Below, piece by piece: positions 1-33,739 of a stretch of DNA of 33,739 bases (position 1 is its first letter; each line of letters starts with the position of its first letter). Origin of the DNA: Oscillospiraceae bacterium. GTDB lineage: Bacteria > Bacillota > Clostridia > Oscillospirales > Oscillospiraceae. The position numbers and the translations under genes are program-made. The notes below the pieces were generated by a model. That model was not told where the DNA came from. It did no database searches and saw nothing but the letters and a program-made list of their open reading frames with translations. Location of the stretch: assembly GCA_017958265.1 (NCBI GenBank), contig JAGDDB010000168.1, forward strand, positions 1-33,739. Direction: 5' to 3'.

Positions 1-671
1 ATCCTGTCCGCTATGCGTCCGGGACTGTCGTTCCAGTCCACGGGGCACAGCTCCTTGGTGATCGGCGGGGCATAGGTCGCCAGCGAATGGTCTTGGGGCG
101 TCCTTTGTTCAATGCCCTTTTCGATATCCGCCAGCGTCTTCACCAAAAGCTCGGCCCCCAGCGGTTTGAGCCGCTCATACACGCTTCCGAAGCTTTCGTA
201 TTCACCCACCGCGAGCGATGCGCTGGCTATCATGTCGCCTGTATCCATTTCGCTGTCCATATACATGGTGGTCACGCCCGCTTCTTTTTCACCGTTGAGC
301 ACCGCCCACTGTATCGGTGCGGAGCCCCGGTATTTCGGCAAAAGCGAGGCATGCACGTTCACGCAGCCCTCAGGCGGTATATCCAGCACGGCGCGGGGCA
401 GTATGCGCCCGTAAGCCACTACCGCGAAAATATCGGCTCCCGCCTCCTTGAAGGCCTGCACGGTCTCCGGCACTTTGAGCGCCGTCGGCTGCATCACCGG
501 TATGCGGGCGCTCTCAGCGTATTCCTTGACGGGACTTTTCGCCATCTTCATTCCGCGGTTTTTCGGCCTGTCGGGCTGTGTGCACACCGCGGTCACCTCG
601 TGCCCCGCCCTTATGACCGCGTCAAGACATGCCGCGGCATAATCGGTGGTGCCCATGAACAAAACTTTCAT
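1..671 (-). CDS. fmt: Methionyl-tRNA formyltransferase, 3' end outside window
   Basis: The enzyme transfers a formyl group from 10-formyl-tetrahydrofolate to initiator Met-tRNA in the cytoplasm. About 223 N-terminal residues are visible of a usual 310-320; the C-terminal tRNA-binding domain lies beyond the left edge. The protein opens MKVLFMGTTDYAA (Rossmann-type formyltransferase start). It carries the signature VNVHASLLPKYRGSAPIQWA, with the catalytic Asn and His, then MDTGDM with the conserved Asp. The ATG at 669-671 follows GAAAGGAAAG. Only 21 bases separate it from the def stop, so the two are almost certainly co-transcribed; they add and remove the same formyl group. I see no frameshift in the visible part. 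Confidence 0.95.
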   Translation of the reverse strand, partial: MKVLFMGTTDYAAACLDAVIRAGHEVTAVCTQPDRPKNRGMKMAKSPVKEYAESARIPVMQPTALKVPETVQAFKEAGADIFAVVAYGRILPRAVLDIPPEGCVNVHASLLPKYRGSAPIQWAVLNGEKEAGVTTMYMDSEMDTGDMIASASLAVGEYESFGSVYERLKPLGAELLVKTLADIEKGIEQRTPQDHSLATYAPPITKELCPVDWNDSPGRIADR

Positions 672-692
672 TGCTTTCCTTTCGGCGGCTGC

Positions 693-1208
693 TTATTCTT
701 CCGCTTCTCCGCTGAGCGCGGCAAGCTCCTCGTCGTCCAGGAAGCGGTCCGCTATCTCATCGAAGAGCACGCCCTCGAGATGGTCTATCTCATGGCAGCA
801 CGCCCGGGCCAGCAGCTCGTCCGCCTCAAGGAAAAACTCATTCCCGAAACGGTCCTGAGCCTTTACCTTCACATGCTCCGGTCTGGTCACGATGCCCCAG
901 ATATCCGGCAGGCTCAGGCAGCCCTCCGGGCCGATCTGCTCGCCCTCCCGTTCCACGATCTCGGGGTTGATGAGCTCGTATATCACCGGCTCTTCCCCGC
1001 TCACGTCTTCCACTATAACGGCTCTGCGCAGCACGCCGACCTGCGGCGCTGCCAGACCTACGCCGTTGGCCTGCTCGAGAGTCTGCTTCATATCGTCAAG
1101 CAGCTGATGCAGTCTGGGATTGAATTCCGTCACCGCACGGCTCTTTTTTTTCAGGCTCAGATCGCCCTTTGTCAGTATTTTTCTTATTCCCAATTCCTTC
1201 GACCTCAT
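693..1208 (-). CDS. def: Peptide deformylase
   Basis: Removes the N-formyl group from nascent proteins. The 171-residue protein has all three deformylase motifs: GVGLAAPQ (residues 49-56), EGCLSLP with the metal-ligand Cys97, and HEIDH at 139-143 with two His ligands and the catalytic Glu140. Length is normal for the family. The ATG overlaps the priA stop in an ATGA junction, which implies translational coupling, and fmt follows 21 bases downstream. The first few residues before GIRKILTKGD are a little longer than usual, but the overlap supports this start. Confidence 0.96.
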   Translation of the reverse strand: MRSKELGIRKILTKGDLSLKKKSRAVTEFNPRLHQLLDDMKQTLEQANGVGLAAPQVGVLRRAVIVEDVSGEEPVIYELINPEIVEREGEQIGPEGCLSLPDIWGIVTRPEHVKVKAQDRFGNEFFLEADELLARACCHEIDHLEGVLFDEIADRFLDDEELAALSGEAEE

Positions 1209-3634
1209 TCCGTGGGATCCGTGTCGCCGTGCAGCGACAGATCCCTGAATCTTTTATCCGATGAATATTTTTTGATCGCCGCGGCAATGACCGCCCTTAT
1301 CTCCCCCGAAGGATCGGCGTTTACCGTTACGCGGTAACGGTAGCGGTCGTTCACCTTCAGCACCGTCGCCGGCGCCGGTCCGAGCACGCGGAAGTGTGTG
1401 GAGCGCTCCAGCGACGCGGCAAGCTCGCCCGCGCACTGCAGCACCTTGTGTTCCTCCGTTCCGGATACGGTGATGCAGTAAAGCTCCATTACCGGCGGGG
1501 CCCGGAGTATCTGCCGCAGCTTGATCTCGTTTTCGTAAAAGCTGTCGTAATCCTGTTTCGCGGCGCATTGTATCACGGGATTGTCCGGCGTGAGCGTCTG
1601 TATGACGGCTCTGCCCTCCTTGCCTCCGCGTCCCGCCCGTCCGACCACCTGGGTGATCAGGCTGAACGTGCGCTCTCCGGCCCTGTAATCGCCGCTGTAC
1701 AGAGACTGGTCGGCGTTTATCACGCCCACTAACGTTACGTTTTCAAAGTCAAGGCCCTTTGCGACCATCTGCGTGCCTATCAGCACGGGCGTCCGCTCTT
1801 TTTCAAAGCGGCCGAGTATGGCCTCGTGGGTATTGGCGGCGCTGACGGTGTCGGTATCCATGCGTATTATCTCCGCGCCGTCCAGCGCCCTTCGCAGCTC
1901 CTCCTCCACCTTCTGCGTGCCCACGCCGCCGTAGCTCAGTATGCCCGAGCACTCCGGACATGCCTTCACGGCCGTTTCGGAATAACCGCAGTAGTGGCAC
2001 ATCATTCTCCCGTTCGCGGAATGATATGTGAGCTTTGCGCTGCATTTGGGACAGCTGAAAACGTATCCGCACTCCGGGCAGGTCACCGCGCTGCTGCTTC
2101 CCCTTCGGTTTATAAGCAGTATGCTCTGCTCTCCCCGGCTTATGTTCTCCCTCAGCTCACGCAGCAGCATGCGGCTGATATCCGTGCCGTTGCCGTCCCT
2201 GAGTTCCTGCTTCATATCGGCCGTCATGACCTTCGGCAGAGGCATGGTGTTGTACCGCCCGGTCATTCTGAACAGGCTGTATTTCCCCGTGCGGGCATTG
2301 TACATGCTTTCCACCGACGGTGTGGCGGAGCCCAGCAGCAGCAGCGCCCCGCTCTCCACGCAGCGGTATTTCGCGACCTCTCTTGCGTGATATCGCGGCG
2401 CGTTTTCCGATTTGTAGGTATATTCCTGTTCTTCGTCGATGATGAGCAGACCCAGCTTTTCCACGGGTGCAAACACGGCCGAGCGCGTACCGACGACGAC
2501 GTCTACCTTTCCGTCCTTTATCCTGCGCCATTCGTCATAACGTTCCCTTGTCGTCAGCGAAGAATGCAGCACCGCGACCCTGTCCCCGAAATGTCTGTAA
2601 AACACGTCCATCAGCTGGGGCGTCAGCGCGATCTCGGGCACCAGCGTTATTGCGCGGCCTCCCGCGGCTATAACATCGCCGATAAGGCGTATATACACCG
2701 CCGTCTTTCCGCTGCCCGTAACGCCGTAAAGCAGCGCCGCGGAGGCCTTCGGCGCCCTCATCAGCTCCCTGATGCCCTCATAGGCCGCCTGCGGTTCCTT
2801 GCTCAGTGCCGTTATGACCGGCTTGTCGGTGGGGGTAAAATCCGGTCTTTTGTAAGCCGTTCTTTTTATTATCTCGATATATCCGCTCTGCCTGAGCGCG
2901 CGCACGCTCTGCAGCGGCGCGCCGGTATAATAGCGCAGTTCCTTTACGGATGCTTCGCCGAACGAAGCAAGGATGCGAAGAAGCTCCGCCTGCTGCGGCG
3001 CCCGGCGCGTCTTCCTGTCGGCCTCGGCCAACGCCTCTTCTCCGCTTATCAGCAGGCGCGCGATATGATCCGATTTTTCGGTCAGCTTCCGCCTGCCTTC
3101 CATCTCCCGCCTTCCCGTGCCGGCTTTTTCCAGCCGCGAGACCGCCTCCGCGGCGTCCGCGCCCAAAAGCTCTTTGAGCTTTGTAAGCTCCGCGGCTCCG
3201 CCGTGCCCGGCGAGAAAAGAAATCACGGCCGATGCCGCCTCGTCTCCCTCCGCGGCGGCGAGGGCGCTTTCCGCGTCGGTGCACATACGGCATACGCATT
3301 CGCTCTTTATCCACACCCCCGCCGGGAGCATGGCCTTCACGGCGTCGTAAAAGGTGCAGAAAAAGCGTTTTTTCATCCACCTTGCCAGCTCAAGCTGTTT
3401 CGGCGTCAGCAGCGGCGTTTCGTCGAGCCAGGCGTCTATGCTCTTCAGCTCTCCGAAATCGCTGTGTTCCGTCAGCTCCATTACCATGCCCTCCTGCCTG
3501 CGGTTGCCTCTGGCGAAGGGTACGGATACCCTCTTTCCCGCTTCGGCCTGCGCCGTCAGCGCGGCGGGCACGGAATAGTCATACAGCTTGTCTATGGCAT
3601 AGCCGAGGTCGGCCAGCGCGACCCTTGCGATCAT
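1205..3634 (-). CDS. priA: Primosomal protein N', replication restart helicase
   Basis: PriA is the 3'-to-5' DNA helicase that reloads the replisome at stalled forks. The 809-residue protein has an N-terminal DNA-binding region, a Walker A motif (GVTGSGKT), a Walker B/DExH region reading IDEEQE, a helicase C domain (GTQMVAKGLDFENVTLVGV, VVGRAGRGG), and between them a zinc-binding insertion with paired Cys (CPECG, CPKC, CHYCG, CPEC). The fourth residue of the DEEH box is Gln rather than the more familiar His. The gene sits 3 bases after rpoZ and overlaps def by 4 bases. In many Firmicutes coaBC lies between rpoZ and priA; it is absent here. Confidence 0.96.
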   Translation of the reverse strand: MIARVALADLGYAIDKLYDYSVPAALTAQAEAGKRVSVPFARGNRRQEGMVMELTEHSDFGELKSIDAWLDETPLLTPKQLELARWMKKRFFCTFYDAVKAMLPAGVWIKSECVCRMCTDAESALAAAEGDEAASAVISFLAGHGGAAELTKLKELLGADAAEAVSRLEKAGTGRREMEGRRKLTEKSDHIARLLISGEEALAEADRKTRRAPQQAELLRILASFGEASVKELRYYTGAPLQSVRALRQSGYIEIIKRTAYKRPDFTPTDKPVITALSKEPQAAYEGIRELMRAPKASAALLYGVTGSGKTAVYIRLIGDVIAAGGRAITLVPEIALTPQLMDVFYRHFGDRVAVLHSSLTTRERYDEWRRIKDGKVDVVVGTRSAVFAPVEKLGLLIIDEEQEYTYKSENAPRYHAREVAKYRCVESGALLLLGSATPSVESMYNARTGKYSLFRMTGRYNTMPLPKVMTADMKQELRDGNGTDISRMLLRELRENISRGEQSILLINRRGSSSAVTCPECGYVFSCPKCSAKLTYHSANGRMMCHYCGYSETAVKACPECSGILSYGGVGTQKVEEELRRALDGAEIIRMDTDTVSAANTHEAILGRFEKERTPVLIGTQMVAKGLDFENVTLVGVINADQSLYSGDYRAGERTFSLITQVVGRAGRGGKEGRAVIQTLTPDNPVIQCAAKQDYDSFYENEIKLRQILRAPPVMELYCITVSGTEEHKVLQCAGELAASLERSTHFRVLGPAPATVLKVNDRYRYRVTVNADPSGEIRAVIAAAIKKYSSDKRFRDLSLHGDTDPTE

Positions 3635-3637
3635 GGA

Positions 3638-3844
3638 TCAGTCGTATTCCCTGCGCGTCACCGCGCCGCATTTTCCGTCCGCGACCTCGTCTATCGCAAG
3701 AGACACTGCCTTTTTTCTCAGCGGCTCGTTATGCTCGATGGCTTCCTCCGAAATGTCGCGCGAGCGCCTGGCTACCACATTTACCAGCAGATAACGGCTG
3801 TTTATTTTGGAAAGCAGCGTACTCATGGAAGGATAAAGCATCAT
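3638..3844 (-). CDS. rpoZ: RNA polymerase omega subunit
   Basis: Omega is the small subunit that helps assemble and stabilise RNA polymerase. The 68-residue product starts MMLYPSMSTLLSKINSRYLL, then has the conserved VNVVARRSRDI segment and ends soon after the region equivalent to KAVSLAIDEVADGK. The reading frame is open to 3892, but I chose the ATG at 3842-3844. It gives the normal N-terminus, lies 5 bases after the gmk stop, and has a GGAG inside the gmk 3' end as its ribosome binding site. An ATG three bases later is also possible. The gmk-rpoZ order is the standard Firmicutes arrangement. Confidence 0.9.
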   Translation of the reverse strand: MMLYPSMSTLLSKINSRYLLVNVVARRSRDISEEAIEHNEPLRKKAVSLAIDEVADGKCGAVTRREYD

Positions 3845-3849
3845 TTTGA

Positions 3850-4464
3850 TCAATCTCCGTTCAAATAATGTAGTCTGTTGACGGTCCGGCATTTTTCCGC
3901 CGTGATGATGGCCTCCACCTCGTCGGCTGCCGTCTCGACCCTGTCGTTGATTATTATATATTTATACATCTCCGCCCGGCCGCATTCTATGCGGGCCTGG
4001 GCAAGACGCGCGCGTATTTTTTCCTCGCTGTCGGTGCTTCTCAGTCTCAGTCTTTCCTCGAGCTGCGCAAAGCTCCCCGGAAACAGAAACATGGATATCG
4101 CGTCGGGACGCATTTTCATCACCTTCGCGGCGCCCTGAGTTTCGATATCGAGTATCACGTCTACGCCGCGGCTGAGCATTTCGTCGCAGGGCGCGGCGGG
4201 CGTGCCGTAATAATTCCCCACATACTCGGCATACTCCAGCAGCTCTCCCTTATCTATCATTTCCATGAACTTGTCGCGGGATACGAAAATATAGTCCTTG
4301 CCGTCCCGTTCTCCGCGTCTCGGCTCCCTTGTCGTCGCCGAAACGGAAAAATACACATTATCCAGCCGCTTGAGCAGCTGCGCCACCAATGTGCTTTTCC
4401 CGGCTCCCGACGGGCCGGAAATAACGTAAAGTCTGCCTTTTTCTCCGTTATTCATCGTCTTCAT
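3850..4464 (-). CDS. gmk: Guanylate kinase
   Basis: Phosphorylates GMP (and dGMP) to GDP with ATP, in purine nucleotide metabolism. The 204 residues show the P-loop GPSGAGKS (17-24), the GMP-binding segment [13 protein letters not shown], the [12 protein letters not shown] stretch and the DIETQGA motif, followed by the lid region. Length is typical. The first ATG lies within the 3' end of remA (17-base overlap) and has GGAG nine bases upstream; a second ATG three codons later has no good site. Position between remA and rpoZ is conserved in Firmicutes. Confidence 0.96.
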
Positions 4465-4705
4465 CCGCCGTTTCTCCCGTGATCCTGCTGCCCACCGTTT
4501 CCGGCTGTATCGCCGAAAGGATCACATGACCGCTGTCGGCTATCACCACCGCCCTCGTTTTTCTGCCGTAGGTGGCGTCGATGAGCCGGCCGCTTTCGCG
4601 GGCATCCTGGATTATCCTTTTTATCGGGGCCGACTCCGGACTGACTATGGCTATTATGCGTCCGGCCGATACCATATTGCCGTATCCGATGTTTACAAGC
4701 TTCAC
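4448..4705 (-). CDS. remA: RemA/YlzA-family (DUF370) DNA-binding regulator
   Basis: RemA of Bacillus subtilis is a small DNA-binding activator of extracellular matrix and osmoprotection genes. In Clostridia the orthologue is a conserved neighbour of gmk whose targets are mostly unknown. This 85-residue protein has the family pattern: [12 protein letters not shown] at the N-terminus, then [34 protein letters not shown] and [14 protein letters not shown]. It starts with GTG (4703-4705) behind GGAGG. The acidic tail after residue 75 overlaps the gmk start. Assignment is by sequence and context; the regulatory role here is inferred. Confidence 0.9.
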
Positions 4706-4718
4706 GGTTTTTCCTCCG

Positions 4719-5597
4719 TCACTCCAAATTCTGCGCCTGTTCGCGTATTTTCTCTATTTCGGATTTCAGATCTATCACCATGCCGCTTATCTCCAGATCG
4801 GAGCACTTGGAGCCTATCGTATTCGCCTCGCGGTTGAGCTCCTGCACCAGGAAATCGAGCTTGCGGCCGATGCTGCCCCCTTCCGAGAGCAGCTTTCTGA
4901 TCTGTCTGATATGGCTGCCGAGTCTTACGAGCTCTTCGTCCACCGCCGTTTTATCGGCGAATATCGCGGCCTCGGCAAGTATCCTCGACTGATCTATATT
5001 GACCCCCTGAAGTATTTCCTCCATCCGGGCGCTGAGCTTTTCGCGGTATTCCTTCACCGTATCGGGAGAGCGCAGCTCCACGGCGCGGCGCAGCGATTCT
5101 ATCGTATCGAGCTTGGAAGATATGTCTGCCGCGAGACGTTCGCCCTCCGCGGCGCGCATGGCGCACAGCTTGCCGAGGGCCTCCTTTACCGCGCTTTTGA
5201 GCTGCTCGGTAAAGGCCTCCGTGTCCGTCTCGGCCTTTTCCACGCTCAGCACCTCGGGCAGCCTGCTGTATGCCGACGCGCCCATGTCGTTTCTGATGCG
5301 GTATTTCGTTTCCATATCCGCGACCGCGTCCATATACGCCTTCAGCACGTTCTCGTTCACGCGCACGACGGCGTCGCTCTTGCCGCTGTCGTCCACGCTT
5401 ATGAACACGTCCGCCTTTCCTCTTACGAGGGCGTCCTGAACGAGATTTTTTACCGTTTCCTCGGCAAAAGAATACGCTCTCGGGATCTTTACCGAGCAAT
5501 CAAGAAAACGGTTGTTCACGCTCTTGATCTCCACGCTGATGTTTGCCGGTCCTTCGGTGCTTTTGCAGCTTCCGAAGCCTGTCATACTGTTGATCAT
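4719..5597 (-). CDS. yicC: YicC-family endoribonuclease
   Basis: YicC-type proteins are single-strand endoribonucleases. The 292-residue product begins [11 protein letters not shown], the typical YicC start, continues with [14 protein letters not shown], and ends with the conserved block [18 protein letters not shown] followed by a helix ending [12 protein letters not shown], both family hallmarks. The frame is open far upstream, to 5945, but the ATG at 5595-5597 gives the family N-terminus and overlaps the upstream gene's TGA as ATGA. remA follows 13 bases downstream. The extended N-terminus would be arginine/glycine-rich sequence antiparallel to nothing conserved, so I reject it. Confidence 0.94.
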
Positions 5598-6088
5598 TTT
5601 TTCGTCTTCCTGCTTATGTAAATTTCTATCAGTGCGCTCATGAGCCGATCGTATAATATAAACGCCGGCAGAGATATCGCCGCGGCTGCGGCGGCCGCCG
5701 TCGGCGAAGGCTTTCCGATGATCGCGGTATACGCCAGATATATCGCAGCCTCCGCGGCGAGCAGGGCGAGCAGCTTCAGCGGCAGCTGGAGACGCGGCCT
5801 TATCCGCCGCTCCACAACGCTTTTCAGTATCGGGTACCAGCCGAGAAACAGCGCGTATACCGCGCATGTCAGCTTCGTCGGGCAAATCAGCAGCGCCGCC
5901 GCGGACGATACGGCAAATGACGCCAGCGCCCGGCCTCTCCCGCATTCCACCGTGACGAGCGCGGCTCCGAGGGCTGCGGCGGCCGTCAGCGCGATCTTCC
6001 CGGAAGGCACCGCGCTTGCCAGGTACAGCAGCGCCGTTTCCGCGGCCGCGATCATGGCCGCAAGCGTCAGTTTCCTTATTTCGCTCAT
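5594..6088 (-). CDS. Hypothetical multi-pass membrane protein
   Basis: I do not recognise a named family. The 164 residues are very alanine- and leucine-rich and form about five or six hydrophobic segments (roughly residues 8-25, 29-45, 50-78, 98-122 and 124-150). A short positive segment (VVERRIRPR) lies between the halves and a basic tail (ISRKTKK) ends the protein. The size and topology recall small ECF-type substrate-binding subunits, but no diagnostic motif is visible. It begins one base after the DnaJ-like gene and overlaps yicC by 4 bases. There is no good ribosome binding site, so translation probably depends on coupling to the upstream gene. Confidence 0.75.
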   Translation of the reverse strand: MSEIRKLTLAAMIAAAETALLYLASAVPSGKIALTAAAALGAALVTVECGRGRALASFAVSSAAALLICPTKLTCAVYALFLGWYPILKSVVERRIRPRLQLPLKLLALLAAEAAIYLAYTAIIGKPSPTAAAAAAAISLPAFILYDRLMSALIEIYISRKTKK

Positions 6089-6089
6089 G

Positions 6090-6722
6090 TCAGCAGCATG
6101 GCACCAGGTCTCCGCCGAGGCATTCGCAGCAGCAGTCCGCCAGCAGAAGGTTGCCGCAGCAGTTGAGGCTCTGTCTGCCTATATTGGCGCTCCCCGCGGG
6201 ACGGTAGAAGCTGCCTCCCGCATTCATATACTGCAGGGCCTGCCTGTATTCCTGATTGGACGGATCCATGCTCACGGCCATGCGGTAATTGCGCTCCGCT
6301 TCGTCTATCCAGCCGCGCTTGTAGTCCACGCTGCCCATGAGAAAATACCACTCCGCGTCGCGCCGTCTTATACCCTCAAGCATCTGCTTTGCCGCGTTGA
6401 TATCCCCGCGGCGTATTGCCTGTCTTATTTCTGCGTACACGGATGAGCCCGTATATCCCGTGCCCGACGACGTACTGCGGCTATATTCCTCCGAGGCCGA
6501 GGCCGAGCCCGAATAACCGGAAGAGCTTTGAGACGTCCTGCCTTTGCTCACGGCGTCGTAGGCCTCGTTTATCTCTTTCATTTTCTCCTGAGCCAGGTCG
6601 GCAAGAGGGTTATCCTGATAATTATCGGGATGGTATTTTCTTGCCAGGTCTCTGTACGCCTTTTTTATTTCATCCTCGCTTGCGTTCGGCGAAACGCCCA
6701 GTACCGAATACGGATCCTTCAT
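6090..6722 (-). CDS. J-domain protein with TPR-like middle and Cys-rich tail
   Basis: The 210-residue protein has an N-terminal J domain (about 1-65) with the HPD motif at residues 31-33, needed to stimulate an Hsp70 ATPase. A Ser/Gly/Thr-rich linker follows (about 66-95). A helical stretch resembling TPR repeats ([36 protein letters not shown]) comes next. The last 23 residues (188-210) hold nine Cys in CC, CCC, EC and CC clusters, separated by LLLAD and GGDLVP. Such tails recur in short clostridial J-proteins as I remember them; metal binding or membrane attachment is a guess. A strong AAGGAG precedes the ATG. It overlaps DUF5685 by 4 bases and lacks the zinc and substrate domains of true DnaJ. 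Confidence 0.9.
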
Positions 6723-7564
6723 AAATGCTCCTTAGTTTTTTTGCGCGGCAAACCGAAGCTGCCGTCCAGGACCGCGGCCGCCGCGGCGGGCAGGCCGAGG
6801 TAAATGATATTTTCCAAAACCGGAGTATACTCCGTCGCGTCCAGCAGCTCATAAGCCGAGGATATCAGCCCCCGGGTATGATCAAGCAGGCGTTCTATCC
6901 CGCTCATATCCGGCTTTTCGCCGTAGCGCGCGGCGACGGCGTTGAAGCGGCCCGCCTTCGCGTCCTGCTCCATGTCGCATACCGCGTCCGCGATATAAAT
7001 GAAACGTCCGAGCTGATAAAGCAGCTGACCGAGTATCCTTTTTCTGTCGCCTTTTTCATCCTGTGCCGCCTGCGCCAGAACAGAGGCGAACTTATCCGCG
7101 TTTTCATCAAGTGACGGATTTCTTTTTTCCTCCAAAAGCGCGAGTTCTTTCAGTCTTTCGCGGCAAAAAAGCGCAAATTCCCCGCGTTCGCGTGACGCTC
7201 TGACATATCCGCGGTGCAGTGCCATGCGTGCCAGACGGTATCTGAAGCCCTCGCGGTCCCGCACGGCGTCGTCCGCCTTCAGATACGCCAGGATCACGCT
7301 CATGTCCGCCGCTCTGTCCATGGCCGTTCCGCATCTGCAGCAGTTCTTTTTCACGAAGGGCGACGCTATGCAGCGGCGGCTGTACATTTCGCACTCGTCC
7401 CCGAGCAGCATGGCAAGGAAGGTGAAATCATAATTCACCGCAAAGCGTCCCGCAATGCCGCAGCGTTTTTTCATCGCGTGGCACAGTCCGCAGTATGCCG
7501 CCTTGAACAGCTCGTAATCCTTTACCTTCAGCTCCGCTTTCAGCGGCCGAACATACCCGAACAT
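6719..7564 (-). CDS. DUF5685-family cysteine-rich protein
   Basis: Function unknown. The 281 residues match the DUF5685 pattern I recall from Clostridia: MFGYVRP at the start, then [20 protein letters not shown], a [10 protein letters not shown] segment, and a second Cys cluster. The Cys at 25, 28, 35, 58, 65, 75, 76 and 78 look like ligands for one or two metal sites. The rest is predicted helical, with [23 protein letters not shown] near residue 185, which loosely recalls all-alpha enzyme folds with an Asp-rich helix. The ATG has GGAGAG upstream. It sits between the RseC-like and J-domain genes, overlapping both. Confidence 0.82.
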
Positions 7565-8022
7565 CAGTCTGCGCTCTCCGTTTCGTCCCCCGGCTGCGCG
7601 CGCTGCCGGCTGTCGACGGATATTATCTCATATTCAAGCGGCCTGTCATGCCTGATAAATCTGTTTATTGCCGCAACTGCCGCCGCGCCCAAAGCGAAGC
7701 CCGCAAGGCTGCCCGTTATACAGATCGTTTCATTTGCCGAAAGCCTGTCAAGAAGCAGGTATACCGCCGCGCACAACAGCGGCGGCAAAAGATATACCAG
7801 AGCAGCCGCGCCCAGAACGCGTCCGGTGGCGCTCTCTATGGTCACGCAGTCTCCGGGGAGCGCGCCTGCGGCATTGCGCGCAAGCACGCTCACGCTTTTT
7901 TCATTTCTTCCGCAGCCGAGCGTACACTCTCCGCAGTCATGTCCGCATGCGGACACTCTCTCCACTCTGACGCGGGCCAGGCCGCCCTCAAGCAGCGCGC
8001 CCACCGTCGCTTTCTGAGTCAT
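7564..8022 (-). CDS. RseC/MucC-like (SoxR-reducing) membrane protein
   Basis: RseC-family proteins are small membrane proteins linked to Rnf/Rsx electron transfer and SoxR reduction. The 152-residue product has an N-terminal cytosolic part with the family Cys pattern CxxxCxxCxxxC (Cys 26, 30, 33, 37), then two transmembrane segments (about 68-88 and 97-118) and a short polar tail. Its start is 6 bases after the cdaR stop, and its TGA overlaps the DUF5685 ATG as TGATG. No rnf genes are in the window, so the electron-transfer role is inferred from the family only. Confidence 0.8.
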   Translation of the reverse strand: MTQKATVGALLEGGLARVRVERVSACGHDCGECTLGCGRNEKSVSVLARNAAGALPGDCVTIESATGRVLGAAALVYLLPPLLCAAVYLLLDRLSANETICITGSLAGFALGAAAVAAINRFIRHDRPLEYEIISVDSRQRAQPGDETESAD

Positions 8023-8028
8023 ACGGCG

Positions 8029-9282
8029 TCACTCATCCTTTGTGATATCCACTACTATGGTATAGCTGCTGCCTACGGCGCCCACGTTTTCTTCGCTGTC
8101 CACATATACGCGCCCCGGCAGCGAATAGCGCCCCACAGCCTGGCCTATGTTCGCAAGATCGACCACTATCACGACGTCGTCCGCGTCGATATTCTCAAGG
8201 CTCTCCGCCTTTCCTCTGATCAGCACCTCTTTATACTGGGTTATCGCATCGGCGGAATATCCGTCCGAGATATTGTTTATTTCAATATTCGTTGCTATGA
8301 TCCGCTTCGTTTCGAGCCCCTTCAGGGTCACCTCGACCTCTGCCTCCGTCTCTCCGGAGAGGTTGTGCACGTCGTTGGGAAGCGGTATTGCGAAGGTCCT
8401 GCTGAACGCCGTGGCAAACTCGCTGAGGTCGACCGAGCCGAGGGATATGCGGTTGATGCTGTTCAGTATGTCGGCGCTGCCCGTCAGGCTTATCACGGGC
8501 GGATCGATCTCCACAATTGCGTTTTCTTCCTCGGCGCCTCCGCCCGGGATCAGGTCCACTCCCAGGACCACATCCTTTACCATGACCACGGGTACGGTGT
8601 ATTTAACAGCCTGCACGTCGGTAGTCAGGCCGTCGCCGCTGACCGGGTTCCCGTTCTCATCCGTAAGGGTAAAGCTTACTATCCCCGTTACGCTCCTTGT
8701 CAGATTTTCTCTCTGCACGACCACATGCGCGTAGCGTATCTGCGAGACCAGCTCCGCCGGTCCCATGACCTCGACGGTCTCGGGCTCGTATTCGATCTGC
8801 TCCAGCATATACCCGTCGGCAACGCTGCCGTCGAAATCGCCCTTGATCTCCACCGGCTTTTTCGACATCTGATCCACCTTTACGGTGATGTATTCCGGAG
8901 TTTTCGAGATAATGAAAATATCCTCCGCGCCCTTGCCGACGCCGGTGAATTCGACGTTATACACCCTGTCGTATTCTCCCGCCGAACGTATGTCCGTCAG
9001 ATCCACGGTGATGCGCACGTCTCCGCGGGAGATCGGCGCGACGACGCTGCGCTTGCCGAGCAGCGTCAGATCCACGCTTCCCGTGCTCACCCCGGTCACC
9101 ACCAGCTGTCTGTCGGCGAGGATCTCGTCTACTCCGATGTACTCCACCTCTATGCCAGACACCGTGTTGTTCACGTCCTTGTTCTCATAGTTCACAACGT
9201 ACATCCACAGCAGCACTGAGGCGAGTATCGAAATGATGATATAAAGGGTCTTGCTTTTCCGTATATTATTTAACTTTTTCAT
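8029..9282 (-). CDS. cdaR: YbbR-domain protein, CdaA regulator CdaR
   Basis: CdaR is the extracytoplasmic regulator that binds and modulates the diadenylate cyclase CdaA. The 417-residue protein has one N-terminal membrane segment (about 12-30, LYIIISILASVLLWMYVV) and a long beta-rich exterior built from about four YbbR repeats, with recurrent patterns such as VEIKGDFDGSVADGYML, YEPETVEVMGP and VDLTDIRSAGEY. It overlaps the cdaA 3' end by 17 bases, the standard arrangement. The glmM gene that often completes this operon in Firmicutes is not here; the next gene is RseC-like. Confidence 0.92.
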   Translation of the reverse strand: MKKLNNIRKSKTLYIIISILASVLLWMYVVNYENKDVNNTVSGIEVEYIGVDEILADRQLVVTGVSTGSVDLTLLGKRSVVAPISRGDVRITVDLTDIRSAGEYDRVYNVEFTGVGKGAEDIFIISKTPEYITVKVDQMSKKPVEIKGDFDGSVADGYMLEQIEYEPETVEVMGPAELVSQIRYAHVVVQRENLTRSVTGIVSFTLTDENGNPVSGDGLTTDVQAVKYTVPVVMVKDVVLGVDLIPGGGAEEENAIVEIDPPVISLTGSADILNSINRISLGSVDLSEFATAFSRTFAIPLPNDVHNLSGETEAEVEVTLKGLETKRIIATNIEINNISDGYSADAITQYKEVLIRGKAESLENIDADDVVIVVDLANIGQAVGRYSLPGRVYVDSEENVGAVGSSYTIVVDITKDE

Positions 9283-10138
9283 TGATACTGTTCTTCATCC
9301 TCGAAATCAACTGCGTCGTTTTGTGTTCTTCCTGCTCGGGGAGCAGTTCGTTTCTCAGTACAGTCTCAAAAGTATCTTCCGAAACTCTTCTGTTCAGCTT
9401 GCCGTTGATCGCAATGGAAACGGCTCCCGTTTCCTCCGAAACTATGACCGACACCGCGTCGGCGGCCTCGCTCATGCCTATGCCCGCCCTGTGCCTGGTC
9501 CCGAGCTCTTTGCTTATATTCGCGTTTGTCGACACCGGCAGCAGACATCCGGCAGCGGCGATCCTTCCGTCGCGTATTATCACCGCGCCGTCATGCAGCG
9601 GTGCGCCGTGGTAGAAAATGTTTTTCAGAAGCTCCGCGTTGGCGTCCGCGTTTATCAGCGTGCCCGTCTTTATGGGCTCGTCAAGGCTTATGGTCCTTTC
9701 AAACACTATGAGCGCGCCTGTGCGGCTTTTGGACATCTCGGTGCAGGCGCTGATGACCTGGCCTATGGTTATCTCCAGCTCCTTCGAGCGTTCCTGCCGC
9801 GTCAGCAGCTTTGTGAACTTGCTGCTGCCCACGCTTTCGAGCAGCTTTCTGACCTCCGGCTGAAACAGTATCAGCAGCGCGAGTATGCCCAGCTCAAAGG
9901 TCTTGCCCAGCAGGAAACTGACGACGGAAAGCTTCATAAGGCTCGACAGCCACAGCACCGCGATCAAAAGGATGATGCCCTTGAATACGCGTGATGAGCC
10001 TGTCCTCGAAATAAAGGTAAGGACCTCGTATATCAGGAACGCGATCACAGCCATGTCGATGACGTCGCTTATCCTTATGGTCCTTATACAGCTCCATACA
10101 AAGTCGAATATATTGCCGATTATCTCCAACGCGCTCAC
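9266..10138 (-). CDS. cdaA: Diadenylate cyclase CdaA
   Basis: Makes cyclic di-AMP from two ATP. The 290-residue protein has three N-terminal membrane segments (about 25-43, 52-68 and 72-92) and a DAC domain with DGA (183-185, within LHDGAVI) and RHR (215-217, within GTRHRAGIG), the residues used for nucleotide and metal binding. The start is GTG at 10136-10138 with GGAG six bases upstream; a TTG three codons later is a weaker alternative. It is the first gene after the strong promoter at 10191-10219, so it heads the long minus-strand operon that runs to fmt. Confidence 0.96.
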   Translation of the reverse strand: MSALEIIGNIFDFVWSCIRTIRISDVIDMAVIAFLIYEVLTFISRTGSSRVFKGIILLIAVLWLSSLMKLSVVSFLLGKTFELGILALLILFQPEVRKLLESVGSSKFTKLLTRQERSKELEITIGQVISACTEMSKSRTGALIVFERTISLDEPIKTGTLINADANAELLKNIFYHGAPLHDGAVIIRDGRIAAAGCLLPVSTNANISKELGTRHRAGIGMSEAADAVSVIVSEETGAVSIAINGKLNRRVSEDTFETVLRNELLPEQEEHKTTQLISRMKNSINEKVK

Positions 10139-10190
10139 CCCTTACTCCGGCGGTTTGCAAGGCCGCTATACGCCTATTATGCTAAATTAT

Positions 10191-10219
10191 ATTATATCTC
10201 ACCCGTGCCCGCTTGACAA
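10191..10219 (-). promoter_or_regulatory. SigA-type promoter for the cdaA operon
   Basis: On the minus strand TTGTCA (10214-10219) and TATAAT (10191-10196) are separated by exactly 17 bases, a near-consensus housekeeping promoter. It would give a leader of about 45 bases before the GTG of cdaA, containing a small GCGG/CCGC hairpin next to the ribosome binding site. Confidence 0.85.
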
Positions 10220-10236
10220 CATAAAATACTAAAATA

Positions 10237-11352
10237 TCACTCTATTTTTTTCAGCGCCCGAACGAGCCGCTCGACATCCTTTTTCGTGTTGAAGGCGCAA
10301 AAGCTTATTCTCACCGTGCCCTGCGCGTCAGTGCCCGCAGTGACGTGCGCCAGAGGGGCGCAGTGCAGCCCGGCTCTGACCGCTATGCCTTCCCGGGCAA
10401 GGAACGCGGCGGCACGCTCACTGTCCATATCCTTCACCGAAAACGAAAGCACGCCGCTCTGCAAAGACGGATCGTCGGACAGATACATCCTTATCCTTTC
10501 GTTGTCCCGCAGCGCCTCGGCCGTCTGTTTCAGCAGCTCCCGTTCGTGGCGCAGTATATTTGCGCTGCCCGTTTTTTTGACGAATTCCATGCCCGCCCTG
10601 AGTCCGGCGATCCCCGGCATGTTGTGGGTGCCCGCTTCCAGGCGGTCCGGCAGCCACTCGGGCATTTCGTCCAGGCGGGAATTGCTTCCGCTGCCGCCCT
10701 CGATTATCGGCTCGGCGCTCCCGCCGCACAGCAGCAGCCCCGTGCCCTGCGGCCCGTAAAGTCCCTTGTGGCCCGGCATGGCTATGAAAGACGCGCCGAG
10801 GGACGTCATATCCGTTTCAACCGTCCCCGCGGCCTGTGACGCGTCTATTATGAGCGGTATATCTCTCTCCCGGCACAGGCGGGCTATCTCTCCCACCGGC
10901 AGTATGAAGCCGAAAACGTTCGACACATGGTTTATCACCGCCGCTCTGACGCCGGGCCGGAGCAGCCTGTCGTAGGCCTCCAGGGCGGCCCCGGCGTCGA
11001 AAAGCGGAGAGGCGGCCGTCTGTATCCGCGCTCCCGCGGCTTTCAGGGGCCTCAGCACGGAATTGTGCTCATACCCCGATATGACCGCCGTGTCTCCGGG
11101 TCTTATATGGGTTTTAATGGCTATGTTCAGAGCGTGGGTCGCGTTGAAGCATATTACCACCTTCTCGGGACTGTCCACGCCGAAAAGCTCCGCCGCGCAG
11201 CGGCGGCACTCGTATGCCGCTTCCGCGGCGGCTTCCGCGGCCCGGTAAGCGCCGCGGCCGGGGCTGGCCATGGTCCGGACGGCCATGTTCACGGCACGGT
11301 ATACCTCATACGGCTTGATAAGGGTAGTGGCCGCGCTGTCGAGAAAAGTCAT
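10237..11352 (-). CDS. Class V aminotransferase (cysteine desulfurase-like)
   Basis: A PLP enzyme of the NifS/SufS/Csd fold, 371 residues. It begins MTFLDSAATT, typical for the group. It has the PLP-stacking region NATHALNIAI, the cofactor Asp in LIIDASQAAG, the Schiff-base Lys196 in MPGHKGLYGPQGTG, and a C-terminal RAGLHCAPLAH with Cys331 at the position of the SufS active-site Cys, so it could desulfurate cysteine or selenocysteine. Its ATG overlaps the stop of the DUF3343 gene as ATGA. I chose it over upstream in-frame codons because it gives the family N-terminus. Pairing with a Se/S-carrier-like protein suggests a sulfur or selenium transfer job; substrate unknown. Confidence 0.9.
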   Translation of the reverse strand: MTFLDSAATTLIKPYEVYRAVNMAVRTMASPGRGAYRAAEAAAEAAYECRRCAAELFGVDSPEKVVICFNATHALNIAIKTHIRPGDTAVISGYEHNSVLRPLKAAGARIQTAASPLFDAGAALEAYDRLLRPGVRAAVINHVSNVFGFILPVGEIARLCRERDIPLIIDASQAAGTVETDMTSLGASFIAMPGHKGLYGPQGTGLLLCGGSAEPIIEGGSGSNSRLDEMPEWLPDRLEAGTHNMPGIAGLRAGMEFVKKTGSANILRHERELLKQTAEALRDNERIRMYLSDDPSLQSGVLSFSVKDMDSERAAAFLAREGIAVRAGLHCAPLAHVTAGTDAQGTVRISFCAFNTKKDVERLVRALKKIE

Positions 11353-11567
11353 CCTTCCTCCTCCCTTATCTCCGCCGCGCCGAAGCCCGCCTCGGCAAGT
11401 ATTCTTTTCGCTCCGGCGAGACTGCCCTCCTTTATCCTCACCGAGTAAGAGCATCCGTTTTCTCCGCTGCTGCGCACAAGCGCCGCGGTCATGCCCGCGT
11501 TTTTCAGCGCGCGGGCCATGCGCTGCCCGTAGGTCAGCGAACGGGCTGCGATCAAATAGTATTTCAA
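11349..11567 (-). CDS. DUF3343 putative Se/S carrier-like protein
   Basis: A 72-residue protein resembling DUF3343: KYYLIAARSLTYGQRMARALKNAG at the N-terminus, then a single Cys39 in GENGCSYSVRI where the family has a conserved Cys-containing loop, and a final amphipathic helix. A carrier role for persulfide or selenide on Cys39 is a family-level suggestion, not shown. The start is TTG (11565-11567) with GGGAGGA seven bases upstream. It lies just after the lon terminator and is coupled by ATGA to the aminotransferase. I see no convincing separate promoter in the 88 bases upstream, so it may depend on read-through from lon. Confidence 0.8.
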   Translation of the reverse strand: MKYYLIAARSLTYGQRMARALKNAGMTAALVRSSGENGCSYSVRIKEGSLAGAKRILAEAGFGAAEIREEEG

Positions 11568-11593
11568 GAGGCTGTCCTCCCAACATCGATAAA

Positions 11594-11638
11594 TATCAAA
11601 AACACAAGACTGCCGAAAAGCTGTCTTGTGTTTTGATA
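11594..11638 (-). terminator. Terminator after lon
   Basis: Two arms (11594-11610 and 11623-11638) form a stem of about 16 pairs with one extra base, around a 12-base loop. On the minus strand the right side of the stem ends GTGTTTTTGATATTT, giving the T-rich release segment. It begins 18 bases after the lon stop. Because the stem is symmetrical in A/T content it could also stop plus-strand transcripts. Confidence 0.8.
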
Positions 11639-11655
11639 CATTCTATGCTCCCGCT

Positions 11656-14085
11656 TTACTGTTGTACCGCTGCGGGTCTGTCGGGCACAACGGGCGGCGA
11701 GGCCGGTATCGGGCCGAGCGCCTCCGTCTTTTCGGGTTTCCACGGTTCAACGCCCGTAAAGTCCAAAGCGAAGTGGAGAACACTGTCGATATTATCGGCC
11801 AGGATAAAGTTGAGGGCGTTTTTCACATCGGGATCTATTTCCTCAAGGTCGCTCTCATTGTCCTGCGGGATTATAACGTTTTTCATGCCGGCCCTCAGGG
11901 CAGCCCTGGTCTTTTCCTTCAGGCCGCCGATGGGCATTACCCTGCCTCTGAGGGTGATCTCTCCGGTCATTGCCGTATCGGGACGCACCGGCGCCCCTGT
12001 CAGAGCGGATATAACGGCGAGGGTCATCGTAATGCCTGCCGACGGTCCGTCCTTAGGCGTAGCGCCGTCGGGAAAATGGATATGGATATCCTTCGTCCTG
12101 TGGAAGTTCGGATCGATCCCGAGCATTTCGGAGCGGCTTCTGACATAGCTCAGCCCGGCCCTGGCGGATTCCTGCATAACGCTGCCGAGGTTGCCGGTAA
12201 GCTCCAGCTTGCCCATGCCGTCGACCACGTTTACCTCCACATCCAGCATCACGCCTCCCACGCTGGTCCAGGCAAGACCGTGCGCCAGACCGACCTCCGG
12301 CTTCGCCCATGCGCTGCTCTCGGGCTTATACTTTCTCGGTCCCAGCAGTTCTTCAAGCATCTGCGGCTTTACCGTGACCGTCTTTTTCTCTTCCTCGGCC
12401 ACCTTTACCGCAGCCTTGCGGCATATCGCGGCAAGCTCCCGCTCAAGTACGCGTACGCCCGACTCCCGCGTGTATGACGATATCAGTTCTCTTATCGCTC
12501 CGTCCGTCAGCTTGAGCTGGCGGGCCTTGAGCCCGTGCTTCTTTCTCTGTTTGGGCAGAAGATGCTCCTTGACGATATGGAGCTTTTCCTCATCGGTATA
12601 GCTGCTGAGCTCTATGACCTCCATACGGTCCAGAAGCGGCGCGGGTATCGTGGATGAATTGTTGGCCGTCGTAATGAAAAGCACGTTCGACAGATCGAAG
12701 GGCAGCTCGAGGTAATGATCGCGGAACGCGAAGTTCTGCTCCGAGTCCAAAGCCTCAAGCAGCGCGGCAGAAGGGTCGCCCCGGTAATCGCTGCCCAGCT
12801 TATCCACCTCGTCCAGCAGCATCAGCGGATTATTGCTGCCTGCCTGGGTGAGCGCGTTGATTATCCTGCCGGGCATGGCCCCGATATACGTCTTTCTGTG
12901 GCCGCGAATATCCGCCTCGTCGTGTATGCCGCCCAGGGAGATGCGCGCGAGCTTGCGGTTAAGCGCTCTGGCTACGCTCATGCCTATCGAGGTCTTGCCC
13001 GTTCCCGGCGGTCCCACCAGGCATATTATGGGGCTTTTCAGATCCGGAGCTATCTGCCTTACGGCGACGAACTCCAATATCCTTTCCTTGACCTTCTGAA
13101 GACCGTAGTGGTCCTCGTCAAGTATCCTGCGCGTTTCCTCCACGCTTACCCGCTCCTCGGTGCTCTTGTTCCAGGGCACCGCGAGGCAGGTATCGAGGTA
13201 ATTCCGTATTACGGAAGCCTCCGCGGAGCCGAAGCCCTGTTTGGAAAGGCGCGAAAGCTCTTTCATAAGCTTTTCGGTGACCTCCGCCGGAGCTCCGAGC
13301 TCCTCTATTTTCTTTTTATACTCTTCTTCCTCGCCCGCGGCCTCGTTTTCCTCGCCCATGCCGAGCTCGTACTGTATGGTCTTCATCTGCTCGCGCAGGA
13401 TGCTCTCCCGCTGATTTGCCATGAGGCGCTCGTGCGTTTTCTGCCTCAGCTCGCCCTCCACTTCGAGGACTTCGTTTTCATGGGCAACTATCTCGTTGAC
13501 CAGCTCAAGCCTGGCCACGGGATCCAGCTGCTCGAGCACGCGCTGCTTATCCTCATGGGCGATATGCATGTTCTGAGCAAGATAATCGGCTATATATCCC
13601 GGGTCCGTCGACGCGGCCACGGCGGTCATCATGTCCGCCGCGTGATTCGGTATTAGCTGATTGAAGCGGGCGACCAGCTGCTTGGTCTGCCTAAGCAGAG
13701 CCTCGCACTCCTCCGCGGCTCCGGGCGGATAACTGTCCGTCAGCGGCTCCACGTCGGCTTTGTAAAAGGGTCTTACAGCCGCCAAACTTATCATTTTCGC
13801 GCGCCTTAATCCTTCCACGAGCACGCGCACTCCGCCGCCGGGCATCCTGAGGATCTGCCTGATGTTGGCTATGGTACCTACGGAATACAGTTCATCTTCC
13901 GTCGGCTCCTCCGCGCCCATGTCCCGCTGGGCGAGGAGGAAAATGCGCCTGTCACCGTTCATGGCGTCGTTAAGAGCCGCCACGGATTTCGGCCGTTCGA
14001 TATCAAAATTCAGTATCATGCTCGGGAACGCCGAAAGTCCCCTGAGGGCGATCATCGGTATTCTTTCGTTTTCGTGCTCGATCAC
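11656..14085 (-). CDS. lon: ATP-dependent protease Lon
   Basis: Lon is a soluble AAA+ serine protease that degrades damaged and regulatory proteins. I use the GTG at 14083-14085, preceded by AAAGGAG, which gives 809 residues and the normal start (IPMIALRGLSAFP). The frame is open 19 codons further upstream, but those lack a site. Seen in order: the N-terminal substrate domain, a coiled segment around 205-270, Walker A GPPGTGKT (about 358-365), Walker B LLDEVDKLG, and the protease domain with Ser682 in PKDGPSAG and Lys723 in GGLKEK, the catalytic dyad. The tail after about residue 780 is Pro-rich. It ends the tig-clpP-clpX-lon run. Confidence 0.96.
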   Translation of the reverse strand: MIEHENERIPMIALRGLSAFPSMILNFDIERPKSVAALNDAMNGDRRIFLLAQRDMGAEEPTEDELYSVGTIANIRQILRMPGGGVRVLVEGLRRAKMISLAAVRPFYKADVEPLTDSYPPGAAEECEALLRQTKQLVARFNQLIPNHAADMMTAVAASTDPGYIADYLAQNMHIAHEDKQRVLEQLDPVARLELVNEIVAHENEVLEVEGELRQKTHERLMANQRESILREQMKTIQYELGMGEENEAAGEEEEYKKKIEELGAPAEVTEKLMKELSRLSKQGFGSAEASVIRNYLDTCLAVPWNKSTEERVSVEETRRILDEDHYGLQKVKERILEFVAVRQIAPDLKSPIICLVGPPGTGKTSIGMSVARALNRKLARISLGGIHDEADIRGHRKTYIGAMPGRIINALTQAGSNNPLMLLDEVDKLGSDYRGDPSAALLEALDSEQNFAFRDHYLELPFDLSNVLFITTANNSSTIPAPLLDRMEVIELSSYTDEEKLHIVKEHLLPKQRKKHGLKARQLKLTDGAIRELISSYTRESGVRVLERELAAICRKAAVKVAEEEKKTVTVKPQMLEELLGPRKYKPESSAWAKPEVGLAHGLAWTSVGGVMLDVEVNVVDGMGKLELTGNLGSVMQESARAGLSYVRSRSEMLGIDPNFHRTKDIHIHFPDGATPKDGPSAGITMTLAVISALTGAPVRPDTAMTGEITLRGRVMPIGGLKEKTRAALRAGMKNVIIPQDNESDLEEIDPDVKNALNFILADNIDSVLHFALDFTGVEPWKPEKTEALGPIPASPPVVPDRPAAVQQ

Positions 14086-14112
14086 CGCGTTTTCTCTCCT
14101 TTCCCATTCTCT

Positions 14113-14169
14113 CTTTGTCCGCGCAGCGCGGGCAAAGCGCAAAACAGACGCGCGGCAGCCTTATGCCGC
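14113..14169 (-). other. Two hairpins between the 45-codon ORF and lon
   Basis: Immediately after the small ORF's stop is a perfect 6-bp stem (GCGGCA/TGCCGC, 14152-14169), then a second stem with 11-base arms, one mismatch and a 3-base loop (14113-14137), ending about 15 bases before the lon ribosome binding site. Neither has a T-run, so they are more likely RNA-processing or stability structures than terminators. Confidence 0.45.
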
Positions 14170-14307
14170 TCAAGCCATGTCGGAGCGGATCATCGTCAGG
14201 TCGGCGAAGGCGCCGCCGGGAATGCTCTGCGCATTCTCGGGGCGTGCGCCCGGCGCAGGCGGCAAAATGCCCGCCGATACGGGGTTCGGATCGCCGTATC
14301 CCGGCAT
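14170..14307 (-). CDS. Possible 45-residue Pro/Gly-rich small protein
   Basis: Between clpX and lon, in the same direction, an ATG at 14305-14307 opens 45 codons ending in TGA. AGGGGG lies five bases before the ATG, a usable ribosome binding site, and codon choice is as GC-rich in third positions as the neighbours. The peptide starts MPGYGDPNPVSAGILPPAPG and ends with DLTMIRSDMA. It has no membrane segment or signal peptide and looks disordered. I recognise no family. Its place in the Clp/Lon operon suggests either a proteolysis-related small protein or a leader peptide affecting lon; it could also be chance. Confidence 0.45.
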   Translation of the reverse strand: MPGYGDPNPVSAGILPPAPGARPENAQSIPGGAFADLTMIRSDMA

Positions 14308-14331
14308 GAGAGCCCCCTGCGTTATCGCTTT

Positions 14332-15654
14332 TCAGACCGCCCGGCCTATTTCGGCCTCCGGCTCGTTCGCTCCGGCCTCCGGCTCGTTCAATTCGGCCTC
14401 CGGCTCGGCTCTGACGATAATGGGCTCCGCGCCGTTTCTGACACAGTCGCCGTTAATTGTCACCGATATGATGTTCTTTTCCGAGGGTATGGAGTACATT
14501 ATATCGGTCATCAGTTTTTCCATCACGCTTCTGAGGCCTCTTGCGCCTATATCCATCTCAATGGTCACGTCGGCTATGGCCTCAAGCGCGTCGTCGGTAA
14601 TGATAAGCTCCGCGCCGTCATATTTCAGCAAAGTCTTATACTGCTTTACCAATGAGTTTTTCGGCTCGGTCAGTATCCGTATAAGATCGCTTCTTTCCAA
14701 AGAATGCAGCGGCGTCAGCACGGGCAGCCTGCCGACCAGCTCGGGTATAAGGCCGTATTTCAGTATGTCGTGAGAACGCACGTTCTGCAGTATCTCGCCT
14801 AAGTTTTTTTCTTCCTTCTTCTTTATCTCCGCCCCGAAGCCTATGGCCTTTTTGTCCATGCGGCTTTCGATTATCTGCTCTATTCCCGCAAAGGCTCCGC
14901 CGCAGATGAAAAGGATATTGGTGGTGTCCACCTGTATGAACTCCTGATGCGGATGCTTCCTGCCTCCCTGCGGCGGCACGTTGGCAACGGTGCCTTCAAG
15001 TATCTTCAGCAAAGCCTGCTGTACGCCCTCGCCGCTGACGTCCCTTGTTATGGACATGTTTTCGCTCTTGCGGGATATCTTGTCGATCTCGTCGATATAT
15101 ATTATGCCCCTTTCCGCAAGCTCCACGTCATAATCCGCGTCCTGCAGCAGGCGAAGCAGGATATTTTCCACGTCGTCGCCCACATAGCCGGCCTCCGTAA
15201 GCGTCGTGGCGTCGGCTATGGCAAAGGGCACCTTGAGCAGCTTTGCCAGAGTCTGAGCAAACAGCGTTTTCCCGCTGCCCGTGGGGCCGATGAGAAGGAT
15301 ATTGCTTTTCTGCAGTTCCACATCGTCGGCGGAAGAGGCGTTCTTGATGCGCTTATAGTGGTTATAGACCGCCACCGACAGCGCGATTTTCGCTTCCTCC
15401 TGTCCGATGATGTACTGGTCAAGATACTCTTTTATCTCATGGGGTTTGGGAAGCTCTTTTATCTCTCTTTCAAGCGCGGCGACGCCGGGGGCTTTGGCGG
15501 CGACGGTGATATCGTCCTCCATCAGTCCCACGCAGAGGCTGACGCACTCATCGCAGATAAAGGCTCCTTTTCCTGCGATGATGCGCTTGACCTCATCCTG
15601 CGATTTTCCGCAGAAGGAGCATCTTACGGGCTTCCTCTCGTCAATTTTGGGCAT
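14332..15654 (-). CDS. clpX: ClpX, ATP-dependent unfoldase of ClpXP
   Basis: ClpX unfolds tagged proteins and feeds them to ClpP. The 440-residue protein has the N-terminal zinc finger (Cys 12, 15, 34, 37), Walker A GPTGSGKT, Walker B in [13 protein letters not shown], the ClpP-contact loop region ([11 protein letters not shown]), sensor regions and the C-terminal helical domain. It is longer than the usual 410-425 because of an acidic C-terminal tail made of near-identical EPEA-containing heptads (see repeat). The ATG follows AGGAAG. It starts 11 bases after clpP and leads into the small ORF and lon. Confidence 0.96.
14352..14414. repeat. Three tandem 21-bp units in the clpX 3' end
   Basis: Units start at 14352, 14373 and 14394. 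Each begins CGGCCTCCGGCTCG (14 identical bases) followed by seven variable bases. Read on the minus strand they encode successive seven-residue units with EPEA as the constant core ([21 protein letters not shown]). The period keeps the frame, so unit number can change without breaking clpX. Confidence 0.9.
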
Positions 15655-15665
15655 CGCGTTTCTTC

Positions 15666-16247
15666 CTATCTCTTATAGATGACCTTGTCTATCAGGCCAT
15701 ACTCCTTGGCCTGCTCCGAGCTCATCCAATTATTGCGCTCACAGTCCTCCAAAACGGTCTCATAGCTCTTTCCGGTATTCTGAGCAAGTATTTCGGTGAG
15801 CGTCTTTTTGATCTTCGCCATATGTCTTGCGGTTATCTGGATATCGGTCTCCTGGCCCTCGGCGCTGCCCAGCACCTGGTGGATCATTATTTCGGAATTG
15901 GGCAGGGCGATCCTTTTTCCCTTGGCGCCGGCGGACAGCAGAAACGCGCCCATGCTTGCCGCCATGCCTATGCAGATGGTCGAAACGTCGGCCTTGATAT
16001 ACTGCATGGTGTCGTAGATCGCCAGTCCGTCCGTCACGGAGCCCCCGGGGCTGTTTATATAGAACTGTATGTCCTTATCCGGGTCCTGGGCCTCCAGATA
16101 CAGCAGTTCCGCCACTATGATGCTCGCGCTGGCACTGTCGACCTCGCCGTTGAGGAACACGATCCTGTCGTTGAGCAGGCGCGAATAAATATCATACGAG
16201 CGCTCGCCTCTCGACGTCTGCTCCACTACATACGGTACCAAACTCAT
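15666..16247 (-). CDS. clpP: ClpP protease subunit, Asn at the catalytic Asp position
   Basis: ClpP forms the two-ring serine protease chamber used by ClpX or ClpC. The 193-residue product has the catalytic Ser98 in GMAASMGAF and His123 in MIHQVLG, plus the family block [20 protein letters not shown]. The third triad residue normally sits in a (D/E)RD motif; here the matching segment reads ERNNWMS, placing Asn at 172 (codon AAT). Length is normal and no pro-peptide is evident. A strong AAAGGAGGAG precedes the ATG, 63 bases after tig. The substitution is the same as the one reported in Listeria ClpP1. Confidence 0.95.
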
Positions 16248-16310
16248 TGTCTCTCCTCCTTTGAGAAATCATAACCTCCGGAAAAACGTTTTATTCCTTA
16301 CGGGACAAAA

Positions 16311-17648
16311 TCACTCTTCTTTCCCGTCTTTGTCTTCCTTTTCCTCTTTTTTCTCTTCCTGAGGAGGCTCGGGCAGAGCGACGGCATTGTCTGTAACGAA
16401 CTCCGCCGCCTTGGTGTAAAGCAGGTTGTCGGAGAGCATTTCGTCGCTGTAGAACTTCTTTATGGTATCGGCGTCCATGCCGTACTGCTCCGCCATCTTG
16501 GCGTATTCCTTTTCCTTGTCCTCGTCGGTCACTTCTATGTTCTCCAGCTCGGCGATCTTATACAGGGCAAGCTCTCTCATAAGCTGCTTTTCGGCATTTT
16601 CGCGCTGTTTGTTTTTGAAATCGTCAACGGTCATATCCATCCACTGCAGATACTGCTCGATGGCTATGCCCTGATTTTGGATGCGGGAAGCCACGTCCTG
16701 GATCATCGCGTCGGCGCGCTCGTCTATCATGGCCTCGTTCACATCGGCCTTCATATCGGCTACGATCTGCTCAAGCAGCAGTCCGAGGAACTCGTCGCGG
16801 TTTTTGTCGTCGCGGCTCTTGAGCAGCTTTTCCTCGATGCTCTTGCGGTATTCTTCTATCGTATCGAATTCGCTGACATCCTTGGCAAACTCATCGTCGG
16901 CCTCGGGCAGCTTCTTTTCTCTTACCTCATGGATCTTGCATTTGAACACGGCCGGTTTTCCCGCAAGATGCTCGGCGTTGTAGTTTTCGGGGAAGGTCAC
17001 GTTGACCTCGGTCTCTTCTCCAGCGGATGTTCCGGTAAGCTGGAGCTCAAAGCCGGGAATGAAGCTGTTGGAGCCGAGCTCAAGGCTGTAGTTCTCTCCC
17101 TTTCCGCCGTCAAAAGGCACTCCGTCTATAAAGCCCTCGTAATCGAGCAGAACGGTATCGCCCATCTTCGCGGGCCTGTCCACCGCGGAGACGGTGGCGT
17201 TGCGCTCTCTGAGCCTGTCTATCTCGGCTTCCACCTCGGCGGGCTCGACCTTCGAGCTCTTGCGGACGGCTTCGAGGCCCTTGTACTTCCCGAGCTCGAC
17301 CTCGGGATACAGAACGGCGTTTATCATCAGCGTGAGGGACTTGTCGTCCTCCACCTTCGCATCCTCTATCGTGGGCTGGGCGACGGTCTTGAGCTGCTTG
17401 TCCTCCACGGCGAAATAATACGCCTCCGGAGCGAGCTCGTTGATGGCGTCTTCATAGAACACGCCTTCTCCGTACATTCTTTCAACTATTTTACGCGGCG
17501 CCTTGCCCTTTCTGAAGCCGGGTATCTGGATGCTGCCCTTGGCCTTGTTGTATGCCTTTGTCAGGGCCTTTTCAAATTCCTCGGGGGTTACGGAAACGGT
17601 GAGCAGGGCCGCACTTTTCTCTCTTTTTTCTACGTTTTTTACTTCCAT
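16311..17648 (-). CDS. tig: Trigger factor chaperone
   Basis: Trigger factor binds the ribosome exit site and shields nascent chains. The 445-residue protein has the N-terminal ribosome-binding domain with its signature (about 42-52, PGFRKGKAPRKIVE), a peptidyl-prolyl isomerase domain (GDTVLLDYEGFIDGVPFDGG; NSFIPGFE, about 160-245), the long helical C-terminal arms, and a Lys/Glu-rich tail (EEKKEEKEDKDGKEE). The ATG follows GGGAGGACAGGCAAGAAA. It is the first gene behind the promoter at 17711-17739 and heads tig-clpP-clpX-lon, a common bacterial order. Confidence 0.96.
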   Translation of the reverse strand: MEVKNVEKREKSAALLTVSVTPEEFEKALTKAYNKAKGSIQIPGFRKGKAPRKIVERMYGEGVFYEDAINELAPEAYYFAVEDKQLKTVAQPTIEDAKVEDDKSLTLMINAVLYPEVELGKYKGLEAVRKSSKVEPAEVEAEIDRLRERNATVSAVDRPAKMGDTVLLDYEGFIDGVPFDGGKGENYSLELGSNSFIPGFELQLTGTSAGEETEVNVTFPENYNAEHLAGKPAVFKCKIHEVREKKLPEADDEFAKDVSEFDTIEEYRKSIEEKLLKSRDDKNRDEFLGLLLEQIVADMKADVNEAMIDERADAMIQDVASRIQNQGIAIEQYLQWMDMTVDDFKNKQRENAEKQLMRELALYKIAELENIEVTDEDKEKEYAKMAEQYGMDADTIKKFYSDEMLSDNLLYTKAAEFVTDNAVALPEPPQEEKKEEKEDKDGKEE

Positions 17649-17710
17649 TTTCTTGCCTGTCCTCCCAGTGTCATTCGGCGCAGTCCCGCGCCGTCTAAAC
17701 GTGTTACGGT

Positions 17711-17739
17711 ATCATATCACATAAAATATGTTTTTTCCA
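17711..17739 (-). promoter_or_regulatory. Extended -10 promoter for tig-clpP-clpX-lon
   Basis: On the minus strand TATGAT (17711-17716) has TG one base upstream (TGATATGAT), an extended -10. Seventeen bases further up is TGGAAA (17734-17739), a four-of-six -35 match. It gives a leader of about 55 bases. I see neither CtsR-type heptad repeats nor a CIRCE element, the usual heat-shock operators for clp genes in Firmicutes. Confidence 0.7.
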
Positions 17740-17747
17740 TATTTTAT
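17721..17747. repeat. AT-rich dyad over the tig promoter and phosphoesterase stop
   Basis: Perfect 10-bp arms ATAAAATATG and CATATTTTAT are separated by 7 bases. The dyad covers the -35 and spacer of the tig promoter and includes the TAA of the upstream phosphoesterase gene. It could be an operator for an unknown regulator, a weak terminator of the upstream operon, or both. Confidence 0.6.
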
Positions 17748-18433
17748 TGTAAAATTTTCACGGGCGTAAAATCCACATGATCAGCCGCGACAAGACGGTA
17801 TTCCACGCCCTCGTATACTCCGTTGAAGGCCGATCCCTGCGCTTTGCCGTGCAGGTGGCCGTAGCAGCATTTTTTTACGGAGTATTCTCTGAAAAGCCGC
17901 GTCACTTCAGCGCATTCGACGGCCCCGTATTTCGGCGGATAATGCAGAAAGCAAAGTTTTTCCGCGTCTCCGGCCGCTTTCAGCGATGCTTCGAGTCTCA
18001 GCAGCTCCCGCGCCGTTATCTTTTTGTCATGCTCCGAGCCGCCGTTCTCCCCGACCATCCATCCCCGCGTGCCGCATATGGCCGTATCGCCGTAAAAGAG
18101 GCAGTTGTTGTGCAGGATGTCTATCGTGCTTATGCCGCGGTCGGCGAAAAAGGCGCGGGCCTTTGCTGCCGTGCTCCACCAATAGTCATGATTGCCCTTA
18201 AGTATTATTTTCCGGCCGGGCAGTCTGTCGATAAACAGGAAATCCTCTTCGCAGGAGGCCAGATCCATGCCCCAGGTAAGGTCGCCGCATATCACGCATA
18301 CGTCGTCCTCCTCCAGCCGGGAAAAGCCTTCGCGCAGCTTCTCGACGTGGTTTTCCCACCTCGGCCCGAAAATGTCCATGGGCTTGTCAGCGCCGAAAGA
18401 AAGATGCAGATCGCCGATAGCATACAGCGCCAT
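17744..18433 (-). CDS. Calcineurin-type metallophosphoesterase
   Basis: A 229-residue predicted cytoplasmic phosphoesterase. The five metal-site motifs are in order: GDLHLS (7-12), GDLTWG (about 50), GNHDYWW (about 80), FLHYPP (about 163) and GHLHG (about 193), typical of a two-metal centre. It resembles the COG1768 group of predicted phosphohydrolases; substrate unknown. Its ATG overlaps the thrC stop as TGATG. It is the last gene of the rplS-lepB operon line, and its stop lies in the dyad ahead of tig. Confidence 0.9.
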   Translation of the reverse strand: MALYAIGDLHLSFGADKPMDIFGPRWENHVEKLREGFSRLEEDDVCVICGDLTWGMDLASCEEDFLFIDRLPGRKIILKGNHDYWWSTAAKARAFFADRGISTIDILHNNCLFYGDTAICGTRGWMVGENGGSEHDKKITARELLRLEASLKAAGDAEKLCFLHYPPKYGAVECAEVTRLFREYSVKKCCYGHLHGKAQGSAFNGVYEGVEYRLVAADHVDFTPVKILQ

Positions 18434-19917
18434 CAGCTCAGCCCCAGCATTTTCAGCACCGCGCCGGTCATTTCCGTTTTTTCCACGGTCTCGGTAAAGC
18501 GCACTCTGCGCCTGTCAAGCCCCGCAAGGGGTGCGGGTACCGCCGCGCCCGTCTCCGCGCCGAGCCTCTCTATAAGCTCCGCGCCTTCCGCTTCGAAGGG
18601 CCGTCCCAAAGCGGCGAGCACGCTGTCGCAGAACTTGAATGCGCTCGCCGTCGACACTATCACGGCCGGCGTGTCGTCGCCTTCGGCGGTTCTGTAATCC
18701 TCCAGCGCTCCGCAGGCGACCGCGGTATGCGGATCTATCAGCATGCCCCTGCCGTATACGCTCGCTATCGTCTCGGCGGTCTGCTCTTCGCTGCGCCACG
18801 CGCCGTAAAAATCGGCGCGTATCTTTTCGGTAAGCTCCGCGGAGACCCGGTATCTGCCCGTCTCGGACAGCGACCGCATATACTCCCTCACCTCGGCGTC
18901 GTCCCCGCACATGGCGTAAAGGAGCCTTTCGAGATTGCTGGAGATCAGTATATCCATCGAGGGAGACATGGTGGTATAGAAACGGCGGTTCCTGTCATAC
19001 ACTCCCGTCCCGATGAAATCCGTCAGCACGTTGTTGGAATTGGATGCGCATATGAAGCGCCCCGCCGGCAGCCCCATCCTCTTTGCGAGCCATCCGGCAA
19101 GGATATTGCCGAAATTGCCCGTCGGAACGCTGTAATTGAGCTTATCTCCTATCTTGATCAGGCCGGCGGCGGCCGCGTCGCAGTAGGCGGAGATATAGTA
19201 TACTATCTGCGGCAGCAGCCTGCCCCAGTTGATGGAGTTGGCGGAGGAAAAGAACATGCCGTTCTCCGCCAGGCGCTCTCTGAGCGCCTCGTCGGAGAAA
19301 ATCGCCTTCACGCCGTTCTGCGCGTCGTCAAAATTGCCGTATACGGCGCATACGCCTACGTTTCCGCCCTCCTGGGTGCTCATCTGCAGCTTCTGAACAT
19401 TGCTGACGCCCTCCGAAGGGTAAAAAACGAGTATCTTCGTTCCCGGCACATCCTTGAAGCCCTCGAGGGCGGCCTTGCCCGTATCCCCGGAGGTCGCTAC
19501 GAGAATGCACACTTCCTTTTTTTCGCCGGTCTTGCTCAGAGCGGCGCGGAGAAGATAAGGCAGCATCTGCAGCGCCATATCCTTGAAAGCGCAGGTGGGG
19601 CCGTGCCAAAGCTCCAAAAACGCAGTGTCGGCGTCGAGTTTTTTCAGCGGCGCAGCGCAGGGTCCGTCGAACCCCTCGCCGTAGGCCGCCCGAGTATACC
19701 GGCGCAGCTCTTCGTCGGAATAATCCTCCAAATACAGCTTCATGATGCGCGCGGCCCGCTCGGGGTAGCTAAGCGGCATGAGATCATTGATAAACCCGAT
19801 ATCTATCTGCGGTATTTCCGAGGTCATAAACAGACCTCCGTCTCTTGAAAGGCCTCTCGCTATGGCCTGCGCGGCCGTCAGCCTCAAGGAGGCATCTCTT
19901 GTGCTCAAATAGTACAT
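18433..19917 (-). CDS. thrC: Threonine synthase
   Basis: Converts O-phosphohomoserine to threonine with PLP. The 494-residue protein is of the longer (E. coli/yeast-like) type: N-terminal YLSTRD, the Schiff-base Lys112 in GPTCAFKDMALQ, SGDTGKAAL binding the PLP phosphate, SANSINWGRLLPQ, and PTGNFGN. The start ATG follows GGTGGAACGGGT and overlaps the dipeptidase gene by 13 bases. No other threonine genes (hom, thrB) are nearby, so it seems to ride in a housekeeping operon. No T-box or attenuator is visible, since the gene starts inside the upstream reading frame. Confidence 0.95.
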   Translation of the reverse strand: MYYLSTRDASLRLTAAQAIARGLSRDGGLFMTSEIPQIDIGFINDLMPLSYPERAARIMKLYLEDYSDEELRRYTRAAYGEGFDGPCAAPLKKLDADTAFLELWHGPTCAFKDMALQMLPYLLRAALSKTGEKKEVCILVATSGDTGKAALEGFKDVPGTKILVFYPSEGVSNVQKLQMSTQEGGNVGVCAVYGNFDDAQNGVKAIFSDEALRERLAENGMFFSSANSINWGRLLPQIVYYISAYCDAAAAGLIKIGDKLNYSVPTGNFGNILAGWLAKRMGLPAGRFICASNSNNVLTDFIGTGVYDRNRRFYTTMSPSMDILISSNLERLLYAMCGDDAEVREYMRSLSETGRYRVSAELTEKIRADFYGAWRSEEQTAETIASVYGRGMLIDPHTAVACGALEDYRTAEGDDTPAVIVSTASAFKFCDSVLAALGRPFEAEGAELIERLGAETGAAVPAPLAGLDRRRVRFTETVEKTEMTGAVLKMLGLS

Positions 19918-20825
19918 ACCCGTTCCACCACTCTCATCAGATTATTGTAAAAAATATCGTCCAAAAGCTCCTTGCCGTAGCCTCTGTCCGTAAAAGCAGC
20001 GTAAAGCTTGGTCATATCCTGTATGCCTTCGATCCCCTCCGGCAGCCTGTCGCAGCCGTCCAGATCGCCGCCTATGGCAAGGGTCTTTTCTCCGCCCAAA
20101 TCAAGAAAATGCTCCGCGTGGCGTATCACGTCCTCGACCGTCACGCGGCCTTCGCCCAAAAAATCCGCGAACAAATTCAGGCCCGCCGTTCCTCCGCTGT
20201 CGCGCACGGCGCGGAACATATCGTCGTCAAGGTTTCTCGGATGGGGATATACCGCCCGCGAGTTTGAATGAGAGGCGATGAACGGTATGCCCATGCCCGC
20301 GATATCGCGTACTCCGGCGTCGGACAGATGCGACACGTCCACTATCATTCCCAGTCTGTTTGCCAGCATAACGAACTCACGCCCCTCCGAAGAAAGGCCT
20401 CTGCCGCCGTCCTCCGCCGAGCTGCCGCACAGGCGCGTGGCCCTGTTCCAGCTGAGGCATATGCTGCGCACGCCTTTTTCATACGCCTGCTCAAGGCGCA
20501 GGGGGTCGCAGTCTATCAGCTCTGCTCCCTCTATGCTGAGAAAAGCGGCGCACTGCCCCCTCTCCGCGGCCGCTGCCGCCTCTGCGGCCGTGCGGCACGG
20601 ACTGAGCTCGGCACGGAAGCGCCGATACAGCTCTTCGAAGCCGTCCTTTCCCGGAAACATCTCCGGCACTCCGAACAGCGCGAAAAACTGCGCGTATTTT
20701 GAATATCGCAGACCCCGCTCGAGATCCACGTGATTATCGTTCTTTTTCAGCGCGCCTGTCGGGGAGCGGTCGGTATACAGGCGCAGTATCGCGTCACAGT
20801 GCCCGTCGAAAAGCGGAATGTCCAT
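19905..20825 (-). CDS. Membrane-dipeptidase family (M19) metallopeptidase
   Basis: A 306-residue TIM-barrel peptidase of the renal dipeptidase family, which cleaves dipeptides at a two-zinc centre. Candidate ligands are His9 and Asp11 (FDGHCDAI), Glu in LSIEGAE, His in DVSHLSD, His in ASHSNSRAV, and Asp in AIGGDLDG. There is no signal peptide, so it is probably cytosolic. The ATG at 20823-20825 overlaps the yraN stop as TGATG and has AGAGG upstream; in-frame codons extending to 20951 lie inside yraN and are rejected. Confidence 0.92.
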   Translation of the reverse strand: MDIPLFDGHCDAILRLYTDRSPTGALKKNDNHVDLERGLRYSKYAQFFALFGVPEMFPGKDGFEELYRRFRAELSPCRTAAEAAAAAERGQCAAFLSIEGAELIDCDPLRLEQAYEKGVRSICLSWNRATRLCGSSAEDGGRGLSSEGREFVMLANRLGMIVDVSHLSDAGVRDIAGMGIPFIASHSNSRAVYPHPRNLDDDMFRAVRDSGGTAGLNLFADFLGEGRVTVEDVIRHAEHFLDLGGEKTLAIGGDLDGCDRLPEGIEGIQDMTKLYAAFTDRGYGKELLDDIFYNNLMRVVERVCTI

Positions 20826-21205
20826 CAAAACGCCTCTTTGATATGATTGAGTTTTCTTACTTTTCTTTCGCTTTCGTCGGTATAGACCTCTATCACGTCG
20901 AAGCGGCACTCTTCGCCGCACCGCAGCTGCCTGCCGAATTTTTCCAGCCACTGCTCCGCGGTCGAACGCAGTCTGCGCTGCTTTGCGGCGTCCACGTAAT
21001 CGGCCGCGTCGGCCCAGCTTTCGCTCCTGCGCGTTTTGACCTCCACGAAGACCACGGTCTTTCGTTTTTTCGCGATGATATCGATCTCTCCGTAAACGGT
21101 TTTGTAATTCACGGCAAGCAGCCTGTACCCGTTTTTTCTCAGGTACTCCGCCGCGCAGCCCTCTCCGAACGCGCCGAGCAGTCTTGTGCGCATGTTTTCT
21201 TTCAT
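20825..21205 (-). CDS. yraN: YraN/UPF0102 family nuclease-fold protein
   Basis: A 126-residue protein with the PD-(D/E)xK-like core of the UPF0102 family: GEIDIIA (Glu40, Asp42) and VFVEVKTR (Glu55, Lys57), with the N-terminal LGAFGEGCAAEYLRKNGY helix. Its biological role is unknown; the fold resembles Holliday-junction resolvases and restriction enzymes. One base separates it from rnhB, and rbgA-rnhB-yraN is a conserved Firmicutes order. An alternative ATG lies four codons in; neither has a strong ribosome site. Confidence 0.9.
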   Translation of the reverse strand: MKENMRTRLLGAFGEGCAAEYLRKNGYRLLAVNYKTVYGEIDIIAKKRKTVVFVEVKTRRSESWADAADYVDAAKQRRLRSTAEQWLEKFGRQLRCGEECRFDVIEVYTDESERKVRKLNHIKEAF

Positions 21206-21206
21206 A

Positions 21207-21791
21207 TCAGTGCATCTTCTTAAGAAAGCTGAGCCTGTGCACGGGGCTCGGGCCGTACTGTCTTATCAGCTGATAGTGCAGAGCCGTGCCGTAGCCCTTG
21301 TGCTTTTCGAAAGCGTACTGCGGGTACTCTTCGGCAAGACGGAGCATATATCTGTCCCTGCTGACCTTTGCGATTATCGACGCCGCCGCGATGCAGGCGT
21401 ATTTGCCGTCTCCGCCCACCACGCAGCGGCTTGGCAGCTCAAGGGGCGGAGTACGGTTGCCGTCTATCAGCGCAAAAGCCGCCGTCGGAACGCCTTCGAC
21501 CGCTCTGCGCATCGCGAGAAAAGTCGCCTGAAGGATATTCAGCCGGTCTATTTCCTTTTCCGAGGCCGAAGCAACGCTCCACTCGGCCGCTTTTTCGCAG
21601 ATCTCGGCATACAGGGCTTCCCTCTTTTTTTCGGAAAGCTTTTTGGAATCGTTCAGGCCCTCTATCACCGTTCCCGGCGGCAGCAGCACCGCGGCTGCGA
21701 ATACCGGCCCGGCCAGCGGGCCCCTGCCCGCCTCGTCCACTCCGCATACGTTTCCGTAGCGTTCGAGCAATTCTCTGTCGGCTTCAAGCAT
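21207..21791 (-). CDS. rnhB: Ribonuclease HII
   Basis: Cleaves RNA in RNA-DNA hybrids and at single ribonucleotides embedded in DNA. The 194 residues have the catalytic [13 protein letters not shown] (Asp19, Glu20), the DSKKLS motif, the third acidic residue in [18 protein letters not shown], and the fourth in SRDRYM. The C-terminal KGYGTALHY and [10 protein letters not shown] are the usual RNase HII blocks. GGAGGAG precedes the ATG, which lies within the last codons of rbgA (8-base overlap). Confidence 0.96.
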
Positions 21792-22653
21792 CGGGCTCCT
21801 CCAGGCTGATCCTGCCTATCTTTCCCGCTCTGAATTCGTCAAGCAGGACCGCCGCCATGCGCAGGGTATCCTTCTCTCCGCCGGAGATCAGAAATCCCCT
21901 TTTCCCGGCCGCGGCCTCCAGCAGCTCCCGGCCGCTTTTCTCCCTGACGTCGCCGAGGCCGTAGCGCGAAGCGAGCATGGGAGCGTAGTCCCCGCTCAGT
22001 CTCTCCATCAGCGCGGCCGCCAGCTCTTCCGTATCCACGACCTCGTCCTTCACCGCTCCGGTAAAGGCCAGATTGAGGCCCACGGCGGGATCCTCGAATT
22101 TCGGCCACAATACGCCGGGGGTATCCAGCATTTCCAAACCGCGGTCCACGCTTATCCACTGCCGCCCGCGGGTCACCCCGGGCCGGTCGGATGCCGCCGC
22201 CGCCTTTCTTTTCGCGACCTTATTGATAAATGTGGATTTGCCCACATTGGGCACTCCCGCCACCATCACGCGCACGGGCCGGCCCGTCTGTCCCTTGGCG
22301 GCGTACTGCCTGAGCCGGTCTTTGAGCAGCGCCCTCACCGCTCCCGGGAAAGCGGACGTGCCTTTTCCGCTTTTGCTGTCGGTTTCGAGCACGGGGCATT
22401 CCCTTTCTCTGAAATACCTGAGCCATTTCCCCGTGGCCGCGGCGTCGGCGAGATCGCAGCGGTTCAGTATTATCATCCTCGGCTTTGAGCCCACTATCGC
22501 TCCGAGCTCCGGATTGCGGCTGGATATCGGTATGCGGGCGTCTATTATCTCGCATACGGCGTCCACCTGCCGCAGATCTTCCTCTATCGTCCTGAGGGCC
22601 TTGGTCATATGCCCCGGGAACCAGTTTATTTTCGGTATTCCGCCGTCTGTCAT
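21784..22653 (-). CDS. rbgA: Ribosome biogenesis GTPase RbgA (YlqF)
   Basis: A circularly permuted GTPase that acts late in 50S subunit assembly. The 289 residues begin [11 protein letters not shown], the YlqF hallmark. The G4 motif (NRCD, 64-67) comes before the G1 P-loop (GVPNVGKST, 133-141), then PGVTRG and DTPG (177-180), confirming the permutation. A C-terminal helical RNA-binding region ends the protein. It overlaps the lepB stop as ATGA. The rplS-lepB-rbgA-rnhB order is classic for Firmicutes and places ribosomal protein L19 and an L16-related assembly factor together. Confidence 0.96.
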
Positions 22654-23240
22654 TTTATCGTTCCCATACCGGACAGCGGCAGTACTCTGAACAGCAGTCT
22701 GCCGAGAATACAGTGCGTATCCACCATTCCTATGCGGCTGTCGCGGCTGTCGGTGCTTCTGTTGCGGTTGTCTCCCATAACGAAAACGCAGTTTTCATCC
22801 ACCTTGACGGGAAACTGCATATCGAGCTGCCTGTTTGTGGGCGCGGCGGTATACGGCTCGTCCAGCGCCTGTCCGTCCACATATACCACGCCCTCGTCAA
22901 AGTCGATATCCACCGTCTGCCCGCCGACCGCTATTACGCGCTTGACTATCGAGGAAGGGCCGTAGCTGTTTTTCGTCAGAACTACTATGTCTCCCTGCTT
23001 CGGCGTATAGAACAGACGCGAAATAATGATCTTGTCCCTGTCATGAAGCGTCGGCACCATTGAGCTGCCGTCCACGCTTATCACACGGAAAAGGAAAATG
23101 AACACAAGGATGCAAAGCACTATCGCCGATACTATGCTCTGCAGCCAATCGTATATCTCCGCGCGCACGTCTCCGCCGTTCTCTTTGCCGCCGTTTCCGG
23201 AGCCGGTGCGCGGCTGTTCGTTTTTGACGCTCTCTTCCAC
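22650..23240 (-). CDS. lepB: Signal peptidase I
   Basis: Membrane serine protease that removes signal peptides from exported proteins. The 196-residue protein has a charged 30-residue cytosolic N-terminus, one membrane segment (about 33-54) and the outer catalytic domain with the nucleophile Ser60 (SVDGSSMVPTL) and the general base Lys100 (SIVKRVIAVGG). The GDNRNRSTDSRDSR and LGRLLFR boxes follow. This is the one-anchor Gram-positive form. It starts with GTG (23238-23240), seven bases after AAGGAGG, downstream of the rplS terminator. Confidence 0.95.
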   Translation of the reverse strand: MEESVKNEQPRTGSGNGGKENGGDVRAEIYDWLQSIVSAIVLCILVFIFLFRVISVDGSSMVPTLHDRDKIIISRLFYTPKQGDIVVLTKNSYGPSSIVKRVIAVGGQTVDIDFDEGVVYVDGQALDEPYTAAPTNRQLDMQFPVKVDENCVFVMGDNRNRSTDSRDSRIGMVDTHCILGRLLFRVLPLSGMGTIK

Positions 23241-23255
23241 AGCGAGCCCTCCTTA

Positions 23256-23284
23256 TAGAATAAAGGGGGCAGGAAGCCCCCTTT
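23256..23284 (-). terminator. Terminator between rplS and lepB
   Basis: A perfect 9-bp GC-rich stem (AAAGGGGGC/GCCCCCTTT, 23262-23284) with a 5-base loop starts seven bases after the rplS stop. On the minus strand it is followed by TTTATTCT, an interrupted T-run. On the plus strand the T-run is longer. It probably reduces rather than abolishes transcription into lepB, which has no promoter I can see. Confidence 0.8.
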
Positions 23285-23290
23285 TTCCTT

Positions 23291-23632
23291 TTACAGTTTT
23301 TCTTTGACCTTTGCTTTCTTGCCCACTCTGTCTCTGATGTAGTAGAGCTTTGCGCGCCTGACCTTGCCGCGTCTCACAGCCTCGATCGACACGATATTGG
23401 GAGAGTGGATGGGAAATACCTTTTCGTATCCCACATTATAGGCAATGCGGCGTACGGTGATCGTCTCGTTGACTCCGCCGTGCTTTCTCGCAATAACGAG
23501 GCCCTCAAAAACCTGTATCCTCTCGCGGTTTCCTTCCTTGACTTTTACGGACACCCTTACGGTATCGCCCACGGCGATATCGGGCAGCTCGGGCTTCAGA
23601 TACTGATCTGATAAAGCCTTGACCAAATCCAT
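23291..23632 (-). CDS. rplS: 50S ribosomal protein L19
   Basis: L19 lies at the 30S-50S interface. The 113-residue protein shows the family blocks: [54 protein letters not shown] and [15 protein letters not shown]. The frame is open 17 codons upstream, but the ATG at 23630-23632 gives the normal start MDLVKAL and has AGGAGGA eight bases before it. It has its own promoter and about 80 bases of leader. Confidence 0.97.
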
Positions 23633-23712
23633 TTCTATCTTCCTCCTGTTTGAGAGGGGCGTTCGTACCGCGTCAGACGGCATAGGACCACCCTTAATAA
23701 CGTCCGCAGACC
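23633..23712 (-). promoter_or_regulatory. rplS leader, possible autoregulatory RNA
   Basis: The transcript should start near 23711. CATAGG at the very 5' end (23711-23716) can pair with CCTATG (23681-23686), closing a loop of 24 bases, with a further structured stretch before AGGAGG. Firmicutes rplS is known to carry an L19-type leader; I can see the geometry but cannot test it against the covariance model. Confidence 0.45.
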
Positions 23713-23717
23713 TATGT

Positions 23718-23746
23718 ATGATACCACAGTCATTTTAATAATGCAA
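23718..23746 (-). promoter_or_regulatory. Promoter of rplS
   Basis: On the minus strand TTGCAT (23741-23746), a 17-base spacer, and TATCAT (23718-23723) preceded by TGG (extended -10). It sits between the end of the broken DUF2344 gene and rplS. Confidence 0.8.
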
Positions 23747-23754
23747 GACTTTTT

Positions 23755-24369
23755 TTATCTGAATTTTTCCTTATTTTCCGTGTATATCTCCAGTCTTCGG
23801 GCGATGAAATACTCCGGCTTCAGTACGGAAGCGACGTCGGAGGGATTTACCGTGGGCTCGAAGGCGCTGAGCACAAGCTCGAGCCGTCCGTCCCGCGCGT
23901 CAAGCAGACTGATATGAGGGGCAATATCGAGCACGCCCTCTCCCCGCTTGGTTTTTTTAATTATTTCCAATTTGCCGGAGGCGAGCTTCGCGGCGGCCTG
24001 TTCCGTGTGATCCGCGCCGTCGGCGTAAAACAAGCGCAGCTCGCAGCGGGTAAACCTTATGGCTCCCGGCTTCATTACCGGCTCGCCGACCGAGATCATC
24101 CTCACGCCCTCGGGCAAAGTGCGGTTGAGATCGTCCGTCATATGCTCCCGGGGGCTGAGCACGTCCGCGTCGAGCAGTTAGCATACGCTCTCACAGCCCA
24201 GCTGCAGCGGAAGCAGCACCGACATCTGCGGATGCGGGTTGAAGCCCTCGCTGTGCTTCAGTTCCAGTCCCGCCCGTTTGAAGGCCCTTTGAAAGGTGCG
24301 CATGAGGTCCAGGTGCGAAAGATATCTTGCCCTTCCCGTTTTTTCGAAGACAAATCTCAGCTTACTCAT
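23755..24369 (-). pseudogene. DUF2344/TIGR03936 protein interrupted by one in-frame TAA
   Basis: The gene encodes a radical-SAM-linked protein of unknown function that normally accompanies TIGR03960. The first 63 codons show the family start (KLRFVFEKTGRARYLSHLDL, then RTFQRAFKRAGLELKHSEGFNPHP) and end LQLGCESVC. Then comes TAA (24178-24180). The same frame continues directly with LLDADVLSPREHMTDDLN and the rest of the family domain to 23755, about 140 further codons with no frameshift. One base change (for example GAA to TAA) explains it. It overlaps the radical SAM gene by 8 bases. A product could restart at the ATG 24160-24162 or 24142-24144 but would lack the N-terminus. A sequencing error is also possible. 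Confidence 0.85.
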
Positions 24370-26188
24370 CGCATCCGCCCTCTTTAAGCAGGCTGTCGGC
24401 TCCGCAGCCCAGGCACTGCCTGCGGCAGTCGGGGCTCGGCTCTCCCAGCCTTGCCTTGTGCAGCTCTCTCAGCAGGTGCTCGCGCCTTACTCCGTCGTCT
24501 ATCATGTCCCAGGGCATCACTTCGTCCTCCGCTCTCTCCCTGCAGGCGTAAAAATCCGGGTCGATCCCGCTCTCGGCGAAAGCTCTCATCCACGCGTCAT
24601 AGTCAAAATATTCTTCCCACGCCTGCAGGCCTCCCGTCGAAAGCGCCAGCTTTTCCAGCGCTTTTCCGATACGCCTGTCGCCCCTTGCGAGCACCGCCTC
24701 TATCGCGCTGACTTCGGGCGAATGCCAGCTGTAGCTTATGGCGCGGTTCTTCATGGCATCCTTCAGCATCTGCTGCTTGCGTTCGAACTGCCCTATGCTG
24801 TCCTGCGCGCACCATTGAAAGGGCGTCATGGGCTTGGGCACGAAGCAGGAGGTGCTTACGGTTATGCGGACCCCTCTGCTTTTGTTCGAGGCCGTGCGCT
24901 TCCATGTGTTCAGCACCTTATACGCTAAGTCGGCTATGGCGAGCACATCCTCATCCGTCTCGGTGGGCAGACCCAGCATGAAATACAGCTTTACCGAGTT
25001 CCACCCGCCCTCGAAGGCCGTAGCGCAGGAATTGAGTATATCTTCCTCGGTAACATTCTTGTTTATAACGTCTCTGAGCCTCTGAGAGCCCGCCTCCGGC
25101 GCGAAGGTCAGCCCGCTGCGGCGCACTCTCTGCACCTTTTTCATAAGCTCCATGGAGAAATTGTCCGCTCTGAGTGAGGGCAGCGACAGGCTGATCTTTC
25201 TCGGCTCGCACCATTCCAGCAGGCCGTCGCACAGCCCTTCTATATCTCTGTAATCGCTGGTGCTGAGCGAGGAAAGGCTCATCTCCTCATATCCGGAATT
25301 TGCCAGCGCCTGTTCGGCCTGCTTTATGAGCGTTTCCGTGCTTTTTGATCTGACCGGGCGGTATACATAGCCCGCCTGGCAGAAACGGCAGCCGCGTATA
25401 CAGCCGCGAAACAGCTCCAGAACGGTGCGGTCGTGTACTATCTCCGTGGAGGGTATGATCGTATGCACCGGGAAATACGAGCCGTCCATATCCTCGACTA
25501 TCCTTTTCAGCACCCTGCGCGGCTCGCCCTCTATGGATCTTACCGTGCCGTCGTCTGCATAGCTTATATCGTAAAGGCTCGGCACATACACGCCCCGTAT
25601 TTCCGACGCGGCTTTGAGGAAACGGCCCTTGTCCCATTTTTCATCTCTGGCCCGCCGGTAAAGCTCGGTCAGCTCCACGTCTGCCTGCTCGCCCTCGCCT
25701 ATCACGGCCAGGTCTATAAAATCCGCGAGCGGCTCGGGATTGAACATGCACGTCCCGCCGGCGAACACCAGCGGAGTGAGCTCCGGTCTGTCCGCGCTGC
25801 GCAGGGGCAGGCCGGCAAGCGAAAGCATGTCCAGCACCCCGACGTACGACATCTCATAGCCTACCGAAAAGCCTATTATGTCAAAATCCGCTATGCTGTC
25901 GCCGCTTTCGAGCGCATACAGGCCTATGCCGTTTTCCCGCATTTTATCCGACATATCCCGCCAGGGCTCAAACACCCGCTCGCACCATACGCCGTCGACC
26001 TCGTTCAGCACGCCGTAAAGGATGCGCATGCCGAGATTGGACATGCCTATCTCATAGGTGTCCGGAAAGCAGAGCGCGAAACGGACGTCCGTGTTTTCCC
26101 TGCTCTTTATTATCTCCCCGTATTCTCCTCCGGTATATCTCGCGGGCTTCTGCACACGGGGCAGTATTTTTTCAAGTTCGGGCCTCAT
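24362..26188 (-). CDS. TIGR03960-family B12-binding-like radical SAM protein
   Basis: A large radical SAM protein of unknown substrate, conserved in Clostridia next to DUF2344. With the ATG at 26186-26188 it has 608 residues. It has an N-terminal B12-binding-like Rossmann region (FPDTYEIGMSNLG; ADFDIIGFSVGYEMSY; FAGGTCMFNPEPLADF), then the radical SAM core with the 4Fe-4S ligands in FRGCIRGCRFC (Cys 263, 267, 270). A C-terminal part ends in a Cys-rich motif (CRRQCLGCGAD) that could bind a second cluster. I prefer this start because GAGG lies six bases upstream; an ATG four codons earlier has no proper spacing. Confidence 0.92.
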   Translation of the reverse strand: MRPELEKILPRVQKPARYTGGEYGEIIKSRENTDVRFALCFPDTYEIGMSNLGMRILYGVLNEVDGVWCERVFEPWRDMSDKMRENGIGLYALESGDSIADFDIIGFSVGYEMSYVGVLDMLSLAGLPLRSADRPELTPLVFAGGTCMFNPEPLADFIDLAVIGEGEQADVELTELYRRARDEKWDKGRFLKAASEIRGVYVPSLYDISYADDGTVRSIEGEPRRVLKRIVEDMDGSYFPVHTIIPSTEIVHDRTVLELFRGCIRGCRFCQAGYVYRPVRSKSTETLIKQAEQALANSGYEEMSLSSLSTSDYRDIEGLCDGLLEWCEPRKISLSLPSLRADNFSMELMKKVQRVRRSGLTFAPEAGSQRLRDVINKNVTEEDILNSCATAFEGGWNSVKLYFMLGLPTETDEDVLAIADLAYKVLNTWKRTASNKSRGVRITVSTSCFVPKPMTPFQWCAQDSIGQFERKQQMLKDAMKNRAISYSWHSPEVSAIEAVLARGDRRIGKALEKLALSTGGLQAWEEYFDYDAWMRAFAESGIDPDFYACRERAEDEVMPWDMIDDGVRREHLLRELHKARLGEPSPDCRRQCLGCGADSLLKEGGCDE

Positions 26189-26240
26189 TCGGATCCTCAT
26201 TCCTTATGTTTGATCGGACAAAATTTCGCCCGCCGATATT

Positions 26241-26756
26241 TTACAACAGCCCGAAAGCAAAATCAACCAGAAGCCAAAACCCCGCCGCCGCCGCGCCGCG
26301 GCTGAACAGCCCGAAAGCAAGCATGATCAGCACGGAAACGCAGTCGAGCACCGTCCCTGCCCTCTGCGATATCCGGCCCGAGAGCATTCTGCCGCCGTCC
26401 AGCTTGGAGTACGGCAGGAGGTTGAACAGGGACAGCGCAAGGCTCACCCTGCCCGTCTCTCCGCGCGCAAGCGCGGCAAAAAGCAGTCCCGCCGCCGGTC
26501 CGGCAGCGGCGGAAATGATCGGGCTGCCGTGACTGTCCGCATCGATGCGCAGTCCGTGCGCCTCCATGCGTATCCCCGTCGGCTCTCCCCCGGTCAGCAG
26601 CATGGCGAGCAGGTGTCCGGTCTCATGAGCCAGCACGGCCGCCGAGGCTGCGAAAAACGCTTTTTTTCCGGCAAGCACATAGGCTCCCGCAATAAAAACA
26701 AGAAAGCCTCCGCTGACGTCGATACGTATTTTTTTAAGTGAGTTTTGGTTTGACAT
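26241..26756 (-). CDS. Site-2 protease family (M50, SpoIVFB-like)
   Basis: An intramembrane zinc metalloprotease, 171 residues. It has the HETGH motif (His44, Glu45, His48) within the second hydrophobic segment and the partner motif FNLLPYSKLDGGR with Asp120, the third zinc ligand. Four to six membrane segments are visible. The size and lack of PDZ or CBS domains match compact SpoIVFB-like proteases; in Clostridia such a gene commonly precedes the TIGR03960 gene, and a sporulation role is possible but not shown. AAAGGAT precedes the ATG. The start codon overlaps the -35 box of the divergent promoter. Confidence 0.88.
   Translation of the reverse strand: MSNQNSLKKIRIDVSGGFLVFIAGAYVLAGKKAFFAASAAVLAHETGHLLAMLLTGGEPTGIRMEAHGLRIDADSHGSPIISAAAGPAAGLLFAALARGETGRVSLALSLFNLLPYSKLDGGRMLSGRISQRAGTVLDCVSVLIMLAFGLFSRGAAAAGFWLLVDFAFGLL
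26245..26320. repeat. 16-bp direct repeat, 60 bases apart, in the M50 gene
   Basis: AACAGCCCGAAAGCAA occurs at 26245-26260 and 26305-26320. The offset is a multiple of three, and the two copies encode similar hydrophobic segments (AFGLF and AFGLL) near the C-terminus. Confidence 0.8.
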
Positions 26757-26788
26757 AGTATCCTTTTATGCTATACTCTTTTAAAGAG
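26750..26788 (+). promoter_or_regulatory. Strong promoter for the xer-MBOAT genes with start-site palindrome
   Basis: TTGACA (26750-26755), a 16-base spacer and TATACT (26772-26777) with TGC just upstream form a near-consensus extended -10 promoter. A palindrome CTCTTTTAAAGAG (26776-26788) covers the expected start site, a position where a repressor would act. The leader to the recombinase ATG is about 45 bases with AAGGAG. Confidence 0.85.
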
Positions 26789-26828
26789 ACAGAAGACGTT
26801 TTTTATACGTGCCAAGGAGCTTGAAAAA

Positions 26829-27842
26829 ATGGATTACCGCAGCGAGGCTCCCGAAATAATCCGCGATTTCCTCAACTATCACGAGGTCATCCGCGGGCAT
26901 TCGCAGAAGACCGTCGACGAGTATTATCTCGATCTGCGGACCTTCCTGCGTTTCCTGCTGCGCCGCCGCGGGATGGTCGACGCGAAAACGCCCTTCGACG
27001 AGACGGACATATCCGGCGTGGATCTGGATTTTCTCGCCGCGGTCGACCGCAGCGAAATATATGACTACATGAGCTTTCTCAGCCGCGACAGGGAAAGCGG
27101 CCACGGTCCGCGCGATAAGCGCAGCGGCCTTTCCGCCTCCAGCCGCGCCAGGAAGTTAGCGACGCTGCGTTCGCTTTTCAAGTATCTTACGGTCAAAACC
27201 GGCATGCTTGAAAAAAACCCTCTTGACGGCTTTGACTCTCCGCGTACCAAGCGCAGCCTGCCGAAGTATCTCAGTCTTGAAGAAAGCATCAGACTTCTGA
27301 GCAGCGTCGGCGGAAGAAACGCCGTGAGGGACCGGTGCATACTGACCGTTTTTCTCAACTGCGGCCTGCGTATCAGCGAGCTCGCCGGCCTGAACATGTC
27401 CGATTTCAGCGAGGATCATCTGCGGGTATTCGGCAAAGGCGGCAAGGAGCGCGTGGTATATCTCGACGGCGCCGCTCTCGCCTCCGTGGAAGAATATGCC
27501 GCCCTTCGCCGCGATATCGACGCCGAGTCTCCCGCCCTGTTCCTCTCGGAGCAGAAAAACAGGATCTCCCGCAGCACCGTCCACAGGCTCGTGAAAAACC
27601 ATCTCGGCGAGGCCGGGCTTGCCATGGAGGGCTATTCGTCTCACAAGCTCAGGCATACCGCCGCTACGCTGATGCTGAAAAACGGCGTGGATCTGCGCAC
27701 TCTTCAGGAGCTTTTGGGGCACGAGCATCTCAATACCACGGAAATTTACACTCACGTTGAAAACAGCGATCTGAGAACAGCGGCGCGGGCCAATCCTCTT
27801 TCGTCCTTCGACCCCGACGCGGATAAGGATCTGGATAAATAA
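26829..27842 (+). CDS. Tyrosine recombinase, XerC/XerD type
   Basis: A site-specific recombinase, probably for chromosome dimer resolution. The 337 residues have an N-terminal core-binding (SAM-like) domain and a catalytic domain with the complete set Arg181 (GLRISE), Lys206 (GKGGKER), His272 and Arg275 (HKLRH), His298 (LLGHEH) and nucleophile Tyr307 (IYTHV). It is about 35-40 residues longer than typical XerC/D because of charged insertions at about 47-75 and 87-104. AAGGAG lies nine bases before the ATG. No phage or integron genes adjoin, which favours a housekeeping Xer over an integrase; xerC versus xerD cannot be decided. Confidence 0.92.
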   Translation: MDYRSEAPEIIRDFLNYHEVIRGHSQKTVDEYYLDLRTFLRFLLRRRGMVDAKTPFDETDISGVDLDFLAAVDRSEIYDYMSFLSRDRESGHGPRDKRSGLSASSRARKLATLRSLFKYLTVKTGMLEKNPLDGFDSPRTKRSLPKYLSLEESIRLLSSVGGRNAVRDRCILTVFLNCGLRISELAGLNMSDFSEDHLRVFGKGGKERVVYLDGAALASVEEYAALRRDIDAESPALFLSEQKNRISRSTVHRLVKNHLGEAGLAMEGYSSHKLRHTAATLMLKNGVDLRTLQELLGHEHLNTTEIYTHVENSDLRTAARANPLSSFDPDADKDLDK

Positions 27843-29230
27843 TGGTTTTTTCCGGTTTGCTTTTCATATTCATATACCTGCCTGTCACACTGGCCGTATA
27901 CTACCTCTCGCCCCCGAAATGGAGAAACGCCTGGCTCTTTGCCGCCAATCTGATCTTCTACGGCTGGGGCGAGCCGGTATATGTGCTGCTTATGGTCTTT
28001 TCCGTAACGCTCAACTATGTTTCCGGTCTGCTGGTCGATGCCCGCCGCGACAGGGGCAAATTGATAATCGCCGTCAATACCGCCGTCAACCTGGCGCTGC
28101 TGATATTCTTCAAATACTATGATTTTCTTGCCGAAAATCTTTCCGCGATACCGTTTTTGTCCTTCATGCATCCTCTCGGCATCACTCTGCCGATAGGCAT
28201 TTCCTTCTACACCTTCCAGACCATGTCCTATCCCATAGACGTATACCGGGGCGACGCGGAGGTGCAGCGCAGTTATATCAGCTTCGGCACCTTTGTTTCG
28301 CTTTTTCCCCAGCTGATCGCCGGACCTATCATACGCTACAAGAGCATCGCCTCGCAGCTGACCGAGCGCAGCGTGGATGTGCGGCGATTTTCCGCCGGAG
28401 TGACCCGCTTTTGCGCCGGACTGGCCAAAAAGGTGCTTCTTGCCAACAATATAGGCGCGCTGTGGGATGTATACGCCTCGCGCGACCCTTCTTCTCTGTC
28501 CGCCGCCGACGCCTGGCTGGGCGCCGTCGCCTTCAGCTTTCAGATCTACTTTGATTTTTCAGGTTATTCCGATATGGCCATAGGCCTGGGACATATGCTC
28601 GGCTTTGAGTTCTGCGAAAACTTCGATTATCCCTATATCTCCCGCAGCATTACGGAATTCTGGCGCCGCTGGCATATCTCCCTCGGCACATGGTTCCGCG
28701 ATTATGTCTACATCCCCCTCGGCGGCAACCGCAGAGGCCTCGCCCGTCAGCTCCTGAACATATGCATAGTATGGGCGCTCACCGGCATATGGCACGGCGC
28801 GAGCTGGAATTTCCTTTTGTGGGGCGTGTATTACGCCCTGCTCCTGATGCTCGAAAAGCTGTTCCTGCTCAAAGCGCTCAAGCGCGCCCCGGCGGCCGTC
28901 GGTCACATCTATTCGCTTCTGCTGGTGGTCCTGGGCTGGGTGCTTTTCTCCGTAGAGGATATCGGAGGCTGCTTCCGCTACATTGCCGCGATGTTCGGCG
29001 CGGGCGGCGCGCTCGTCTCCGGAAGTGCGCTGTATTATCTCCGCTCCTTCGCGCCGACGCTGGCCGTTCTTGTCCTGGCGTCCACTCCTCTGCCCAAAAA
29101 GCTCTATTCCCGCCTTCCGGACAAAGCCGTTTCGGTCCTTACGCCAGTACTGACCGCGGCTGCGCTGCTGCTTTCCACGGCGTATCTGACGGACAGCACA
29201 TACAATCCCTTCCTTTACTTCAGATTTTAG
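27842..29230 (+). CDS. MBOAT-family O-acyltransferase (AlgI/PatA-like)
   Basis: A polytopic membrane acyltransferase that moves acyl (usually acetyl) groups across the membrane onto an extracellular polymer. The 462 residues have about eleven hydrophobic segments and the family landmarks GYSDMAIGLG, FWRRWHISLGTWFRDYVYIP and LTGIWHGASWNFLLWG, with the catalytic His318. It starts at the last base of the recombinase stop (TAATG), so it is translationally coupled. The next gene is the usual DHHW partner. The acceptor is unknown; exopolysaccharide or wall polymer are likely choices. Confidence 0.94.
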   Translation: MVFSGLLFIFIYLPVTLAVYYLSPPKWRNAWLFAANLIFYGWGEPVYVLLMVFSVTLNYVSGLLVDARRDRGKLIIAVNTAVNLALLIFFKYYDFLAENLSAIPFLSFMHPLGITLPIGISFYTFQTMSYPIDVYRGDAEVQRSYISFGTFVSLFPQLIAGPIIRYKSIASQLTERSVDVRRFSAGVTRFCAGLAKKVLLANNIGALWDVYASRDPSSLSAADAWLGAVAFSFQIYFDFSGYSDMAIGLGHMLGFEFCENFDYPYISRSITEFWRRWHISLGTWFRDYVYIPLGGNRRGLARQLLNICIVWALTGIWHGASWNFLLWGVYYALLLMLEKLFLLKALKRAPAAVGHIYSLLLVVLGWVLFSVEDIGGCFRYIAAMFGAGGALVSGSALYYLRSFAPTLAVLVLASTPLPKKLYSRLPDKAVSVLTPVLTAAALLLSTAYLTDSTYNPFLYFRF

Positions 29231-29239
29231 GAGCCGAAA

Positions 29240-30340
29240 ATGAAAAAGACAGGAAGCATTATCAATACCGTCTGCTTTGCTCTTTTCATCGCCGTGTTCG
29301 CGGCGCTGCTCGTCCTTTCTCCGGATAAGGATATCTCCCCTCAGGAAAACCGCGTCCTCGCCCGGCTGCCGGCCTTCAGCTTTTCCGAGCTGTTCTCCGG
29401 CCGCTTCATGAAGGATTTCGAAAGCTGGATCACGGATCAGTTTCCTTTTCGGGACAGCTGGATAAGCCTTAAGTCCCGTGCCGAGCGTCTTTCCGGCAAG
29501 ACCGAGAACAACAACGTCTTCTTTGCCTCCGACGACACTCTCATTACCCGTTTTCCCGCTCCCGACATGTCCGTGGTCGACGCCAACACCGCGGCGGTCA
29601 ATGCTTTGGGCCAATACGCCGACGTATATCTTTCCCTTATCCCCACCGCCGCCGAGATATGGTCCGACCGGCTCCCCGCTCACGCCGACACGGCCGATCA
29701 GCGCGCGCTCATAGAGTATATTTATCACGGCTGCGGCGTGAATACCGTCGATACCTGCTCCGCTCTGTACGCCCACCGCGGCGAATACATCTATTACCGA
29801 ACCGACCATCATTGGACAACGCTCGGAGCATATTACGGCTATACGGCGCTCTGCGCCGCGATGGGGCTTGAGCCCGTTGACGGCTATGTGCCGCAGACGG
29901 TCACCGACGGCTTTTACGGCACGGCCTATTCTTCCTCCGGCGTTCGCTGGGTGGAGCCCGACGAAATAGACATATATGTTCCCGCGGAGGGTGTGCGCGT
30001 TACCGACTATAACGGCCGGGAGCACGAGGGCTCGGTCTATGATATGAGCAAACTTGAGGGCAAAGATAAATACGCGGTGTTTTTCGGCGGAAACACGCCG
30101 CGCATGATCATCGATACGGGCCGCGAGGGCGGCAGTCTTCTGCTCCTGCGGGACTCCTACTCCGACTGCGAGCTGCCTTTCCTGTTTGCCCATTTTTCCC
30201 GCATCCACGTACTCGACCTGCGCTATTACCGTATGAGCGTAAAGGATTATATTGCCGACAACGGCATAGACGCCGTCCTTGTGAACTACGGTCTGAGCAA
30301 TTTCTGCACCGATCTGTCCCCCGCCCTCATGGGCATATAG
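29240..30340 (+). CDS. DHHW-family (AlgJ/AlgX-like) exported protein
   Basis: Partner of MBOAT acyltransferases that transfers the acyl group to the final acceptor outside the cell. The 366-residue protein has an N-terminal signal anchor (about 8-27), the motif NRVLARLPAFS, the name-giving DHHW (189-192, TDHHWTTLGAYYGY) and a later RDSYSD with the candidate nucleophile Ser, consistent with an SGNH-like fold. AGGAG precedes the ATG, nine bases after the MBOAT gene. Confidence 0.92.
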   Translation: MKKTGSIINTVCFALFIAVFAALLVLSPDKDISPQENRVLARLPAFSFSELFSGRFMKDFESWITDQFPFRDSWISLKSRAERLSGKTENNNVFFASDDTLITRFPAPDMSVVDANTAAVNALGQYADVYLSLIPTAAEIWSDRLPAHADTADQRALIEYIYHGCGVNTVDTCSALYAHRGEYIYYRTDHHWTTLGAYYGYTALCAAMGLEPVDGYVPQTVTDGFYGTAYSSSGVRWVEPDEIDIYVPAEGVRVTDYNGREHEGSVYDMSKLEGKDKYAVFFGGNTPRMIIDTGREGGSLLLLRDSYSDCELPFLFAHFSRIHVLDLRYYRMSVKDYIADNGIDAVLVNYGLSNFCTDLSPALMGI

Positions 30341-30437
30341 GCAAGCGCATCCCCGTCACTGCCTGCCGGCGTCGGATCTTTACGGTGCCTTTCTTTCGCG
30401 GCACGGCCGCGGCAATCAAACCACGGAGGGTCTCACC

Positions 30438-31868
30438 ATGACAAAAAACATGAAAAAAACCGTCATTTTCCTCGCTGCGGAGCTGATTTTCCTGTGCCTT
30501 TCGCTTCCGGCGAAATTTCCTCTGCTTTTGAGGCTGATTTTTGCCGCCGCCTCGTTTGCATCCCCTCTCCCGATGCTGATGCCCGGGATGATCGAAGATA
30601 TCAAGCGCAAAGCGGTCACATTCCGTCTGCTCATACCCGCCGCGCTGCTTATCACGCTCTGCACCGGCGCGTATATCGCCGCGGAGGTCGGCATGCTGCT
30701 GTACCGCGCCGCGACCCTTCTGCTGCCCTTCCGCTCGGACCGCTCCCGCGCCGTAGCGGAAAACCGGCTTGAAATGTCCGGGCTTTCCGAGCACTCCGCC
30801 GTATTCGATCCCGTGCCGGACGTGAGAGGCCGCTTATTCGTCTTTTTACGCGACTACCTTACTTATATCATCCTCGCGGCCGCGCTGATAACCGGCGTAC
30901 TTACCGCGCTTCTTTCGCCGCGCGGGATCGTCGAAGGCATAAGACGCGCCTGCGTGCTCATCGCCGTTTCCGGCACCGCGCCGCTTTTCGCCGCCTTCCC
31001 CGCGGCCGATCTTTCCGCCGCCGCCGCCGCGGCGGAAAACAATACGGTATTCGCTTCCGGCGCCATTCCTGCCATGCTTGACGTCAACTGCGTATACATG
31101 TCCGCCTCCGAAAGCAAACGCTTCGGCAATGCTCAGGCTGTCAGCGCGAACTCCGATTTCATAAAGCCCGACGGGCTCATCATGCTTGCCGCCACGGCGC
31201 AAGCCGCGGCGGGCGGACCGATGGCGGCCGTTCTGAGCGGGCTTTGCCCCGGCGAGATCGACGTTTCCGCCGTGTCGTCATTCAACGATCTGCCCGGCTA
31301 CGGCGTGATAGCCTCCATGCGGGATATCACGGTCCTTGCCGGAAGCGCGGAGCTCATGCGGCAGAGCGGACTGCCCGTGATAGGTTTCCGCGACGTAGAG
31401 AACATAGTACATGTGGCGGTAAACGGCAGATACGCGGGCTTTATAATGCTTGACGGCGACGAGCTGACCGAAAGCGAATTCCGCAGCGAGCTCAGCGGCA
31501 TGGGCATACGCGCTCTCAGCTCATTGAATCAGCGCGGCAAGAATGACGTAACGCTTATTGCCTCTTCCGACGGCAGTGACCGCGGCGAGCTGTTTGACGC
31601 CGACGTCTACGCGGCCCTCGGCGCCCGCGGCGACGAGGCGGGGGTATATTCGGCCATGGGCGGCTTTGAGGCTCTGCGGCGGATATTCCGGCTGAGCTAT
31701 AACGCGCTGAGCGTCCGCACCGGCACGTTCATGATCTCCGCCTGTCTCAAGCTGCTGCTCATACTCACGGCGATATTCGGCTTCGTTCCCGTATGGCTCG
31801 CCGTGGCCGTCGAGGCAGTCGGAGTGTACGTGGGATTGATGTTCGCCCTCCGCGCATTGGACATATAG
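30438..31868 (+). CDS. Degenerate P1B-type ATPase-like membrane protein
   Basis: A 476-residue intact reading frame with GGAGGG before the ATG. Segments align by eye with CadA/ZntA-type metal ATPases: a membrane region ending EVGMLLYRAATLL, then DRSRAVAEN; a later pair with VSGTAPLFAAFP where the family has the CPC helix; a domain with LPGYGVIASMRDITVLAGSAELM; VHVAVNGRYAGFIMLDG; DADVYAALGARGDEA; and a final membrane pair. All catalytic residues are lost: CPC is Gly-Thr-Ala (179-181), DKTGT is Ser-Ala-Ser-Glu-Ser (222-226), the SEHP His is Gly260, the GDGxNDxP loop is missing, and the actuator domain is absent. It cannot pump by the known mechanism. Function unknown. It lies 97 bases after the DHHW gene. 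Confidence 0.8.
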   Translation: MTKNMKKTVIFLAAELIFLCLSLPAKFPLLLRLIFAAASFASPLPMLMPGMIEDIKRKAVTFRLLIPAALLITLCTGAYIAAEVGMLLYRAATLLLPFRSDRSRAVAENRLEMSGLSEHSAVFDPVPDVRGRLFVFLRDYLTYIILAAALITGVLTALLSPRGIVEGIRRACVLIAVSGTAPLFAAFPAADLSAAAAAAENNTVFASGAIPAMLDVNCVYMSASESKRFGNAQAVSANSDFIKPDGLIMLAATAQAAAGGPMAAVLSGLCPGEIDVSAVSSFNDLPGYGVIASMRDITVLAGSAELMRQSGLPVIGFRDVENIVHVAVNGRYAGFIMLDGDELTESEFRSELSGMGIRALSSLNQRGKNDVTLIASSDGSDRGELFDADVYAALGARGDEAGVYSAMGGFEALRRIFRLSYNALSVRTGTFMISACLKLLLILTAIFGFVPVWLAVAVEAVGVYVGLMFALRALDI

Positions 31869-31891
31869 GACAGGGGACGGTTCCTTGTCTT
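31868..31891 (+). repeat. Left terminal inverted repeat of the RAYT element
   Basis: 24 bases beginning GGACAGGGGACGGTTCC, perfectly inverted at 32701-32724. The first base is also the last base of the ATPase-like gene's TAG stop, and the last base is the first of the transposase stop codon. Confidence 0.95.
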
Positions 31892-32655
31892 CATCTGTTT
31901 TCGCGCAGCCATTTTTCGATGATACCCTTTGATACGCCGGTCACACGCACGAGCTGCCTAATAGAAGCCCCCTTTTCATGCGCTTTTACAATTCCTTTTT
32001 CCTGTTTTTTCCGGGGCAGAGAAAGGAACTCGGCGATATTGTCCACATGGCCGTACTTATGCACGAGTGCAGCGGCGGCTTCTTCCGTGATGGGGTGACG
32101 TATCGGTTCAGTTATATCCATACACTCGTCGGCGCAGCGCTTCGCATGATAAGCAAAGAATTCTTCCCGCCCGATCCATTCCAAAGGCATTTCTATATCC
32201 GTAAGGTTTCCCGTATGATCGTCTTCGTAATCCGAAAAGCTGCTGTATTCATAATGCAGCTCCTTACTGAAGCCGCCTTTAACGGGGTTATAATGGATAT
32301 ACCGGATCACTGTTTTTAAATAGACGTCATCCTCCACAGGTTCGCTTTTGAAGCGATCCTGAAACAGGTGTCCAACGCGCTCGTAACGCGAATTGTACCA
32401 ATAAACGTAATTGCTGCCTATCCGTTTCATGATGATATCCAGCGGATCATTTTCAACCTTCAGCAGCAGATGAACGTGGTTATTCATTAAACAATATGCG
32501 TACAGTTGGAATCCGCTTTTCTCTTTGCTGACGGAAAGGATCTTCAAAAACTTCTTTTTGTCGAGATCATCCTCAAAAATATTTTGTTTCCCGATCCCAC
32601 GCAGCATCACATGATAAATCCCGGTGACGCTTGGCCGTCTGGCTGTTCTGGGCAT
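31891..32655 (-). CDS. REP-associated (Y1/HUH) transposase
   Basis: A 254-residue protein of the transposase IS200-like (Y1_Tnp) family. It has the start PRTARRPSVTGIYHVMLRG, the HUH metal site in YCLMNNHVHLLLK, GHLFQDRFKSEPVEDDVYL, and YIHYNPVKGGF, where the catalytic Tyr is expected. The extra C-terminal part ends in a helix-turn-helix-like stretch (IRQLVRVTGVSKGIIEKWL), as in RAYT proteins. I chose the ATG at 32653-32655 with GAGGTG six bases upstream; a GTG three codons earlier overlaps that site. Codon use is less GC-rich than that of its neighbours, consistent with transfer. The gene appears intact. Confidence 0.9.
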   Translation of the reverse strand: MPRTARRPSVTGIYHVMLRGIGKQNIFEDDLDKKKFLKILSVSKEKSGFQLYAYCLMNNHVHLLLKVENDPLDIIMKRIGSNYVYWYNSRYERVGHLFQDRFKSEPVEDDVYLKTVIRYIHYNPVKGGFSKELHYEYSSFSDYEDDHTGNLTDIEMPLEWIGREEFFAYHAKRCADECMDITEPIRHPITEEAAAALVHKYGHVDNIAEFLSLPRKKQEKGIVKAHEKGASIRQLVRVTGVSKGIIEKWLRENR

Positions 32656-32660
32656 AATAA

Positions 32661-32690
32661 TCACCTCGAGGAAATCATACCTCGAGGTGA
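32661..32690 (-). promoter_or_regulatory. Hairpin that hides the transposase ribosome binding site
   Basis: Perfect 10-bp arms TCACCTCGAG and CTCGAGGTGA with a 10-base loop. The arm nearest the gene contains GAGGTGA, the transposase ribosome binding site, which would be paired in the mRNA. Confidence 0.75.
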
Positions 32691-32700
32691 AACATATGTC

Positions 32701-32724
32701 AAGACAAGGAACCGTCCCCTGTCC
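32701..32724 (-). repeat. Right terminal inverted repeat of the RAYT element
   Basis: Exact reverse complement of 31868-31891. It is followed by TTTTAAAA and the tuf terminator stem. Confidence 0.95.
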
Positions 32725-32729
32725 TTTTA

Positions 32730-32774
32730 AAAAGCTCCCCGCTTCGTCTGCAGGCAGAAGCAGACAAAGCGGGG
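32730..32774 (-). terminator. Terminator of tuf
   Basis: Fifteen-base arms (32737-32751 and 32760-32774) pair along their whole length with one G-U wobble around an 8-base loop. On the minus strand the stem is followed by AGCTTTTTAAAA. It starts about 50 bases after the tuf stop. Confidence 0.92.
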
Positions 32775-32824
32775 ATGTTTCATACTGTTCAAGACCCGAA
32801 CGTCAGTACGGGCTTTGCGCCGGA

Positions 32825-33739
32825 TTACTCCTCAACGGCAACGACGACGCCGGAACCGACGGTCCTGCCGCCCTCGCGGATAGCGAAGCGGAGCTCCTTC
32901 TCGATGGCTATGGGGGTGATCAGTTCGACATTCATATCAACGTTGTCGCCGGGCATGCACATCTCAACGCCCTCGGGCAGGGTGATGACGCCGGTAACGT
33001 CGGTGGTACGGAAATAGAACTGAGGTCTGTAGTTGTTGAAGAACGGAGTGTGGCGTCCGCCCTCGGCAGCGGTCAGAACGTACACGCGGCCGGTGAACTT
33101 GGTAAGGGGCTTGATGCTCTTGGGAGCAGCCAGGACCTGGCCTCTCTCAACGTCGCTCTTGGCAATGCCGCGAAGCAGGCAGCCCACGTTGTCGCCGGCT
33201 TCCGCGAAATCGAGGGTCTTGTGGAACATCTCGGTACCGGTAACGGTGGTCTCCTTGGTCTCCTTGATGCCGACGATCTCGACCTTGTCGCCGACCTTGA
33301 CCATGCCGCGCTCGACACGGCCGGTGGTAACGGTGCCGCGGCCGGTGATGGTGAAAACGTCCTCGATGGGCATAAGGAAGGGCAGGTCGCTCTTGCGCTC
33401 GGGAGTGGCGATCCAGCTGTCGACAGCGTCCATGAGCTCACGGATGCACTGATACTCGGGAGCGTTGAAATCGGTGGAAGAGCTCTCCAGGACCTTAAGA
33501 GCGGAGCCCTTGATGATCGGGGAATCCTCGGGGAAGCCGTAGGAAGCGAGCAGTTCGCGGACTTCCATCTCAACCAGCTCAAGGAGCTCGGGATCGTCGA
33601 CCTGGTCGACCTTGTTGAGGAAAACGACTATATCGGGCACGTTGACCTGACGGGCAAGCAGCAGGTGCTCACGGGTCTGGGCCATGGGGCCGTCGGACGC
33701 GGCGATAACGAGGATAGCGCCGTCCATCTGCGCAGCGCC
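32825..33739 (-). CDS. tuf: Elongation factor Tu, 5' end outside window
   Basis: EF-Tu carries aminoacyl-tRNA to the ribosome as a GTP complex. The C-terminal 304 residues are present, entering the window at [11 protein letters not shown] in the G domain; the P-loop and switch I lie beyond the right edge. Visible are the guanine-specificity motif NKVD with [18 protein letters not shown] after it, then domain 2 ([17 protein letters not shown]) and domain 3 ([34 protein letters not shown]). The reading frame continues unbroken to the edge. Codon choice is more biased (mostly CTC, GAG, AAG) than in the neighbouring genes, as expected for high expression. Confidence 0.97.

Follow-up and report, generated by a model that had tools for sequence, protein, structure and literature searches.

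Descendants of P1B-2 metal pumps without an actuator domain or catalytic motifs, conserved in one Clostridia family

Organization of the locus

The window analyzed here is a stretch of 33,739 nucleotides from an Oscillospiraceae bacterium (GenBank assembly GCA_017958265.1, contig JAGDDB010000168.1; contig C140 of genome G000 in our set), whose assembly totals 2.04 Mb and is 76% complete; like it, all family members described below come from assembled genomes. Four rightwards-transcribed genes lie in its right part, the last of which, here called a pseudo-pump, is our subject. The names of the other three are our own reading of the window sequences, and we take them to be a tyrosine recombinase, an acyltransferase and its DHHW/AlgX-like partner. 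The features are:

26750–26777, + strand: strong promoter-like site TTGACA-16-TATACT (11/12) before xerC, a consensus match only
26829–27842, + strand: xerC/D-like tyrosine recombinase gene, presumed operon head (ORF; name from our reading of the sequence)
27842–29230, + strand: AlgI-like MBOAT acyltransferase gene (ORF; name from our reading of the sequence)
29240–30340, + strand: DHHW/AlgX-like gene, directly upstream of the pseudo-pump (ORF; name from our reading of the sequence)
30425–30429, + strand: GGAGG ribosome-binding site of the pseudo-pump gene
30438–31868, + strand: pseudo-P1B-2 ATPase gene, 476 aa (ORF and homology evidence)
30738–30848, + strand: remnant at the place of the actuator domain (TGES), residues 101–137 (alignment to ZntA)
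30972–30980, + strand: CPC metal site (M4), replaced by Gly179-Thr180-Ala181 (alignment with active relatives)
31101–31115, + strand: DKTGT phosphorylation motif, replaced by Ser222-Ala-Ser-Glu-Ser (alignment with active relatives)
31158–31442, + strand: N-domain remnant, residues 241–335, where conservation within the window subgroup is highest
31698–31865, + strand: M5–M6 membrane hairpin, residues 421–476, with K438, W453 and E459 aligned to ZntA

The pseudo-pump reading frame begins with ATG, ends with the stop codon at 31866–31868 and has no internal stops; the intact 476-codon gene reported in an earlier sequence-only reading was recovered at the same coordinates. A leftwards-transcribed REP-type transposase gene (31891–32664; Y1-like by eye) lies inside an element at 31867–32725 and is flanked by perfect 25-nt inverted repeats, the left arm of which starts within the pseudo-pump stop codon. 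It looks as if this element inserted at the 3' end of the pseudo-pump gene and replaced its last codons, the protein ending in LDI here and in LDADC in G001, a genome of the same genus.

Lost motifs and retained framework

The pseudo-pump lacks about 84 actuator residues (equivalent to ZntA 245–328), for which the profile alignments offer no counterpart, and its P domain is shortened relative to P1B-2 pumps, with TGD deleted and GDGIND reading SDG-SD. The phosphorylatable Asp of DKTGT is absent, with S222 in its place, and the HP histidine is G260; in the N domain the ATP-site Glu and His, placed by ATP7B numbering, are Q255 and G260. The sequence-only reading had listed Ser222, Gly-Thr-Ala, Gly260 and the missing GDGxNDxP loop, and each is correct against the active relatives; it had also described the whole actuator domain as gone, as the profile alignment that skips ZntA 245–328 confirms. 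Retained in the window protein are the GxG loop of the N domain (G287, G289) together with G302, the M5 Lys of the PIB-2 signature (K438, equivalent to ZntA K693) and W453 (ZntA W708); the M6 Asp of that signature, ZntA D714, is E459, thus acidic, but Glu rather than Asp. With the actuator, the phosphorylated Asp, the CPC site, the His of the ATP site and the Mg/hinge motifs all lost, no motif known today would let the protein run the E1/E2 phosphoenzyme cycle.

Relationship to P1B-2 ATPases

When seven orthologues and 14 active P1B pumps are each made into a profile, the two profiles align over their full length (hhalign, 482 columns, E = 9.1e-39), which bears out the likeness to P-type ATPases first proposed from the sequence. 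The seven are the close set of window-type proteins, from G000, G001, G008, G012, G200, G250 and G289. Searches with the single window sequence are fainter: NCBIfam TIGR01525 (heavy-metal P-type ATPase) is matched at E = 7.7e-8, far below the curated cut-off, a Pfam search gave no match, and a PDB sequence search gave chance matches only. A profile of 24 actuator-less relatives compared with ZntA (4UMV) covers MA–M2 and M3 to the C-terminus; an AlphaFold2 model built from two sequences has a pLDDT of 33.

The pseudo-pump shares with P1B-2 ATPases (ZntA, CadA; PDB 4UMV) the order of membrane helices, the K693, D714 and W708 positions and the N-domain glycine loop, and likewise has ArsR-linked relatives, but it differs from them in lacking the actuator domain, the phosphorylation Asp, CPC, HP, TGD and GDGxND. 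A membrane protein unrelated to P-type ATPases, similar by chance, would fit the absence of a Pfam match; we reject this reading and give it a negligible probability, given the full-length hhalign alignment and the graded intermediates and synteny with active pumps described below. These comparisons show the gene, as judged from homology, to be a descendant of an ArsR-linked P1B-2 pump (ZntA/CadA-like, Zn/Cd/Pb-type).

Distribution, intermediates and invariant residues

At least 34 pseudo-pumps are present in at least 15 genera of one Clostridia family, and both figures are minima, as inspection was limited to the best matches. The catalytic motifs are lost in 34/34 and intact in the active set. 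The window subgroup comprises proteins of 476–490 aa. Intermediates include proteins of 658–839 aa in which the actuator region is kept and the motifs are broken (L089–L092, L107), and actuator-less proteins that retain CPC and DK (L066, L069, L071, L074, L075); CPC is retained in the pseudo-pumps L066, L068–L071, L074, L075 and L105. An order-wide profile search returned mainly active pumps, with no full-length actuator-less match outside the family among the matches listed.

Several members have features of their own. Genome G029 carries two actuator-less pseudo-pumps (L066:1103–2821 on C23 and L069:3785–5491 on C69), each of which adjoins its own fructose-bisphosphate aldolase gene. The 839-aa L092:4429–6945 (G104:C374) has a long, acidic, low-complexity C-terminal extension. 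L071:6775–8508, L074:6991–8691 and L075:1033–2766 retain, with CPC, a His/Cys-rich N-terminus (HGHDCTCD..CMEEHHHEHHG) and could, on these residues, still bind metal; next to them lie paired genes for a histidine kinase and a response regulator.

Just four positions, G334, K438, G448 and W453, are identical across the 34 pseudo-pumps. The site of ZntA D714 is D in 28 and E in six, and the equivalent of ZntA E202 is kept in 23 of the 34 and lost in the window subgroup. In ZntA, K693 and D714 are a built-in counterion pair that forms a bridge in the E2.Pi state, and E202 is an exit-path residue (PMC8880997, PMC6305203). An invariant K438, an acidic D714 site in 34/34, the CPC of several other pseudo-pumps and the widely kept E202 would fit a carrier or pathway that passes metal or protons passively, independent of ATP, by way of the M5–M6 Lys-Asp/Glu pair; we consider such a function improbable, as the window subgroup lacks both the Cys residues and the E202 equivalent and an ungated pore would be costly. 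The same losses weaken, for the window subgroup, the metal sensor raised in the sequence-only reading, if a classical sensor is meant, although the K693/D714 pair is kept. Retention of the Lys-Asp/Glu pair may serve only the folding of M5–M6.

Phylogeny

In a tree of 73 proteins (IQ-TREE, sparsely filled columns removed), which is read with caution on account of long branches, the pseudo-pumps form two clades: clade I with 14 members, including the window protein, and clade II with 20, beside the active L093 and L015. A tree constrained to hold all pseudo-pumps together is weakly rejected (AU p = 0.034), so a single origin of the pseudo-pumps is not firmly excluded. Forcing all actuator-less proteins into one clade is strongly rejected (AU p = 1.6e-5), and the actuator label must change four or more times along the tree; a single loss of the actuator is rejected.

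Gene order

The order xerC-AlgI-DHHW-pseudo-pump is common to the seven orthologous loci, where contigs reach, which answers the check for conserved neighbours suggested in the sequence-only reading, and 11 of the 14 clade I pseudo-pumps lie on the same strand downstream of AlgI-DHHW. In G078 the order is pfp-fba-arsR-P1B-DHHW-AlgI-xerC-radA, and the pump there (L093) is of active type, with TGES, CPC, DKTGT and GDGIND intact; G205 (L094) has an ArsR-linked active pump in a setting similar to that of G078. Most clade II pseudo-pumps have the fba-xerC-radA setting, and the L090 and L107 pseudo-pumps also retain an adjoining DHHW-AlgI pair. The fba locus is without a P1B gene in five clade I genomes (G008, G012, G095, G083 and G104) and in G000. 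Active relatives thus occupy the same chromosomal setting, and the transition from active to dead can therefore be read in the synteny. As AlgI-DHHW also adjoins the active L093, the AlgI-DHHW neighbourhood is partly inherited. For the earlier suggestion of a scaffold for the adjacent acyltransferase, the link in gene order across clade I stands, but it is tempered by the presence of AlgI-DHHW beside that active pump too.

The arsR gene adjoins several active pumps and two 513-aa pseudo-pumps (L068, L079), and it is not adjacent to most pseudo-pumps in the neighbourhoods compared, so that metal-linked regulation seems to have been lost. This loss counts against the pseudo-pump being an inactive paralogue that controls one of the cell's working P-type metal pumps, by pairing with it or by titrating its substrate or chaperone, as does the usual view of P1B pumps as monomers. 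Potential targets are present: the window genome has CopA-type pumps and part of a P1B-2 pump, cut short by a contig end, in which an actuator region is present, and separate P1B matches of 640–870 codons are found in G001, G008 and G012. The role would also suit what the pseudo-pump retains, namely membrane hairpins and the N domain. We regard this role as possible but unlikely.

Selection

Three independent species pairs of the window subgroup give pseudo-pump dN/dS values (Nei-Gojobori) of 0.16 (G000/G001), 0.16 (G012/G200) and 0.29 (G289/G250), with a third-position excess, no stops and no internal indels. By this measure, which the sequence-only reading had suggested as a check, the gene is under purifying selection in several genera. 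In the same pairs, where the genes are present, values are 0.09–0.10 for AlgI and 0.11–0.25 for DHHW. Pooled by segment, all seven segments are constrained (0.11–0.29). Of all parts, the N domain is conserved least in active pumps (mean identity 0.45) and most in the window subgroup (mean identity 0.40).

A decaying pseudogene that is intact by luck would account for the fast evolution, with dN/dS above that of the neighbouring AlgI, and for an identity between genera of only 30%. It sits poorly with dN/dS well under 1 in three pairs whose genes have neither stops nor internal indels, and with 34 proteins that share the same losses and the same retained residues; we reject decay as very improbable. 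The earlier description of the gene as a pseudo-pump that is conserved and not in decay agrees with the selection data, with full-length orthologues bearing the same losses in other genera, with the synteny and with the tree.

Discussion

We lean towards the pseudo-pump being a membrane protein that does not pump and has been put to a new use, as a partner that binds or regulates another protein; we infer this partner role from gene order and from which parts are conserved. The protein would probably be held in one conformation: the M5–M6 Lys-Asp/Glu pair that it keeps is the one that in ZntA forms the salt bridge of the closed form, E2.Pi, and it has lost the actuator, which drives the cycle. 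The partner role would act through what remains of the N domain, which has become the most strongly constrained region. In the window clade the first candidate partner would be the cell-surface O-acylation machine encoded by AlgI-DHHW, because the gene directly follows that pair there and no P1B gene occupies the fba locus. A single partner shared by all pseudo-pumps is not established, since clade II genes lie beside fba/xerC and the active L093 lies beside DHHW-AlgI. We know of no P-type ATPase-like subunit in AlgI-AlgX/DHHW O-acyltransferase operons, whose genes are the neighbours of the pseudo-pump in the window clade.

In the textbook view of P-type ATPases, pumping needs every one of the cytoplasmic domains. 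No description of a P-type ATPase pseudoenzyme was found in the open-licence papers searched. As in pseudoenzymes in general (reviewed in PMC10211241), catalytic residues are lost while fold family and selection are kept; the pseudo-pumps differ in that a whole domain has been lost repeatedly. We put forward, with evenly balanced confidence, that these proteins of one Clostridia family form a class of P-type ATPase pseudoenzymes not described before, in which pump genes next to conserved housekeeping genes would have become non-pumping at least twice, with several independent actuator deletions, and would have taken on a new regulatory or scaffold role.

The repeated loss of the actuator and of catalytic residues under selection suggests another use for the scaffold, and with active and dead forms in matching neighbourhoods, and intermediates between them, the conversion is directly testable. 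Pseudo-pump genes may carry a metal-pump annotation, and counts of metal-resistance genes could be inflated as a result.
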